A stretch of DNA of 64,000 nt from the NCBI RefSeq assembly GCF_002848135.1, contig NZ_PKGB01000010.1, positions 1 through 64,000 of the forward strand. Reading direction: 5' to 3'. The notes under the pieces were generated by a model. It was not told where the DNA came from and did not search any database. It saw nothing but the letters and a program-made list of their open reading frames with translations. The stretch is from Hydrogenovibrio sp. SC-1 (GTDB lineage: Bacteria; Pseudomonadota; Gammaproteobacteria; Thiomicrospirales; Thiomicrospiraceae). A program made the position numbers and the translations under genes. Shown here piece after piece: positions 1 through 64,000 of this stretch (the first letter of the stretch is position 1; the number at the start of each line of letters is the position of its first letter).

Positions 1-1
1 T

Positions 2-703
2 TTGCATTTATCACAAGTTGACTCTACAAGTGCTTATCTCAAAAGATTGATTCGTGCGGGTACTTTGACGAGTAATACTCTATGTATAACAGATCATCAA
101 ACCCATGGCTATGGTCAAAGAGAACGTTCCTGGCAACATGATCATGGCAATTTGGCAATATCTTATGCCGTTGTTTTAAATTCACCAGTCTCTGGCATGA
201 TGAGTGCACAGGTCGCATTACTATTACAAAAATCTCTAACAGCATTTTCTACCGATAAAATACGCTTGAAATGGCCAAATGATTTATTTAATAGATCAGG
301 TAAGGTTGCAGGTATTTTATTAGAAGTGGCTAGAAATTCATCAACCAACCAGACCTTTTTGGTGATCGGCATTGGCATTAACTTGGTTACCGTTCCTAGC
401 CTTGTTGATAAGAATTATCCTGTTGGGCAAGTTGAACAGTTGGATCGTGATTTATTTTTATCAGAATTCAGCCAAGCTTTATACGAACATTTTTCGGATG
501 CTACTGCATTAGGCTCTTTTTCAGGTGAAGAATGGTCACTTTATGATTATTTTTATCCTAATCAACCAGTGATTGTGTATGATACCGATCACAGTATCGA
601 GGCCCGGTATATTGGTGTGAATGACCAAGCAGAATTGGTTCTACAAGCAGGAAATGATTTACTAACTTACCAATCTAGCCGTGTTTCAATCAGAGCGAAT
701 TAG
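2..703 (+). CDS. birA: Biotin--[acetyl-CoA-carboxylase] ligase, 5' end cut or uncertain
   Basis: Activates biotin with ATP and attaches it to the biotin carboxyl carrier subunit of acetyl-CoA carboxylase. The catalytic core is visible: STS (residues 8-10 of the readable part), HGYGQRERSW (35-44, the biotin/AMP loop corresponding to the GRGRRGR motif), KWPND (90-94), GKVAGILLE and GIGIN (123-127), followed by a small C-terminal domain. The reading frame is open to the window edge, so the true start probably lies upstream; TTG at position 2 is only the first possible start. Whether an N-terminal DNA-binding helix-turn-helix exists cannot be seen. coaX follows 20 bases downstream, a common birA-coaX pairing. 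Confidence 0.93.
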   Translation: MHLSQVDSTSAYLKRLIRAGTLTSNTLCITDHQTHGYGQRERSWQHDHGNLAISYAVVLNSPVSGMMSAQVALLLQKSLTAFSTDKIRLKWPNDLFNRSGKVAGILLEVARNSSTNQTFLVIGIGINLVTVPSLVDKNYPVGQVEQLDRDLFLSEFSQALYEHFSDATALGSFSGEEWSLYDYFYPNQPVIVYDTDHSIEARYIGVNDQAELVLQAGNDLLTYQSSRVSIRAN

Positions 704-723
704 GGATAATGAATTAATTATTT

Positions 724-1476
724 ATGAACATTTTTATAGAATTAGGTAATACCAGTCTGAAGTTAGCGACCTCACTAAAAGACCGTTATCAATATATCGG
801 TACTCTTAAATACGGTTCTGATGTCGAAGACACGCTAAGTAACATTTTAGAACTCGACTTGGATGTTGTTGATAATGTTTATGTTTGCTCTGTAGCGAAG
901 CCAGAGTTAAATGCTAGAGTAACTCAGTATATTCAGACAAGCTTTCAAGTTTATCCCACTTTTTTAACAACTCAACCAGAGAGTTGTGGGATTGTTTGTG
1001 GTTATGAACAGTTTGATACCTTAGGTGTTGATCGTTGGATGGCCATTATTGGTAGTTGTGCTCATTCTAATCAGCCGACCATTATCGTAGATGCTGGGAC
1101 CGCTTTAACGGTTGATATGGTCATTGATAAAAAGCATTATGGTGGTTTTATCGTTCCAGGCTTAGGCTTGATGAAGGGATCTTTATTCAAAAATACAGCA
1201 ATCCCTGAAATGAAGAATGAAAACCTCGAATCGGTAGCCCAAATGGGCTTATTAGCAAAGGACACTGAAAGTGCTATTTCAGGAGGGACTTTGTTTATGG
1301 TGAGTGCTTTTTTAAATAGTTTAATTGAAAACCTTGAATCAGAAACTGGACGTCGATTTAAGTGCATTGGTACAGGAGGCGATTTTGAGACTATATTGCC
1401 AATGTTAGACAAGCCATTTGAAGTAATAAATGACCTGACTTTGCTTGGTATGGTAGAAATGATAGAAAGTTGTTAA
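724..1476 (+). CDS. coaX: Type III pantothenate kinase
   Basis: Phosphorylates pantothenate, the first step of coenzyme A synthesis. It has the ASKHA-fold marks of CoaX: an N-terminal GNT phosphate loop (8-10), GVDRW (101-105), VDAGTALTVD (122-131) and GGFIVPG (140-146), and the family length of 250 residues. Odd point: the N-terminal motif normally begins with Asp (D-x-G-N), but here residue 6 is Glu (IELGNT). The gene follows birA closely and is probably cotranscribed. Two further CoA genes (coaD, coaBC) lie elsewhere in the window. Confidence 0.93.
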   Translation: MNIFIELGNTSLKLATSLKDRYQYIGTLKYGSDVEDTLSNILELDLDVVDNVYVCSVAKPELNARVTQYIQTSFQVYPTFLTTQPESCGIVCGYEQFDTLGVDRWMAIIGSCAHSNQPTIIVDAGTALTVDMVIDKKHYGGFIVPGLGLMKGSLFKNTAIPEMKNENLESVAQMGLLAKDTESAISGGTLFMVSAFLNSLIENLESETGRRFKCIGTGGDFETILPMLDKPFEVINDLTLLGMVEMIESC

Positions 1477-1483
1477 AAAAATA

Positions 1484-1511
1484 TTGACATCATCTCTTAA
1501 CGCCTTATAAT
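1484..1511 (+). promoter_or_regulatory. Sigma-70 promoter of tRNA-Thr
   Basis: Perfect consensus elements: TTGACA at 1484-1489 and TATAAT at 1506-1511 with a 16-base spacer, ending 12 bases before the tRNA. It starts 7 bases after the coaX stop, so the tRNA has its own strong promoter. Confidence 0.88.
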
Positions 1512-1523
1512 ACGCCGCATTCA

Positions 1524-1599
1524 GCCGAAATAGCACAACTGGTAGTGCAACTGATTTGTAATCAGTAGGTTGGGGGTTCAAGTCCCTCTTTCGGCACCA
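1524..1599 (+). tRNA. tRNA-Thr, anticodon TGT
   Basis: A 76-base cloverleaf. The acceptor arms gccgaaa (1524-1530) and tttcggc (1589-1595) pair fully. The anticodon stem actga/tcagt encloses loop tttgtaa with anticodon TGT, which reads ACA threonine codons. The T-arm contains ggttcaagtcc, and the CCA end (1597-1599) is encoded. A consensus promoter precedes it and a hairpin terminator follows. Confidence 0.96.
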
Positions 1600-1606
1600 T
1601 ATTTAG

Positions 1607-1638
1607 AGCCCGCGTTCCTTGGAACAGTGGGCTTTTTT
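1607..1638 (+). terminator. Intrinsic terminator after tRNA-Thr
   Basis: Imperfect stem AGCCC..GTTCC / GGAAC..GGGCT with a TT loop, followed by six T. It lies 7 bases after the tRNA CCA end and separates the tRNA from fabA. Confidence 0.8.
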
Positions 1639-1654
1639 GTATTTACGAATAGAA

Positions 1655-1684
1655 TTGTCATCCAAAACCCTCTACTGTTATAAT
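1655..1684 (+). promoter_or_regulatory. Putative sigma-70 promoter of fabAB
   Basis: TTGTCA (1655-1660) and TATAAT (1679-1684) separated by 18 bases, 31 bases before the fabA start. No FabR- or FadR-like operator was recognised by eye. Confidence 0.65.
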
Positions 1685-1715
1685 ACAGTCAAATTTTAAT
1701 AAACCTGGAAAATAC

Positions 1716-2231
1716 ATGGAAAAGCAGTCTAGCTATACTAAAGAAGAATTACTCTCTTGTGGTCGAGGCGAACTTTTTGGACCTGGCAATGCCCAACTTC
1801 CGTTGCCGCCAATGTTAATGTTTGATCGTATCACGCACATATCAGAAGAAGGCGGCGCTTACGGTAAAGGCGAAATTCGAGCGGAACTAGACGTCCATAA
1901 AGATCTATGGTTTTTTGATTGTCATTTTAATGAAGATCCGGTTATGCCTGGTTGTTTAGGGTTAGATGCCATGTGGCAATTAATCGGTTTTTTCCTAGGC
2001 TGGACAGGCGGTCCTGGCCGTGGTCGTGCCTTAGGATCTAAAGATGTTAAATTTTATGGACAGGTTCTACCGACCGCAAAGAATGTCGAGTATGTCATTG
2101 ATATGAAGCGCGTTATCAAGCGAAAACTTTATATGGGAATCGGTGATGCTAAGCTTTACGTTGACGGTAGAGAGATTTATTCAGCTGAAGACCTGAAAGT
2201 TGGTTTATTCACAAATACGGATAGTTTTTAA
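1716..2231 (+). CDS. fabA: 3-hydroxydecanoyl-ACP dehydratase/isomerase
   Basis: Dehydrates 3-hydroxydecanoyl-ACP and isomerises trans-2- to cis-3-decenoyl-ACP, the branch point to unsaturated fatty acids. A single hot-dog fold protein of 171 residues, as in E. coli. The catalytic pair sits in [11 protein letters not shown] (His70) and LGLDAMWQ (Asp84), numbering that matches E. coli FabA. The stop codon directly abuts the fabB start. The fabA-fabB pairing indicates anaerobic-type unsaturated fatty acid synthesis typical of gammaproteobacteria. Confidence 0.97.
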
Positions 2232-3452
2232 ATGAAAAGAGTCGTGATTACAGGGGTAGGAATCGTTTCCAGTCTTGGAAATAATAAGGATGAAGTGACG
2301 GCTTCGTTACGCACTGGAAAGTCGGGGATTGTTTTTGCACCAGAGTATGCTGAAAATGGCCTTAGATCACAAGTCCATGGTGCAGTCAAAAATCTAGACT
2401 TTGCTGAATTAATTAACCGTAAAACATTACGTTTTATGGGTGATGCGGCTGCATATAGTTATATCGCGATGGATCAAGCCGTCAAGGATTCTGGATTAAC
2501 TGAAGATCAAATCTCTAACCCAAGAACTGGCCTTGTCGCTGGTTCTGGTGGTGGATCAAACAGCAATTCTGTGGGAGCCGTTCTGACCGCGCAGGATCGT
2601 GGTGTGAAACGGGTTGGGCCTTATATGGTCACACGTACCATGGGATCAACGGTTTCGGCCTGTTTAGCGACCCCCTTTAAAATTAAAGGACTTAACTACT
2701 CTATCAGTTCAGCTTGTTCTACCTCTGCGCATTGTATTGGCACAGCAGTTGAACAAATTCAATTGGGTAAACAAGATGTTGTGTTTGCCGGTGGTGGTGA
2801 AGAGCTTCATTGGACCATGTCGGTGTTATTTGATGCGATGGGTGCGCTTTCTACAAAATATAATGATACCCCTGAAAAAGCTTCTCGTGCTTATGATGCA
2901 AATCGTGATGGATTTGTTATTGCTGGCGGTGGCGGGATGGTCGTCGTTGAAGAGCTAGAACATGCTTTGGCACGAGGTGCTAAAATTTATGCTGAAATTA
3001 CGGGATATGGCGCTAACTCAGATGGCTATGATATGGTCGCTCCTTCAGGTGAAGGAGCTGTTCGTTGTATGAATATGGCGTTATCGACCGTTGAAGGGAA
3101 AGTCGATTATATTAACCCGCACGGCACTTCTACTCCAGTAGGGGATGTAAAAGAAGCCGCAGCCATCCGTGAAGTATTTGGTGAAAGCATCCCTAAAATC
3201 AGTTCGACAAAGTCTTTATCTGGACATTCACTGGGTGCAGCAGGGGTGCACGAGTTTATTTATAGTTTGATGATGCTCGAAAATGACTTTATTGCACCTT
3301 CGGTTAATATCGAAAACCTAGATGAAGAGTGTATCGGGATGCCGATTGTACGCGAGTTACAAGAAAATGCTGGCCTTAATCGGATGATGAGTAACAGCTT
3401 TGGATTTGGTGGAACCAATGCCTCCTTGGTGTTCGAGAAGTACCAAGGATAA
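2232..3452 (+). CDS. fabB: 3-oxoacyl-ACP synthase I
   Basis: Elongates cis-3-decenoyl-ACP and other acyl-ACPs with malonyl-ACP, committing them to unsaturated fatty acids. Thiolase-fold KAS I of 406 residues, the usual length. The active-site Cys is in SSACSTSAH (Cys162), and the two catalytic His are in [11 protein letters not shown] and [10 protein letters not shown]. It ends with the glycine-rich [10 protein letters not shown]. The ATG follows the fabA TAA with no gap, so the two are translationally linked. A strong terminator lies 35 bases downstream. Confidence 0.97.
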
Positions 3453-3487
3453 TTAACATCGCTTCAAGAAGAAAATGTTAAAACAAG

Positions 3488-3515
3488 ATAGCCACCTCTG
3501 AGTGGCTATTTTTTT
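3488..3515 (+). terminator. Intrinsic terminator of fabAB
   Basis: Perfect 8-bp stem ATAGCCAC/GTGGCTAT with loop CTCTGA, followed by a run of T. It stands between fabB and the oppositely oriented lipoprotein gene. Confidence 0.9.
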
Positions 3516-3551
3516 ATTTAAATTTTATGAACAATCTAGACTTGCTGGACC

Positions 3552-4205
3552 CTAGCAAAACGGCCAAGGTGCATTGCAATTACCAGGTTGATTAGATTTC
3601 GACTTAGTGGGGGTATAGTGGCTGTTGCCACACTGACGAAGTTGTTTTTTATAACGAATTGACCGCTGAGTGACTTTGTAAGCCACTTTCTTTAGCCAGG
3701 GTTTATTGTTGTAAGTTTTTCTAGCAAAGCCACCCTGGCCTTCATGGTAGGCAAGATAAAGGTTAAAGGTATCATGGCGTGAGATGCCATTGCGTTTATA
3801 AGATTGATAGTTATACCACCCAATAAAGTCGACAGAATCATCAATGTTGCTTCGTCGCGCAGACCAGTTCCCAGTATCTTTTTGATAATCGTACCAAACC
3901 GGATCCTGAGCCTGACTATAACCGTAGGACGATGAGCGTCTGGGCAAAGGAATAATGCCTAAAAAATAGTCTCTCTCAGGTTTGGCATCATGGCTAAATC
4001 GAGACTCTTGGTGGATAAATGCCATACTAATATAGGCCGGTGTTCCCCATTTTTTTTCTGCATCATAGGCGGCATCCTCCCAATCTGAATCATGTTCAAA
4101 TAAGTAGCAGATATTATCATGCGTATCTTTGGGAGGCGTGCTGGAGCAGCCACCTAAAAAACCAATAAAAATGAATATCCACTTTGAGTATCTTGGTAAA
4201 ACCAT
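3552..4205 (-). CDS. Transglycosylase SLT-like lipoprotein
   Basis: Probably a peptidoglycan-acting lipoprotein of the lysozyme/SLT fold. A hydrophobic signal ends in lipobox LGGC. HQESRF carries a candidate catalytic Glu, SSSYGYSQAQDP resembles the SLT G-Y-x-Q segment, and YLAYHEGQGGF resembles the A-Y-N-x-G segment. The tail is basic and ends in a Pro/Asn/Cys-rich stretch. I chose the ATG at 4205 because CGGAA lies at good spacing before it; the ATG at 4220 has no ribosome binding site. It is the last gene of a minus-strand set with ftsY and the RMF-like protein. Enzyme activity is inferred from motifs only. Confidence 0.7.
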   Translation of the reverse strand: MVLPRYSKWIFIFIGFLGGCSSTPPKDTHDNICYLFEHDSDWEDAAYDAEKKWGTPAYISMAFIHQESRFSHDAKPERDYFLGIIPLPRRSSSYGYSQAQDPVWYDYQKDTGNWSARRSNIDDSVDFIGWYNYQSYKRNGISRHDTFNLYLAYHEGQGGFARKTYNNKPWLKKVAYKVTQRSIRYKKQLRQCGNSHYTPTKSKSNQPGNCNAPWPFC

Positions 4206-4234
4206 ATTAATTCCGTACATAAATTAAACTAGTA

Positions 4235-5164
4235 TTATTGAATATAGCGAAAATGATGCCTAAAAATCACATTTTTATTTTCGTCTAATACATCGATATG
4301 CCAATTACCTTCCCAGGCACTGGTTAATTGTTTCGTTGACCAGGTGCGATACACAGGGCTTTCGATTTTAAGTGCAACGGTCGCCATGGTTTGGTTCTGA
4401 TAAACCCACCGATGATAAATGGTTGTATTTTGAGCATTTTCAATTTCGGTAAAAAAGGCAAGCTTTCGAATATATTTCGGAACAACCGTTTCAACCGGCT
4501 CCACTAATTGACGGTTGCTTACGGATTGACCGAGTTGAGCCTGTCTGATTTTGATCGAACTTGACATAACAGGCGATAACTTGACCTGAGTCTCATTCAG
4601 CTGTTTTTGCTTTTGGGAACGTGTAAGTTGTAAATCCTGTCGCTGTTGATCACTTAGCAGCTCCAAGCTTTGCTGTGGTTTGACTGGCTGTTGTTGTCTG
4701 ACGTCTGGTTGTGATTCTGTTGCTGGATTGACCAACGCCTTATCGGTGGCGACCTGAGTCTCATGGCTTTTTAAACTAAGGGATTCGGGGGTAATTCCCG
4801 GGGTAGAAGTGACCAGGCCTGGTTCTTTTTCAACCTGTGTCTGGGGTTGATCAATTTTTTGCTGTTGCTGTTGTTGCGCATCTTGTTTTTGAGTGATCAT
4901 TAAAGAGGCCGTACCAATCCCGGCTAAAATCATCATTAAATACCACGCAAACCGTTGACGCCAAGGAGTGCGTTGTTGATCTTCTTCGCCATTCTTTAAT
5001 TCTTCTTGGAGTTGTTCCCAGCCCATTTGAAAATAGGTGCGCATTTCACGGTCTTGGCGGATTTGGCTGGGCATATGTGATTGTGGTTTGCCTTCCAGTG
5101 CCAGTCGATAGCCTTTTTTAAACGCATAGTGATAGTGTGCATTGTCCGTTTCAGGCAATTTCAT
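4235..5164 (-). CDS. RMF-like / transmembrane / DUF2914 fusion protein
   Basis: Three parts are visible in 309 residues. Residues about 10-52 (AFKKGYRLALEG, then P, then MGWEQ) align in spacing with ribosome modulation factor (AHQRGY..G..G...CP...GGW). Residues 71-90 form one transmembrane helix. A long Gln-rich linker follows, and residues about 225-309 (FFTEIENAQ, YHRWVYQNQ, YRTWSTKQLTSAWEGNW) match DUF2914. The expected topology is a cytoplasmic RMF-like part and a periplasmic DUF2914 part, possibly reached after the linker. It lies 9 bases after ftsY, which handles membrane targeting of ribosomes. The function is unknown. A CCAGGCCTGG copy sits in the linker. Confidence 0.75.
   Translation of the reverse strand: MKLPETDNAHYHYAFKKGYRLALEGKPQSHMPSQIRQDREMRTYFQMGWEQLQEELKNGEEDQQRTPWRQRFAWYLMMILAGIGTASLMITQKQDAQQQQQQKIDQPQTQVEKEPGLVTSTPGITPESLSLKSHETQVATDKALVNPATESQPDVRQQQPVKPQQSLELLSDQQRQDLQLTRSQKQKQLNETQVKLSPVMSSSIKIRQAQLGQSVSNRQLVEPVETVVPKYIRKLAFFTEIENAQNTTIYHRWVYQNQTMATVALKIESPVYRTWSTKQLTSAWEGNWHIDVLDENKNVIFRHHFRYIQ
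4813..4822. repeat. CCAGGCCTGG palindrome, copy 1
   Basis: Exact copy in the Gln-rich linker of the RMF-like/DUF2914 gene, read there as Pro-Gly-Leu (minus strand). Confidence 0.9.
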
Positions 5165-5173
5165 AACTTTGGA

Positions 5174-6253
5174 TTATGAGGTTTCAGAGTCATCAAATAA
5201 AGCTTCAGTAAACTGTTCCGCATCAAACGGTCTTAAGTCTTCGATGGCTTCGCCAACACCGATAAAACGAACCGGGATGACCAATTTTTCGGCAAGGGCA
5301 AATAAAATCCCACCCTTAGCCGTTCCATCCAACTTGGTGAGTGTGAGTCCAGTCACGCCAACCGCTTTGTGAAATTGTTGCGCTTGGTTAATCGCATTTT
5401 GTCCGGTACTGGCATCTAATACCAACATCACCTCATGCGGCGCGTCTCCATCCACCTTTTGGATAACCCGTTTTACCTTCTTTAATTCTTCCATTAGGTT
5501 ATCTTGTGTGTGTAGTCTACCGGCGGTGTCCGCAATCACTACATCGATGTTCTTAGCGGTGGCAGATTGTACCGCATCAAAAATGACAGCCGCTGAATCG
5601 GCTCCCGTTTTCTGAGCGATAACGGGAATTTGATTGCGTTCGCCCCAGGTTTGTAATTGCTCAACCGCGGCTGCTCGAAACGTATCTCCAGCCGCCAACA
5701 TGACTGATTTACCTTCATTTTGCAACTGTTTGGCAAGCTTACCTATGGTGGTGGTTTTGCCCACGCCATTGACGCCCACCATTAAAATCACATAAGGATT
5801 TGACTGAGCGGGGATATCTAACGAAACCGATACAGGGGTTAACAGTTGGTTAAGTTGTTGTTTGAGCGCGTTCATCAACGCCTCTGGGTGCTTTAACTCT
5901 TTTCTGGAAACCTGCTCGGTCAATTGCTGAATGATTTTATCGGTTGCATCAATACCAATGTCAGCACTGAGTAATAACATTTCCAACTCTTCCAGCAGGT
6001 CATCATCAATTTCCTTACGACCTAACACCAAGCGGCTCAAACCATCCGTTAGCCCAGAACGGGTCTTGGTTAAACTGTTTTTGAGCTTGGAAAACCAACC
6101 AGGCCTGGAGGGTTTGGCCTGACTATCGGTAGACGAGTCAACCGCTTGAGGTGACGCAGCTTCAGTTGAAGAGGCCTCCAAAGAATCGATTTCTGAGCTT
6201 TTGTCTGCAGCTTCTGAAGGCTGATTTTTTGAACGTTTTAAAAAACTAAGCAT
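5174..6253 (-). CDS. ftsY: Signal recognition particle receptor FtsY
   Basis: SRP-receptor GTPase that delivers ribosome-nascent chain complexes to the inner-membrane translocon. An acidic, Ser/Ala-rich A-domain of about 50 residues is followed by the N domain and the G domain: GVNGVGKTTTIGKL (P-loop), DTFRAAAVEQL, DTAGRL and TKLDGTAKGG. I prefer the internal ATG at 6253 (MLSFLKRSK), which resembles other FtsY starts; an in-frame ATG at 6280 would add nine residues. Neither has a strong Shine-Dalgarno. It is transcribed divergently from the M16 peptidase pair. A CCAGGCCTGG copy lies in the A-domain linker. Confidence 0.95.
   Translation of the reverse strand: MLSFLKRSKNQPSEAADKSSEIDSLEASSTEAASPQAVDSSTDSQAKPSRPGWFSKLKNSLTKTRSGLTDGLSRLVLGRKEIDDDLLEELEMLLLSADIGIDATDKIIQQLTEQVSRKELKHPEALMNALKQQLNQLLTPVSVSLDIPAQSNPYVILMVGVNGVGKTTTIGKLAKQLQNEGKSVMLAAGDTFRAAAVEQLQTWGERNQIPVIAQKTGADSAAVIFDAVQSATAKNIDVVIADTAGRLHTQDNLMEELKKVKRVIQKVDGDAPHEVMLVLDASTGQNAINQAQQFHKAVGVTGLTLTKLDGTAKGGILFALAEKLVIPVRFIGVGEAIEDLRPFDAEQFTEALFDDSETS
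6099..6108. repeat. CCAGGCCTGG palindrome, copy 2
   Basis: Exact copy in the variable linker between the A and N domains of ftsY, read as Arg-Pro-Gly (minus strand). Confidence 0.9.
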
Positions 6254-6412
6254 AAAGATTGGTTGATATCCCTGTAGCATTCTTTCAAGTTTCGTTCATA
6301 CTTGAACACTTGATTTGCGTTATATTATGGAGCCTGAACACGTTATTAGCCAACCATTATAAATCAAAACTAACAGATTTGAGAGGATTCCCACCGGATG
6401 AGGAATAGAAAG

Positions 6413-7783
6413 ATGATAAAACAATTCAACCAAATCATACTGTTTGCCACGATGACGCTTGGAGCCTTGCCGGCCCAGGCGACGCTGTCGAAATTTGAGT
6501 TAGCCAATGGCATGCAAGTTTTGGTTAAAGAAGATCACCGTGCGCCAGTTGCAGTGCAACAAGTTTGGTATCGCGTTGGTTCAACCTATGAGCATGGCGG
6601 CATTACCGGTTTGTCTCACATGTTAGAACACATGATGTTTAAAGGCACAAAAAGCTATGCAGCGGGAGAGTTCTCAAAACAGGTCTCCAAGCTGGGGGGG
6701 CAAGAAAATGCGTTTACCTCTTACGATTATACGGCCTATTATCAAGTGGTTGGGCGTCAGCACCTAGAAAAGGTCATGGAGCTGGAAGCCGATAGAATGC
6801 GTCATCTGGTGTTAAAAGAAGCCGATTTTCAAACGGAACGGGATGTGATTGCCGAAGAACGTCGAATGCGTACCGAAGATAATCCGCGTTCGAAATTGTA
6901 TGAATTGTTTCGAGCCACAGCCTTTATCAACAGTCCATCCCACCATCCGGTAATTGGGTGGATGTCGGATATTCAAAACTATGAATTGCAGGACTTACAG
7001 GCTTGGTATCGACAATGGTATGCGCCCAATAATGCCACCTTAGTGGTGGTGGGGGACGTTGATCCGCAACAGGTGTTTCAATGGGCCAAACGCTATTATG
7101 GTAAGCACTCACCAGAAATGATTGCGCCGCCTAAGCCACAAGCAGAAGTGCCACAAAGTGGTCAGCGTCGAGTCGAACTCAAGGCGGCGGTGCAATCCCC
7201 CAGCTTGATGATGGGGTTTCATGCGCCATCCTTGGTGACGGCGGCCGACCCGCAAGAGGTCTATGCATTATCCGTGTTGGCCAGTGTTCTTGCCGGAGAT
7301 GACAGTGCTCGATTCAATAAACATCTGATTCGAGAGCAAAAAGTGTTGGCAGGGGCATCAGCACGCTATGATGAAACCAGTCGAGCCACCAGCTTATTTA
7401 CCATCAGTGCTACGCCAGCTCAAGGCAAAACCTTAGCGCAAGCGGAAGCGGCTTTGTGGCATGAAATCGAAGCTTTGCAAGCCCAGCAAATTGAAAAGTC
7501 CGATTTGCAGAAAATTTTGGCGCAGGCGGAAGCGCAATATGTCTTTCATCAAGACTCAATCGAAGCCCAAGCGATGATACTCGGTTCTTTAACCAGTATT
7601 GGGTTGCCCATCGAAACCTATGACCAGTGGATTGAACGGTTAAGGCGTGTTACTCCAGAACAGGTTCAGGCAGTGGCACAAAAGTACTTCACAAAAGATA
7701 AGGTGACAGTGGCGAGCCTAAAACCCAATGGTGAGATAGCCCAACCGAAACCCCACAAATCATTTCATGGAGGTCAAAGATGA
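6413..7783 (+). CDS. M16 family zinc peptidase, catalytic subunit
   Basis: Secreted (periplasmic) pitrilysin/processing-peptidase-like protease. A signal peptide ending PAQA is followed by the M16 domain with the inverted zinc motif HMLEH and a downstream ELEADRM that supplies the third ligand. The C-terminal M16 half follows. The full open frame begins at 6398. I prefer the ATG at 6413 because it gives a standard signal peptide and has AGGAAT upstream. Its stop overlaps the start of the next M16 gene by four bases (ATGA), so the two are likely partner subunits, as in bacterial M16B pairs. The substrate is not known. Confidence 0.9.
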   Translation: MIKQFNQIILFATMTLGALPAQATLSKFELANGMQVLVKEDHRAPVAVQQVWYRVGSTYEHGGITGLSHMLEHMMFKGTKSYAAGEFSKQVSKLGGQENAFTSYDYTAYYQVVGRQHLEKVMELEADRMRHLVLKEADFQTERDVIAEERRMRTEDNPRSKLYELFRATAFINSPSHHPVIGWMSDIQNYELQDLQAWYRQWYAPNNATLVVVGDVDPQQVFQWAKRYYGKHSPEMIAPPKPQAEVPQSGQRRVELKAAVQSPSLMMGFHAPSLVTAADPQEVYALSVLASVLAGDDSARFNKHLIREQKVLAGASARYDETSRATSLFTISATPAQGKTLAQAEAALWHEIEALQAQQIEKSDLQKILAQAEAQYVFHQDSIEAQAMILGSLTSIGLPIETYDQWIERLRRVTPEQVQAVAQKYFTKDKVTVASLKPNGEIAQPKPHKSFHGGQR

Positions 7784-9117
7784 AGCAGTCAATCTATCGG
7801 TCATTATGGTTGAGCATTTTAATGGGGTTGTTCAGTCTTCAGGCGCAGGCGACTGTCGATATTCAAACTTGGCAAACGGCAAACGGAGCCAAAGTACTGT
7901 ATGTGCATGCGCCAGAATTGCCGATGGTCGATATTGAATTGCGGTTTGATGCTGGCTCAGCACGTGATGGCAATCAACATGGACTTGCCTCGATGACTGC
8001 CAATATGATTGGTACTCAAACGCCAAATTGGGCGGAAAATGCACTGGCCGAAAAATTCAGTGCGTTGGGGGTTCAGTTTGGACAATCGGTTGGAAAGGAT
8101 TCGGCCAGCTTGTCGTTTAGAAGCCTAACGCGTTCCGATATTTTAAATCCCGGGTTTGATTTATTTGTTGAGGTAGCGACGCAAGCGCAGTTTAATCCAA
8201 TGATTGTTGAGCGTGAAAAGGCACGTTTAACAGTGGCATTAAAACAAAAGCAATCTCGACCTAGAGCCTTAATTCAGGATGCACTTTGGGCAGAGATCTA
8301 CGGCGACCATCCTTATAGCCACCCTGTTTCAGGTCAGGTTGAAACGGTGGATAAGATCACTGCAAAGCAACTGAAAGACTTTTACCACCAATATTATGTG
8401 GCTGAGAATGCACAAGTTACCTTGGTTGGCGCGGTCAGTCGAGAAGAAGCTCAACAAATGGCTGAACAATTAACCCGCCCGCTGGCAAGCGGCAAGGCTC
8501 CCGAACCGTTACCACAACCCAGTGGTTTGACAGTAGCCACCCAAAAACATATCCCGTTTAAGGCAACGCAAACACAATATCGCCTAGCCCAATTAGGTGT
8601 TAAAAGAGGGGATCCAGATTACTATGCGCTATTTTTGGGTAATCATTTGCTGGGCGGCAGTGGTTTTGGCTCTTTATTGATGGAAGAGGTTCGTGAAAAG
8701 CGAGGTTTGGTATATGGTGTTTCCAGTGGATTTTATCCGATGAAGGTTCCAGGCCCATTTTTGATCGGGTTATCGACTAAAAATGCCTCACTTGCTAAAG
8801 CGGATCAAGTGGTTAAAGCCACCTTGGGTGACTTTATCAAAGGCTTCTCAGACGAGAAATTGGCTGCCATTAAAAGCAATTTAGTCGGAGGGTTTCCATT
8901 ACGGATTGATAGTAATGCGAAAATTCTAGGCTATGTGTCGATGATTGGCTTCTATGATTTACCTTTGGACTATTTAGAACAATTTCCAGCTAAAATGGCG
9001 TCTTTAGATAAAGGCACGGTGTTAGCTGCTTGGCAAAAAAGAATCCATCCTGACGCCATGCTAACGTTAACACTCGGCATGTCACAAGCGCTTGACGCTA
9101 GCGGTGATACAAACTAA
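7780..9117 (+). CDS. M16 family peptidase-like protein, non-catalytic partner
   Basis: Full-length M16 homologue of 445 residues with a signal peptide ending QAQA. The zinc motif is lost: where the upstream partner has GLSHMLEHM, this one reads GLASMTANM, so both His and the Glu are replaced. The C-terminal half keeps the substrate-binding signature, GGSGFGSLLMEEVREKRGLVYG. Catalytic plus inactive pairs are known for M16B heterodimers. It overlaps the preceding gene by four bases, and heterodimer formation is inferred from that. Confidence 0.88.
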   Translation: MKQSIYRSLWLSILMGLFSLQAQATVDIQTWQTANGAKVLYVHAPELPMVDIELRFDAGSARDGNQHGLASMTANMIGTQTPNWAENALAEKFSALGVQFGQSVGKDSASLSFRSLTRSDILNPGFDLFVEVATQAQFNPMIVEREKARLTVALKQKQSRPRALIQDALWAEIYGDHPYSHPVSGQVETVDKITAKQLKDFYHQYYVAENAQVTLVGAVSREEAQQMAEQLTRPLASGKAPEPLPQPSGLTVATQKHIPFKATQTQYRLAQLGVKRGDPDYYALFLGNHLLGGSGFGSLLMEEVREKRGLVYGVSSGFYPMKVPGPFLIGLSTKNASLAKADQVVKATLGDFIKGFSDEKLAAIKSNLVGGFPLRIDSNAKILGYVSMIGFYDLPLDYLEQFPAKMASLDKGTVLAAWQKRIHPDAMLTLTLGMSQALDASGDTN

Positions 9118-9197
9118 TGCTTTGATCTGTCTAAACTCTTTCCCTAAATGAAAATGGATGGTTTAAAATAAAGGCCTTTTTTGGGGATAGAGGCTCT

Positions 9198-11534
9198 ATG
9201 CTAAAACGTTACTTGCACGTCTGTGTGCTCGCGTCGTTATGGTTGACGATGGCTAGCGTTTCGATGGGCGCTTATGCTGCCCATCCAGCCCCGTCAGTTC
9301 AGTCCCTCGAAAAGGTTACCCTCAAACTCAAGTGGTTTCACCAGTTTCAGTTTGCAGGCTACTATGCGGCCAAAAAACAAGGCTATTTTCTGGAAGAAGG
9401 TTTGGATGTTGATATCCGAGAACGCGACTTTCATGAAAATACCATTCAAGAAGTGATCAGCGGACAGGTTGACTATAGTATTGCCGATTCGGTTTTATTG
9501 TTATACCAAGCGAAAGGGCATCCGGTTGTTATTGTCGCGCCGATTTTTCAGCATTCCCCTCAAGTGTTATACACCTTAGCCAGCTCTGGCATTAGTAGTC
9601 CTTATGCTTTAAAAAACAAGAAAATGGGCTTTTATAAAAAAGATACCGATGGTTTTTCAGTCTTGGCCATGTTAGAGCAGGCTGGCATTAATCCGACGGT
9701 TCAACGTACCTTGAAAACGGATAAACGTATGTTGATTCGAGGCGAGGTGGATGCGATTGCGGGTTATTCAACTAATGAAGCCTATTTTTTCCGTCAGCAA
9801 GGCATCGATATTAATATTATCAATCCGATGCACTATGGTATTGATACCTATGGCGATATGTTATTTACTAGCCAATCTGAGCAGGAAAATCACCCTGAAA
9901 GAGTGGCAAAAATGCGCCGAGCAACTATTCGAGGCTGGCAGTATGCCATGGAGCATAAGGCTGAAATAGCACGTCATATTATCGAATACTATTCGGCAAC
10001 GAAAAGTTTTGAGCATCTCATGTTTGAAGCCAATGCGATTGAAGAAGTAATGTCGTTGAAGACCACACCCATTGGTACTTTGGATGAAGGGCGACTCCAA
10101 TTTATTTCTGACTTATTTCGAACCCAAGGACTCATCGAAAACCCGATTGATTTATCAAAGGGTATTTATCGTCCAATTCGGAGTGCAATCGCATTTACCC
10201 CACAAGAAAAAGCCTGGTTGAAAGCACATCCAGTTATTCGAGTTGGGGTTGATCGAGCCTATGCCCCTTTAGAGTTTGTCGATGAGCAAGGCCAATATCA
10301 AGGTATGGCAAATGATTTGTTTAAATTTATTGAGCAACAAACTGGGAGTGAGTTCCAACCTGCACTTAATCTTAACTGGTCGGAGACTATGGAAGCCATT
10401 CAAGCAAAACAGTTGGATGTCTTATCCGCAGTCATTTCTTCTGAGGCTAGACAGGGCTACTTAGAATTTACTTTGCCTTACTTTAAAGCACCGATGGTGA
10501 TTGCCGCGCGGGAAGGCTCACCTTATATTGCCGATATGTCACAAATTGATGGCAAACGCATTGCTGTGGTCAAAGATTATGCGGCGCATGATAAAATGCG
10601 AAACCTCTTCCCAAATCAACCTCTGTTATTGGTTTCTTCTGTCCACACTGGGCTAGATGCAGTTGCTTCTGGGGAGGCCTATGGCTATGTTGATAATGTT
10701 GCGGTGATTGGTCACAGTATCAAGTCATTGGGCTTGACTAATTTGCAAATAGTGAGCGAACTACCTTTTAGCGCCGATATTGCCATTGCTATCCGTAAGG
10801 ATTGGCCGATTTTACATTCCATTTTACAAAAAACCTTGCAGCAGATGCCCGCAAGGCAAAAAGCAGAAATGACTAATCAATGGTTACAGGTGACATATCA
10901 AAAGCGCTATAACTGGGAACAGCTCTTTGCCATTTTTACGCCGATTTTACTGATTTTGGTCGTGGTGATATTTTATAACCGTAAGCTGAGGCAATCGCAG
11001 CAAGATTTGCAAAAAGCCAATATGGCGCTGTCCCGCTTATCGGTAACTGATTATTTGACCGGGGTCTATAATCGCCAATACTTGGACCAACGCTTGGAAG
11101 AGGAATTATCTCGTATCCAACGTCACCCGGCACCTTTAAGTTTGGTGATGATGGATTTGGATCACTTTAAGCACGTTAATGACGACTATGGTCATTTAAT
11201 CGGCGACAAAATTTTAATCCAAGCGACCCAAGTGATTCAGAATCGCGTGCGTAAGACCGATGTATTTGGCCGCTGGGGCGGCGAGGAATTTATTTTAATA
11301 TGCCCTGATACCAACCTATTACAGGCGCAGCAATTATCGGAAAAGATTCGGAAGGCAATCGAAGCAGAAACCTATCCTGAGCAAATTCAACAGACCATTA
11401 GTTTAGGGGTCGCTGAATATCAATCTAAGGAATTAATGAGCCAATTGGTGAATCGGGCAGATGAAAATATGTATCATGCCAAGCAACAAGGTCGAAATCA
11501 AGTTTATGCTGGAGTCGTGACGGATGGCGGTTAG
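9198..11534 (+). CDS. Periplasmic NMT1-like + SBP3 sensor diguanylate cyclase
   Basis: Predicted membrane receptor making c-di-GMP. Order: signal peptide (1-28), an NMT1/THI5-like binding domain (about 40-290, with KWFHQFQFAGYYAA), an SBP_bac_3 domain (about 345-565, beginning VIRVGVDRAYAPLEF), one transmembrane helix (about 574-595) and a cytoplasmic GGDEF domain. The active site is RWGGEEF, and RKTD five residues upstream is an inhibitory I-site. The NMT1-like part resembles pyrimidine/thiamine-precursor binding proteins, but the ligand is unknown. GAGG precedes the ATG. The 3' end overlaps rsmD by 11 bases. A paralogue with an added PAS lies at 21822. Confidence 0.88.
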   Translation: MLKRYLHVCVLASLWLTMASVSMGAYAAHPAPSVQSLEKVTLKLKWFHQFQFAGYYAAKKQGYFLEEGLDVDIRERDFHENTIQEVISGQVDYSIADSVLLLYQAKGHPVVIVAPIFQHSPQVLYTLASSGISSPYALKNKKMGFYKKDTDGFSVLAMLEQAGINPTVQRTLKTDKRMLIRGEVDAIAGYSTNEAYFFRQQGIDINIINPMHYGIDTYGDMLFTSQSEQENHPERVAKMRRATIRGWQYAMEHKAEIARHIIEYYSATKSFEHLMFEANAIEEVMSLKTTPIGTLDEGRLQFISDLFRTQGLIENPIDLSKGIYRPIRSAIAFTPQEKAWLKAHPVIRVGVDRAYAPLEFVDEQGQYQGMANDLFKFIEQQTGSEFQPALNLNWSETMEAIQAKQLDVLSAVISSEARQGYLEFTLPYFKAPMVIAAREGSPYIADMSQIDGKRIAVVKDYAAHDKMRNLFPNQPLLLVSSVHTGLDAVASGEAYGYVDNVAVIGHSIKSLGLTNLQIVSELPFSADIAIAIRKDWPILHSILQKTLQQMPARQKAEMTNQWLQVTYQKRYNWEQLFAIFTPILLILVVVIFYNRKLRQSQQDLQKANMALSRLSVTDYLTGVYNRQYLDQRLEEELSRIQRHPAPLSLVMMDLDHFKHVNDDYGHLIGDKILIQATQVIQNRVRKTDVFGRWGGEEFILICPDTNLLQAQQLSEKIRKAIEAETYPEQIQQTISLGVAEYQSKELMSQLVNRADENMYHAKQQGRNQVYAGVVTDGG

Positions 11535-12114
11535 GCGTAACCCTTCGCAAGGCCAAATTCGTATCATTGGCGGCGACTTTCGTGGTCGGAAATTACCGGT
11601 GCGCTCAGCAGAAGGGCTGAGACCTACCAGTGACCGCATGCGGGAGACCCTATTTAATTGGTTGCAGTTTGACATTGCCGGCATGACCTGTTTGGATGTG
11701 TTTGCGGGTACGGGTGCTTTGGGGTTGGAAGCGTTGTCGCGAGGTGCATCACGGGTTGATTTTTTAGAGCTGGATGCGGACAATGTCAAACAGCTTCAGC
11801 AAAATATCCAAACCTTAAATATCAACCATGCTACGCTCACTCAAACCGATAGCTTGCAGTGGCTACAACAAGCCTGCACACAGCCTTATGATTTGATTTT
11901 TTTAGACCCACCTTTTGGGAAAGGTTTGATGCAACCGGTTTTAGATACCATTTTCCAGCAAAAATGGATTCAAAATAACCAGGCCTGGCTTTATTTAGAG
12001 CAAGAAAAATCGCTGAATTGGCCGTTATTGCCAAGCAATTGGCAGCTTTATCGAGAGAAAACGACGTCACAAGTTAAAATGTCGCTTTGGCATTCATCCG
12101 GCAACCCTGTTTAA
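11524..12114 (+). CDS. rsmD: 16S rRNA (guanine(966)-N(2))-methyltransferase
   Basis: Uses S-adenosylmethionine to methylate G966 of 16S rRNA in the small subunit. Rossmann methyltransferase of 196 residues: IIGGDFRGRKLPV at the N-terminus, LDVFAGTGALGLEAL for SAM binding and LDPPFGKG as the NPPY-like catalytic loop. Its start lies inside the end of the GGDEF gene. coaD follows 15 bases later, the widespread rsmD-coaD order. A CCAGGCCTGG copy encodes the Gln-Ala-Trp of NNQAW. Confidence 0.94.
   Translation: MAVRRNPSQGQIRIIGGDFRGRKLPVRSAEGLRPTSDRMRETLFNWLQFDIAGMTCLDVFAGTGALGLEALSRGASRVDFLELDADNVKQLQQNIQTLNINHATLTQTDSLQWLQQACTQPYDLIFLDPPFGKGLMQPVLDTIFQQKWIQNNQAWLYLEQEKSLNWPLLPSNWQLYREKTTSQVKMSLWHSSGNPV
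11979..11988. repeat. CCAGGCCTGG palindrome, copy 3
   Basis: Exact copy inside rsmD, read as Gln-Ala-Trp and preceded by caaaataa. Confidence 0.9.
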
Positions 12115-12618
<504 letters not shown>

Positions 12619-12626
12619 CTGTCTCT

Positions 12627-13577
12627 TTAGGAAGGCGTTAGTGGGTCTTGGCGGTGCCATAAACCGTTTTCCATCACCATCGCATGTTTGGCCCAATGAG
12701 CAAATTCGGTACGGGTGACACAGTCGGTGGTTTTGCGTTCATTGCCTGCAATTTGTTTAAAAATCACAAAATCCTGATTTGGATCATCACTTCTGGATTC
12801 ATCCACAATGCGACGCATTGACCATTCTCTTCCTAATTTACCGTTGCTGTAAACTCCCCCTAACTGAATTTGATCCGGTGTAAGAGTGTCGGATTGACGG
12901 TGCGCCAAGGCCAATCCTAAAATGCGCTTGAGGTCAGCTTCATGAATATCGACAAATGAATCAACCGATTTTAATGCCGCCAGAAAATCTTCATGGGAAA
13001 AACTGTCGGTCATATCGATTGTCGGTGTTTTCGGTTTTTGCAGAAATGTCGGGTAATGCCGCCAATAAAATAAACGATTAAAACTAACGGCAACCGCCAG
13101 AATCAATACTAAATTTAATAGGACTGGTGTGACTAAGAATTGGTAGCCAAGTTGATGGATGGGCTCACTGCCGAGTACGGTTAATAAAGCGGTTGCCCCA
13201 GCCGGTGGATGAAGACAATTTAAATAATACATACTGATAATGGCTAAGCCGACCGCCAGACTGGCCGCCAACCATGTCGGCTCGATATATAAGGCACAGG
13301 TAATACCGATAGTTCCCGATATCAAGTTGCCGCCTATCACTGGCCAGGGTTGAGACAGTGGACTATGGGGAACGGCAAACAGCAGTACTGCTGTGGCTCC
13401 CATTGAGGCCATCACCGCAAGGCTGCTGTCCAAGTCGAGAAATTGATGTGTGACCCACACCATGAGTGCGATGGCTAGAAAGCCCCCGAATGCGGACACC
13501 CATTTTTCAGTATGACTGACAGGTGATGTTAAAACCCCCAACCAGTTTGATAGTTTTTTGATATAAAGTTGAATCAT
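12627..13577 (-). CDS. HPP family integral membrane protein
   Basis: Membrane protein with about five hydrophobic segments (residues about 25-180) and the family signature in CLHPPAGATALLTVLG. A cytoplasmic C-terminal part of about 130 residues, with no motif I recognise, follows. Some HPP proteins of plastids and cyanobacteria carry nitrite. Whether that applies here is unknown, although the divergently oriented neighbours are molybdate genes and molybdenum is the cofactor of nitrate reductase. It shares a 136-base upstream region with modE. Confidence 0.8.
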   Translation of the reverse strand: MIQLYIKKLSNWLGVLTSPVSHTEKWVSAFGGFLAIALMVWVTHQFLDLDSSLAVMASMGATAVLLFAVPHSPLSQPWPVIGGNLISGTIGITCALYIEPTWLAASLAVGLAIISMYYLNCLHPPAGATALLTVLGSEPIHQLGYQFLVTPVLLNLVLILAVAVSFNRLFYWRHYPTFLQKPKTPTIDMTDSFSHEDFLAALKSVDSFVDIHEADLKRILGLALAHRQSDTLTPDQIQLGGVYSNGKLGREWSMRRIVDESRSDDPNQDFVIFKQIAGNERKTTDCVTRTEFAHWAKHAMVMENGLWHRQDPLTPS

Positions 13578-13691
13578 GCCAAAAGTGTACCTGAAATTAT
13601 CTCATCTGCCTATCGTCAGTTTGATTTTGAATAATCATATAATTATTTTCTAATGATTGACAATCGAAATAAACTTAAGTATATTTTGAAT

Positions 13692-13717
13692 TCGATATTT
13701 ACTTAGGTATAACTTGA
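13692..13717 (+). promoter_or_regulatory. Candidate ModE operator over the modE start
   Basis: TCGATATTTA, six bases, then TATAACTTGA: an imperfect dyad resembling the ModE box (CGNTATATA-N6-TATATAACG type). It covers the ribosome binding site and touches the modE ATG, which would suit autoregulation by molybdate-ModE. The match is by eye and imperfect. Confidence 0.4.
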
Positions 13718-14517
13718 TGTCTCAGTCAGATTCGATGCCCGCTTTCTATGCGCCTTGGCATCTTCACTTTGATGGTGGCGATATTAGTCCCCGTCGTTTG
13801 CACCTATTACAAGCAATCGAATCCACTGGCAGTGTTTCGCAAGCGGCTAAGCAGGTTGGCATGAGCTATAAGGCGGCTTGGGATGCGGTGGAAATTATCA
13901 ATAATCTGGCGGATGTGCCTTTAGTTCATCGGCAGCATGGGGGTAAAGGCGGTGGTGGTGCGACCTTAACCCAGAAAGGGCTTCAAATTGTATCGCTTTA
14001 TGAGCGATTGTCCGCCATGCAAGCGCAGTGGATGGCGTCATTGGAAGCCGCTGATGCAGATGTCTTGCCTTTAATGCGGAGAATGAAAATGCAAACCAGC
14101 GCACGTAATACCTTTTATGGGTCGGTAGAAGCCATCAAAACAGGTGCGGTTAATGCGGAGGTAACCTTAAAGTTACAGGGTGATGACCGAATTGTAGCGA
14201 CGGTAACGACCGACAGTATTGAGCGTATGAATTTAACAAAGGGGAAGGTCGCTTGGGCACTCGTTAAAGCCAGTTGGGTGATTTTGGCAAGCCCTATGGC
14301 GTCAGGCCAAACCAGTGCCCGCAATACCCTATGCGGTGAAGTCTCTCGGATAACCGAAGGGCCGGTGAATGTCGAAGTGATTGTGGCATTGAAGGGGGGG
14401 AATACGCTGGCGGCAATTATTACTCGGAGTGCGCTTGAAGAAATGCAGCTGTCGGTTGGAAAGCCGGTCTGTGCATTGATTAAGGCGTCGCATGTGCTAA
14501 TGGGCGTAGACGCCTAA
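13717..14517 (+). CDS. modE: Molybdate-responsive regulator ModE
   Basis: Molybdate-sensing regulator of the LysR-like winged helix type. The N-terminal DNA-binding domain contains SVSQAAKQVGMSYKAAWD and the turn RQHGGKGGGGATLT. Two tandem Mop (TOBE) molybdate-binding domains follow, each starting TSARNT (about residues 128 and 200). The length of about 266 equals full ModE. I use the ATG at 13717; a TTG one codon earlier would also be open. It heads modE-modA-modB-modC, so it probably controls that transport operon. Confidence 0.94.
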   Translation: MSQSDSMPAFYAPWHLHFDGGDISPRRLHLLQAIESTGSVSQAAKQVGMSYKAAWDAVEIINNLADVPLVHRQHGGKGGGGATLTQKGLQIVSLYERLSAMQAQWMASLEAADADVLPLMRRMKMQTSARNTFYGSVEAIKTGAVNAEVTLKLQGDDRIVATVTTDSIERMNLTKGKVAWALVKASWVILASPMASGQTSARNTLCGEVSRITEGPVNVEVIVALKGGNTLAAIITRSALEEMQLSVGKPVCALIKASHVLMGVDA

Positions 14518-14557
14518 TGATAGACGTAACAGAATTGAAATGATTTGAAGGGAACCG

Positions 14558-15340
14558 ATGAAAATAAAGTCAATATTACCAGGCCTGGTCATTTTTTTGA
14601 CCTCAATGAGCGGTTATGCTGCTGAAACGACCATTGCCGTGGCATCCAACTTTACCAAGACAATAGAAATCATTGGGCAGGCCTTTGAAAAAGAGACGGG
14701 GCATCAAGTGAAATTTGCTTTTGGACCGACCGGAAAACTGTATGCACAAATCAAAAATGGTGCACCGTTTGATGCCTTTTTTGGTGCCGATGAGCGTCGC
14801 CCGCAATTAACCATTAAGGACGGTATTGGGTTGCAGCAAAGTTATTTTGTGTATGCGCAAGGTCAATTGGCGCTATACAGCCGTGATCATCGAGTGGATC
14901 AAAATCCCATTGCGATTTTAAAAGCGGCGGCCTTCAATAAATTGGCAATCGCCAACCCGAGAACGGCGCCTTATGGCGAAAGGGCACAGACATTTTTGAA
15001 ACAGCAAGGACTGTATGAAGGCGTTCAATCAAACATTGTTAATGGCGAAAGTATTGCGCATGCCTTCCAGTATGTAGCGACAGGCAATGCGGAATTAGGG
15101 TTTGTCGCCCTCTCACAAGTGGTGGACCCGCAAAGTCCCATTTACCAAAAAGGCTATTATTGGGTGCTGCCACAAAGTGATTACAAGCCAATTAATCAAG
15201 GAGCGGTGATAACGCAGCGTGGTGCAAAGAATCCAGTAACACAAGCGTTTATGGCCTTTATGAAGCGTCCTCAAGCCAGCGAGATCATTCGTCGTTTCGG
15301 CTATCACCTGCCGCAATCAGCTCAGTCAAATGAGCAGTGA
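14558..15340 (+). CDS. modA: Molybdate ABC transporter, periplasmic binding protein
   Basis: Captures molybdate or tungstate in the periplasm for ModBC. A signal peptide ends near GYAAE; the mature protein has the ModA opening TIAVASNFTKTIE, FAFGPTGKLYAQIKNGAPFDAFFGAD and IANPRTAPYGERAQ, which supply the oxyanion-binding Ser and backbone contacts. It lies 40 bases after modE and 6 before modB. The signal peptide's LPGLV is encoded across a CCAGGCCTGG copy. Confidence 0.95.
   Translation: MKIKSILPGLVIFLTSMSGYAAETTIAVASNFTKTIEIIGQAFEKETGHQVKFAFGPTGKLYAQIKNGAPFDAFFGADERRPQLTIKDGIGLQQSYFVYAQGQLALYSRDHRVDQNPIAILKAAAFNKLAIANPRTAPYGERAQTFLKQQGLYEGVQSNIVNGESIAHAFQYVATGNAELGFVALSQVVDPQSPIYQKGYYWVLPQSDYKPINQGAVITQRGAKNPVTQAFMAFMKRPQASEIIRRFGYHLPQSAQSNEQ
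14579..14588. repeat. CCAGGCCTGG palindrome, copy 4
   Basis: Exact copy in the modA signal-peptide region, read as Pro-Gly-Leu, with T-run tcattttttt downstream. Confidence 0.9.
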
Positions 15341-15346
15341 TTTGTC

Positions 15347-16039
15347 ATGATGCTATTTGGCTCAGAGATTAATTTGCAACCCGTGTGGTTAACGCTTGAG
15401 GTTGCCACCTATACCATGGTTATTTTGATGCTTATCGGTACGCCTTTGGCATGGAAAATGGCAAAGATGGATTCTTCGACAAAGGTGCTGCTAGAAGCCT
15501 TAGTGGCATTGCCCTTGGTTTTGCCGCCGACAGTGCTGGGGTTTTACTTGTTAATTGTGATGAATCCCAATGGCCCCATCACGGAGTTTTTACGACTATT
15601 CGGGTTTGAAGGTCAGCTGACCTTTAGCAAAACCGGCTTGGTGATTGGCTCGGTGTTTTATTCCTTACCCTTTGCCGTGCAACCGCTGATGCATGCTTTT
15701 GAATCTATTCCTTCCCGATTGTTGGATGCGGCCGCGACCTTAAGAGCCAATGCGCTGGATCGATTTTTCACCATCGTGGTACCGTTATCGCAACGCGGTT
15801 TTCTAGTGGCGGCAACTCTGACCTTTGCGCATACCGTCGGCGAATTTGGCGTCGTATTAATGGTTGGGGGCAATATTCCGGGGGAAACTCGAATGGTATC
15901 GATTGATATTTTTGATCATGTCGAGTCTTTGGAATATACCCAAGCGCATATCCTATCAGCCTTGATGTTGATGTTTTCATTTCTCGTGCTATTGTTGGTC
16001 TATAGTCTCAATCGCCGTTTTGGCGTAAAGGTAGGCTAG
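15347..16039 (+). CDS. modB: Molybdate ABC transporter permease
   Basis: Inner-membrane channel subunit of the molybdate importer, 230 residues with about five to six membrane helices. The ABC-contacting EAA loop is at DAAATLRANALDRFFTIVVPL. VALPLVLPPTVLGFYLL is the ModB signature. It starts with two consecutive ATGs six bases after modA and is followed by modC after three bases. Confidence 0.95.
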   Translation: MMLFGSEINLQPVWLTLEVATYTMVILMLIGTPLAWKMAKMDSSTKVLLEALVALPLVLPPTVLGFYLLIVMNPNGPITEFLRLFGFEGQLTFSKTGLVIGSVFYSLPFAVQPLMHAFESIPSRLLDAAATLRANALDRFFTIVVPLSQRGFLVAATLTFAHTVGEFGVVLMVGGNIPGETRMVSIDIFDHVESLEYTQAHILSALMLMFSFLVLLLVYSLNRRFGVKVG

Positions 16040-16042
16040 CCA

Positions 16043-17119
16043 ATGACCGCGTTACATTTAAGAGGCAATTTGCAACTTAAGCGAGGGCAATTTGAACTCA
16101 ATACGGGGGCGTTTGATATTCCTTTAGTGGGCATTACCGTCTTGTTTGGGCGGTCGGGCAGTGGCAAAAGTAGCTTGTTACGAGCCATGTCTGGGTTAGA
16201 TCAGCATACGCGTGGCCAATTGCAAATGAATCAACAAATTTGGCAAAAAGGGGCTAAGTCACTCGCAACCTCAAAGCGCGATATTGGCTTTGTATTTCAA
16301 GATGCGGCACTCTTCCCACATATGACCGTTCGACAAAATTTACGGTACGGTGTTAAGCGCCTTCCTAATCAATTGGTCAAAGGCCATTTTAACGAGACGG
16401 TTGATCAGGTGGGTGTTGCCAATCTATTAGATCGGAGTGTCGAGACCCTATCAGGGGGTGAAAAGCAACGAGTCGCGATTGCGCGTGCACTGCTGATGCA
16501 ACCGAAGTTGTTAATGATGGATGAACCTTTGTCGGCATTAGATTGGCGTGCAAAAGCGGAAATTTTAACGCTTATCGAATCCGTGGTGAAGGTGACCCAA
16601 ATTCCTGTTTTGTATATTACCCATGCCCCTGCTGAGGTGGAACGGTTAGCCGACCGAATTATATTTATGGATCAAGGTCGCATTGATCGAATTGAAACTT
16701 TGAAGCAGGCTTTATCCAACCCAGATTCTCCGTTATTTGACGATCAGGGTGTCGTTTCAGTGCTGGAAGGGCAGTTGGGATCATCCGAAAATGGACTTCA
16801 GAGGTTACAACTGGGAACTCAGACATTATGGATCTCACCTTTGCAAACGCTGCCTAAACAAACCGTACGGATTCGAGTACTCGCGCGTGATGTCAGTTTG
16901 GCTTTATCGGATCCAACCGATTTAAGTATCGTGAATCACCTTGAAGTGACGATTGCTGAGCTGATTCCACAGCCGGATTTTCGTGTATTGGTACGGTTAA
17001 ACTTGCCTTGTGGTCAATTTTTATTTGCCGAAGTCACCGAGCATTCAGCTAAACGACTGAAATTATGCCCAGGCCTGCGGGTTTTTGCTCTGATCAAGTC
17101 GGTTGTGTTAGCGGAATAA
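16043..17119 (+). CDS. modC: Molybdate ABC transporter ATPase
   Basis: ATPase driving molybdate uptake. Walker A GRSGSGKSSLL, signature LSGGEKQRVAIARAL, Walker B LLMMDEPLSALD and switch His in YITHAPAEV. The C-terminal part (about 230-358) is a Mop/TOBE domain that may sense intracellular molybdate. It ends 2 bases before the stop of the convergent P-type ATPase, with no terminator between them. A one-mismatch palindrome (CCAGGCCTGC, 17069) lies near the 3' end. Confidence 0.95.
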   Translation: MTALHLRGNLQLKRGQFELNTGAFDIPLVGITVLFGRSGSGKSSLLRAMSGLDQHTRGQLQMNQQIWQKGAKSLATSKRDIGFVFQDAALFPHMTVRQNLRYGVKRLPNQLVKGHFNETVDQVGVANLLDRSVETLSGGEKQRVAIARALLMQPKLLMMDEPLSALDWRAKAEILTLIESVVKVTQIPVLYITHAPAEVERLADRIIFMDQGRIDRIETLKQALSNPDSPLFDDQGVVSVLEGQLGSSENGLQRLQLGTQTLWISPLQTLPKQTVRIRVLARDVSLALSDPTDLSIVNHLEVTIAELIPQPDFRVLVRLNLPCGQFLFAEVTEHSAKRLKLCPGLRVFALIKSVVLAE

Positions 17120-17121
17120 GC

Positions 17122-19824
17122 TTATAGCCAAGACCAATTAAAGAGTTCTTTCAATGCCGACAGAATAAACGTTGGCAAGGCAGAAATAAAACACACCATT
17201 ATGAGATGTTCCAATGATAAGGGCGTTGTCCCTAAGATGAGATTGCCGAAAGGGGTATAGATCATCAATAATGACAAGAGCGCAGATCCTAAAACCGCAG
17301 CCACCAGCAATTGGTTTGAAAAAGGGTTTCGATGGTAGAGGCTACTAAAGGTTCTGGCATCAAAAACATGAAACAGTTGACCAAAAATTAAGGTGGCAAA
17401 AGCAATGGTTTGCGCGTAGTCAATGGGCGATCCCAAATTAATCGCGACTTGAAATAGGCTATAGCTGACGCCGCCCATCACCAAACCTCTAATTAAAATT
17501 CGGCTGCCAAGATGGTGGGCGAAAAAACTTTCTTGGCTGGGTCTGGGTTGGCGTGCCATGACATCACTCTCTGCTGTATCAACGCCTAAAGCCAGAGAAG
17601 GGATACCATCGCTGACCAGATTTACCCATAAAATCATCATGGGTGCTAAGGTGAGTAGTGGCTCGCCGGCTATCAATAGAAAGGCAAATAAAATTGCCGA
17701 CACTTCACTGACATTGGCGGTTAAACCTTGGCGGATGAATTTACGAATATTGTCATAGATGCGTCGTCCTTCGCGAACCGCGTGTACAATGGTGGCAAAA
17801 TTATCGTCCAGTAAAATCAAGTCGGCCGATTCCTTTGCCACGCCAGTTCCTGTAATGCCCATCACAATACCAATATCGGCTTTACGGACGGCGGGGGCGT
17901 CATTGACCCCGTCTCCGGTCATCGCGACCACTTCCCCATTTTGTTGAAGGGCTTGTACGATTCGCAATTTATGTTCAGGGGTGACTCTGGCAAAGACAGC
18001 GACATGAGGAACATGTTTTTCTAATTCGCTATCCGATAACCGGTTGAGTTCATCACCACTAATGACCTCAGCTTCGTCTGATTCAATAATCCCCATTTTT
18101 TTGGCAATCGCCTTGGCGGTAATGGCATGGTCGCCGGTAATCATCACCACTCGGATACCGGCTGAATGACAATCATTCACCGCCTGAATAGCTTCTGAGC
18201 GTGGCGGGTCGATAATGCCATGCACGCCTAAAAAAGTGAGTTGTTTTTCCAGTTCGGTTAAAGGTAGGTTGATTTGGCCTTCAGAGAGCTCTCGGAAGCC
18301 GACGGCCAAAGTCCGTAAGGCTTGACTGCCAAATTGATGGATTACATCATTAATTAACTGAGAATTACTCATCCGGTCTAGGTGCTTATTTTGGAAAGCG
18401 ATGACCTCTGAATGGTTTAGTAGGATATCGGGTGCCCCTTTCACGATAAGGAGATAGCGGCCATTGGGTTGTTGCACAATCACACTCATCATTTTACGTT
18501 TGGCATCAAATGGATGTGTTTGAACAGGTTGATAGTGCTGGCTTAAGGCCTCTTTATTGAGTCCCGCTTTTGCCGCCGCAACCACAATAGCCCCTTCAGT
18601 GGGTAGCCCTTGTATTTCATGGCGGTCTGCATTTTCGACTAACAAAGCCTCACTACACAGAGCAGAATAGCTCAATAATTGGGTTAAATGGAAGTGCTGG
18701 CTAGATTCGATTTGATCGCCTTTATCGTCTAAGAAATGCCCCTGTGGTTGGTAGCCACTACCGGTAATTTGATAGTGTTCTCCGGCAACCCAACATTGTA
18801 CGACTTGCATTTTATTTTGCGTCAGCGTGCCGGTCTTATCAGAGCAAATGACGGAGGTTGAGCCTAGCGTTTCGACGGATGCCAATTGTTTGGCAAGCGC
18901 ATTGTTACGCATCATTTGTCCTGCACCTAAGGTTAAAACAATGGTGACTAAAGTTGGCAGGCCTTCTGGAATGGCAGCAACTGCCAGAGAAATACTGGTG
19001 TTGACTAAGGCGGGTAGGGTCAGCCCCTTTAACAGGCCGATGCCGACGATAATAGCCACAATAATAAGCGCCGCCCATATCAACGTGTGGGATAAAGTCC
19101 GAATTCGAAGTTGTAATGGGGTTAAGCGGTTCTCGGTGGACTGCATTAACTCGGCAATTTTACCGACTTCGGTATCCATCCCCGTCGCAACGACAATCGC
19201 AACGCCATGACCATGATGAACAGACGTGCTCATAAATCCCATATTGAATTGATCGCCCAATGAGGCTTCAAGGTCTTCAATGGGCTGGGTATTTTTGTTT
19301 ATGAGATCGGATTCGCCTGTCAGCGCCGACTCATCGACTTGTAGGTGTGCGGTTTCAATAAAGCGGCAGTCTGCCGGAATAATATCACCAGTCGATAATT
19401 TGATAATATCGCCAGGAACCAATTGGCTGGCTGGAATTTTTTGCCATTGCCCTGCTTGTTTGACAAAACAATAGGGTGCGGCCATGTCCCGTAAGGCATC
19501 AATTGATTTTTGTGCTTTATACTCTTGGACAAAGCTAATCAGAGCATTGATTAAAATAATCACACTAATGGCAATGGCATCAACGAAATGACTGGTATAA
19601 AAAGATAACAAAGCGCCGATGGCCAGAATGACCAATAGCGGGTTGGATAGTTGGCGCACAAACAGTTTAATAGGCGAAAGTTTGGCAGCGGAAATCAACT
19701 CATTGTCACCAAATTCCGCTTGTTTGGATTGACGTTCGGCAGAGGCTAGCCCTGTTGTTGCGTTAGTGCCGAGAAAATCCAGAGTGGTTTGGACTGTTTG
19801 TTGAAACCATTTTTGCGCTGCCAT
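17122..19824 (-). CDS. P-type cation-transporting ATPase (P2 type)
   Basis: ATP-driven cation pump of about 900 residues with all P-type parts: actuator loop ALTGESDL, ion-site helix PEGLPTLVTIVL, phosphorylation site CSDKTGTLTQNK, KGAPDILL in the nucleotide domain, MITGDHAITAKAIA and MTGDGVNDAPA. An N-terminal cation-ATPase domain and a C-terminal helix bundle are present. PEGLP and overall layout resemble SERCA-like Ca2+ pumps; Mg2+ or Mn2+ remain possible. I use the ATG at 19824, with AGGA upstream, rather than the TTG two codons earlier. Confidence 0.9.
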   Translation of the reverse strand: MAAQKWFQQTVQTTLDFLGTNATTGLASAERQSKQAEFGDNELISAAKLSPIKLFVRQLSNPLLVILAIGALLSFYTSHFVDAIAISVIILINALISFVQEYKAQKSIDALRDMAAPYCFVKQAGQWQKIPASQLVPGDIIKLSTGDIIPADCRFIETAHLQVDESALTGESDLINKNTQPIEDLEASLGDQFNMGFMSTSVHHGHGVAIVVATGMDTEVGKIAELMQSTENRLTPLQLRIRTLSHTLIWAALIIVAIIVGIGLLKGLTLPALVNTSISLAVAAIPEGLPTLVTIVLTLGAGQMMRNNALAKQLASVETLGSTSVICSDKTGTLTQNKMQVVQCWVAGEHYQITGSGYQPQGHFLDDKGDQIESSQHFHLTQLLSYSALCSEALLVENADRHEIQGLPTEGAIVVAAAKAGLNKEALSQHYQPVQTHPFDAKRKMMSVIVQQPNGRYLLIVKGAPDILLNHSEVIAFQNKHLDRMSNSQLINDVIHQFGSQALRTLAVGFRELSEGQINLPLTELEKQLTFLGVHGIIDPPRSEAIQAVNDCHSAGIRVVMITGDHAITAKAIAKKMGIIESDEAEVISGDELNRLSDSELEKHVPHVAVFARVTPEHKLRIVQALQQNGEVVAMTGDGVNDAPAVRKADIGIVMGITGTGVAKESADLILLDDNFATIVHAVREGRRIYDNIRKFIRQGLTANVSEVSAILFAFLLIAGEPLLTLAPMMILWVNLVSDGIPSLALGVDTAESDVMARQPRPSQESFFAHHLGSRILIRGLVMGGVSYSLFQVAINLGSPIDYAQTIAFATLIFGQLFHVFDARTFSSLYHRNPFSNQLLVAAVLGSALLSLLMIYTPFGNLILGTTPLSLEHLIMVCFISALPTFILSALKELFNWSWL

Positions 19825-19868
19825 CGTCAAAGAATCCTATTAGGCGGTAGAGTAGCAAGCTCACTGAA

Positions 19869-20387
19869 TTAACGCTGTTGTGGGGTGTTCAGTGCAAAAG
19901 GAACGGCTAATACCTGGCCATTTGGCTGGGTCATTAACACTGAAATATGCCATTTCATGTCATCTAGTGTACAGAATGCCAGCATAGATTGTCCACGGTA
20001 ATGACCAGGTTGATTGGGGTCTGCCGATAATTGCACTCGATTGTAGCCCATATACATGTTTTCACCCGCAATATCCAGTTCAACCTTTTGTGCCTGAATG
20101 CCCTGTAATTGAACGGACACGTCCAACATACGAGCGACTTTGATAGGTCTAGGAAGAATTTCCAGCCGGACACTTTGTTGTGCCTGTTGTGATTCACAGG
20201 CCTGGTGGTGTAAAGAGCAATCCTGGACTAATGGCCAGTTGGTTAATGGGTGTGAGCCACTTGGCTGAAGGTCACAACTGGATAAGCTGATAAATCCGAT
20301 CAGGCTTGCTGCCACGAATAGACTCGTCCCCTTTAAAGGGTGTTGGCTAAAAAGGGTTTTTAGCTTGTTAAAGATGGTTGTGTGCAT
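19869..20387 (-). CDS. Hypothetical lipoprotein
   Basis: Not recognised. 172 residues with a hydrophobic signal and lipobox LSSC (Cys38), so probably a periplasmic lipoprotein. The mature part begins with two Cys (DCSLHHQACES) and then alternates hydrophobic and polar residues in a beta-sandwich pattern, with MYMGYNRV and a further Cys in LAFCTLDDMKWHI. The Met/His/Cys content could suit metal binding, but this is speculation. It lies upstream of the P-type ATPase on the same strand with a 44-base gap, so cotranscription is possible. Confidence 0.6.
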   Translation of the reverse strand: MHTTIFNKLKTLFSQHPLKGTSLFVAASLIGFISLSSCDLQPSGSHPLTNWPLVQDCSLHHQACESQQAQQSVRLEILPRPIKVARMLDVSVQLQGIQAQKVELDIAGENMYMGYNRVQLSADPNQPGHYRGQSMLAFCTLDDMKWHISVLMTQPNGQVLAVPFALNTPQQR

Positions 20388-20445
20388 GGTGTTCTCGTCT
20401 ATGGCAACGGCTTGATCTGTATCTTAAAGGGTTTGGCAGTTTCAC

Positions 20446-21276
20446 TCAAGTCAAATCCGATAGGCTTTGGCAACTGCTACAAAAATAACTGGCACGCTGA
20501 TTTTGGATGATTTTTTGAATGGGTTGCTGACAACAGAAACAAGGTTCTTTGGCTCTGCCATAAACTTGTAATTGTTGTTCAAAGTAGCCAGGTTTACCCG
20601 TTGGCGTTAAAAAGTCTTTTAAGGTGGTGCCTCCTTGGTTGATTGCTTCAGTTAACACCTGCTTAATGCTGGTGATCAAAGTGGCAATTTCCGCCGCATT
20701 CAAACTATTTGCTGGACGAAGGGGGTGGATCTTGCTCATAAATAAGGCTTCATTGGCATAGATATTCCCAACGCCAACGACAATGGCATTTTGCATAATG
20801 GCATTTTTAATCGCCATGCTGCGGCGAGCCAGTTGTTTGGCTAGGCTTTCAGTATTAAACGCATCTGTCAGAGGCTCTGGCCCCAGGTTTTTCAATAAGG
20901 GGTGTTGTGCAAGCGGTTCTTCAGTCCATAACCAGCAGCCAAATCGTCTTGGGTCGTGATAGCGCAATAACCAGCCATTGTCCAAGTTCAAATCGATATG
21001 ATCGTGCTTTTTCGCAGGGGTGGATTGTGGTAGCACTCGTAAATTACCCGACATCCCTAAATGAATAATAATATGCCCTAACCGGGTTTCTAGTAGTAAA
21101 TATTTAGCGCGTCGCCTGATCGATAAAATGACCAGGCCTGGTAGGATTTTGCTTAATTTTGAGTCAACTGGCCAGCGTAAACGTCCATTGCGAATTTGGA
21201 TTGATTGAATGACTTGGCCTTGCGTCTTGGATTCAATGCCCTTTTTGGTCGTTTCAACTTCGGGTAGTTCTGGCAT
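20446..21276 (-). CDS. mutM: Formamidopyrimidine-DNA glycosylase
   Basis: Base-excision repair enzyme removing 8-oxoguanine and formamidopyrimidines, with AP-lyase activity. The start at 21276 is fixed by chemistry: Pro2 of MPELPEVET is the catalytic nucleophile. The longer open frame from 21339 would bury it. H2TH region VVGVGNIYANEALF; the C-terminal zinc finger is CFCC..CSSC (C-x2-C-x16-C-x2-C). 276 residues. A CCAGGCCTGG copy encodes LPGLV. Confidence 0.96.
   Translation of the reverse strand: MPELPEVETTKKGIESKTQGQVIQSIQIRNGRLRWPVDSKLSKILPGLVILSIRRRAKYLLLETRLGHIIIHLGMSGNLRVLPQSTPAKKHDHIDLNLDNGWLLRYHDPRRFGCWLWTEEPLAQHPLLKNLGPEPLTDAFNTESLAKQLARRSMAIKNAIMQNAIVVGVGNIYANEALFMSKIHPLRPANSLNAAEIATLITSIKQVLTEAINQGGTTLKDFLTPTGKPGYFEQQLQVYGRAKEPCFCCQQPIQKIIQNQRASYFCSSCQSLSDLT
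21132..21141. repeat. CCAGGCCTGG palindrome, copy 5
   Basis: Exact copy inside mutM, read as Pro-Gly-Leu (minus strand), with cgataaaatga on its left. Confidence 0.9.
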
Positions 21277-21430
21277 GGTTCTTTCTTCTATTCTCGGTAG
21301 GGTTCTGTAGGGTGTCGTGATTTGCAATATTGTTGCCATTTTAAATTAAATTGCGATTTTTAGACAGATGGCCGATATAAAAATTAACAGAGACACAAAA
21401 AATAGAACCACAAACACAAGGAGAAGCGTC

Positions 21431-21637
21431 ATGAATACCAGTCCTTATTTTTTAGACAGTGATGAATCCGGTTATTGTGTTAAAAATGCGCAAGGTACCG
21501 TTGCCAGTTTCAAAATGATTGACGATGCATTTGAAGCCATGCGCGATTTTCAAACCAAAACCTTCCCTGAAAACTGGGCAAAAATTCCACCTGCGATGCA
21601 AGCCGTTAAGCAGCGCTGCTACGGCCAATTACATTAG
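21431..21637 (+). CDS. Small conserved-looking hypothetical protein
   Basis: A 68-residue soluble protein of unknown function. The start at 21431 has a full AGGAG eight bases upstream (21419-21423). The longer frame from 21368 runs back into the spacer and has no such site. Features: an acidic first half (SDESGYCVKN), a central FKMIDDAFEAMRDFQ helix and two Cys. Without a search I cannot say how widespread it is. Confidence 0.6.
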   Translation: MNTSPYFLDSDESGYCVKNAQGTVASFKMIDDAFEAMRDFQTKTFPENWAKIPPAMQAVKQRCYGQLH

Positions 21638-21752
21638 AGGGCGTTTGCCATCTTAACTACACTGGCCTGTTTTGAATGCGGGTCAGTGAATGGTTAAAAA
21701 TGGAATAGACAGATGTTTTTGATACAGATTTGGAAGTAAAAAATAAATTGAG

Positions 21753-21780
21753 TTGTAGCGAATAAGAATTTGGTTATAAT
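21753..21780 (+). promoter_or_regulatory. Putative promoter of the second SBP-GGDEF gene
   Basis: TTGTAG (21753-21758) and a perfect TATAAT (21775-21780), 16-base spacer, about 41 bases before the ATG at 21822. Confidence 0.5.
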
Positions 21781-21821
21781 CGTTCTATGGTCAATCTGCA
21801 AACACGATATTTAGCAATTTT

Positions 21822-24497
21822 ATGATTTCTCGCCTGTTCAAGTCTTGGTGCTTGCTCTGTATTTTGTTGTTCATGGCCGCCTCACCGGCTCAGGCAAAAC
21901 ATATCTCTGAACCCCATAAACCCATTCCCATTAATGTACAGTTTAATTGGCATCATCAATTTCAATATGCTGGTTTTTATGCGGCGCTCCAGCAAGGATA
22001 TTACGCTGATTCTGGATTCGATGTCACTTTAAAAACCTGGAAACCTGGCGTTAGGGTCTTGGATGAGGTGGTGTCAGGTCGGACAGACTTTGCGGTAGGG
22101 TATAGTTCTTTAGCGGTTGATTATGCTAAAGGTGCCCCGATTCGACTGGTGATGAGTTCCTTTCAATACTCGCCAATGGTACTATTGTCTCACCAGCCCT
22201 TAGAGAATCTAGCTGACTTTTCTGGAAAAAAGGTGATGCATTTTGGCAATTTGCAAATCCAAACCTTATTGAATAAAGCAAAATTGAAAGTGTCAACGCC
22301 ATTTATTGAGGTGCCATCTTCAGGGGATTTGAATGATTTCATAGATCATAAAGTGGACTTTTATGCCGCCTATATGACCAATGAACCCTATCGTCTCCAA
22401 CAGCAAGGCGTTCCTTACTCAATTGTTGACCCCAAAGCCTTTGGTGTTCAGAGTTATGGAGATCTTGTCGTGACCTCTCGAAGCCTGGCGACCCAATCGC
22501 CAAAGGTTGTCGAAGCCTTTAGAAAAGCGACCATTCTAGGTTGGCAATATGCACTAGACCATCCTGAAGAAGTGGTGGATTTTTTAATTGAAAATTATCC
22601 GGTGGTGAAAACCCGTGAGGCCTTGATAGATGAAGCACAAAAAACCGAAGTGTATGTCAAATCAGGACAAGTGCCTATCGGTGAAGTCTCGCCTGAAAAA
22701 TTAGTGGCAACCGTTGTTGATGCGAAGGATGCGGGTTTTATCAGCCAAGAGCAGTATGAGAATCTAGACATTAATCGCTTTATTATTCGTCATCAGCCAT
22801 TGTTGTTATCGGAAGATGAATTGGCTTATATCCAAACCTATCCTGCAGTCACCATGGCAAATGATACCAATTGGGCTCCATTTGAGTTTATTGATGAGGA
22901 GGGGGTTTATCGAGGAATTGCCGCTGATTATATCAAGCTAATTTCAGAAAAAACCGGGCTGGAGTTTAAGCCTGCAACCAATGTGAGCTGGGATGAGCTG
23001 GTGCAGGCTACCGAGCAAGGACACTATGATATTTATTCTGCGGCGGTGGCTACACCTGAACGATTGGGCTATATGCGTTTCACTAAGCCTTACTTGTCTT
23101 TTCCAATGGTGTTATTGGGGGCGGAGAATCTGTCGGCCGTTTCAGGGTATGATCAGTTGTTGGGCGAAACGATTGCCGTCGTTGAAGGTTATTGGTCAGA
23201 AGAGTTTTTAAGGCAAAATTATCCAGACATTCAACTGTTACCAGTCGATTCGGTGAAACAGGGTATTGAGGCGGTGATAGAGGGCCGTGCTAAAGCCTAT
23301 TCCGGTAATTTAGGCGCGATTAATTATACGATTAATCAGTATGGACTAACGGGCGTTCATATTATTGGCCATTCGTCTTATCGTTTTGAGTTAGCCATCG
23401 GGGTTCAACAAAATAATCCGGTATTATTCAGTATCTTACAAAAAGCACTAGATTCCATTTCAGAGTCGGAGCGTAGAGCCATCTTTAATCGCTGGATTCA
23501 ACTCAATATGGTGCGCCATTTAGATAAAAAAGAGCTGTTTCAAATAGGTGTGGGTGTGTTAACGGCGTTATTGTTGATGCTAGCCATTATTTTTATTTTT
23601 CGCTATCAAAAGAATCAGCGTCAAACCTATATTAATCAAATTCACGAACTCACCTATGCCACCTTGATTGATGCCAAGACCTTTGCATTAATCTGGGTCA
23701 GTGATGCCTATTGTGGCTTGACTGGTTATTCCAAAAAAGAGTTATTGGGACGAGATTATACGTCATTAGCGACACAGAAATTAACCGCAGATGCGCTGGA
23801 ACACATAAAAAAACAAGTCTTTTCTGGTCAGGCTTGGGAAGGGGAAATGGAAGGCCGTGCCAAGGATCATTCGACCTATGCCGTCAAACTGACGCTGTCA
23901 CCGGTTAAGGATATTTGGGGCAATATTCATAAAATCTGGGCGACCAGGGTGAATATTACCGATCGTAAGCGCATTGAACAATTGGTCATTACTGATGAAT
24001 TGACGAACCTTTATAACCGACGGTATTTTAATCAAATTTTTGCGCAAGAAATTAATCGGGCCAAACGCAATGGAGACCCCTTGTCGATTGCGATGATTGA
24101 TATCGATTACTTTAAAAAGATTAATGATACCTATGGCCATCAAAAAGGGGACGAGGTGCTTCAACAGGTCGCGGCTGTTTTAGAGAGTCACTTTAATCGA
24201 GCCTCAGATTTTGTGTTTAGAATGGGAGGAGAAGAGTTTTGGATTTTGAGCGAGTTTAAAACAGAGCAAGCTTTCCAAGCCTATTTAGAAGAGCTTCGAG
24301 TGCGCATTATGGCATTAGATATTAAGAATAAGGCATCCGACTTTGAGGTCATGACTTTATCAATTGGCGCAGCATTTGTTTCTGCATCCGCGCTAACCGA
24401 TTCCGAAAAGCTATACTTTGAAGTGGATAATGCCTTGTATCAAGCAAAACAAAAGGGGCGGAATCAAGTTGTCTTTAATCACGAAGTGAATCAGTGA
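21822..24497 (+). CDS. Periplasmic NMT1-like + SBP3, PAS sensor diguanylate cyclase
   Basis: Paralogue of the protein at 9198 with an added PAS domain. Order in 891 residues: signal peptide (1-25), NMT1-like domain (about 34-265, FNWHHQFQYAGFYAA), SBP_bac_3 domain (about 338-560, AVTMANDTNWAPFEF), transmembrane helix (about 580-600), PAS plus PAC (about 615-720) and GGDEF (about 725-888). FRMGGEEF is the active site and RASD five residues upstream the I-site. It should make c-di-GMP in response to a periplasmic ligand and perhaps a second cue at the PAS. No clear Shine-Dalgarno precedes the ATG. Confidence 0.88.
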   Translation: MISRLFKSWCLLCILLFMAASPAQAKHISEPHKPIPINVQFNWHHQFQYAGFYAALQQGYYADSGFDVTLKTWKPGVRVLDEVVSGRTDFAVGYSSLAVDYAKGAPIRLVMSSFQYSPMVLLSHQPLENLADFSGKKVMHFGNLQIQTLLNKAKLKVSTPFIEVPSSGDLNDFIDHKVDFYAAYMTNEPYRLQQQGVPYSIVDPKAFGVQSYGDLVVTSRSLATQSPKVVEAFRKATILGWQYALDHPEEVVDFLIENYPVVKTREALIDEAQKTEVYVKSGQVPIGEVSPEKLVATVVDAKDAGFISQEQYENLDINRFIIRHQPLLLSEDELAYIQTYPAVTMANDTNWAPFEFIDEEGVYRGIAADYIKLISEKTGLEFKPATNVSWDELVQATEQGHYDIYSAAVATPERLGYMRFTKPYLSFPMVLLGAENLSAVSGYDQLLGETIAVVEGYWSEEFLRQNYPDIQLLPVDSVKQGIEAVIEGRAKAYSGNLGAINYTINQYGLTGVHIIGHSSYRFELAIGVQQNNPVLFSILQKALDSISESERRAIFNRWIQLNMVRHLDKKELFQIGVGVLTALLLMLAIIFIFRYQKNQRQTYINQIHELTYATLIDAKTFALIWVSDAYCGLTGYSKKELLGRDYTSLATQKLTADALEHIKKQVFSGQAWEGEMEGRAKDHSTYAVKLTLSPVKDIWGNIHKIWATRVNITDRKRIEQLVITDELTNLYNRRYFNQIFAQEINRAKRNGDPLSIAMIDIDYFKKINDTYGHQKGDEVLQQVAAVLESHFNRASDFVFRMGGEEFWILSEFKTEQAFQAYLEELRVRIMALDIKNKASDFEVMTLSIGAAFVSASALTDSEKLYFEVDNALYQAKQKGRNQVVFNHEVNQ

Positions 24498-24540
24498 AGC
24501 TACCCGAATACTGATAGGAGAAGCTAAGTTTTTGCAGGCA

Positions 24541-24569
24541 TAAAAAAACCCAGCCTTGTGAGCTGGGTT
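24541..24569 (-). terminator. Intrinsic terminator of rpmB-rpmG
   Basis: Stem AACCCAGC/GCTGGGTT with loop of seven. On the minus strand the stem runs directly into seven T, so it ends the ribosomal protein transcript. Confidence 0.9.
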
Positions 24570-24605
24570 AGATTAAATGGGTTTGGGTAAAACCGATTTA
24601 ATGAC

Positions 24606-24758
24606 TTACTTGATTTTTGCTTCTTTAAAGAGAACATGTTTACGCAAAACGGGATCATATTTTTTGATCTCAAATTTGCCAGCCATGTTACGCTTATTTT
24701 TATCCGTAGTATAAAAATAAGCGCTTTCTGTCGATTGAAGTTTAATTTTATCGCGCAT
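24606..24758 (-). CDS. rpmG: 50S ribosomal protein L33
   Basis: A 50-residue basic protein of the large ribosomal subunit. It begins [12 protein letters not shown] and contains [10 protein letters not shown] and [19 protein letters not shown], the standard L33 blocks. The zinc-binding Cys pairs found in some L33 proteins are absent (C-minus type). It lies 11 bases downstream of rpmB, the usual rpmB-rpmG order, and is followed by a strong terminator. Confidence 0.97.
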
Positions 24759-24769
24759 GTCGGGCTCCC

Positions 24770-25006
24770 TTAAACTTTCTCACCACGTGCGCGCATTTCT
24801 GCTAACACGGACTCAATTCCGTTCTTATCAATAATACGCATACCTGAAGTAGAAAGACGTAGTTTGACAAAACGGTTCTCATTTTCAACCCAAAAACGAT
24901 GTGTTTGTAGATTAGGCTCAAAACGACGACGAGTCTTACGATGAGAGTGGGAAACATTGTTACCGACAACAGGTTTTTTTCCTGTTACTTGGCAAATTTT
25001 AGACAT
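24770..25006 (-). CDS. rpmB: 50S ribosomal protein L28
   Basis: Large-subunit ribosomal protein, 78 residues, with the L28 opening [25 protein letters not shown] split here as [12 protein letters not shown] and [10 protein letters not shown], then [13 protein letters not shown] and a basic C-terminus. One Cys only, so no zinc ribbon. AGAGG precedes the ATG. First gene of the rpmB-rpmG operon. Confidence 0.97.
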
Positions 25007-25140
25007 TTCTCAATTCCTCTCAAAAAAGTGAGTTTTAACACTCACGCACATTAAAAATATTCGAATATTTCTATGTTAAAACGACCCCCAATAACCAGCG
25101 TGAAACCGTTATTGGCAATCCGTAAAAAACAAGAAGCGAG

Positions 25141-25169
25141 ATTATGCCTAAAACTGACTTAAAAAGCAA
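25141..25169 (-). promoter_or_regulatory. Putative promoter of rpmB-rpmG
   Basis: On the minus strand TTGCTT (25164-25169) and CATAAT (25141-25146), 17-base spacer, about 135 bases upstream of the rpmB ATG. It lies inside a 10-bp inverted repeat (25147-25156 and 25184-25193). Confidence 0.55.
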
Positions 25170-25188
25170 GTTTATTGTCAAGACAGTT

Positions 25189-25899
25189 TTAGGGGGCTTG
25201 TCTTTGGTAAACGCGTTGTAATAACTGGTGAATGAGGATAAAAAAGCCTGTGGTCACAGTCATCAGACTGATAAAAATATAGCCAAACAGGTCAGGAGCT
25301 TTCATCATGGTACTCATCAGTGATTCCTGATAATAAAAAAACCACTGATGTTGTTCAGGAAAAATCCATATATGTAGTTGATAAAATACGGTTTCGGGTC
25401 CCCAAATTAATAGCGGAATCATCAGTGCCAGTGCGCCCAAAGCCCCAGAAGTGAGTAGTTGCCTGCTAGCAGGATAGCGCCGTCGATAAATCAGAAAGCC
25501 AGTCCAGAACAGCCAAATAATCAAACCATAGAGTGCGGCTTTCTGCAAAATGGAAATAAGATGAGAGACATCTTTTAAGTGAATAATTTCAGCCGGACGT
25601 AATAAGGCAACACGGTACTGTGACGTTTCGTAGGTGAGATTTTCTAGCCCTTTTCCTTGGTGATGAATGGCTTTAACGATGTCTGCAAACAACTGATAGC
25701 GTGTTTCCGATGAGGTTTCTTCAAACCCTTTTCGATACAGGTTCAGAGGAGCATAACGATCAATGTGGTCGCCAATCCCGGCATAGTCATGCCAAACTGG
25801 GTAGCCAAAATTAACTTGTGCCAGTGTTAGCCAACTGCCCCAAAAGCATAGCAATAAAGTCAGCCAAGTCCATAGCATGCGTTGAATGATTGAAAGCAT
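25189..25899 (-). CDS. Integral membrane protein, DUF1461-like
   Basis: 236 residues with an N-terminal membrane helix, an extracytoplasmic region of about 90 residues, then four membrane helices. EIIHLKDVSHLI and the later FPEQHQWFF resemble the two conserved blocks of DUF1461 (TIGR01906) membrane proteins. The function of this family in Gram-negative bacteria is not established to my knowledge. Its ATG overlaps the radC stop by one base, so it is translated with radC. The family assignment is by motif memory and only moderately firm. Confidence 0.6.
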   Translation of the reverse strand: MLSIIQRMLWTWLTLLLCFWGSWLTLAQVNFGYPVWHDYAGIGDHIDRYAPLNLYRKGFEETSSETRYQLFADIVKAIHHQGKGLENLTYETSQYRVALLRPAEIIHLKDVSHLISILQKAALYGLIIWLFWTGFLIYRRRYPASRQLLTSGALGALALMIPLLIWGPETVFYQLHIWIFPEQHQWFFYYQESLMSTMMKAPDLFGYIFISLMTVTTGFFILIHQLLQRVYQRQAP

Positions 25900-26579
25900 T
25901 AGGACATAACTCCCAATTGTGCCAGCGAGACCCAGCGACCATGATCGCCCAAAATAATATGATCCAAACAGCGCACTTCGACTAATGATAAGGCTTGTTG
26001 TAATTGTTGGGTTAAGCGTTTATCGGCTTCACTCGGGGTTGGATCGCCGGAAGGGTGGTTATGTGCCAGAATCACGGCAGCGGCTTGATGTTCCAACGCA
26101 CAAATAACTACTTCTCGAGCATGAACGGATGCCTGATTGAGGGTGCCAGTAAAAAGTGGTTTAAACTGTATAAAGTGATGCTGCTGATCTAATAAGATCA
26201 TGCCAAAGATTTCGCGATTTTGGTTGCCCAGGTGGTGCTGTAACAGTCGTGCCACAGCTTCCGGCTGAGTCATGGCATCCCCTTTGGTGAGGCCGGATTC
26301 AAAATGACGACGTGACATTTCCAGCACTGCGCGCAGTTGTACATATTTGGCCTGCCCTAAGCCCTTGGCGCTGCAAAATTCGGCTTCATCACTGGTTAAT
26401 AACTGATGCAAACTGCCAAAATGATCTAATAAGTCTTGGGACAGTTCTACTGCGCTTTTGCCTTTAACGCCCACCCGTAAAAAGATGGCGAGTAATTCAG
26501 CATCAGAAAGCTGTTCAGCACCATAACGAAGCAGTTTTTCACGGGGGCGGTCATTTTCATGCCAGTCGGTAATTGCCAT
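25899..26579 (-). CDS. radC: RadC family JAB-domain protein
   Basis: 226-residue RadC protein. An N-terminal helix-hairpin-helix-like part ([24 protein letters not shown]) is followed by the JAB/MPN metalloprotease-like domain with the zinc motif [14 protein letters not shown] and an upstream Glu in VICALEHQ. Despite the name, a repair role for RadC is doubtful; the biochemical function is not settled. Divergent from the thioesterase/coaBC pair, which agrees with the common radC-coaBC neighbourhood. Confidence 0.94.
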
Positions 26580-26638
26580 GTTTTTGCGCTTTTTTGATAA
26601 GATAAGCGCTATCTTAAGTCAAAGAGGAAAGTCAGGCA

Positions 26639-27025
26639 ATGTTTGAGCTTGAAATGCGGGTTCGAGACTATGAATGCGATATGCAAGGGGTGGTGAATAA
26701 TGCGGTTTACCAAAACTATTTGGAGCATGCCCGGCACGAGTTTTTATTAGCGAATGGCATTCACTTTGCCGAAGTGACCGCGCGTGGCATTCACTTAATG
26801 GTGGCTCGTGCAGAATTAGACTACAAGGCTGCATTAAAAGCTAATGATGCGTTTTTAGTCCGTGTCAAGTTAGTTGCTGAAGGGCGAAGTAAGGTGGCTT
26901 TTTTTCAGGATATTATTCGCGAAGATGACACTCATGTTCTGGGTGCAAAAATTATTGGGGTAACGGTGAAAAATGGTCGCCCCGTTCGATTGTTAGAGGA
27001 ACTCGTTAGGTTGGCTTCGTCATGA
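26639..27025 (+). CDS. Hot-dog acyl-CoA thioesterase (4HBT family)
   Basis: 128-residue hot-dog fold protein of the YbgC/4-hydroxybenzoyl-CoA thioesterase group. RVRDYECDMQGVVNNAVYQ carries the family's active-site Asp region (Y-x-x-D-x-x-G-V-V-x-N), followed by YLEHARHEFL. It probably hydrolyses an acyl-CoA or acyl-ACP; the substrate is not predictable. Its stop overlaps the coaBC start (ATGA). Confidence 0.85.
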   Translation: MFELEMRVRDYECDMQGVVNNAVYQNYLEHARHEFLLANGIHFAEVTARGIHLMVARAELDYKAALKANDAFLVRVKLVAEGRSKVAFFQDIIREDDTHVLGAKIIGVTVKNGRPVRLLEELVRLASS

Positions 27026-28233
27026 ATATTGTACTGGGTGTTACGGGCGGTATTGCAGCCTATAAGTCTTTAGAGTTGGTTCGTTTATGCCGTAAGGCTG
27101 GGCACGAAGTCCAGGTGGTTATGACCTCAGGGGCTAAGCAGTTTATTCAACCTTTATCTTTTCAAGCGCTTTCTGGGCGCCCAGTTCGGGATCAGCTATT
27201 TGATGCTAACCAAGAAGCTGGAATGGGGCATATTGAGTTAGCGAGATGGGCCGATAGGGTGGTGATTGCGCCCTGTTCTGCAGAAACCTTAGCCAAACTG
27301 AGAATGGGGCGAGCGGATGATTTATTGACCACACTTTGTCTGGCGACGGATCGGCCGATTTTCCTTGCACCGGCCATGAACCAACAAATGTGGGCCAATC
27401 CAGCAACGCAAGAAAATGTGTCGGTTCTACAATTGCGCGGGATGGAGGTCATGGCACCAGCCGTCGGAACTCAAGCATGTGGAGAAGAGGGGGCAGGGCG
27501 AATGCCTGAACCGGTTGGCATCTTAAACCGACTTACTGAATTGGCCGATCAAACTGAAAAAAATAACCAGGCCTGGTCAAATTTAACCGAATTTTGGCAA
27601 GGAAAACGGCTGTTAATTACCGCTGGTCCGACTTATGAAGATATTGATCCTGTACGGTTTATTGGTAACCGCAGTTCCGGCAAAATGGGCTTTGCATTGG
27701 CTGAAGTGGCGAATCAACTGGGGGCGAACGTTACTTTAATAGCCGGTCCCGTTGCGTTAGTTGCTTCTGAAGGCATTCACCGGATCAATGTGCGAAGCGC
27801 TCAACAGATGTTTGACGCGGTTCAGTCTCACTATGCGGTGCAAGACGTGTTTATCAGTGCGGCGGCCGTCGCCGACTTTCGTCCCCAGCAACAGGCTAAT
27901 CATAAACTTAAAAAATCACCTGAAGTGTCCGATATGACACTGACACTAGTGAAAAACCCTGATATTGTCGCTTGGGTTGCGCAACAGTCGAATAAGCCAT
28001 TTGTGGTTGGTTTTGCTGCCGAGACGCAACAATTAATCGAAGCGGCTCAACATAAACGTCAGGCTAAAAACCTAGATTTGATTTGTGCGAACCTCGTTGG
28101 AGACGGCGTTGGTTTTGACCAATCCGAGAATGCCTTGACTTTGATTTCAGCCCATCACCAAAAGCCTCTTGCGGCTTCCAGTAAATCCCATCAAGCGCGT
28201 CAGGTTTTGGAGAGGATCCAAGAGCTGGCTTAA
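27022..28233 (+). CDS. coaBC: Bifunctional phosphopantothenoylcysteine decarboxylase/synthetase
   Basis: Joins cysteine to 4'-phosphopantothenate (CoaB) and decarboxylates the product (CoaC), giving 4'-phosphopantetheine for CoA. The CoaC half (1-180) has GVTGGIAAYKSLELVR, PAMNQQMW and the catalytic-Cys loop GTQACGEEGAGRMPEP. The CoaB half starts at about 195 with LLITAGPTYEDIDPVRFI, N-R-S-S-G-K-M-G and KLKKS. 403 residues, full length. The linker between the halves holds a CCAGGCCTGG copy (NNQAW). Confidence 0.96.
   Translation: MNIVLGVTGGIAAYKSLELVRLCRKAGHEVQVVMTSGAKQFIQPLSFQALSGRPVRDQLFDANQEAGMGHIELARWADRVVIAPCSAETLAKLRMGRADDLLTTLCLATDRPIFLAPAMNQQMWANPATQENVSVLQLRGMEVMAPAVGTQACGEEGAGRMPEPVGILNRLTELADQTEKNNQAWSNLTEFWQGKRLLITAGPTYEDIDPVRFIGNRSSGKMGFALAEVANQLGANVTLIAGPVALVASEGIHRINVRSAQQMFDAVQSHYAVQDVFISAAAVADFRPQQQANHKLKKSPEVSDMTLTLVKNPDIVAWVAQQSNKPFVVGFAAETQQLIEAAQHKRQAKNLDLICANLVGDGVGFDQSENALTLISAHHQKPLAASSKSHQARQVLERIQELA
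27567..27576. repeat. CCAGGCCTGG palindrome, copy 6
   Basis: Exact copy in the CoaC-CoaB linker, read Gln-Ala-Trp and flanked by aaaaaaataa and tcaaattt. Confidence 0.9.
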
Positions 28234-28459
28234 TGGTCGTTGAACCAATCGCGCTCGAGTCGCCTTGAAATGGTCTTTTTAAAATGTTACGGTTAAATAA
28301 TGCATTTAAGGTCTGTGGTGCGTAACCCTGCTTTCTATTGCAATCAATTCAATAATGACAGCACGCAGGTGCTGGTGTCTTTAATCACGAATTAACCTCT
28401 GGAGCTCAACTTAAACTAGGCATATTCAGTCTGTTAGGTTGCGATACGATTTTAAAACC

Positions 28460-29644
28460 ATGTCCAAAAAAATAAAATTAGAAGCAAAAGGACTTTATAA
28501 AGTCTTTGGGCCTCATCCACAAAAAGTGTTGCCACTCATTGAACGAGGGGATTCTAAATCACAAATTTTCGCTCAAACGGAACATACGCTCGGCGTAAAT
28601 CGGGTTAGTTTAGAAGTGTATGAGGGTGAGATTTTTGTCATTATGGGGTTGTCCGGGTCAGGAAAATCCACCCTCGTCAGACTGTTTAATCGTCTAATCG
28701 AACCGACCTTAGGGGAGGTTTATATTGATGGCGAAAGTATTACCCAAATGACGCCCAAAGCATTAAGAGCGGTTCGTCGAAAGAAAATTTCGATGGTTTT
28801 TCAGTCTTTTGCATTAATGCCGCATCTGACCGTTTTGGAAAATACCGCTTTTGGTCTGCTATTGGATGGCGTTGATAAAGATACAGCGGCGCGCAAAGCC
28901 CAAGCCGCTTTGGATCAGGTTGGCCTTTCCACGCAAGGAGATTTATTTCCGTCAGCCTTATCGGGCGGTATGCAACAACGCGTTGGGATTGCGCGTGCCT
29001 TGGCAACCGGCTCAGAACTCATGTTAATGGATGAGGCCTTCTCGGCACTGGATCCGATTATTCGTAGTGAAATGCAAGATGAATTGCTGAAGTTGCAGCA
29101 AAAAAGTCGTCATACCATTATTTTTATTTCTCACGATTTGGATGAGGCTATGCGCATTGGCGATCGAATTGCCATTATGCAAGATGGTGATGTGATTCAG
29201 GTCGATACGCCAGAAGCCATTTTGAAACACCCTGCTAATGAGTATGTTGCCTCTTTTTTTAAAGGGGTTTCGGTTGGTAAAGTTTTAAAAGTGGGGTATT
29301 TAGCGCAAACGCCTGACTGTTTATTAACGGGGGTCGATAAACGAACGCCAGAAACGGTCATAGAAGACTTTGTCGCATCGAAACAACCGTATGGTGTTTG
29401 CTTGGACTCTGCCGATGGTTATCAGGGCGTCATCAGTCAACAGGCATTATCAACAGAGATGCCCTCTCATTTATCAGACAGTTACCTTAAACACATTGAA
29501 CCATTATCGGCAGGTGACTTGGTCAATGATATTTTGGAGAAGGTAGCCAAGGCCGAATGTCCTCTTCCTGTGATCGACAACAATCAACAATTTTGTGGTG
29601 TGATTAGCCAATCTAATTTGCTTTTGGCCTTGGATAACGCATAA
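28460..29644 (+). CDS. proV: Glycine betaine/proline ABC transporter ATPase
   Basis: ATPase of an osmoprotectant importer. Typical ProV/OpuAA layout: N-terminal lead with GLYKVFG, Walker A GLSGSGKSTLV, signature LSGGMQQRVGIARAL, Walker B LMLMDEAFSALDP and switch His in FISHDLDEAM, then two CBS domains (about 275-395) that in relatives sense ionic strength. I prefer ATG 28460 (MSKKIKLEAKG); a TTG at 28439 is also open, and neither has a clear Shine-Dalgarno. First of proV-proW-proX-BCCT. A CAGCAC/GTGCTG dyad lies at 28359-28374. Confidence 0.94.
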   Translation: MSKKIKLEAKGLYKVFGPHPQKVLPLIERGDSKSQIFAQTEHTLGVNRVSLEVYEGEIFVIMGLSGSGKSTLVRLFNRLIEPTLGEVYIDGESITQMTPKALRAVRRKKISMVFQSFALMPHLTVLENTAFGLLLDGVDKDTAARKAQAALDQVGLSTQGDLFPSALSGGMQQRVGIARALATGSELMLMDEAFSALDPIIRSEMQDELLKLQQKSRHTIIFISHDLDEAMRIGDRIAIMQDGDVIQVDTPEAILKHPANEYVASFFKGVSVGKVLKVGYLAQTPDCLLTGVDKRTPETVIEDFVASKQPYGVCLDSADGYQGVISQQALSTEMPSHLSDSYLKHIEPLSAGDLVNDILEKVAKAECPLPVIDNNQQFCGVISQSNLLLALDNA

Positions 29645-29731
29645 CGACAACCGATAAAGCGCCCCCATTTTTGTCTTTTAGTTACTAGCTTGATGCTAAA
29701 AGGCATATAGGACTGACAAAGGAAATAATAT

Positions 29732-30847
29732 ATGGCAGAACCAACCCCGTGGGATACAGGTGAACAAACCGAACCAACTCATAACCCATGGCAGACACCA
29801 TCGTCGGAAACCGATGCCACAACCACGGAACAATCCTCCGCTTGGAGTACGGCGAATTCTGATGAAGGCCAACCAGCCGATACAAGTTGGTTGAATAGTC
29901 CTGATGCGGTAGTGCCGACAGCGGAATTTTCTTGGCAGCAGCCGTTTGCAGAAGCGCAGATTCCATTTGACATTTGGGTTGAAAATGGACTGGATTGGCT
30001 GGTTGACAATTTTCGAGATGTGTTTCAACTGGTGCGTGTTCCAGTTGATATGACGTTAACATCGATGGATCTCTTTTTACAAAGCCTGTCACCCTGGCTG
30101 GTGATTGCTTTTTTTACCCTTTTGGCCTGGCAATTTGGTGGACGGCGTTTGGCGGGCGGTACTCTGGTTTCGTTCTTGATTATCGGCTTTATTGGCGCTT
30201 GGTCTGAAACGATGTTGACCTTGTCTCTGGTTCTCACCTCGGTGTTATTCAGTATTTTGATCGGGGTACCGCTCGGTATTTTAATGGGCAAGTCTGATCG
30301 CGCGGAATGGTTTATAAAACCGTTACTCGATGCGATGCAAACCACACCGGCATTTGTCTATCTCGTGCCCATTGTTATGTTGTTTGGTATAGGGAATGTG
30401 CCGGGAGTGGTGGTGACGATCATTTTTGCACTGCCGCCTTTAGTTCGTTTAACCAGTTTGGGCATTCGCCAAGTGCCGCAAGATTTGGTGGAAGCGTCTC
30501 ATGCCTTTGGTGCCAGTATGTGGCAAATGCTGTTTAAGGTGGAACTGCCGGTCGCCTTGCCAACGATTATGGCGGGTATTAATCAAAACCTGATGTTATC
30601 TCTGTCCATGGTGGTGATTGCCTCCATGATTGCAGTTGGTGGGTTGGGACAAATGGTGTTAAGAGGCATTGGCCGATTGGACATGGGGTTAGCAGCCGTT
30701 GGTGGTTTAGCCATTGTTTTATTGGCCATTATCCTTGACCGTATTACGCAGTCATTGGCACAGCAATCCTCGCAAAATAGAGGTCAAAAATGGTATCAAT
30801 CCGGACCGTTGGGATGGATATTAAAAGGATTAAATCGAAAGGGGTAA
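29732..30847 (+). CDS. proW: Glycine betaine/proline ABC transporter permease
   Basis: Permease subunit, 371 residues. The first 75 residues are hydrophilic and rich in Thr, Ser, Glu and Trp, an acidic N-terminal extension as in E. coli ProW. About six to seven membrane helices follow. The ABC-contact loop is [36 protein letters not shown] and [14 protein letters not shown] are characteristic. It lies 3 bases before proX. Confidence 0.95.
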
Positions 30848-30850
30848 GGA

Positions 30851-31858
30851 ATGACTTTAACCAAAAGAATGATCAGTTTCGGGGTTTTATTCAGCATGAC
30901 ACTGATGGCAGTCAATGGCTATGCAGCCAAGGTGATGCCATTTCAAAGTCCGATTGCGGAGGAATCCTTTCAAACGATATTGGTGAACCGAGCGCTGGCT
31001 GAATTGGGCCATGAGGTGCAACCGATTAATGAAGTCGATTATGCCATTGGCTATAAAACCATTGCCCAGAAAACGGATGACGATACCATTCGTTTTATGG
31101 CGGTCAATTGGGCACCTTTGCATGAAAATATGTATCAAAGAGCCGGAGGGGATGCGGTTTTTTATCGAAAAGGTTACTTTGTTGAAGGCTGTGCTCAAGG
31201 GTATCTGATTGATAAGAAAACGGCCAATCAATATGGCATTCGATACTTAAATGATTTAAAAGACCCCAAAATTGCCAAGCTGTTTGACAATGATGGCGAT
31301 GGCAAAGCTAATCTGGCAGGCTGTAATCCAGGCTGGGGGTGTGAAAAGGTGATTGAACATCAACTAGATGCGTTTGACTTGAGAAAAACCATTGAGCATG
31401 ACCAGGGACAGTATTCGGCCATTATTTCGCAAACAATCGGTCAGTTTGAACGGGGTGAGCCCGTGCTGTATTACACTTGGACGCCTTATTGGGTGTCGGG
31501 CATTATGAAGCCTGGACGTGATGTGGTTTGGCTTGAAGTCACCCAATCAGCGCATCCGGTGACCCAGAATACCGCACTGTCGAATGGCAAAAACTATGGC
31601 TTTAATGTTAATTCCATGCGCATTGTCGCTAATGGATCTGTGGCAGAGCAGCATCCAGAGGTGGCAAGGTTGTTTGAAGTCATGTCACTTTCCGTTAATG
31701 ACGTATCCGCTCAAAATTCTTTGGTCAGAGAGGGGCAAAATAGTTTAAAAGACATTAATCGTCATGTTGATATGTGGATTCATGCGCACCAAGATCAGTT
31801 TAATGATTGGGTTAAACAGGCTAAAGCCATACAACCCAATAATATGAAAAAAATCTAA
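30851..31858 (+). CDS. proX: Glycine betaine/proline-binding periplasmic protein
   Basis: OpuAC/ProX-type binding protein of 335 residues with signal peptide ending GYAA. Aromatic residues that could form the Trp cage for quaternary amines occur at VNWAPLHENMY, PGWGCEKV and YTWTPYWVSG; two Cys (VEGCAQG, NLAGC) may form the disulphide seen in ProX. Third gene of the ABC set, followed by a BCCT transporter for the same class of compounds. Confidence 0.95.
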   Translation: MTLTKRMISFGVLFSMTLMAVNGYAAKVMPFQSPIAEESFQTILVNRALAELGHEVQPINEVDYAIGYKTIAQKTDDDTIRFMAVNWAPLHENMYQRAGGDAVFYRKGYFVEGCAQGYLIDKKTANQYGIRYLNDLKDPKIAKLFDNDGDGKANLAGCNPGWGCEKVIEHQLDAFDLRKTIEHDQGQYSAIISQTIGQFERGEPVLYYTWTPYWVSGIMKPGRDVVWLEVTQSAHPVTQNTALSNGKNYGFNVNSMRIVANGSVAEQHPEVARLFEVMSLSVNDVSAQNSLVREGQNSLKDINRHVDMWIHAHQDQFNDWVKQAKAIQPNNMKKI

Positions 31859-31898
31859 AACCAAGGGGTTGATTGTTGATATGTAAGGAGGCGGTGCT

Positions 31899-33884
31899 AT
31901 GAATACCCATCAATCGGAAGAAGCAGATGTAGCAAAACTCAATCCACCCGTGTTTTATGTTGCCTCAGGCCTGGTTATTTTGTTGCTGATTTTTGCCAGC
32001 TTGTTTCCTGCTCAAGCGGATCAACTCTTTTCGGGTATGCAAGTCGCGATTATTGATAATGGCAGTTGGTTTTATGTATTAACGGTCGCGATTATTCTGA
32101 TCACCGTGGTCTTTTTAGGCTTTTCTCGCTACGGCGATATCAAGCTGGGGCCAGATCACGCAACACCCGATTACACTAATATCACTTGGTTTTCGATGTT
32201 GTTTTCAGCCGGGATGGGGATCGGGTTAATGTTTTTTGGGGTAGCCGAACCTGTGATGCATTTTCTTGCGCCACCAGCAACCGATCCAGCTACTGTCGAG
32301 GCGGCTCGTCAAGCGATGAATATTACCTTTTTCCATTGGGGACTCCATGCCTGGTCTATTTATGCCATAGTGGCATTGATTTTGGCATTTTTTAGTTATC
32401 GACATGGCTTACCGTTGACTTTGCGTTCTGCACTCTATCCTCTGATTGGTGAAAAAATATACGGCCCAATTGGTCATGCAGTCGATATTTTTGCTGTCAT
32501 CGGTACCATTTTCGGTATTGCAACTTCATTGGGGTATGGCGTTTTGCAAATGAATACGGGCCTAAATGTGTTGTTTGGTGTGCCAGTGAGTGAAGTGATG
32601 CAAGTGGTTTTAATTACATTGGTAACGGCTTTGGCGGGTGTTTCAGTGGCAACCGGTTTAGATAAAGGCATTCGACGCTTGTCTGAACTCAATATGAGTT
32701 TGGCAGTGATTTTAATGATCTTAGTATTGTCATTGGGATCAACCGTATTTTTATTACAGGCACTTATTCAAAATGTGGGTGCCTATCTCTCTGATATTGT
32801 GCGAGTGACTTTTAATTTATTTGCCTATAAAAAAACCGATTGGATTGGTGGTTGGACTATTTTTTATTGGGCTTGGTGGTTGGCTTGGGCGCCATTTGTG
32901 GGATTATTTATTGCCCGAGTATCAAGAGGACGTAGCATTCGAGAATTTGTCAGTGGCGTATTATTAGTGCCAGTGGGGTTCAGTATGATGTGGTTTACCT
33001 TTTTCGGGAACTCCGCGATGGATATGATTTTAAACGGCGGATTAAATGCCTTAGGCGATGCCGTTTCTAATGATGTGGCAGTGGCGTTATTCGTGTTTTT
33101 ACAGCAGTTTCCATTTGGTTCGGTCTTGTCGTTTATTGCCATTTTAATGGTGGTGATCTTTTTTGTGACGTCTGCCGATTCCGGCGCCTTGGTGGTGAAT
33201 ATGTTGTGCTCTAATGGGCGAGATGATACCCCCCTTTGGCAAAGGCTTTATTGGGTGATTGGCGTTGGTTTAATTGCTGCCATTTTACTGTTAGCGGGCG
33301 GTTTGGGGGCGTTACAAACTATGACCATTGCCAGTGCACTGCCTTTTTCAGTGGTGTTACTAGTTGCGAGCTACGGCTTGATTAAGGCGCTAAGGGTTGA
33401 TATCGCCAAGCGGGAGAGCTTGCAATTTAATGGCACGATTATGCCGACCTCAACAGATGATAATTGGAAAGAGCGCTTGCATAATATTGTAGATTATCCA
33501 TCAAAATCGGTGGTGAGCCGCTTTTTGCAGAAGGTCGCTAAACCCGCCTGTGAGGAAGTCATGAACGAATTGAAATCACAAGGACTTGCCGCTGAGGTTA
33601 ATTTTCAACCGGATCAAGACAGTGTTAGCCTTTGGGTTAAGCAGGGGGAAGAAGCCGATTTTATTTATGAAGTGCGGAGTCGGGGTCATTTGAAACCGGA
33701 ATTTGTACAAGAAGAGGTTGCTGAATCGGAGTTAGACGAGTCCGCCCATTATTTCCGAGCTGAAATTCATTTGAGTGAAGGTGGGCAAGATTATGATGTG
33801 ATGGGGTGGTCAAAGCAAGCATTGATTCATGATATGATAGATCACTATCATAAGCACCTACACTTCCTGCACATCTTGCGCTAA
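31899..33884 (+). CDS. BCCT family betaine/choline transporter
   Basis: Secondary transporter of betaine/carnitine/choline type, 661 residues with about 12 membrane helices. Signature segments: WFSMLFSAGMGIGLMFFGVAEP, shown as FSAGMGIGLMFFGVAEP, and the Trp-rich GGWTIFYWAWWLAWAPFVG with substrate-cage aromatics. A hydrophilic C-terminal domain of about 150 residues is BetT-like and may regulate activity. A very strong AAGGAGG precedes the ATG. Direct neighbour of proVWX, so this is an osmoprotectant cluster with both an ABC and a secondary system. The exact substrate is not determined. Confidence 0.92.
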   Translation: MNTHQSEEADVAKLNPPVFYVASGLVILLLIFASLFPAQADQLFSGMQVAIIDNGSWFYVLTVAIILITVVFLGFSRYGDIKLGPDHATPDYTNITWFSMLFSAGMGIGLMFFGVAEPVMHFLAPPATDPATVEAARQAMNITFFHWGLHAWSIYAIVALILAFFSYRHGLPLTLRSALYPLIGEKIYGPIGHAVDIFAVIGTIFGIATSLGYGVLQMNTGLNVLFGVPVSEVMQVVLITLVTALAGVSVATGLDKGIRRLSELNMSLAVILMILVLSLGSTVFLLQALIQNVGAYLSDIVRVTFNLFAYKKTDWIGGWTIFYWAWWLAWAPFVGLFIARVSRGRSIREFVSGVLLVPVGFSMMWFTFFGNSAMDMILNGGLNALGDAVSNDVAVALFVFLQQFPFGSVLSFIAILMVVIFFVTSADSGALVVNMLCSNGRDDTPLWQRLYWVIGVGLIAAILLLAGGLGALQTMTIASALPFSVVLLVASYGLIKALRVDIAKRESLQFNGTIMPTSTDDNWKERLHNIVDYPSKSVVSRFLQKVAKPACEEVMNELKSQGLAAEVNFQPDQDSVSLWVKQGEEADFIYEVRSRGHLKPEFVQEEVAESELDESAHYFRAEIHLSEGGQDYDVMGWSKQALIHDMIDHYHKHLHFLHILR

Positions 33885-33930
33885 GTCGGTGTTTTCAGAT
33901 TTGATTGGATAAGTTGGATAAGGAAAAAAC

Positions 33931-34392
33931 ATGACACTTCAGGTGGAATATAAAATATTAGATGAGCGTCTAGGCAAAGAGATTGAAATGCCACACTATG
34001 GCACGGCCGGTTCAGCTGGGTTGGATTTGCGTGCTTGTTTAGACACAGATTTAACCTTAGCACCCGGCGAAACAACTTTGATTCCTACGGGGTTGGCGAT
34101 TCATTTGGATGATCCTGGGTTGGCAGCCATGCTGTTGCCACGCTCGGGTTTGGGCCATAAGCACGGAATTGTATTAGGGAACTTAGTTGGGTTGATCGAC
34201 TCCGATTACCAAGGACCTTTGATGGTTTCTTGTTGGAATCGTAGTGACAAAGCTTATACGATTCAGGTTGGAGAGCGTATTGCGCAAATGGTTATCGTGC
34301 CAGTATTACAGCCGGTGTTTACCCAAGTCTCTGAATTTGGTGAAGAGACTGAGCGCGGAGAGGGTGGCTTTGGGCATACGGGACAGCATTAG
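33931..34392 (+). CDS. dut: dUTP diphosphatase
   Basis: Hydrolyses dUTP to dUMP, keeping uracil out of DNA. Trimeric dUTPase of 153 residues with all five motifs: [37 protein letters not shown] and the C-terminal [10 protein letters not shown] arm. Followed by a phosphomannomutase gene, a common dut-algC order in gammaproteobacteria. Confidence 0.97.
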
Positions 34393-34455
34393 CGTTGTCA
34401 CTTCCCCGTCATCTGTACGCTATAAAATAGCGTGTTTTATGTTAGGAAATCGGCT

Positions 34456-35844
34456 GTGGAAAAACCAATAGACGCCAGTATTTTTAGAACCTACGATATT
34501 CGTGGGGTGGTGGATGAAACCTTAACAGAATCTGGCGTCGAAAAGATTGGTCAAGCGATTGCCAGTGAACTGATTGTCTCCGGTGAAACCCAAGTGGTTT
34601 TGGGCAGAGATGGACGACTATCGGCACCCCGATTTGCCGATGCCATGGCTCGCGGTCTGACGCAAATGGGCATTTCGGTCATTGATTTGGGGCAGGTGAT
34701 GACCCCTATGTGTTATTTCGCTGCAGAAACGCTGGATGATGTTCATTCCTGTGTGATGTTGACCGGTTCTCATAATCCGTCTAATTACAACGGTATTAAA
34801 ATTGTTATAAAAGGGGTGACCTTGTATGGTGATGCCATTCAAGCATTAAAACACCGCATTGACCAACAATGCTTTGAAAAATTACCCAGGCCTGGGCAAA
34901 TTCTGCCAACTTCGATCACCGCTGCTTACCAAGCCCGCATTCTAGAAGATATTCAATTAGTGAAACCCTTAAAAGTGGTGGTGGACGCGGGCAATGGCGT
35001 CGCAGGGGCTTTCGCGCCAGCGCTATTACGACAGCTGGGCTGTGAAGTGATTGAGCTGTTCTGTGACGTGGATGGCCATTTTCCTAACCATCATCCCGAT
35101 CCGGCCAAACTCAAAAACCTAGAAACCTTATCGCAAACCGTTTTGTTAACCCATGCCGATTGTGGCATCGCTTTTGATGGGGATGGTGATCGTTGCGGAG
35201 TGGTGGATAATGAAGGTCAGCCTTTGTATCCCGATCGACAATTGATGTTGTATGCTCAGGATGTTTTAACCCGCGTGCCGGGTGCTTTGATACTGTACGA
35301 CATTAAGTGTAGTGCTTTATTGGCAAAGGTGGTGGAAGCGGCTGGTGGTCAAGCGATGATGTGGAAAACAGGTCATTCCTATATGAAAGCAAAAATGCGT
35401 GAAACCGGTGCGGCCTTGGGTGGTGAAGTCTCTGGGCATATGTTTTTTAAAGAACGCTGGTATGGCTTTGACGATGGCCTCTATACTGCAGCAAGATTGT
35501 TAGAAATTTTGGCCAAAGCGCCGTCCAATGCGGCTAAATTATTTGCCCAACTTCCCAATGGCTACAATACGCCTGAAATTGAAATTGAAATGGCAGAAGG
35601 TGAGCCTTATGTTTTTATGGATAAAATTCGTCAAACGGCGCATTTTGAAAATGCCACTGTGTTTGATTTAGATGGTTTAAGAGTCGATTTTGAAGATGGT
35701 TGGGGATTAATTCGTGCTTCCAATACCACACCCGTGATTGTATTGCGCTTTGAAGGAGAGACACCTGAGGCACTGCAATGTATTCAACAGCAGTTTAAAA
35801 CGTTAATTCAGCGAGTGGATCCAAAATTGGTTATTCCTTTCTAG
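34456..35844 (+). CDS. algC: Phosphomannomutase/phosphoglucomutase
   Basis: Interconverts mannose-6-P/mannose-1-P and glucose-6-P/glucose-1-P for LPS and exopolysaccharide precursors. Alpha-D-phosphohexomutase fold: FRTYDIRGV at the N-terminus, phosphoserine loop LTGSHNPSNYNGIK, metal loop DGDGDRCG, sugar-binding GGEVSGHMFF and phosphate loop RASNTTPV. I start at GTG 34456, which has TTAGGAAA before it; an upstream GTG at 34432 adds eight residues. About 462 residues, matching AlgC. It contains a CCAGGCCTGG copy. Confidence 0.93.
   Translation: MEKPIDASIFRTYDIRGVVDETLTESGVEKIGQAIASELIVSGETQVVLGRDGRLSAPRFADAMARGLTQMGISVIDLGQVMTPMCYFAAETLDDVHSCVMLTGSHNPSNYNGIKIVIKGVTLYGDAIQALKHRIDQQCFEKLPRPGQILPTSITAAYQARILEDIQLVKPLKVVVDAGNGVAGAFAPALLRQLGCEVIELFCDVDGHFPNHHPDPAKLKNLETLSQTVLLTHADCGIAFDGDGDRCGVVDNEGQPLYPDRQLMLYAQDVLTRVPGALILYDIKCSALLAKVVEAAGGQAMMWKTGHSYMKAKMRETGAALGGEVSGHMFFKERWYGFDDGLYTAARLLEILAKAPSNAAKLFAQLPNGYNTPEIEIEMAEGEPYVFMDKIRQTAHFENATVFDLDGLRVDFEDGWGLIRASNTTPVIVLRFEGETPEALQCIQQQFKTLIQRVDPKLVIPF
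34886..34895. repeat. CCAGGCCTGG palindrome, copy 7
   Basis: Exact copy, extended to CCCAGGCCTGGG, inside algC; read as Arg-Pro-Gly in a surface-like loop between domains. Confidence 0.9.
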
Positions 35845-35936
35845 GAACTTGATATAGAATAATAATTTGGCTCAAAGTCGATGGTTAATTGTACTGACCC
35901 AAAGATAATAATAATTCAATAGAGAATGAGGCACTG

Positions 35937-36755
35937 ATGGAACAAAGATTAAGAGCTGCTATGGCGGCAATAAAAGGTATAAAAATTCCTGACCTACCTA
36001 AAGAAGTATTTGAACTTCAGCAAGCTCTTGAGTGTAAATTCCCCAATAATCAAGATGTTGCCGATATTATTTCTTCTAACACCAAGCTATCGGGTGAAGT
36101 CTTACGAATTGTTAATTCACCGATTATGAAAATGAAACGGAAAATTAATACAATTCGAGAAGCCGTTGACAGTTTGGGGTATACCAATTTAAAAAATTTG
36201 GTGCTTGCTGCCGCACTTAAGAATATTTTTAATACCACTGAAGTGTTTGAAATCATCGAACACTCTAAAGATGTCGCTTTTTGTTGTGCAGAATTATCTG
36301 AATATGTAGACGGCATTACTCGAGATGAAGCGTATTTGATTGGATTATTTCATAATGGTGGCGCCTTAATGCTCGCCACCAAGGATCCTGAAGTCTATCC
36401 CAAATTTTTCTCACTAACCAATTCTAGTCCTGTCAATGGCGTACGAAAAGAAATCGAAAAATATGGTACGTCACATATGGATGTCGGCATTCTGCTTGGC
36501 CAACGGTGGAAACTGCCTGTCGAAATGTTGAATGTGATAATGCATCATCACACAGAGGACAATAATATGGGGCAAGAAAAAATTCGTGGCATGATGGCGA
36601 TGGTGAAAATTTCCAATATGATTGTGAATGAAATTTCACTCGGCTCATATATTACTGAGGAAGCAAAAAGTTATCTTGCCAATGCACAAGAAGAGCTGAT
36701 GTTGGATACCGAAACCATTAATCAGATTAGACGTGTTTTGATTTCCTCACTATAA
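35937..36755 (+). CDS. HDOD domain signalling protein
   Basis: 272-residue protein made almost wholly of one HDOD domain: IPDLPKEVFELQQAL, SNTKLSGEVLRIVNSP, REAVDSLGYTNLKNLVL and LFHNGGALML, then HHHTEDNN. HDOD domains look like HD phosphohydrolases but usually lack catalytic metal ligands, and serve in regulation. No partner domain is attached. It stands alone between algC and yajQ; a near-perfect palindrome with T-run (36783) may end its transcript. Confidence 0.85.
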   Translation: MEQRLRAAMAAIKGIKIPDLPKEVFELQQALECKFPNNQDVADIISSNTKLSGEVLRIVNSPIMKMKRKINTIREAVDSLGYTNLKNLVLAAALKNIFNTTEVFEIIEHSKDVAFCCAELSEYVDGITRDEAYLIGLFHNGGALMLATKDPEVYPKFFSLTNSSPVNGVRKEIEKYGTSHMDVGILLGQRWKLPVEMLNVIMHHHTEDNNMGQEKIRGMMAMVKISNMIVNEISLGSYITEEAKSYLANAQEELMLDTETINQIRRVLISSL

Positions 36756-36782
36756 TAAGCGCTCTTTTTGTTAAATCATACA

Positions 36783-36806
36783 AAAACGACCAGGCCTGGC
36801 CGTTTT
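36783..36806 (+). terminator. Palindromic hairpin containing CCAGGCCTGG, candidate terminator
   Basis: 24-bp palindrome with a single mismatched pair (AAAACGAC..GCCGTTTT around CAGGCCTG), 28 bases after the HDOD stop. A stem of about ten pairs followed by TTTT could act as a weak terminator; it is also CCAGGCCTGG copy 8. Confidence 0.5.
36790..36799. repeat. CCAGGCCTGG palindrome, copy 8
   Basis: Exact copy in the 62-base gap between the HDOD gene and yajQ. Confidence 0.9.
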
Positions 36807-36817
36807 AGGAGTCTGTT

Positions 36818-38234
<1,417 letters not shown>

Positions 38235-38248
38235 GATTGCTCTCTTAA

Positions 38249-39016
38249 ATGGAAAGCTTCTTTGACCATTTCCTATTATTTATAGTCTCCCTCATTGCAA
38301 ATCTGCTTTCTGCCTTAGCGGGTGGAGGGGCAGGGTTGTTACAGTTACCCGCATTATTGTTTTTAGGCTTACCCTTTAGTCTTGCATTGGCCACCCATAA
38401 AGTCGCTAGTGTTTTTCTAGGGTTGGGGGCCAGCTCTCGTCACTTCCGTTCTGCACAATTTAATCTCCGTTTTGTACTGGTTATTTTAGCATTTGGCTTA
38501 CCCGGTGTGATTATCGGAGCCAACCTAATTTTGAGCATTCCTGACCATATTGCTGAAATAGCTTTGGGGGTCTTGACCTTGGCTCTAGGTGTCTACTCAG
38601 CAGTGCAGCCGGATTTAGGACAAATCCATCAATTAAAAAGGCAAACTCGTTCGGGTTGGTTCGTTGGTGGGTTGGTGTTGTTCATGATCGGTCTGTTGAA
38701 TGGCTCTTTAACGTCTGGTACCGGCTTATTTGTCACGCTATGGCTTATTGCGTGGTTTGGTTTAGATTATAAGACAGCGGTGGCTTATACGCTGGTGTTG
38801 GTTGGCATTTTTTGGAATGGTATTGGCGCTTTTACGCTCGGTATTCAAGGACAAATTCAGTGGGATTGGTTACCGGCCTTGATTTTAGGTTCTTTTGTTG
38901 GGGGCTATCTGGGCGCACACTTATCTATTGTGAAAGGTAATCGGTTAGTGAAGCGAGGGTTTGAAATCATAACGCTGCTGGTTGGTAGTAGTCTCATTGT
39001 TAAGCATCTAATCTAA
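38249..39016 (+). CDS. TauE/SafE family membrane exporter
   Basis: 255 residues, about seven to eight membrane helices. Two repeated glycine-rich signatures, SALAGGGAGLLQLPALLF and GLLNGSLTSGTGLFVTL, are diagnostic of the TauE/SafE family. Relatives export sulfite, sulfoacetate or other organosulfur anions; the substrate here is not predictable, though a sulfur anion would suit a sulfur-oxidising host. It follows argB by 14 bases and may be cotranscribed. Confidence 0.85.
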   Translation: MESFFDHFLLFIVSLIANLLSALAGGGAGLLQLPALLFLGLPFSLALATHKVASVFLGLGASSRHFRSAQFNLRFVLVILAFGLPGVIIGANLILSIPDHIAEIALGVLTLALGVYSAVQPDLGQIHQLKRQTRSGWFVGGLVLFMIGLLNGSLTSGTGLFVTLWLIAWFGLDYKTAVAYTLVLVGIFWNGIGAFTLGIQGQIQWDWLPALILGSFVGGYLGAHLSIVKGNRLVKRGFEIITLLVGSSLIVKHLI

Positions 39017-39043
39017 CTGCACGCTTGCATGAGTTAGCACGAA

Positions 39044-39068
39044 CAAAAAAGGAGGCTTCTGCGCCTCC
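39044..39068 (-). terminator. Intrinsic terminator of the chemoreceptor gene
   Basis: GGAGGC/GCCTCC stem with a six-base loop; on the minus strand it is followed by a T-run (AAAAAA at 39045-39050 on plus). It lies 30 bases after the chemoreceptor stop. Confidence 0.85.
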
Positions 39069-39097
39069 CTTATCTATCGTTTGACCATCAGGCCTGG

Positions 39098-41737
39098 TTA
39101 AAATTCTCCCCATTCATCCTCTTGATGGGAGGAAGGTTTATTGGGCGTTGCTGCTTGAGTCTTTTTCGTAGGAGCGGTTAGGTGAGCTGAACTTGGCTTG
39201 GCAGTTTTTTGTGCCAAGGGTTTGGGCGCGGCAGGGGCTTGTTGATGTGCCGCCTGTTGCGCAAGGGTTTGCTCAAGTCGAGTTAGGCTATCGACCACTT
39301 TATCACTGGCATCATCCAGATTTCGGAACTCAGCCCGGACCGTATCAAGATCACTCATTTCGTGCGCATCTAAAATGCGTTTAATGGTGGCATGGACTTC
39401 GGCATGCCATTTATCCAAGGTCTGCATTTCAGCTAAGTCAGCATATTGTTGACCTTCAGGCCCATAGAACCATTTGCCTAAAGCACACTTGGTATGATCT
39501 GTGGCGACTTCACGGCTAAATTCAACATTCAAGCCTTCTACATATCCCAGTACCGTTCCTTTCCATTGAAGGTGGGCACGTCTGGCATTGGCAAAAATAA
39601 AGTTACCCGTTTGCATGGCGGTTTCAAAGCCGAGGTCATGAATATCCATTTTAAAGTTGCTGATGACAGTATTGACTTCTTCTGCCAATCGACTCATTTC
39701 CTCCGTTCTTTGTGCCGTTTCGTCAACTAAGGCGGAATTTTGCTGCGTAACCTGGTCAATGCTACTAATGGCGATATTGACTTGTTCAACGCCCTTAGCT
39801 TGTTCAGAACTCGTTTGAGAAATTTCACTGACATAAGAACCAATTTTAGCGATGGAGTCATTGATTAATTCCAATGCTCGTCCAGATTCATCCGCAAGCC
39901 TCGCACCTTCGTGAACTTTTTCAACCGTGTTATCAATTAATTGGCGAATGTCTTTGGCCGCATCGGCTGACTTCGCTGCCAAGGATCGAACTTCACCTGC
40001 TACTACCGCAAAGCCACGACCATGATCACCGGCTCTTGCAGCCTCTACAGCAGCGTTTAAAGCAAGTAAATTGGTTTGGAAGGCAATACTGTCAATTAAT
40101 GCTGTAATTTCTGAAATTTTTGCACTGGCTTCATTGATTTCATTGATAGATTCAATGGTTTTATGAACCACTAAATTCGCCTCTTGTGCTTCTTTTAACG
40201 ATTCATTGGCCGCTTCGTTGGCATCTTTAGCATTATTGGCTGTTTGTTGAATGGTCGACGTGATTTGTTCCATACTGGCGGCGGTTTCCTCTAAAGAGGC
40301 GGCTTGCTGCTGGGTTCTTCCAGAGAGATCAGAAACATCTTGAGCGATGGTAATGGTGCCATCAGATAGTTTACGAATTGAATAATTGGATTGTGACAAT
40401 AGGCTGGAAATATTGTTAACGGAATTATTGATGCCTTCTTTTAATACGGCTAGGGTCCCACTGGTGTCGGCATGAATACGGGGTTTTAAGTCTCCCGCAC
40501 CTTGCGCAATCATGACTTGAGTTGTTTCTTCTATGACCGATTCGAGTTTATTTAACGAGTTGTTGATGTTACGTTTTAACTGGTCAAACTCACCTTCTAA
40601 ATCAGCAGATATTCTTTGTGAGAAAAAGCCTTCTGCAACTTGATTCATTAAGGTATTGATTTCTGTGAAGACGCCCTGCAAAGTGTCTGTTGTTGATTCA
40701 ACATTATTTATTGCAACTTTGAATTCCCCATGGGGTGTAATCATTGGTTTTTCATGGAATTGCCCATGAGAGATTGATGATAGTAATCGATTGATGTCGT
40801 TCAATGTAGACGTTAAAGTGGATGCAGCCTCTTGGAGATTTACTTCCATAACCCTAAAGTCACCTTTAAAGGGGATCACTGAACTAGAATCTAATTTACC
40901 ACGAGATAGCTCTTTGAGCATTCTCCCTGATTCTCCCAGCGCGACTTGGGCATTCTGTAATAATGCATTGTAGGCTTCAGCCAGTTCTCCAGGCTCTCCT
41001 GTAAGAGTGTTGTCAATTCTGTAACTCAGGTCGCCAGTTTGCTCTGTCTGAGTAATTGTTTTGGTGATTGTTTTTATTGGATTAATAACATTTAGACGAA
41101 CTGAAATGAGGTTTAATACCGTTAATATTGCCATTGCTAAGGTAATATGAAGCGCTTCGTTGATATTTTGCTGAAGAAAAATCGCTGAAATTGCTGTCAG
41201 AAGCACTAATGCAAAAATATTGTAGGTTATCATTTTAGGCATTAGATTGAGGTTGTAAAAAGGGTTGAGTTGATGCAACTTGCCTGCGCCTGATTTGCTG
41301 ATCTGGCCATGAACAATCTTTAGCTTTCCAGTATTGATGTCTTTATATGCTTGGCTGGCTAATTGAATTTCTGCAGAAGAAGCGGGTTTGCGTACTGAAA
41401 TATACCCAGTTATTTTGCCATTTTCAGTAATAGGTGCAGCATTCGCTTTTACCCAATAATGACGACCATCTTTGGTGCGGTTCTTTACGATTTGTGTCCA
41501 GGATTTCCCCGCTTGCAATGTTTGCCATAAATCTTTGAATACCGCTTTAGGCACATCAGGGTGGCGAAGGATATTATGAGGTTGTCCTATGATTTCATCC
41601 CTTGCATAACCACTGATTTCAATAAATTCGCTATTGGCTTCAATTATGGTTCCGTTTAAATCGGTACGAGAAATGATGCGGTAATGATCAGGAATGGGAA
41701 CGGTTTCATTGACTACCGGTCTATCGATTCGGCTCAT
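39098..41737 (-). CDS. PAS-CZB methyl-accepting chemotaxis protein with CheR tether
   Basis: Aer-like chemoreceptor of 879 residues. PAS with PAC (about 15-125) lies before two membrane helices (about 168-215) joined by a short loop, so sensing is cytoplasmic. HAMP-like repeats (about 220-450) follow, then the signalling tip QTNLLALNAAVEAARAGDHG and AVVAGEVRSLA. Residues about 735-830 are a CZB zinc-binding domain (HLQW.., DHTKCALGKWFYG, WHAEVH). A flexible Ala/Pro/Lys tail ends in EWGEF, matching the xWxxF pentapeptide that tethers CheR/CheB. AGGATA precedes the ATG. Ligand, redox or zinc/HOCl sensing is inferred. Confidence 0.93.
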   Translation of the reverse strand: MSRIDRPVVNETVPIPDHYRIISRTDLNGTIIEANSEFIEISGYARDEIIGQPHNILRHPDVPKAVFKDLWQTLQAGKSWTQIVKNRTKDGRHYWVKANAAPITENGKITGYISVRKPASSAEIQLASQAYKDINTGKLKIVHGQISKSGAGKLHQLNPFYNLNLMPKMITYNIFALVLLTAISAIFLQQNINEALHITLAMAILTVLNLISVRLNVINPIKTITKTITQTEQTGDLSYRIDNTLTGEPGELAEAYNALLQNAQVALGESGRMLKELSRGKLDSSSVIPFKGDFRVMEVNLQEAASTLTSTLNDINRLLSSISHGQFHEKPMITPHGEFKVAINNVESTTDTLQGVFTEINTLMNQVAEGFFSQRISADLEGEFDQLKRNINNSLNKLESVIEETTQVMIAQGAGDLKPRIHADTSGTLAVLKEGINNSVNNISSLLSQSNYSIRKLSDGTITIAQDVSDLSGRTQQQAASLEETAASMEQITSTIQQTANNAKDANEAANESLKEAQEANLVVHKTIESINEINEASAKISEITALIDSIAFQTNLLALNAAVEAARAGDHGRGFAVVAGEVRSLAAKSADAAKDIRQLIDNTVEKVHEGARLADESGRALELINDSIAKIGSYVSEISQTSSEQAKGVEQVNIAISSIDQVTQQNSALVDETAQRTEEMSRLAEEVNTVISNFKMDIHDLGFETAMQTGNFIFANARRAHLQWKGTVLGYVEGLNVEFSREVATDHTKCALGKWFYGPEGQQYADLAEMQTLDKWHAEVHATIKRILDAHEMSDLDTVRAEFRNLDDASDKVVDSLTRLEQTLAQQAAHQQAPAAPKPLAQKTAKPSSAHLTAPTKKTQAATPNKPSSHQEDEWGEF

Positions 41738-41862
41738 TGAGTATATCCTTATTAATTGTGCGATTTATTTTAGTATTTTTGTATTGTATCGATTTTATAG
41801 TGCTTTTGTACTATTTTTTTGTAGCGAAAGGGCCTTTTAAAAAGGTGTACCCTATGGTGAAA

Positions 41863-42399
41863 TTAGGGGCAGTCGGTTTCGGCATTCGTGGGCAAGTGAA
41901 TGTCTTTTGGGCGAGTAAATTGGGTTAAGCGAGCGCAGCCCTGTGCTAGGTCTTGCCAGTGGAAAGGCATTACAAAGTGCGCCAAGCTAGCGGTCGGAAA
42001 CAGTTTTGATGAATGGGCGTGTTGTTTTTGAGAGAGAAATTGCATCAAACTCTCTAATCCGGGGTTGTGGCCGATGATTAAAACCCGTTCGTATTGGTTC
42101 GGTACTTGAGCCAATAGCTTTTTAAAAGTTTCAAGGTCAGCCATATAGAGCTCGGTATGGACTTCAGTTGGAATGCCTCTGGGCAGTTTGAGGCGTTTTA
42201 ACGTTTGATGCGTTCGTTTTGCAGGGGAGACTAAAATAAGATCCGGAATAAGGTCTTGGTCATTGAGCCAATAAGCAACCTTACAAAGTGATTTCTTGCC
42301 CTTATCAGCGAGCGGTCTATCTAAGTCCGTTAATGTATCGTCCTTCCAATCAGACTTAGCATGTCGCAATAATAACAGTTCTCTTAAGGGCTGGTTCAC
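41863..42399 (-). CDS. SixA-like phosphohistidine phosphatase
   Basis: 178-residue histidine phosphatase superfamily protein. LLLRHAKSDWKD carries the nucleophilic His in the RHG-type motif (RHA here, as in SixA), SPAKRTHQT the second phosphate-binding Arg and IGHNPGLESL the second catalytic His. SixA removes phosphate from His in HPt domains, or from PTS-Ntr protein in E. coli; the target here is unknown, but an HPt-bearing kinase is encoded at 54125. Last gene of a minus-strand pair with pyrE. Confidence 0.88.
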   Translation of the reverse strand: MNQPLRELLLLRHAKSDWKDDTLTDLDRPLADKGKKSLCKVAYWLNDQDLIPDLILVSPAKRTHQTLKRLKLPRGIPTEVHTELYMADLETFKKLLAQVPNQYERVLIIGHNPGLESLMQFLSQKQHAHSSKLFPTASLAHFVMPFHWQDLAQGCARLTQFTRPKDIHLPTNAETDCP

Positions 42400-42417
42400 T
42401 GGTTTTTAGGCTCCCGA

Positions 42418-43062
42418 TTAGATCCCATTTTGCGCTTGATAGTCACGCATGGCTTGCAGAATGGCCGGATCAATATCGTCACGGCTGTCAAGGGTTTGAA
42501 TAATATCATTCAAGTTGATAATGCTGTAAACGGGGATATTGTACTGCTGTTCAACTTCTTGAATGGCAGACAGTGCACCTTGGCCTTTTTCCATCCGATC
42601 CAGAGCAATTACGACCCCCGCAGGCTCGGCGCCTTCCGCTTGAATAATCTCAATGGCTTCACGAATGGCAGTGCCAGCGGTAATGACGTCATCAATAATA
42701 AGAACTTTGCCTTTAAGTGGATGCCCTACAATGTTACCGCCTTCACCATGGGTCTTAGCTTCTTTGCGATTAAATGCATAAGGCGTGTCGATTTGGTGCT
42801 GAGTGGCCAGCGCCACACTGGTGGTCGCAGCTAATGGAATACCCTTATAGGCCGGGCCGAATAACACATCAAATTCAATGGAATTGGCCGCAATCGTCGC
42901 GGCATAAGCTTCAGCAAGTTTCGCTAATTGTGCGCCACGATTAAAGCCGCCAGCATTGAAGAAATAAGGGCTTTGTCGGCCGGATTTCAGAGTGAAGTTG
43001 CCCAGCTTTAGTACGCCGGCTTGTAAGATAAAGTCGATAAAATCGGATTGATTTGGTTTCAT
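42418..43062 (-). CDS. pyrE: Orotate phosphoribosyltransferase
   Basis: Joins orotate to PRPP to give OMP in pyrimidine synthesis. 214 residues with the PRPP-binding motif [17 protein letters not shown], the substrate loop [17 protein letters not shown] and FKLGNF-like [18 protein letters not shown] at the N-terminus, the usual PyrE plan. Eighteen bases separate it from the sixA-like gene. Confidence 0.96.
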
Positions 43063-43190
43063 AAATGTTTTGTGTGTTTGTCCAGATAATTAAAAGGCGC
43101 TTAGACCCCTGTGCTGTAATCGAAAATATTAACATAGCTTGGCGGTGGCCTATAAAAAATGTAATAAAGATTTTTAATGAAGCGCAAACC

Positions 43191-43207
43191 TTGGCATGCA
43201 TTCTGCA
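43191..43207 (+). promoter_or_regulatory. Candidate sigma-54 promoter
   Basis: TTGGCATGCATTCTGCA: GG at 43193-43194 and GC at 43205-43206 with exactly ten bases between, matching the -24/-12 consensus TTGGCAYG-N4-YTGCA closely. About 93 bases before the ATG of the coiled-coil protein at 43300. No activator site was identified. Confidence 0.55.
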
Positions 43208-43299
43208 TAGTATGAGCATAACCCGCGCTTAAGGCAATAGTCTGTCAAAAAAATGACATTCACTGTCTGGTGTACAGAAACTAACACAAGGAATGTTTT

Positions 43300-43791
43300 A
43301 TGGCCATTAATTTACGAAATGTTGAACCTTTAAGTTCAAAAAGTTTGCTCATGGAACAAGCAATGCGGCGTCGAGCTCAAAATAAGGATGAACCAGAGCA
43401 TATGATGGATATGGTTTCACCTGATTATGAGTGGTTAAAAGAGGATAAAACTGTCCTCAATAATCTAGTCAGCCAAATGGATGGTTCTGTCGGCCAACTA
43501 TCAAAACAGATGAAACGGCTGGAGGAGTTGTCGGATCAGTCACGTCAAAAGCTTGAAAAAGAGCAGGCCTTACTGTTTAATCAAATTCGTACCTTGAATA
43601 ACTTATTAAAAAATCAAGTGGATGTGTTCGGTTCCTTAGAGCGTCAGCTTTCTGACATCGAATACAAACAAAATAATGTGTTGCCGCAAATTGGCATTGG
43701 CCTGGTTGCCGGATTGATGTCAGCCATTACCATTCTTGCGACCGCTCCCTGGCTCACAGTGCTGATTGAAAAAATGCGGGTGGTGGTATAA
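43300..43791 (+). CDS. Coiled-coil single-pass membrane protein, unknown
   Basis: Not recognised. 163 residues: a charged N-terminus, a coiled coil (about 45-125, heptad-like with many Leu, Gln and Lys) and one C-terminal membrane helix (about 130-155: IGIGLVAGLMSAITILATA). It looks like a tail-anchored cytoplasmic coiled coil. AAGGA precedes the ATG. A sigma-54-like promoter lies upstream, so it may be condition- or motility-controlled. The reductase gene follows after 33 bases. Confidence 0.65.
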   Translation: MAINLRNVEPLSSKSLLMEQAMRRRAQNKDEPEHMMDMVSPDYEWLKEDKTVLNNLVSQMDGSVGQLSKQMKRLEELSDQSRQKLEKEQALLFNQIRTLNNLLKNQVDVFGSLERQLSDIEYKQNNVLPQIGIGLVAGLMSAITILATAPWLTVLIEKMRVVV

Positions 43792-43824
43792 TCGGCTCCT
43801 AACGAAAGTTAACATGAGGCGGTT

Positions 43825-44913
43825 ATGCAAGCAGAGGTACGATTTAATCAATTATTAACGTCTAACCATCCAGATAAATCTATTTATCATTTGGGCTTAA
43901 AGACGACACAGCCATTGAATTATCAACCGGGTGATTGGTTAATGGTGTTTGTAGAAAATCCGCCGTCATTAGTGGATGCGGTATTAGCCGCACTGCACTT
44001 AACCGGGCAGGAAACTCTAACCGTTAAAAGAGTGGGTGAGGTGACAGTGGCAGAGGCGCTGCAAAGTCATCTCGAAATTCGACTACTGGCGCCGGCAACT
44101 CTTAATAAACTCAAACGCAGCTTTCAACTCAGTGATTGGCCAGACCGTCAGGCGATGATGGATTATGCTGATGGCAAAGATTTACTGGACCTATTATCCG
44201 ATTATCCTTTACTGACCGGCACAGCTGTTTGTGACTGTTTAACCCCCTTGGCTCCTCGCTATTATTCCATTGCTTCTTGTAAAGAGGTGGTTGGCGAGCA
44301 TCGGGTTGATTTGGTTTATCGTCAGGTGGGCTATCAGCAGCGCGGACGCTGGCGTCAAGGCTTAGTGACCACCACATTATCCCAAAAAAACGAAGGGGAT
44401 TGGTTGGAAGTGGCTTTAAGCCCGAACCGAAGTTTTAAATTACCTGATAGTGAGGCTTCCAAATCGTCGGATATTATTATGGTGGCAGCGGGCACGGGCA
44501 TCGCGCCCTTTATCGGTTTTTGCCAACACTGGTTTGCAGCTTCAAATCCCGTGAAAAAAGGCCAGGCCTGGTTGTTTTTTGGAGAAACGCATCAGTCAAA
44601 AAGTTTCTTATTTGAGTCGCAACTTCAGCAATGGGTACAACAAGGCTTACAGTTACGAACTGCCTTTTCTCAGGATCAAGCTGAAAAAGTGTATGTGCAA
44701 GATCGATTATGGCAAGAACGTGCCGCTCTTTGGCCTATGTTGATGAAGGGCGCGCACTTGTATGTGTGCGGTAGTCAGAAAAAATTATGGCAGGGTGTGG
44801 AAAAAACGCTATTGGCAATGATAGTGGAGCAGCAAGGTGCTTCGTTTGAAGAAGCCGAAGCCACTTTACGATTTTGGAAGAAGGCGGGTCAAGTCCAATT
44901 GGATGTTTATTGA
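43825..44913 (+). CDS. CysJ-like FAD/NADPH reductase lacking a flavodoxin domain
   Basis: 362 residues matching the C-terminal reductase half of sulfite reductase flavoprotein/cytochrome P450 reductase. The FAD motif is RYYSIAS, NADPH binding is at GTGIAPFIGF, the later YVCG marks the NADPH-binding fold, and the chain ends in QLDVY, as CysJ ends in DVY. The N-terminal FMN (flavodoxin) domain is missing, so electrons must pass to a separate partner. The partner is not in the window. GAGG precedes the ATG. Contains a CCAGGCCTGG copy (GQAW). Convergent with ppx. Confidence 0.85.
   Translation: MQAEVRFNQLLTSNHPDKSIYHLGLKTTQPLNYQPGDWLMVFVENPPSLVDAVLAALHLTGQETLTVKRVGEVTVAEALQSHLEIRLLAPATLNKLKRSFQLSDWPDRQAMMDYADGKDLLDLLSDYPLLTGTAVCDCLTPLAPRYYSIASCKEVVGEHRVDLVYRQVGYQQRGRWRQGLVTTTLSQKNEGDWLEVALSPNRSFKLPDSEASKSSDIIMVAAGTGIAPFIGFCQHWFAASNPVKKGQAWLFFGETHQSKSFLFESQLQQWVQQGLQLRTAFSQDQAEKVYVQDRLWQERAALWPMLMKGAHLYVCGSQKKLWQGVEKTLLAMIVEQQGASFEEAEATLRFWKKAGQVQLDVY
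44562..44571. repeat. CCAGGCCTGG palindrome, copy 9
   Basis: Exact copy in the reductase gene, read Gln-Ala-Trp, flanked by gaaaaaag and ttgtttttt. Confidence 0.9.
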
Positions 44914-44919
44914 GGGTTT

Positions 44920-46440
44920 TTAACTATAACTTAATTGAAAACCGGCAGCAGAGAGGTGGTGAGCTTCAACTTCCAAATCCATTTGGGTTAATGGGTGGGT
45001 TTTTAACCAATCATTTTCAAATTCCAAGCGAATGGTACGTTCTGATTCAATGATAAGCAATATGGTCGGTATATCGATTTCGCGTCCGCGGTGGATGCGC
45101 ACGGCAAGCCGCAGCAGCACGGTTAATCCCAATAACTTTTCACGATGAACTGAGTCAAATCGGTCATAGGCGCCGGCAATAAACTTACCACGGTGGTTGA
45201 CTAGTAGCGCCGATAGCATTTGTTTTTCTTGCTGGGTAAACCCGGCTAATTCGGCATTTTCAATTAAATAAGCACTGTGATGTCGGTAGCGTTTATAGCT
45301 GAGTGCCATGCCAGCTTCATGGAGGCGGGCGGCCCAATTAAGTAATTTTTTAAAGTCGTGATCGATATCGTGCAGTTGCCAGCTGTTATGGGCTTGTTTA
45401 TAGAGGCGGTCACTGGTATCTGCTACCGCATCCGCTTGGCTGCTATCAATTTTTAACCAGGCCTGGACGCTTTTGACACTGGTTTCGCGAACATCTTCGG
45501 CATGAAGGCGACCAAGGGTGTCAAACACCAATCCTTCTCGTAGTGCATTGTTTGAAATATTAAGCTGTTCAATATTGAGTACCTCAAAGCTGGCGATTAA
45601 AATGGCCAATCCGCCCGTTAATACGGGTAATCGCTCCTCCTTTAAACCGGCAATGCTGACATTATCCAGTGTCCCAGCTTCAATTAACGCTTGTTTTAGT
45701 TGATTGAGGCCATCTAAGGTAATCGCGCCTTGGCTCCAGCTATTTTCTTCCAGAATACTACCAACTGACTTGATGGTTCCGGAGGCACCTATGGCAATAT
45801 CCCAGTCATAGTGACGCAGTTTCATCTTATGCGGACGTAGGATTTGTTGGCAGGTGGAGATGGCTTTATTAAAGCGTTTTTCAGTGATTTCTGGCTTGCT
45901 AAAGAAACGCTGAGTAATGCTGACACAGCCCATTTCCGTGCTGGTAAGGTGTTGATAGCTAAACTGCTTGCCAATAATGTACTCGGTACTGCCGCCACCA
46001 ATATCCATCACCAAACGGGTTTCTTCATTATGGGGTAGATCATGGGCGACGCCCAAATAAATCAGCCGAGCTTCTTCCTGACCGGCAATAATCTGAATTT
46101 CATGGCCTAGTGCTAAGCTGGCTTGACGTAGAAATTTGGGACTATTTTTCGCATTACGTAAGGTGTTCGTACCAACGGCACGAATTTGACTGCCAGGTAT
46201 ATTTTTGATGAGTTGGCCAAAGCGTTGTAAACATTCTATGCCCGTTTCAAATGCAGATTCCGTAAGGTAACCTTTCTTATCTAGACCAGAGCGTAGGCGC
46301 ACCATTTCTTTATGTTTATCGATGACTTGAATTTGTCCATGTACTTCACGAGCAATGATCATGTGAAAACTATTCGAACCCAAATCAATGGCGGCATAGA
46401 TGTGTTGGTTGGTTTCTTCTTCTGGCAAAATATCGGTCAT
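44920..46440 (-). CDS. ppx: Exopolyphosphatase (Ppx/GppA family)
   Basis: Releases phosphate from polyphosphate chains, or hydrolyses pppGpp. Actin-like ATPase fold: AAIDLGSNSFHMII at the N-terminus, AVGTNTLRNAKN, DIGGGSTEYIIG (second phosphate loop) and EMGCVSITQRFF. An HD-like helical C-terminal domain includes LHEAGMALSYKRYRHHSAYL. 506 residues. It follows ppk on the minus strand with a 103-base gap holding a 9-bp inverted repeat. Contains a CCAGGCCTGG copy (VQAW). Confidence 0.94.
   Translation of the reverse strand: MTDILPEEETNQHIYAAIDLGSNSFHMIIAREVHGQIQVIDKHKEMVRLRSGLDKKGYLTESAFETGIECLQRFGQLIKNIPGSQIRAVGTNTLRNAKNSPKFLRQASLALGHEIQIIAGQEEARLIYLGVAHDLPHNEETRLVMDIGGGSTEYIIGKQFSYQHLTSTEMGCVSITQRFFSKPEITEKRFNKAISTCQQILRPHKMKLRHYDWDIAIGASGTIKSVGSILEENSWSQGAITLDGLNQLKQALIEAGTLDNVSIAGLKEERLPVLTGGLAILIASFEVLNIEQLNISNNALREGLVFDTLGRLHAEDVRETSVKSVQAWLKIDSSQADAVADTSDRLYKQAHNSWQLHDIDHDFKKLLNWAARLHEAGMALSYKRYRHHSAYLIENAELAGFTQQEKQMLSALLVNHRGKFIAGAYDRFDSVHREKLLGLTVLLRLAVRIHRGREIDIPTILLIIESERTIRLEFENDWLKTHPLTQMDLEVEAHHLSAAGFQLSYS
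45457..45466. repeat. CCAGGCCTGG palindrome, copy 10
   Basis: Exact copy in ppx, read Gln-Ala-Trp on the minus strand, between the ATPase core and the helical domain. Confidence 0.9.
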
Positions 46441-46465
46441 AACGGTTTTGGTCAGTTTGCTATTG

Positions 46466-46507
46466 AAGCGCTGATTGTATCCTAAGTCACGGTAAGGGTC
46501 AGCGCTT
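46466..46507 (-). repeat. Inverted repeat between ppk and ppx
   Basis: Arms AAGCGCTGA (46466-46474) and TCAGCGCTT (46499-46507) with a 24-base loop, in the ppk-ppx gap. It could be an operator, an RNA hairpin or a processing site; nothing further can be said. Confidence 0.6.
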
Positions 46508-46543
46508 TTTAAGTTGAAAGGGCGGTTTGCTTTCAGGAAGTGG

Positions 46544-48667
46544 TTAGGAAGAATATTTCTCGATTAACCAGTTTTGCGCGCTAAAGGGGGCTTCGCCGGG
46601 TTGTGGTTGCTTGGGTAAATAGCTGCCATCCGCCTGAAGGACCCAGGCGCCACGATTATCATCGAGATAAATTGCCAAGCCTTCGGTGTAGATTTGTTGG
46701 AAGTGTTTCTTATTCAGAATTGGGAAACAGGTTTCTACGCGCGAAAAGAGATTGCGGCGCATCCAATCGGCACTGGAGCAAAATAATTCAGGTTCTCCCG
46801 CACTGTTTTCAAAGTAATAAATACGGTGATGCTCCAAGAAACGGCCAATCACACTGATGACTTGAATGTTTTCAGACAAGCCAGGTACCCCTGGGCGTAG
46901 ACTACAGATGCCGCGGATAATTAAGTCAATTTTGACGCCTGCTTGAGAGGCTTCATAGAGGGCGTCAATAATGCCTTGTTCCTGCAAACCATTCATTTTG
47001 GCAATGATCCGTGCCGGTTTACCTTGGCGCGCATTTTCCGCTTCACGGTGGATGCGATCAATCATGCCCGATTGCAAGGTAAAGGGTGATTGTAATAATA
47101 CCAATAGATTATTGGTATCTCCCAAGCTGGTGAGTTGTTGGAAGATTTTGGAGACATCGTGGCCTAATGCGGGATTGGCTGAAAACAAACCGAAGTCGGT
47201 ATAGAAACGAGTGGTGATATGGTGGTAGTTTCCTGTGCCAAGATGGACATATTGACGGAGATGCTCACCTTCACGACGAACCACTAAAATCATTTTAGCG
47301 TGGGTTTTATAACCCACCACGCCATAAACGACATTGACCCCCGCATCCTGCAGGCGGTTAGCTTGTTGAATATTATTGTCTTCATCAAATCGAGCGCGCA
47401 ATTCCACGACGGCGGTCACTTCTTTGCCGTTTTTCGCCGCTTTTTCCAATGCATCAATAATGGCGGATTTTTCGCCAGTTCGATAAAGAGTCATGCGAAT
47501 GGCCAGCACATTGGGGTCGGAAGCGGCCTGCTGTAAAAATTCAATGACCGGACTAAAAGAGTCATAGGGGTGGTGTAATAAAATGTCCTGACGATAAATT
47601 TGATCAAATAGGGTTTGCGGTTGTTTATTGCGGCTAAAGAGTTTTAAGCCTGTTTGTTTGACTTTTGACGTCGGTGATTTCATCGACTTCGCTTTGAAAG
47701 GGGAGAACAGTAAGTCAGAGCGTCTCGCTAAATCCGGTACTGCATTGAGTCGGTGTAAATTGACTGGTCCATTGACCTTGTAGAGTTGATGTTCATCCAT
47801 ATCAAATTGATCGAGCAAATACTCATACATATTTTTGGGACAACGATCCGATACCTCAAGGCGAATGGCGCCGCCATATTGTCGACTGGATAGCTCCCCT
47901 TGTAACGCACTCATAATATCATCCACCTCTTCTTCATCAATAAAGAGGTTGGTGTTACGGGTTAAACGGAACTGGTGACAGCCGGTGACGGTCATGCCAG
48001 GGAAAAGATTTGAAACATTGGAATGTAAGATGGAAGATAAAAACACAAAGTCATTGACCCCATCGGTGGCTTCCGGTGGTAGTTTAATAATGCGCGGTAA
48101 TGACCGCGGCACTTGCACGATGGCCAAACCATTGGTACGTCCAAACGCATCCTTGCCTTCCAATGATACGATAAAGTTCAAACTTTTATTGAGTAAACGC
48201 GGAAAAGGGTGAGACGGGTCGAGCCCCATTGGGCTCATTACCGGCTGTAGCGATTGTATAAAGTAATTGCGTATCCATTCTTTCTGTTGGTCGGTCCAAT
48301 GATTGCGTCTGAGGAAGCGGATTTCTTCTTTTTCCAGTGCAGGGATCAAAATGTTATTTAAAGTATGATATTGCTCATTAACCAAGTCGTGCGCGACTTC
48401 GGACAGCATTTCAATCGCTTCTTGAGGAACCAGTCCATCCGGTTGGGTTCGTGCGGAGGGGTCATTGCGGAGTTCATATAAACTGGCCAACCGAACTTCA
48501 AAAAATTCATCCATATTGGTGCTGGAAATACACAAGAACTTAAGACGCTCCAGTAATGGAATCTCTGGATTATTGGCTTGTGCCAACACTCGGCGGTTAA
48601 ATTCCAATAAGCTTTTTTCTCGGTTGATATAGGGAGGCAAGTTTTCTAAAGACGTTTCAGGTTGCAT
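46544..48667 (-). CDS. ppk: Polyphosphate kinase 1
   Basis: Makes polyphosphate reversibly from ATP at the membrane. 707 residues, PPK1 length: N-terminal YINREKSLLEFNRRVLAQA, head domain with FLRRNHW and SPMGLDPSHPFP, and two phospholipase-D-like catalytic domains. GYKTHAKM holds the His that becomes phosphorylated, HLGTGNYH follows, and a second His lies near IGRFLEHHRIYYF. Upstream partner of ppx, so synthesis and breakdown of polyphosphate are linked. Confidence 0.97.
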   Translation of the reverse strand: MQPETSLENLPPYINREKSLLEFNRRVLAQANNPEIPLLERLKFLCISSTNMDEFFEVRLASLYELRNDPSARTQPDGLVPQEAIEMLSEVAHDLVNEQYHTLNNILIPALEKEEIRFLRRNHWTDQQKEWIRNYFIQSLQPVMSPMGLDPSHPFPRLLNKSLNFIVSLEGKDAFGRTNGLAIVQVPRSLPRIIKLPPEATDGVNDFVFLSSILHSNVSNLFPGMTVTGCHQFRLTRNTNLFIDEEEVDDIMSALQGELSSRQYGGAIRLEVSDRCPKNMYEYLLDQFDMDEHQLYKVNGPVNLHRLNAVPDLARRSDLLFSPFKAKSMKSPTSKVKQTGLKLFSRNKQPQTLFDQIYRQDILLHHPYDSFSPVIEFLQQAASDPNVLAIRMTLYRTGEKSAIIDALEKAAKNGKEVTAVVELRARFDEDNNIQQANRLQDAGVNVVYGVVGYKTHAKMILVVRREGEHLRQYVHLGTGNYHHITTRFYTDFGLFSANPALGHDVSKIFQQLTSLGDTNNLLVLLQSPFTLQSGMIDRIHREAENARQGKPARIIAKMNGLQEQGIIDALYEASQAGVKIDLIIRGICSLRPGVPGLSENIQVISVIGRFLEHHRIYYFENSAGEPELFCSSADWMRRNLFSRVETCFPILNKKHFQQIYTEGLAIYLDDNRGAWVLQADGSYLPKQPQPGEAPFSAQNWLIEKYSS

Positions 48668-48761
48668 AAGGTTCCGTAACTAGGGTAATAATGGTTAATT
48701 TCAATAAGTATAGCGATTTTACATGTCGAAAAAATGAAAAATGTGTGAATTCGTTTTCGAT

Positions 48762-49031
48762 TTATTCAGGGGTCTTTGACGGGGGATGTTGGCAATCGGG
48801 CACTGGGTCAATTCCGCCGGGATTACCAGGGTGACATCGGGCTATGCGCTTAATGGATAGCCAGCCGCCTTTCAGTACACCACACTTTTGAATGGCTTCT
48901 TGGCTGTAATGTGAACAGCTCGGATAGAATCGACAACGAGGCCCGATAAGAGGACTGATAAACAGTTGATAAAAGCGAATCAATCCAAGAAGTAGCCATT
49001 TAAAGGGATTCATTTGTTTTGAGGTATCCAT
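48762..49031 (-). CDS. yidD: Membrane protein insertion efficiency factor YidD
   Basis: 89-residue YidD protein assisting YidC-dependent membrane insertion. Amphipathic N-terminal segment ([18 protein letters not shown]) and the family block [15 protein letters not shown], then [17 protein letters not shown], with the conserved Cys residues. YidD usually sits in the rpmH-rnpA-yidC cluster; here it stands alone downstream of ppk, which is known from other genomes too. Confidence 0.93.
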
Positions 49032-49213
49032 GAATCTAAAATCATAACTTTAACATGAATTCAACGGTGGCGTAAGGGCGAAATGGACGTTCATGTCAGG
49101 TTTGTCTTTGTGTGATTTACCTCCGTAAAGTTAGATGCAATCGCAGTGTAAAGGGGTTAAAATAAAATTTTGAAACGGCGCGTAACCCTCTTATTAAAAC
49201 CAAGGTTGAAATC

Positions 49214-50548
49214 ATGAGTAGTACTCTAATTACCCAAGCAAAAATTGTAAATGAAGGCAAAATTGTCGAAGCAGATCTGTTAATAAATAACGGCCTTATT
49301 GAAAAAATTTCGCCGAAATTGGATGTGCAAGCTGATCGAGTGATTGATGCGAATGGAATGCATCTGCTCCCTGGTTTTATTGATGATCAGGTGCATTTCC
49401 GCGATCCGGGGTTTGCTGAGAAGGGGTCAATCGCCACCGAATCGAAAGCCGCTGTTGCGGGTGGGACGACCAGTTTTATGGATATGCCGAATGTGAAGCC
49501 CGCGACCACCACTCTCGCGAATTTGGAAGCCAAACATCAGTTAGCCGCAGAAACCTCTTGGGCCAACTATTCGTTTTACTTAGGCGCGACCAATGATAAC
49601 CTTGAGGAAATTAAAGCCTTGGATGCGAATCAGGCTTGTGGGGTAAAAATCTTTATGGGCGCTTCGACGGGGAATATGCTGGTAGATCGCGAACAGGCGC
49701 TGACCGATGTGTTTCAACACAGCCCGACTTTAATCACCACACATTGTGAAGATACGCCGATGATCCAAGCGCAAGAAGCGCTTTTTCGACAAAAATATGG
49801 TGAAGCTGTGCCCATGTCGGCACACCCTGAGATTCGCTGCCGAGAGGCCTGTTATAAATCCTCTTCCTTTGCCGTTGAGCTGGCCAAAAAAACCGGCGCT
49901 AATTTGCATGTATTGCACTTAACGACAGCTGAAGAAATGGCCTTATTTGCACCTGGACCAGTGGAAGGCAAACAAATTACTGCGGAGGCCTGTGTTCATC
50001 ATTTATGGTTTAGTGCGGATGACTACGAGCAAAAGGGCACCTTAATTAAATGCAATCCGGCCATTAAATCGGTTGCAGATCGTGACGCTATTCGTCAAGC
50101 TGTGCGCACGGGTCAAATTGATATTATTGCCACCGATCATGCCCCGCACACTTGGGCGGAAAAACAAGGGTCTTATTTTCAAGCACCGGCAGGGCTGCCG
50201 CAAGTACAGCAGTCGTTGACAGCCTTATTGGACTTAGTCAAACAGGGCGTGTTTGATTTGGAAACTATTGTGCAAAAAACAGCCCATAACGTTGCATTGC
50301 GCTATCAAATCGCCAATCGCGGCTTTATTCGTGAAGGCTATGCTGCCGATTTGGTGTTGGTGGATTTGAATCAGTCGCACACGGATCGCAAGCAAGATAA
50401 CTTGTATCAATGTGGTTGGTCTCCTTGGGAAGGACATCAATTTTCATCGAGCGTGATCAGTACTTTTGTTAATGGCGATTTAAAATATCACCAAGGAAAA
50501 TTGGGACACTTTACCCCAGGCCAGCGCTTACAATTTACGCGAGGGTAA
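49214..50548 (+). CDS. pyrC: Dihydroorotase (class I type)
   Basis: Probably closes carbamoyl-aspartate to dihydroorotate in pyrimidine synthesis. Amidohydrolase TIM-barrel of 444 residues: GFIDDQVHFRDPG near residue 61, MPNVKP, CGVKIFMGASTGNML (Lys that may be carboxylated), TTHCED, LHVLHLTTAEE and IIATDHAPHTWAEK. The first His of the usual HxH metal motif is Gln (QVH), a variant I recall from some dihydroorotases, for example in Bacteroidetes. Allantoinase is the main alternative, but MPN and HFRDPG favour dihydroorotase. A CCAGGCCTGG copy lies 26 bases downstream. Confidence 0.87.
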   Translation: MSSTLITQAKIVNEGKIVEADLLINNGLIEKISPKLDVQADRVIDANGMHLLPGFIDDQVHFRDPGFAEKGSIATESKAAVAGGTTSFMDMPNVKPATTTLANLEAKHQLAAETSWANYSFYLGATNDNLEEIKALDANQACGVKIFMGASTGNMLVDREQALTDVFQHSPTLITTHCEDTPMIQAQEALFRQKYGEAVPMSAHPEIRCREACYKSSSFAVELAKKTGANLHVLHLTTAEEMALFAPGPVEGKQITAEACVHHLWFSADDYEQKGTLIKCNPAIKSVADRDAIRQAVRTGQIDIIATDHAPHTWAEKQGSYFQAPAGLPQVQQSLTALLDLVKQGVFDLETIVQKTAHNVALRYQIANRGFIREGYAADLVLVDLNQSHTDRKQDNLYQCGWSPWEGHQFSSSVISTFVNGDLKYHQGKLGHFTPGQRLQFTRG

Positions 50549-50574
50549 CCTGTGTTTTGAGAGCACAAAAATGA

Positions 50575-50584
50575 CCAGGCCTGG
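50575..50584. repeat. CCAGGCCTGG palindrome, copy 11
   Basis: Exact copy in the intergenic region after pyrC, flanked by cacaaaaatga and ttataatg. Confidence 0.9.
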
Positions 50585-50704
50585 TTATAATGAAATCTAT
50601 TCTAAGCTTTTTGGCTGCGGTTTGGGTTGCATCCGCCTTGAAGAGATTGCAAAGATTTACCAACACTTGTAAAGTGATCATATAACACACAAAAGAGGTT
50701 GCAA

Positions 50705-51907
50705 ATGTCAGCAGTGTATATTGGGCGCCAGCCCATCCTGGATCGTAATATGAAACTGTTTGCTTATGAGTTGCAGTTTCACCAAGGATTAAACCCCAAT
50801 CAAAAAACCGTTGAAGCCTCTGCACAGCTATTAGCAAAAACCGAGTCGGAAATCGGTCTACAATCCATTGTCGGCGGGCATGTCGCATTAATTAACCTGC
50901 CTCATGATTTAATGATCCAATCCAATGACTTTGCCAGTTTCGAAGATAAACGTAATTTGGTTTTGGAGATTCCCTCTAATGTTGATAAGGACGTGGACGT
51001 TCTTAAAAAACTGAAAGAACTCAAAAGTCAGGGGGCTTCTATCGCATTAGATAATTTTATTGATGATGACTCCAGTTTGAAGCTGGCCAATATTAGTGAT
51101 TTTGTCAAGATTGATAACGAAACCATGTCTGAAGTCAAAATGAAGTCGATGATTGAAGAGCTTCATGCCAAGGGCAAAAAAGTCATTGCGGAAAAAGTTG
51201 AAACGGAAGAAATCTATCAATACCTAAAGAAACTGGGGTTTGATTATTTTCAGGGCTATTTTTTCACCAATCCCGTTATTATCAATGGCAAAAAGTTAAC
51301 GGGCAATAAGCTGACGCTGTTGCAAGTGTTAGCCAAGATTAATGACCCTAAAACCAGCTTTAAAGAACTCTCCAATATTTTAAGTAAAGATGTGGCGTTG
51401 ACTCACAAATTATTAGTGGCGGTGAATAATCCGGCAGCCATGATTCCAATTGAAGTGGAAACCGTTTCCGATGCTCTCAATTACATGGGTCTAAAGCGAT
51501 TGAAGTTTTGGGTCAATATGATGATGTTGTCCGACTTGAATGATGTACCGAAAGAGCTTTTGACCACGTCCTTAATGCGCGCAAAATTCTGTGAGGCTTT
51601 GGCGATTAAAGCTGGGTTTCAGCGAGAGAAAGACAGTTATTTCTTGGTCGGTCTTTTTTCCAATTTAGGTGCCTTCTTTCGTTCACCGGTTGCCGAAATC
51701 GTTGCTGAAATGCCCTTGTCGGAAGAGATTAAGTTGGCATTGGTTGAACATGAAGGGCCGATGGGAGACGCACTCAAATGCTTAAGCGAATTGGAGTCCA
51801 CCTCACAGGATTTTGCCAAATTAACCTTTGATAAGTTGGATATCAGCGATATCGCCAGTTTATTTATGGAAGCCTCTGCTTGGGCACACCAAGCCAGTAC
51901 TGACTGA
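50705..51907 (+). CDS. Degenerate EAL + HDOD signalling protein (YuxH type)
   Basis: 400 residues. The N-terminal half (1-195) is an EAL-like barrel: VYIGRQPILDRNMKLFAYELQF, shown as RQPILDRNMKLFAYELQF, where the EAL motif reads ELQ, so phosphodiesterase activity is unlikely. VALINLPHDLM, LVLEIPSN and GASIALDNFIDD are remaining barrel strands. The C-terminal half (200-400) is HDOD (FKELSNILSKDVALTHKLL). AGAGG lies seven bases before the ATG at 50705. Probably a c-di-GMP-related scaffold or effector rather than an enzyme. Confidence 0.85.
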   Translation: MSAVYIGRQPILDRNMKLFAYELQFHQGLNPNQKTVEASAQLLAKTESEIGLQSIVGGHVALINLPHDLMIQSNDFASFEDKRNLVLEIPSNVDKDVDVLKKLKELKSQGASIALDNFIDDDSSLKLANISDFVKIDNETMSEVKMKSMIEELHAKGKKVIAEKVETEEIYQYLKKLGFDYFQGYFFTNPVIINGKKLTGNKLTLLQVLAKINDPKTSFKELSNILSKDVALTHKLLVAVNNPAAMIPIEVETVSDALNYMGLKRLKFWVNMMMLSDLNDVPKELLTTSLMRAKFCEALAIKAGFQREKDSYFLVGLFSNLGAFFRSPVAEIVAEMPLSEEIKLALVEHEGPMGDALKCLSELESTSQDFAKLTFDKLDISDIASLFMEASAWAHQASTD

Positions 51908-51975
51908 CCAATATCCCCGATTTATGTGATCTGGGATTTGCACCCTCTGTTCAATCTATTCAAAAGGAAATGACA

Positions 51976-53346
51976 ATGACTATGCAATCCATCAATCCAG
52001 CCACAGGCGAGTTGAATGCCGAGTTTGAAACTTGGGATCAAGACACCTTAGATGAGGTGGTCACGCAAGCCGGTTATGGTTTTGCCGATTGGTCACAATT
52101 AACCCCTTTAGAAGATCGAATAGCATTGTTACGACGCTTAGGCGATGTATTGCTGGATGATCAGGAACCCTTAGCGGAACTGATGACACTGGAGATGGGG
52201 AAACTCTATTCAGAAGCGGTGGCAGAAGTGCAAAAGTGTGCCTCCTTATGCGATTACTATGCGGATCATGCCGCTGAGTTTTTGGCGGATGAACTGATTG
52301 AATCGGATGCGTCCAAGAGTTATTTAGCCTATTTACCGTTGGGCGTGGTGTTAGGGGTAATGCCTTGGAATTATCCGTTTTGGCAGGTGATTCGATTCGC
52401 AGTGCCAACTGTGACTGCTGGTAATATTGCATTATTGAAACATGCGTCTAATGTCCCTCAATGTGCATTGGCCTTGGAAGAAGTGTTTCGCAAGGCCGGT
52501 TATCCTGATGGCGTGTTTTCAGCATTGATGATTGGCTCCGATCAGGTCGCTTCCGTGATTCGACACCCTGCCGTTAAGGCCGTTTCACTCACAGGTAGTG
52601 AGGCGGCGGGTCGCAAAGTGGCGAGCGTTGCTGGAGAACAATTGAAAAAAACCGTTTTGGAACTGGGCGGATCAGATGCGTTTATTGTCTTGGACAGTGC
52701 AGATATGAAAGCTGCGGTCGCGGGGGCGGTTAAAGGACGGTTTTTGAACGCTGGGCAAAGTTGTATCGCGGCTAAACGCTTTATTGTGGATGCGGCTTTA
52801 GTAGAGACGTTTACTGAACAGTTTAAACAGGCCATTGAAAGCGATTTGGTGGTGGGCGACCCAATGGATGCCAATACAACCCTGGCACCGATGGCGCGAC
52901 AAGATTTATTGGATGAATTGCATCAACAGGTCATGAAATCGGTGGAAATGGGTGCAAAAATCGTCACCGGCGGTTATCAACTGGATCGGCCTGGCGCTTA
53001 TTATGCACCGACGATACTGACCAATGTCAGTAGCGGTATGCCGGCTTACGACGAAGAATTTTTCGGTCCAGTCGCGATTATTTTAAAAGCGTCTGAACCC
53101 GCGCATGCACTCGGTTTGGCCAATGGCATTGATTATGGGTTGGGAGGGTCTATTTGGACCAATGATTTAGCAACCGCCGAAACGATGGCGCGAGGCATGG
53201 AGTCAGGAGCTACCTTTATTAACAGTCCGACTTTTTCTGACCCACGCCTGCCATTTGGTGGGGTCAAAAATTCGGGTTATGGCCGAGAGCTATCGGCGCA
53301 AGGCATTCGCGAGTTTACCAATATCAAAACGGTTTGGATTAAATAG
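51976..53346 (+). CDS. NAD(P)-dependent aldehyde dehydrogenase, succinate-semialdehyde type
   Basis: Oxidises an aldehyde to the acid. ALDH fold of about 456 residues with GVMPWNYPFWQ, LTGSEAAGR (cofactor loop), general-base Glu in LELGGSDAF, catalytic Cys in NAGQSCIAAKR and FFGPVAII. Overall similar to short succinate-semialdehyde dehydrogenases (Sad/GabD-like); the real substrate is uncertain. Start at 51976 because AGGA then sits seven bases upstream; ATG 51970 is too close to it. It is the first gene of a tightly packed run of signalling genes, overlapping the next by one base (TAGTG). Confidence 0.88.
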   Translation: MTMQSINPATGELNAEFETWDQDTLDEVVTQAGYGFADWSQLTPLEDRIALLRRLGDVLLDDQEPLAELMTLEMGKLYSEAVAEVQKCASLCDYYADHAAEFLADELIESDASKSYLAYLPLGVVLGVMPWNYPFWQVIRFAVPTVTAGNIALLKHASNVPQCALALEEVFRKAGYPDGVFSALMIGSDQVASVIRHPAVKAVSLTGSEAAGRKVASVAGEQLKKTVLELGGSDAFIVLDSADMKAAVAGAVKGRFLNAGQSCIAAKRFIVDAALVETFTEQFKQAIESDLVVGDPMDANTTLAPMARQDLLDELHQQVMKSVEMGAKIVTGGYQLDRPGAYYAPTILTNVSSGMPAYDEEFFGPVAIILKASEPAHALGLANGIDYGLGGSIWTNDLATAETMARGMESGATFINSPTFSDPRLPFGGVKNSGYGRELSAQGIREFTNIKTVWIK

Positions 53347-54128
53347 TGACCGCACTGGACTTGATTTGGAAAACTCTGGGTGACTTAAAATCGCCAAAGA
53401 TTTTAATTCGATTATTTATTCCTTTTGCCATAGGGCTTGTACTGGTTTCCTTATTGGGTTACGGCCTTTTCGGTTGGCTGTTAGCCAGTGGCTTCGTTAC
53501 CGACAGTGCCATTGTGCAGGACATGAATCAATGGCAACTAGAAGCGGAATCAACCATTGGTGCCATCCCCTTAATTGGTGGCTTATTACTCTGGTTTTTG
53601 GGAATGGTCTTTACGGTCATTGCCGGCTTGATTGGCATTATTTTGGGTAGTTATTTGGTATTGTTGTTTGCGATGATTATCACCGGTTTTATGACCGATT
53701 CATTGGTTAAAGCAGTGCATGATTTGCATTATCCCCATACCGACTACCAAGGGCATGGTTCCTTAAGCGGAATGTTATGGAAAATGACCCTGTTTGGTTT
53801 GGGTATGGTGTTGTTGTTATTGCTAACCTTACCCTTATTATTTATCCCCTTAGTCAATCTCCTTTGGTTTTGGGCGATCGGGTTTATCTTTTTTCGCTAT
53901 GCGTTGGTATTGGATGTTGGCCAGGTTATTTTACCGGAGCCGCTATTTAAACAATTATCGCCTTTTAATCGTTGGACGCCGACGGTTACATTAGCCGCAT
54001 TGTTTTCATTGAGCTTATTGCCGATGATTAGCTTTTTTGTGCCCGTGTTTGGGGTGATTGCCTTAGCACACTATTATTTTGATCAATTATCTTTGTTACC
54101 GGTTTCCAATGAAGAGGACTCGCCTTGA
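53346..54128 (+). CDS. EI24 domain membrane protein
   Basis: 260 residues with four to six membrane helices, of the EI24/CysZ-like superfamily: a hydrophobic hairpin at the N-terminus, ITGFMTDSLVKAVHDLHYP, then LLTLPLLFIPLVN and a paired helix ending ALAHYYFDQL. Some relatives (CysZ) take up sulfate; function here is unknown. Starts with GTG overlapping the ALDH stop and itself overlaps the kinase gene by four bases. Confidence 0.75.
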   Translation: MTALDLIWKTLGDLKSPKILIRLFIPFAIGLVLVSLLGYGLFGWLLASGFVTDSAIVQDMNQWQLEAESTIGAIPLIGGLLLWFLGMVFTVIAGLIGIILGSYLVLLFAMIITGFMTDSLVKAVHDLHYPHTDYQGHGSLSGMLWKMTLFGLGMVLLLLLTLPLLFIPLVNLLWFWAIGFIFFRYALVLDVGQVILPEPLFKQLSPFNRWTPTVTLAALFSLSLLPMISFFVPVFGVIALAHYYFDQLSLLPVSNEEDSP

Positions 54129-57100
54129 TTTTTCCCAGTTTAGTGCAGTTAGCGACCCGTGACGTGGTCACACTGGATGCCTCTCAATCTTTAAAAGAAG
54201 CGGTGCATTTAATGAACGTGCACCATATTCGAGATATCATTGTTACTCAGGGACAAAGTTATTCCATTTTGACGGCGCGCGAGTTGATTGATTTTCAAAT
54301 TCGTCAGGTTTCTCTTGATACGCCCTTGGCCGATTTGCATCTGAATATTGTGCCGCAAATGTTCGAGAATGACAGTGTGATGAAAGCCTTAATGGTGATT
54401 CAAAACCATCCTGATAACCATGTGTGTTTAATTAATGAAGACAAAGACATTATTGGCATTGTCAGTTATTCCGATTTAGCAGCCAGTTTGCAACCAGATC
54501 AGTTGGTGCAATCTCAATCGGTCGGTGACGTGGTGCGTGATAAACCATTTTTGCAGGTTGAGGCATCAGATGATTTGCAAACTGTTTTTCAAAAAATGCA
54601 TCAACTGAATGAAACGGCCGCGATAGTGATGCAGCAGCAAGCGGTGGGCATCATTACCCAAACCAATGTGATTGAATTATTAGACAGTGAACACAATTGG
54701 CAAAAACCCGTGGCCGACTATATGACCGCCCCGCTAATGACTGTGTGTGGCACTGCCAGTGTGCAGTATGCATTAGCGGTGAGCCGAGAGCATCATATAA
54801 AACATATCGTAGTTGAAGAGCAGCAACAGGTGGTTGGTGTGCTCCATCAAAAAGACCTAGTCTCGCTGGTCTATGAAAGCCTACACCAACGCTATGAAAA
54901 TGAAAATAAGCAGCTGAAACAAGAAATGGACTTGTTAAAAGCAGGTCCGTTGGTCAGTGTGATTTGGAGAGTTGCGCCTGGTTGGCCAGTGAAATATGTC
55001 ACGCCAAATTTATCTAAGGTATTGGGTTATCAGGTTTCGGAATGGGTCTCGTCCGGTTTTCGGTTCGGTGACCTCATTCATCCAGATGATGTCTCGCGAA
55101 TCAGCCAGGAAGTTGAAACGCATATTGCCGAAAAAGCGCCCTACTGGGAGCAACGTTATCGGATCTTGTCAAAACAAGGGCAATGGCAGTGGTTTTATGA
55201 TTACAGTCAACCAATTTATGGTGACAATAATCAGGTAAATGAAGTGTTTGGCTATTTATTAGACCAAACGCATTTGATAGAGACTGAACGCGCTTTACAA
55301 CAAAGCGAGCAACAGTATCGAAGTCTATTTGAACTCTATCCCTTGGCGACCGTATTGATTGACCCTGATACCCAATTGCCGGTGCGATTTAACAAACAAG
55401 CCTATCAGCAATTAGGCTATCCGCCTGAAATTTTTGCGCATTTGCGAATTGCTGATTATGAGGTGTTCGAGTCTGAACAGAAAATTAAAGCGCACATGAA
55501 TCAAGCTCAAGAGCATGAGGGAGTCTCATTTGAAACTCAACATCGTCATCGTTCGGGTGCGATCTTAGACGTTAAGGTTACGGCCAAAAGTGTTCAGTTT
55601 GACGATAAGTCGTTCTTCTTGAGCGTCTTTGAAGATATTAGTGCGCTGAAACAATCACAACAGGCGTTAGAAGCATCGCATCAAAAGGAACGACAACTCA
55701 ATGTAGAGAAATCTCAGTTTTTAGCCTATTTAACACATGAGATTCGCACCCCTTTATCGGGCATGATTGGCTTGTGTGATATGGCGAATAATTATTCTGA
55801 TATTGAGTCGTTAAAAGACGCTTCCCGACACGTTTCGAAGGCCGCACAACAACTGATGTCCCTAATGAATGACCTGCTGGATATGTCAAAAATTGAGGCG
55901 AATAAGTTAACCTTGTCGTTACAACCGATTCGATTAGAAACGTTGACTCGCGAAGCCATGACCTTAGTGGAAGGTATCAAGCGTGTGGGGCAGCCTGTTG
56001 AACTCCATTTGCATTATGATCAAACACTCCCCCGTTTACTGAATATCGATCCTCAGCGTTTGCGTCAGGTGTTGATGAATTTAATGAGTAATGCCATTAA
56101 GTTTACCGAACAAGGGCTGGTACAACTCGATATTTGTTTAACTAAGCTGAAAAATGACCAGGCCTGGGTCAAATTTTCCGTGACGGATACCGGTGTGGGG
56201 ATATCCAAAGCCGATTTAGTCAATTTGTTTAAACCCTATCATCGAGTCAAGGCTAGCGAACAGTCTGTTGTCGGTACAGGATTAGGCCTGGCAATTAGTC
56301 AGCAGTTGGTACAGTTAATGGGAGGGGAAGGGGTCTCGGTAAGCAGTGAACAAGGTAAAGGCAGTTGTTTTAGCTTTGAAGTCCCTTTTTCATTGGCCGC
56401 TGATGGTCTTGAGGTGTCGACATCTGATACGGCAGCGATGGCGGATGCTAAGCAGTTGACTGGACAAGTATTGGTGGCAGAAGATGATGCTATTAATCAA
56501 CAGGTGATTCAGCAGCAGTTAATGGCGTTGGGCTTGACGAACGCGGTGTTGGTGAAGAATGGTGCTCAAGCCCTTGAAAAGGCGCAACAGCAATCATTCG
56601 ATTTAGTCTTAATGGATGTGCACATGCCGGTAATGGGCGGCCTTGAAGCCAGTCGCCATTTGTTGAAGTTGTCTCCTGAATTGCCCATTATTGCTTTAAG
56701 CGCGGCCAATACTGAACAAGATCGGCAATTGGCAGAAGACATTGGAATTCAGCATTACTTAGCGAAGCCAGTGGATATTAAAACCCTCTATTCCATGCTA
56801 TCGGTCTATTTAAAAACAACCGATCATCCGATTGAAATGGCTACCTTTGTGGCAGAGAGTGAACAAACAGGGGCAACCAGTCAATCAATAGCAGACGGTG
56901 CAAGCCAATCTGTGTTGATTAATCGTCAAAAAGGACTACAGCAATTAAATGGCAATCAAATCCTTTATACCAAACTACTCAATCAATTCTTAGAACAACT
57001 CAATGGTGACTACATTCAACTGGCAAAAGCTCTAAGTGAAGCAACGAAACATTCAGCCAGTGACGCAGTACTGACCAAATTGCAAGCACAAAATCATGGG

Positions 57101-57553
57101 ATGAAAGGGGTCGCTGCCAATTTAGCATTAACCGCACTTTATGAAGTGAGCCAACAGGTTGATCGTCAATTGAAGCAGCAATTAGTGCCTAATCCTGAGT
57201 TAGTTGAAGTTTTTCAACAAGTGATAAATGATACCCAGCAAGCGATTCAAGATCAACTCGCCCATTTTTCGGAGCAAGCCGCTATGGATGACTTGCAAGC
57301 CGAGTCCTTAAAGGGCGTTGAACCTATGTCAAATATGGATTTGCAAGCGGCCTTACGACACTTGCTCAGTGACCTACAAAGTCAGCGCTTTTTAGAGGTT
57401 CAGCAGTTAAAGCCGATATGGGGAGGCTTGCCCAATCGTTTGCAAGAGGCCTATGGTAAGCCGTTAATGACGGCGATTGATAATTTTGAATTTGATGACG
57501 CCATTCATTATGTGAGTCTTATATTGAATGCTTTGCAGGAGTCAGAACAATGA
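54125..57553 (+). CDS. 4xCBS-PAS-PAS hybrid histidine kinase with REC and HPt
   Basis: Soluble hybrid kinase of 1142 residues, no membrane helix. Four CBS domains (1-250), a short coiled coil (255-272), PAS (about 275-385), PAS (about 395-510), HisKA with phospho-His 538 (LTHEIRTPLSG), HATPase with N-box NLMSNAIKFTEQG and DTGVGIS, REC (about 780-895, DLVLMDVHMPVMGG, phospho-Asp about 831), and HPt with His about 990 (NHGMKG). CBS domains usually bind adenine nucleotides, so it may read energy state. It is a complete phosphorelay without an obvious dedicated output. The TTG start overlaps the upstream stop (TTGA). Contains a CCAGGCCTGG copy. Confidence 0.9.
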   Translation: MIFPSLVQLATRDVVTLDASQSLKEAVHLMNVHHIRDIIVTQGQSYSILTARELIDFQIRQVSLDTPLADLHLNIVPQMFENDSVMKALMVIQNHPDNHVCLINEDKDIIGIVSYSDLAASLQPDQLVQSQSVGDVVRDKPFLQVEASDDLQTVFQKMHQLNETAAIVMQQQAVGIITQTNVIELLDSEHNWQKPVADYMTAPLMTVCGTASVQYALAVSREHHIKHIVVEEQQQVVGVLHQKDLVSLVYESLHQRYENENKQLKQEMDLLKAGPLVSVIWRVAPGWPVKYVTPNLSKVLGYQVSEWVSSGFRFGDLIHPDDVSRISQEVETHIAEKAPYWEQRYRILSKQGQWQWFYDYSQPIYGDNNQVNEVFGYLLDQTHLIETERALQQSEQQYRSLFELYPLATVLIDPDTQLPVRFNKQAYQQLGYPPEIFAHLRIADYEVFESEQKIKAHMNQAQEHEGVSFETQHRHRSGAILDVKVTAKSVQFDDKSFFLSVFEDISALKQSQQALEASHQKERQLNVEKSQFLAYLTHEIRTPLSGMIGLCDMANNYSDIESLKDASRHVSKAAQQLMSLMNDLLDMSKIEANKLTLSLQPIRLETLTREAMTLVEGIKRVGQPVELHLHYDQTLPRLLNIDPQRLRQVLMNLMSNAIKFTEQGLVQLDICLTKLKNDQAWVKFSVTDTGVGISKADLVNLFKPYHRVKASEQSVVGTGLGLAISQQLVQLMGGEGVSVSSEQGKGSCFSFEVPFSLAADGLEVSTSDTAAMADAKQLTGQVLVAEDDAINQQVIQQQLMALGLTNAVLVKNGAQALEKAQQQSFDLVLMDVHMPVMGGLEASRHLLKLSPELPIIALSAANTEQDRQLAEDIGIQHYLAKPVDIKTLYSMLSVYLKTTDHPIEMATFVAESEQTGATSQSIADGASQSVLINRQKGLQQLNGNQILYTKLLNQFLEQLNGDYIQLAKALSEATKHSASDAVLTKLQAQNHGMKGVAANLALTALYEVSQQVDRQLKQQLVPNPELVEVFQQVINDTQQAIQDQLAHFSEQAAMDDLQAESLKGVEPMSNMDLQAALRHLLSDLQSQRFLEVQQLKPIWGGLPNRLQEAYGKPLMTAIDNFEFDDAIHYVSLILNALQESEQ
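56158..56167. repeat. CCAGGCCTGG palindrome, copy 12
   Basis: Exact copy in the HATPase part of the CBS kinase (NDQAW), flanked by ctgaaaaatga and gtcaaatttt. Confidence 0.9.
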
Positions 57554-60500
57554 AAGTTGGGGATTCGCTATTGAGTGTTCAGAAATTATATTGTGATTCT
57601 TTGAACTCTATAGGAGCATTGAGCCTGAGAATCATCCGGAACATGCTATTGGCCTTGCTGTTTTTTGGATCGTTTCCAGTCATGGCAGTAGGCGAGAAGG
57701 GGTTATCTTTCTTTGACGTATTTCCTCAGTACCCGTTACCGATGTTGGTGATTGAACCACTGACGGGAGAGATTGTGCATGCCAATGAGGCCGCCGCCCA
57801 ATTCTATGGGTATCCCGTTGAGGCCTTTGAGCAAAAAACCATTAATGATTTTAATTTATTAACACCAGACCAGGTGCGTCAAGAGCGTTTGGCTGCCTTA
57901 TCAGAAAAACGCAATTATTTTATTTTTAGACATCGATTGGCATCAGGCGCAGTCCGCTTGGTTGCGGTTTATTCAAAGTCCTACTGGCTAAACAATCGAT
58001 CGGTATTGCTTTCAACGATACTTCCGCTTGATCAATTTAATCAATTGCCGATAGGTCAAGCCATTCAACACTTAAATGTCGCCTTGGCAAAACAAGTTGA
58101 TCAACAGAGCCAACAGCTCCTTAGGCAAAAAAATCAATTATTGATCGGGCTGGGACTGGCCTTAGCCGTGATGTCCTTGTTAGCCTTGATTATGTTTTGG
58201 CAATGGCGCCGTCAAAAACGCATCCAAACCCAGCTCGCTTCATTGCATGATGATTTCAAAGTTTTTTTAAATCACACTGGGGATTTTATCTACTTCAAAG
58301 ATCAGCAACGGCGGATTCGGTTTTGTTCTTTGTCCATGGCGAAACTGGTTGGCGCGGATGATTGGCAATCTTTAATTGGCAAAACCGATTTTGAGATATT
58401 TCCAAAGGACATGGCGGAAATTTATTATCACGAAGAAGATCCTATTTATGAAATGGGTGAGCCATTGCTGAATAAGGTCAACCCTTATTACAAGGAAACT
58501 GGCGAAAAAGGGTGGGTGCAAACCCATAAGTGGCCAGTATGGGATGAGCCGGGTCAACAGGTGATAGGGATTTTTGGGATGAGCCGTGATATCTCTGAGA
58601 TGTATCAGCTTCAGCAATCTTTAGAAACGGCTAAGCAACAAGCGGAAGAGGCCAATTTAGCCAAAACGGCTTTTGTTCAAAATGTCAGTCATGAAGTCCG
58701 AACCCCCATGACCACGATTCTGGGCATGAGTGAAATCTTAACCGGTCATAATCAAGACGCGTTAGATTATAAATTGAAATTGCACCATATTCACCGATCG
58801 GCACTGATGCTGATGACCTTGATTGATGACTTGAGTGATATCGCCAAAATTGAAACGGGCGAGTTTGAAATAGAAGCCTCTCCATTTTATTTGTCGCAAT
58901 TGTTGCAAAGTATCCAAGATTTGTATGCGGCACAAGCTGATGAAAAAGGGGTGTTATTGCGATGTGAATCGACTGGACGTTTGAAAGAATCGATGGATTG
59001 CTTTAACGCCGATGCTAAGCGAGTTGGTCAGGTATTGTTTAACTTATTAGAAAATGCCATTAATGCCACCCATCAAGGTAAGGTCGAATTACGTGTCCAG
59101 TTGCGGGAAGCAAAAAATGACCAGGTCTGGTTGAAGTTTGAGGTAGAAGACACCGGCACAGGGATTGAGCAAACTCAGCAGACCGAACTGTATGAATTGT
59201 TCTTTCAGCATTATATCCATCCTTTGCAGCAAAAGCACCTTGGATTGAGTATGAGTCAATTGTTAGTACAGAAGTTGGGCGGCGATGGCTTGCAATTTAA
59301 TAGTGAAAAGGGACAGGGGAGTGTGTTTTGGTTTGAAGTGCCGGTGACTGTTTGCAGTCAAGTAGATGAAGCGAGTTTAATCCATCGGCCTATTGAAGAG
59401 GTTGATGTGTCGCACCAAGCCAAAGTCCTGTTGGTGGAAGATAACCAATTGAATCAAAAAATAGCGATCGCATTTTTGAAGAAAATGGGTGTTGAAGCCA
59501 CCGTAGCAGAAAATGGACAGCAGGCGGTTGATTTGTGTCAACAACAGTCCTTTGATCTGGTATTAATGGATATTCATATGCCAGTTATGGACGGTTATGA
59601 AGCCACTAAAGTCATTCGGGGGTTTGCCCCTAAGTTACCCATTGTTGCACTGACGGCAGCCGTGATGGCCTCTGATAAAGCAAAAGCCAAACAGGTGGGG
59701 ATGAACGATCATTTGAGCAAACCCATTGTTTGGGAGAAGTTTCGGAAAACTATTCAACATTGGTTAGACCTCAGTCAAAATAACTTAAAATCGGTGCAAA
59801 AATCACAACCCTCCCGTCAAGTCGTATCAGGATCACCGGCTGATAAACGCCAAGATGAGCATCAAACGGCTGAAAATAGGGCGGCCCTTGAAAAGCAGTG
59901 GGCGCAGGCGGTCGAATTGCCAACCAAATCGGTTTACGATTTATTGATTGTTGATGATGTGAAAGAAAACCTAAGAATACTGGCCAATGGTCTGAGTGAC
60001 CAGTACCAAATCCAAGTAGCGGATCGGGGTTATAAAGCCTTGGAGTTGGCAAAAACTTCTCCACAACCTGATCTCATCTTGTTGGATGTGATGATGCCTG
60101 ATCTCGATGGGTTTGAAGTTTGCCGACTGCTAAAGAATGACACAAAAACCCATGCGATTCCAGTCATTTTTGTCACGGCTTTGGATGACCCTGATGAAGA
60201 AGCCAAAGGCCTTGATTTAGGGGCCGTCGATTTTATTGCAAAGCCCTTTAATTTACCCGTTATTCGTTCACGGGTACGCAGTCACCTTAACCTGAAAGTC
60301 AAAACCGATATGTTAGAAGAAATGTCGCATCTTGATGGCTTGACTCATATTGCCAATCGTCGTTTATTGGATGAGCGGTTATTGGAAGAAGCCAAACGTC
60401 ATGCCCGCAATGGTCAAAGTCTAGGGCTGATTATGATTGATATTGATTATTTTAAAGCTTATAACGATCACTATGGTCACGGTAAAGGAGATGAATGTTT

Positions 60501-60864
60501 GATTGCCGTGGCCAACGCTTTAAAAGAGGCGGTTCACCGCCCTAGTGATTTGTTGGCACGGTATGGCGGTGAAGAATTCGCAGTGGTGTTACCGGATACC
60601 GATGCGGAAGGTGTGATGCAATTGGCCGATAAAATGCGCCAAGCTGTCAGTAACTTAAATTTGAGTCATCACCATTCGGCGGTAGCCGATCATGTCACCA
60701 TCAGTGTGGGTGCGATCGCCAGTCAAATTGAAGATTCGCGCAGTGTGCAGGATTTATTAAAATATGCTGATTTGGCTTTATATCGCGCTAAGAAAGCAGG
60801 ACGCAATCGAGTCAAATTGTCGCGCTGGAAACCAGGGGATGATATAGATGGCTCCAGTGCTTAA
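57550..60864 (+). CDS. PAS hybrid histidine kinase fused to REC-REC-GGDEF
   Basis: 1104-residue kinase-cyclase fusion. Membrane helix (about 30-50), extracytoplasmic PAS-like domain (about 55-170), second membrane helix (about 197-220), cytoplasmic PAS (about 235-350), HisKA with His 381 (VSHEVRTPMTT), HATPase (NLLENAINA, DTGTGIE), REC1 (about 630-750, MDIHMPVMDG), REC2 (about 797-920, LDVMMPDLDG) and GGDEF (about 927-1095). The cyclase site is RYGGEEF, and RPSD five residues before it is an I-site. The end resembles PleD, so phosphorylation may directly drive c-di-GMP synthesis. It overlaps its neighbours by 4 and 17 bases. A one-mismatch palindrome (59121) sits at the NDQVW site. Confidence 0.92.
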   Translation: MKVGDSLLSVQKLYCDSLNSIGALSLRIIRNMLLALLFFGSFPVMAVGEKGLSFFDVFPQYPLPMLVIEPLTGEIVHANEAAAQFYGYPVEAFEQKTINDFNLLTPDQVRQERLAALSEKRNYFIFRHRLASGAVRLVAVYSKSYWLNNRSVLLSTILPLDQFNQLPIGQAIQHLNVALAKQVDQQSQQLLRQKNQLLIGLGLALAVMSLLALIMFWQWRRQKRIQTQLASLHDDFKVFLNHTGDFIYFKDQQRRIRFCSLSMAKLVGADDWQSLIGKTDFEIFPKDMAEIYYHEEDPIYEMGEPLLNKVNPYYKETGEKGWVQTHKWPVWDEPGQQVIGIFGMSRDISEMYQLQQSLETAKQQAEEANLAKTAFVQNVSHEVRTPMTTILGMSEILTGHNQDALDYKLKLHHIHRSALMLMTLIDDLSDIAKIETGEFEIEASPFYLSQLLQSIQDLYAAQADEKGVLLRCESTGRLKESMDCFNADAKRVGQVLFNLLENAINATHQGKVELRVQLREAKNDQVWLKFEVEDTGTGIEQTQQTELYELFFQHYIHPLQQKHLGLSMSQLLVQKLGGDGLQFNSEKGQGSVFWFEVPVTVCSQVDEASLIHRPIEEVDVSHQAKVLLVEDNQLNQKIAIAFLKKMGVEATVAENGQQAVDLCQQQSFDLVLMDIHMPVMDGYEATKVIRGFAPKLPIVALTAAVMASDKAKAKQVGMNDHLSKPIVWEKFRKTIQHWLDLSQNNLKSVQKSQPSRQVVSGSPADKRQDEHQTAENRAALEKQWAQAVELPTKSVYDLLIVDDVKENLRILANGLSDQYQIQVADRGYKALELAKTSPQPDLILLDVMMPDLDGFEVCRLLKNDTKTHAIPVIFVTALDDPDEEAKGLDLGAVDFIAKPFNLPVIRSRVRSHLNLKVKTDMLEEMSHLDGLTHIANRRLLDERLLEEAKRHARNGQSLGLIMIDIDYFKAYNDHYGHGKGDECLIAVANALKEAVHRPSDLLARYGGEEFAVVLPDTDAEGVMQLADKMRQAVSNLNLSHHHSAVADHVTISVGAIASQIEDSRSVQDLLKYADLALYRAKKAGRNRVKLSRWKPGDDIDGSSA

Positions 60865-61831
60865 TTGCACAAGTTCTCGTCGAAGCTTGCTCAAGGCTAT
60901 GATGGCAGCAATGATGGCGCCGACAGCAATGGTTTTATCCAGTTGTAGTCATGATGCTAGCCCTTTGAAAGTGGGTGTTTCCCCTAGGATTGGTTCGGAA
61001 CCCTTCTATTTGGCACGAGATACCGCTTTGATTCCAGAGGGTATTCAACTCTTACATTTTGCCAGTCAAACCGAGAAAAACGCCGCGATCATAGCGGGTG
61101 ACCTAGATGCAATGACCCTGACGCTGGACGAAGTATTACAGCTTAGAGGCGTGGGGATTCCATTAACAGTGGTCACTGTGCTAAGTGTGTCAGCAGGCGC
61201 CGATATGTTGATTGTCAAACGCGATAAAACGGGGAAGAGCTTACTAAAGCCTGGTGCGCGTTTGGGGTATGAACCCAATAGTATTGGTGTTTTAATGTTA
61301 ATGATGACGTTAAAAGAATTGGGATTGCAAAAGCATCAATTAACGCTGGTGCCCTTAGCTGTCGGTGAACCGCAAAAACAAGCCTGGTTGAACGATGAAG
61401 TTGATGCGGTCATTACGTATCAGCCCTTTTCCAGTGAACTCGTTCGGATGGGGTGTCAAGCTTATTTAACCAGCCGTGATTTGCCGAGAAATATTTATGA
61501 TGTATTGGCGGTTCGTACCGATCATATTGATAAGAAGCGGCAACAAATACAGCAACTGATCGATACTTATTACCATGCATTAGAACATTTTGTTGTGTAT
61601 CAAGATGATTCATTGTATCGTATGGCTACACGGCAAAAAGTGACCTTTGCCGAGGCTCAAGCCGCACTACAAGGAATTGTGATTCCAGGGAAAGAACTGA
61701 ATGAAAAATGGTTAAGCTCCGAGTCAGAATTTAATGAGGCGGCGAAGCAGGTGAATCGATTGCTTTTCCAAGAAAGCGTTTTATCTAGACCGGATGAATT
61801 AGACGACTTTTGGCGTAATCAATTTTTATAA
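60848..61831 (+). CDS. Orphan ABC-type substrate-binding lipoprotein (NMT1/SsuA-like), Tat signal
   Basis: 327 residues. SSRRSLLKAMM resembles a twin-arginine motif and the signal ends in lipobox LSSC, so a Tat-exported lipoprotein is likely. The mature part is a type 2 periplasmic binding fold like NMT1/SsuA/TauA: VGVSPRIGSEPFYLAR, AAIIAGDLDAMTLTLDEVLQL and VDAVITYQPFSSELV. No permease or ATPase is nearby. It starts within the kinase-cyclase gene (17-base overlap), so it probably presents a ligand to one of the adjacent sensors. Confidence 0.85.
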   Translation: MAPVLNCTSSRRSLLKAMMAAMMAPTAMVLSSCSHDASPLKVGVSPRIGSEPFYLARDTALIPEGIQLLHFASQTEKNAAIIAGDLDAMTLTLDEVLQLRGVGIPLTVVTVLSVSAGADMLIVKRDKTGKSLLKPGARLGYEPNSIGVLMLMMTLKELGLQKHQLTLVPLAVGEPQKQAWLNDEVDAVITYQPFSSELVRMGCQAYLTSRDLPRNIYDVLAVRTDHIDKKRQQIQQLIDTYYHALEHFVVYQDDSLYRMATRQKVTFAEAQAALQGIVIPGKELNEKWLSSESEFNEAAKQVNRLLFQESVLSRPDELDDFWRNQFL

Positions 61832-61888
61832 TACCGTTGCATTGGCGGAAGTTTCGTTAATAAAAGGATTACTTAGGCTTTAACGCGC

Positions 61889-64000
61889 ATGATTATTTTT
61901 TGCAGAATTCCTTTGTTCTGTTGGCATAGATGGACTTCACTTTTTGCACCTCTTTGGATTTGTCTTGCCCTCTGTCTATCGTCATGGGTTGTTCATGCTG
62001 TCGTGCCTGATGGTGTTGCTGTCAAACAATCAGACCCTGCTAAACTTGAACCGACGTTAGAAACCGCTACAAAAAAGACACTTCGTTTAGGCATCTATTT
62101 GCATCAAGGTCGTGACATCATGACCCAGCGCTACCAACCATTTATTGCGTATCTTAAAAAAGCCTTACCTGACTACCAATTAGAGTGGGAACTCTATTCT
62201 CCCAGTGGTTTTAAGGACGCTCTGAAAAACCATGAACTCGATGTGTTGTTTACCAATCCGAGCCTTTATCAGCTCATTCGATTTGAAAACAGCTTGGGGG
62301 CACCGATTGTAACTGCAAAACGGATTCGCAATGATGTGGTGATTTCCAGTTTGGGGGGAACTATTTTTACGCTAGCCTCCCAACGAAATATCAATCAGTT
62401 GCAAGATTTGACCGAGGCACGCATTGCCATTCCGACCTTTTCAAATACGGGTGCTTATCGTGTGCCCTTATATGAATTACACAAAATAGGGATTCACCGA
62501 AACCAATTGGACTTTCTTACAGTGGGGAATAATGATGATGTGGTCAGGGCGGTATTAGAGGGTCGGGCAGAAGCGGGTTTTGTGCGAACCGGTATTTTAG
62601 AAGATTGGATTCAAAGAGGGTTGATAAAGCGAGCCGACTTTAAGCTGATTAACTTACAGTATTTGCCATCCTTTCCATTTTGGTTGTCTTCTCAATTGGT
62701 GCCAGAGTGGCCATTTTTTGCACTTTCTCATGTCGATATGGAAACGGTGAAAGCGTTAACCGTGGCTCTGTATCAACTGCGACCTAATGACCCTGCTATC
62801 CACAAACTGGGGCTCGCTGGCTTTCAACCGGCGAAGGATTATTTACCGTTGGAAGAAATGTTAAAAGAAATGAATCTGCCTCCTTTTGAGAGGGATCCAT
62901 CGGTGTATTGGCAGGATTTATGGTATCAATACCAAACATTGATCGTAGCGATTATGTTGGTCACCATTGGGTTTGTGGTGTTATCGGTGCTGAGAGAAAG
63001 GTTATTGCAAAAAGTAAAAGCCAGTGAACTCCTCGCGAATGAAGCCCGTATCAAAGCGCAAAAAGCGGATGCGGCAAAATCAGAATTTTTAGCAAATATG
63101 AGCCATGAAATTCGCACGCCACTAAATGCCATTATCGCGATGGCACAATTAGGGCAAACAGATGATCAGTTGCGAGCTTGCCAGGTTCACCATCAAAAGG
63201 TACAACATTCAGCCCAATTATTGTTAAGAATCCTAAATGACCTACTCGATTTCTCGAAGATGGAAGCGGGTGAATTGAAGATTGATCGACATGCCTTTCA
63301 ACTACAGACCGTATTAAATGATTTGGCGACCCTCTTTGCGCCTTTGGCTCAGGAAAAAGGGTTGAGCTTTTCCATGCGCTGTGAAGGTGATGAAAATGAC
63401 TATCAGCACTGGCAACTCATTGGCGATGGATTACGGTTGGGTCAGGTTTTATCAAACCTATTAGGAAATGCGGTTAAGTTTACAGAACAGGGTGTTGTGA
63501 GATTGACGGTGTCGCTGGACGCCCAAAAAAATAACCAGGCCTGGTTAAAATTTAGTGTTTCGGACACAGGGAAGGGGATTCCTAAACAGCAATATCAACA
63601 GTTATTTCAGCGCTTTAGTCAAGGAGATGCGTCTATCACGCGTCAATTTGGCGGTACGGGGCTTGGCTTGGCGATTAGTGAGCGATTAGTTAAGGCGATG
63701 GGGGGAGAAGGCATCGAATTTGAATCTGAAGAGGGCAACGGCACCTGTTTTTGGATGACCCTACCTTTTGAATATAGAATTGTGGCACCGACATCGATTC
63801 AATCTCAAGTCATCCCCGGATCGGCTAAACGTCAGCCATTACAGGGGCGGGTATTATTGGTTGAAGATAATAGTATCAACCAAGAGGTGGCATTGGAGCT
63901 TTTGGGGTCGGTTGGGGTGACTGTTAGGGTCTGTGATAACGGACAACAGGCCGTAGAGGCCTTGAAGCACGATCATTATGATATGGTGTTAATGGACATT
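61889..64000 (+). CDS. PhnD-like periplasmic domain hybrid histidine kinase, 3' end beyond window
   Basis: At least 704 codons without a stop to the window end. Signal or membrane helix (about 10-40), PhnD/phosphonate-type binding domain (about 60-335: RLGIYLHQGRDIM, DVLFTNPSLYQLI, FVRTGILEDW), membrane helix (about 350-370), HisKA with His 406 (MSHEIRTPLNA), HATPase (LLGNAVKFTEQG, DTGKGIP, GGTGLGLAI) and the start of REC (LLVEDNSINQEVA; phospho-Asp 703 is the penultimate readable residue). Starts 57 bases after the Tat lipoprotein. Domains after REC are unseen. Contains a CCAGGCCTGG copy (NNQAW). Confidence 0.9.
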   Translation, partial: MIIFCRIPLFCWHRWTSLFAPLWICLALCLSSWVVHAVVPDGVAVKQSDPAKLEPTLETATKKTLRLGIYLHQGRDIMTQRYQPFIAYLKKALPDYQLEWELYSPSGFKDALKNHELDVLFTNPSLYQLIRFENSLGAPIVTAKRIRNDVVISSLGGTIFTLASQRNINQLQDLTEARIAIPTFSNTGAYRVPLYELHKIGIHRNQLDFLTVGNNDDVVRAVLEGRAEAGFVRTGILEDWIQRGLIKRADFKLINLQYLPSFPFWLSSQLVPEWPFFALSHVDMETVKALTVALYQLRPNDPAIHKLGLAGFQPAKDYLPLEEMLKEMNLPPFERDPSVYWQDLWYQYQTLIVAIMLVTIGFVVLSVLRERLLQKVKASELLANEARIKAQKADAAKSEFLANMSHEIRTPLNAIIAMAQLGQTDDQLRACQVHHQKVQHSAQLLLRILNDLLDFSKMEAGELKIDRHAFQLQTVLNDLATLFAPLAQEKGLSFSMRCEGDENDYQHWQLIGDGLRLGQVLSNLLGNAVKFTEQGVVRLTVSLDAQKNNQAWLKFSVSDTGKGIPKQQYQQLFQRFSQGDASITRQFGGTGLGLAISERLVKAMGGEGIEFESEEGNGTCFWMTLPFEYRIVAPTSIQSQVIPGSAKRQPLQGRVLLVEDNSINQEVALELLGSVGVTVRVCDNGQQAVEALKHDHYDMVLMDI
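63535..63544. repeat. CCAGGCCTGG palindrome, copy 13
   Basis: Exact copy in the HATPase part of the PhnD-like kinase, read Gln-Ala-Trp and flanked by aaaaaataa and ttaaaattt. Confidence 0.9.

Follow-up and report, generated by a model that had tools for sequence, protein, structure and literature searches.

We examined a gene of Hydrogenovibrio sp. SC-1, here called X, whose product joins an N-terminal helical hairpin to a membrane helix, a glutamine-rich linker and a DUF2914 domain. On the evidence of profile comparisons and a predicted structure, the hairpin is a remote homologue of ribosome modulation factor (RMF). Residue comparisons indicate that the fold of RMF is retained in X and that its known grip on 16S rRNA is lost, and X probably does not hibernate ribosomes in the known way of RMF. 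X is a genuine design that has apparently gone undescribed so far.

The window, meaning the whole stretch of DNA that was analysed, comprises 64,000 nucleotides (positions 1 to 64,000 of contig NZ_PKGB01000010.1). Within it, ftsY, X and a gene for an SLT_4 enzyme form three co-directional genes with intergenic gaps of 9 and 14 nt.

3488..3509, (-) strand: terminator-like hairpin 3' of the SLT_4 gene, a pattern match only
3552..4220, (-) strand: SLT_4 lytic transglycosylase, probable lipoprotein (by eye), 14 nt downstream of X
4235..5164, (-) strand: gene X (RMF-like domain - membrane helix - linker - DUF2914), 309 aa, second of ftsY-X-SLT_4
5174..6280, (-) strand: ftsY (SRP receptor GTPase), 9 nt upstream of X

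The hairpin at 3488..3509 is a possible end of the operon. Promoter scanning returned sites that were no more numerous than in shuffles. The protein was divided into four parts, as follows.

4997..5140, (-) strand: RMF-like helical hairpin, residues about 9-56, putatively cytosolic
4895..4951, (-) strand: membrane helix, residues 72-90, hydrophobic
4577..4894, (-) strand: Gln-rich linker, residues 91-196, mostly of low confidence in the predicted model
4235..4576, (-) strand: DUF2914 domain, residues 197-309 plus stop, predicted Ig-like beta sandwich, with the Pfam match at 4247-4426

An earlier sequence-only reading of this DNA had claimed a membrane helix, a Gln-rich linker and a DUF2914 domain in a protein next to ftsY, and all of these were borne out. 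The helix at residues 72-90 is hydrophobic, the linker is visible in the translation, ftsY lies 9 nt upstream, and Pfam DUF2914 matched residues 247-306 with E=2.9e-18 (65.8 bits vs a cut-off of 23.6). The predicted full-length model (mean pLDDT 66 overall) contained two helices, at 9-24 and 39-62, then a long one spanning 68-104, and a beta sandwich that was confidently predicted at the C-terminus; its linker was mostly of low confidence. Mean pairwise identity among 32 members was highest in the RMF-like core (54%), followed by the membrane helix (48%), DUF2914 (41%) and the linker (20%), the last taken over residues 93-170 with 317 of 496 pairs comparable. Residues W74, G82, T85 and A86 of the membrane helix were conserved in at least 90% of 31 members. 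By these alignments, the conserved core of X is the hairpin together with the membrane helix. We infer that X is bitopic in the inner membrane with its N-terminus inside, on the basis of a modest charge bias (four K/R among the 15 residues preceding the helix, two after it) and of DUF2914 proteins that look secreted by eye.

Homology of the N-terminus to RMF was assessed at the level of the single protein, the family and the structure. The Pfam RMF profile did not match the window protein at E<=10, and none was found at E<=1 in the genome of the window. The NCBIfam RMF profile matched it with E=0.034 for the whole protein and 0.002 for the first 100 aa (18 bits vs a cut-off of 40). A single-sequence phmmer search of the PDB with the window protein returned only weak linker-region matches, to fermitin (E 0.22 and 0.58). 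As a six-frame search of 62 genomes of the family placed none (0/62) over the Pfam RMF cut-off, the homology to RMF is a remote one. When 31 family members were scanned singly, Pfam RMF matched 13 (best E 1.7e-4; next-best family 2/31) and NCBIfam RMF matched 24 (best E 5e-5; next-best family 6/31). These 31 form our alignment and are not all of the 52 members found later; the alignment excludes L005 (X in two frames), L011 (whose start the script missed), L018, L020 (cut at contig end), L024 and near-duplicate loci. The sequence-only reading had placed an RMF-like region at residues about 10-52 and had named an RMF profile search as one way to refute it. Its region held at the family and structure level, as a hairpin at about 9-56, whereas the single-sequence Pfam match failed; likewise, the profile search left the window protein unmatched in Pfam but found the 13 and 24 members given above.

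An HMM of the first 60 columns of the family was searched against 5,263 ORFs at E<=10, a set enriched for RMF because RMF loci had been fetched into it. Beyond the training loci, it recovered only more family members and the stand-alone RMF-type loci L064-L071, the latter with E 7.5e-4 to 0.034 (L123 duplicates L071). The N-termini of the related proteins of G118 and G108, described below, were not found by this HMM, and the RMF match there comes from Pfam. Comparison by hhalign with six RMFs gave a probability of 92.6% for the domain and 89.9% for the whole N-terminus, vs 0.1% for the reversed profile and 6.4% for the best of 100 column shuffles. The profile-profile aligned core spans 42 columns, with a loop 3 residues longer than in RMF. 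A chance resemblance was ruled out by the shuffle, reversal and reciprocal controls.

Against PDB sequences, the best match of the family profile was RMF 2JRM (E=0.031), followed by an unrelated chain (0.10); RMF 4V8G scored 0.77. AlphaFold2 predicted helices at 9-24 and 39-64 in the first 100 residues of X (pLDDT 77). When this predicted N-terminus was compared with 350,542 chains by Foldseek, a structural check that the sequence-only reading had proposed, the RMF chains 2jrm and 9iot ranked first and second, with probabilities of 0.98 and 0.80 and E-values (0.15 and 0.91) that are not significant alone; all other chains had probabilities of 0.10 or less.

The residues of RMF, numbered as in the E. 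coli protein in the accessible text of PMC8126665, were compared with 31 aligned members of X. Structural residues were kept: A12, G16 and G43 in 31/31, and G23 and P30 in 30/31. The W44 position was aromatic in 30 members (W in 26, Y or F in 4), and the W40 position was F or Y in 29 and never W. Residues R3, K5, C29 and R45 were replaced, each being retained in 0/31, and the R11 position was not R in 28/31. The replacement was D or E at R3 in 28/31 and E or D at R45 in 20/31. R3 and K5 were placed in X by ungapped extension, the profile alignment beginning at RMF residue 9. The charge of the N-terminal tail, which is independent of that placement, was -3 to +1 in the 31 members vs +2 to +5 in six RMFs, and that of the domain -2 to +3 vs +4 to +6.

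According to the accessible text of PMC8126665, mutagenesis of E. coli RMF found R3, K5, R11, C29 and R45 each to be required for normal dimer formation, with faint dimerisation only in R45A. The same text assigns contacts of R3 and K5 to helix 28 and of R45 to the anti-SD sequence, and reports that C29 and the first five residues are required for ribosome binding and that alanine mutants of R3, K5, R11 and R45 retain it. Because the contact residues of the known rRNA grip are lost, X would not be expected to dimerise ribosomes in the manner of RMF, and by its residues we do not read it as a 100S factor. As the alanine mutants still bind, ribosome binding by X, perhaps in another mode, is possible, and so is tethering. 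The earlier proposal that X holds or silences ribosomes found no support, with R3, K5, C29 and R45 gone in 31/31 and the tail charge lost. In the numbering of X itself, K16 is invariant and R20, R36 and R42 are each present in at least 90% of the family; another ligand surface is therefore likely. G118 and G108 carry K and R, respectively, at the R45 position and C29 is kept in G118 (aligned by eye); proteins of this architecture have therefore not lost the RMF residues uniformly.

The distribution of X was surveyed in the 62 family genomes, in 58 of which ftsY was found at E<=1e-60. X lay directly behind ftsY on the same strand in 52 of the 58, at -16 to +99 nt, with script-chosen start codons such that single gaps may err by some codons; a single-sequence search of genome contigs gave 4 loci. 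G052 and G060, both among the 52, carry a strongly diverged X, with E-values of 0.013 and 0.0008 against the family HMM. SLT_4 followed X in 49 of the 52, in G017 via a second contig piece; it was not found behind X in G006 and G009, and the contig ends in G057. In the other 6 of 58 genomes, X was absent and SLT_4 was directly behind ftsY. A Thiomicrorhabdus MAG (G034; L005 and L096) has X in two reading frames, by frameshift or assembly error. The linkage of ftsY and X, by itself, is no proof of shared function.

The same order of RMF-like part, membrane helix and DUF2914 was present in two other sampled families (G118 and G108), so that a survey of the architecture and its ftsY linkage, suggested in the sequence-only reading, turned up both. 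In these two genomes the RMF and DUF2914 matches share one frame, with Pfam RMF E-values of 4.1e-5 and 0.0027, below the cut-off. A profile of the RMF-like part plus membrane helix, trained on rows among which were the window, G108 and G118, was matched at full length within one position only by G108, G118 and three members of the family; all remaining matches at E<=0.05 were partial and included stand-alone RMFs, for 20 of 321 genomes in all. The gene order in G118 is ftsY-ftsE-ftsX-X-rpoH (L115:5006-9337; ftsE and rpoH identified by eye, through Pfam domains or sequence). Unlike in G118, ftsE, ftsX and rpoH are not at this place in the window. On the other side of ftsY, both have two M16-peptidase genes and an rsmD-like gene (named by eye), and these shared surroundings suggest inheritance of X at the locus instead of two separate gains. 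The window also encodes, at 9198-11534, (+) strand, between its M16 peptidase genes and its rsmD-like gene, a 778-aa protein with a C-terminal diguanylate-cyclase-like GGDEF domain (by eye); G118 has none there. In G108, X adjoins the gene of an AFG1-type ATPase, a family that we take to be linked to ZapE, and no ftsY was present within the 9 kb read. A tblastn search with FtsY at E<=1e-20 matched in L115 only, among L035-L063 (29 class loci, about 1.5 kb each side), L076, L079, L115, L116 and 40 DUF2914 stretches.

DUF2914 was found in 84 of the 321 genomes of the class sample. Within the family, Pfam matches at E<=1e-3 occurred in 47 of 62 genomes (45 over the cut-off), all of them among the 52 with X; in 5 of the 52, the C-terminus of X has diverged and DUF2914 has no Pfam match at that threshold. 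Foldseek ranked UNC119 first for the DUF2914 fold (E=1.2e-6, but TM-score 0.39 of the target), and VIA-align ranked a xylosyltransferase 1 domain first (Z 12.1), followed by many unrelated Ig-like domains. The fold is therefore read as an Ig-like sandwich only. A further 40 DUF2914 stretches were picked mainly for long frames and not at random, and L146 yielded no DUF2914 ORF. L138, L147 and L148 (by eye also L047, L142 and L161) encode DUF2914 membrane proteins that start with a TLKIKI-like motif followed by a hydrophobic helix; DUF2914 has thus been joined to more than one N-terminal module. No paper on the function of DUF2914 was found by title in open-licence literature.

The genome of the window has a short-type HPF (115-aa frame), which was searched for in this genome only; no free RMF and no long-HPF C-terminal domain were found in it. 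Among the 321 class genomes, RMF was matched in 16 at E<=1e-3 and in 12 over the Pfam cut-off, with long HPF in none. At least one of those 12, G164, has a fusion to an RND pump and not a free RMF. With RMF over the cut-off in 12/321, its absence is ordinary in the class and therefore no argument for a ribosome-silencing role of X. The idea that X fills the gap of a missing RMF was rejected on the same RMF and long-HPF counts. The G164 protein (L073:1480-3129, G164:C300) is an RND efflux pump subunit, at the membrane, with a C-terminal RMF-like hairpin (31.7 vs 27.9 bits for the Pfam cut-off), which shows the fold appended as a module to another protein. A short protein of G133 (L077:1438-1824, G133:C29) has an RMF-like domain that scores below the Pfam RMF cut-off (E=7.1e-5); close to its C-terminus a hydrophobic stretch is visible by eye.

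We favour a reading of X, to which we give about an even chance, as a bitopic adaptor with an RMF-fold docking hairpin inside and DUF2914 outside on a flexible linker; its topology, docking role, periplasmic action and partner are the parts that we infer. The RMF fold would have been put to new use as a docking module at the cytosolic side of the membrane. Having lost the known rRNA grip of RMF, the hairpin would probably bind a protein at the membrane, or else another RNA or ribosome surface there. The linker, being flexible, would allow DUF2914 to act in the periplasm, perhaps together with SLT_4 on the cell wall. X would in this way link the periplasm to a partner in the cytosol, perhaps one from the FtsY targeting machinery or from envelope growth.

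That X is a factor of the envelope or of division is an unlikely alternative. Here, DUF2914 would be the important end, acting with SLT_4 and ancestrally with FtsEX, and the hairpin would sense a cytosolic division or growth protein. This agrees with SLT_4 behind X in 49/52 genomes, with the place of X after ftsE and ftsX in G118 and with the AFG1-type neighbour in G108. However, ftsY and SLT_4 occur together without X in 6/58 genomes, so SLT_4 does not need X, and DUF2914 is less conserved than the hairpin and unmatched by Pfam in 5/52.

We consider it rather unlikely that X is a membrane-anchored, non-dimerising binder of 30S that holds or silences ribosomes near FtsY, as is thought for YqjD, ElaB and YgaM. 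C29 and the basic N-terminal tail, required for binding by RMF, are absent in 31/31 members, and the absence of RMF is ordinary in the class (over the cut-off in 12/321; long HPF 0/321). In favour of this reading are the RMF homology, the membrane anchor, the ftsY linkage in 52/58 genomes, a genome with short-type HPF and no free RMF or long HPF, and the precedent of YqjD, described in the accessible text of PMC10502375 as membrane-bound and associating with 30S.

It is quite improbable that X, as an RMF descendant tethered in the membrane, binds ribosomes or nascent complexes at the FtsY docking site without dimerising them and relays an envelope signal from periplasmic DUF2914 to membrane protein synthesis. 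If true, this would make X a membrane-spanning switch that acts on translation at the membrane. An RMF resemblance that arose by convergence, in a short helical hairpin carrying G..G and GW motifs, and not by common descent would fit the 0/62 genomes over the Pfam cut-off, the 42-column core with its longer loop and the Foldseek E-values, but is very improbable given an hhalign probability of 92.6% vs at most 6.4% in 100 shuffles and the first rank of RMF in Pfam and NCBIfam and in searches of the PDB by sequence and by structure.

RMF is usually treated as a small dedicated hibernation protein. X resembles RMF (PF04957 / NF011162) in the two-helix hairpin with its structural residues kept. 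RMF is small, soluble and stand-alone, whereas X has 309 aa with a membrane helix and DUF2914, is without R3, K5, C29, R45 and the basic tail, has a loop 3 residues longer and falls below the curated cut-offs. An RMF-like match, as X cautions, does not imply hibernation. The related, small Rmf/CrpP family (NF041886) matched weakly in 2 of 31 members (best E 0.047); its proteins are presumably curated as small and stand-alone, whereas X is a membrane fusion. No description of an RMF membrane fusion or of the RMF-like architecture of X was found in the open-licence literature searched, in keeping with the sequence-only reading, which knew of none. Here the RMF fold appears as a component of membrane proteins that, on the favoured adaptor reading, is retained for a task without its known rRNA contacts; the gene for X lies next to that of the SRP receptor across a bacterial family.

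With DUF2914 proteins X shares its C-terminal domain, which is well over the cut-off of PF11141. The other DUF2914 proteins examined were by eye mostly short and exported, or had other N-terminal parts, unlike X; outside the X family, and at the thresholds used in the 321 class genomes, an RMF-like part was joined to DUF2914 only in G118 and G108. X provides a first lead for the uncharacterised DUF2914 family. YqjD, ElaB and YgaM, whose families were not among the Pfam and NCBIfam matches of X, share with it a membrane-bound state and a cytosolic N-terminus, the latter predicted for X, and are tied to ribosome hibernation in the accessible text of PMC10502375. They are C-tail anchored according to that text, whereas the helix of X lies at 72-90 of 309 residues with a large domain after it. 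X offers a defined, testable protein for the question of why some ribosome-related factors are membrane-bound.
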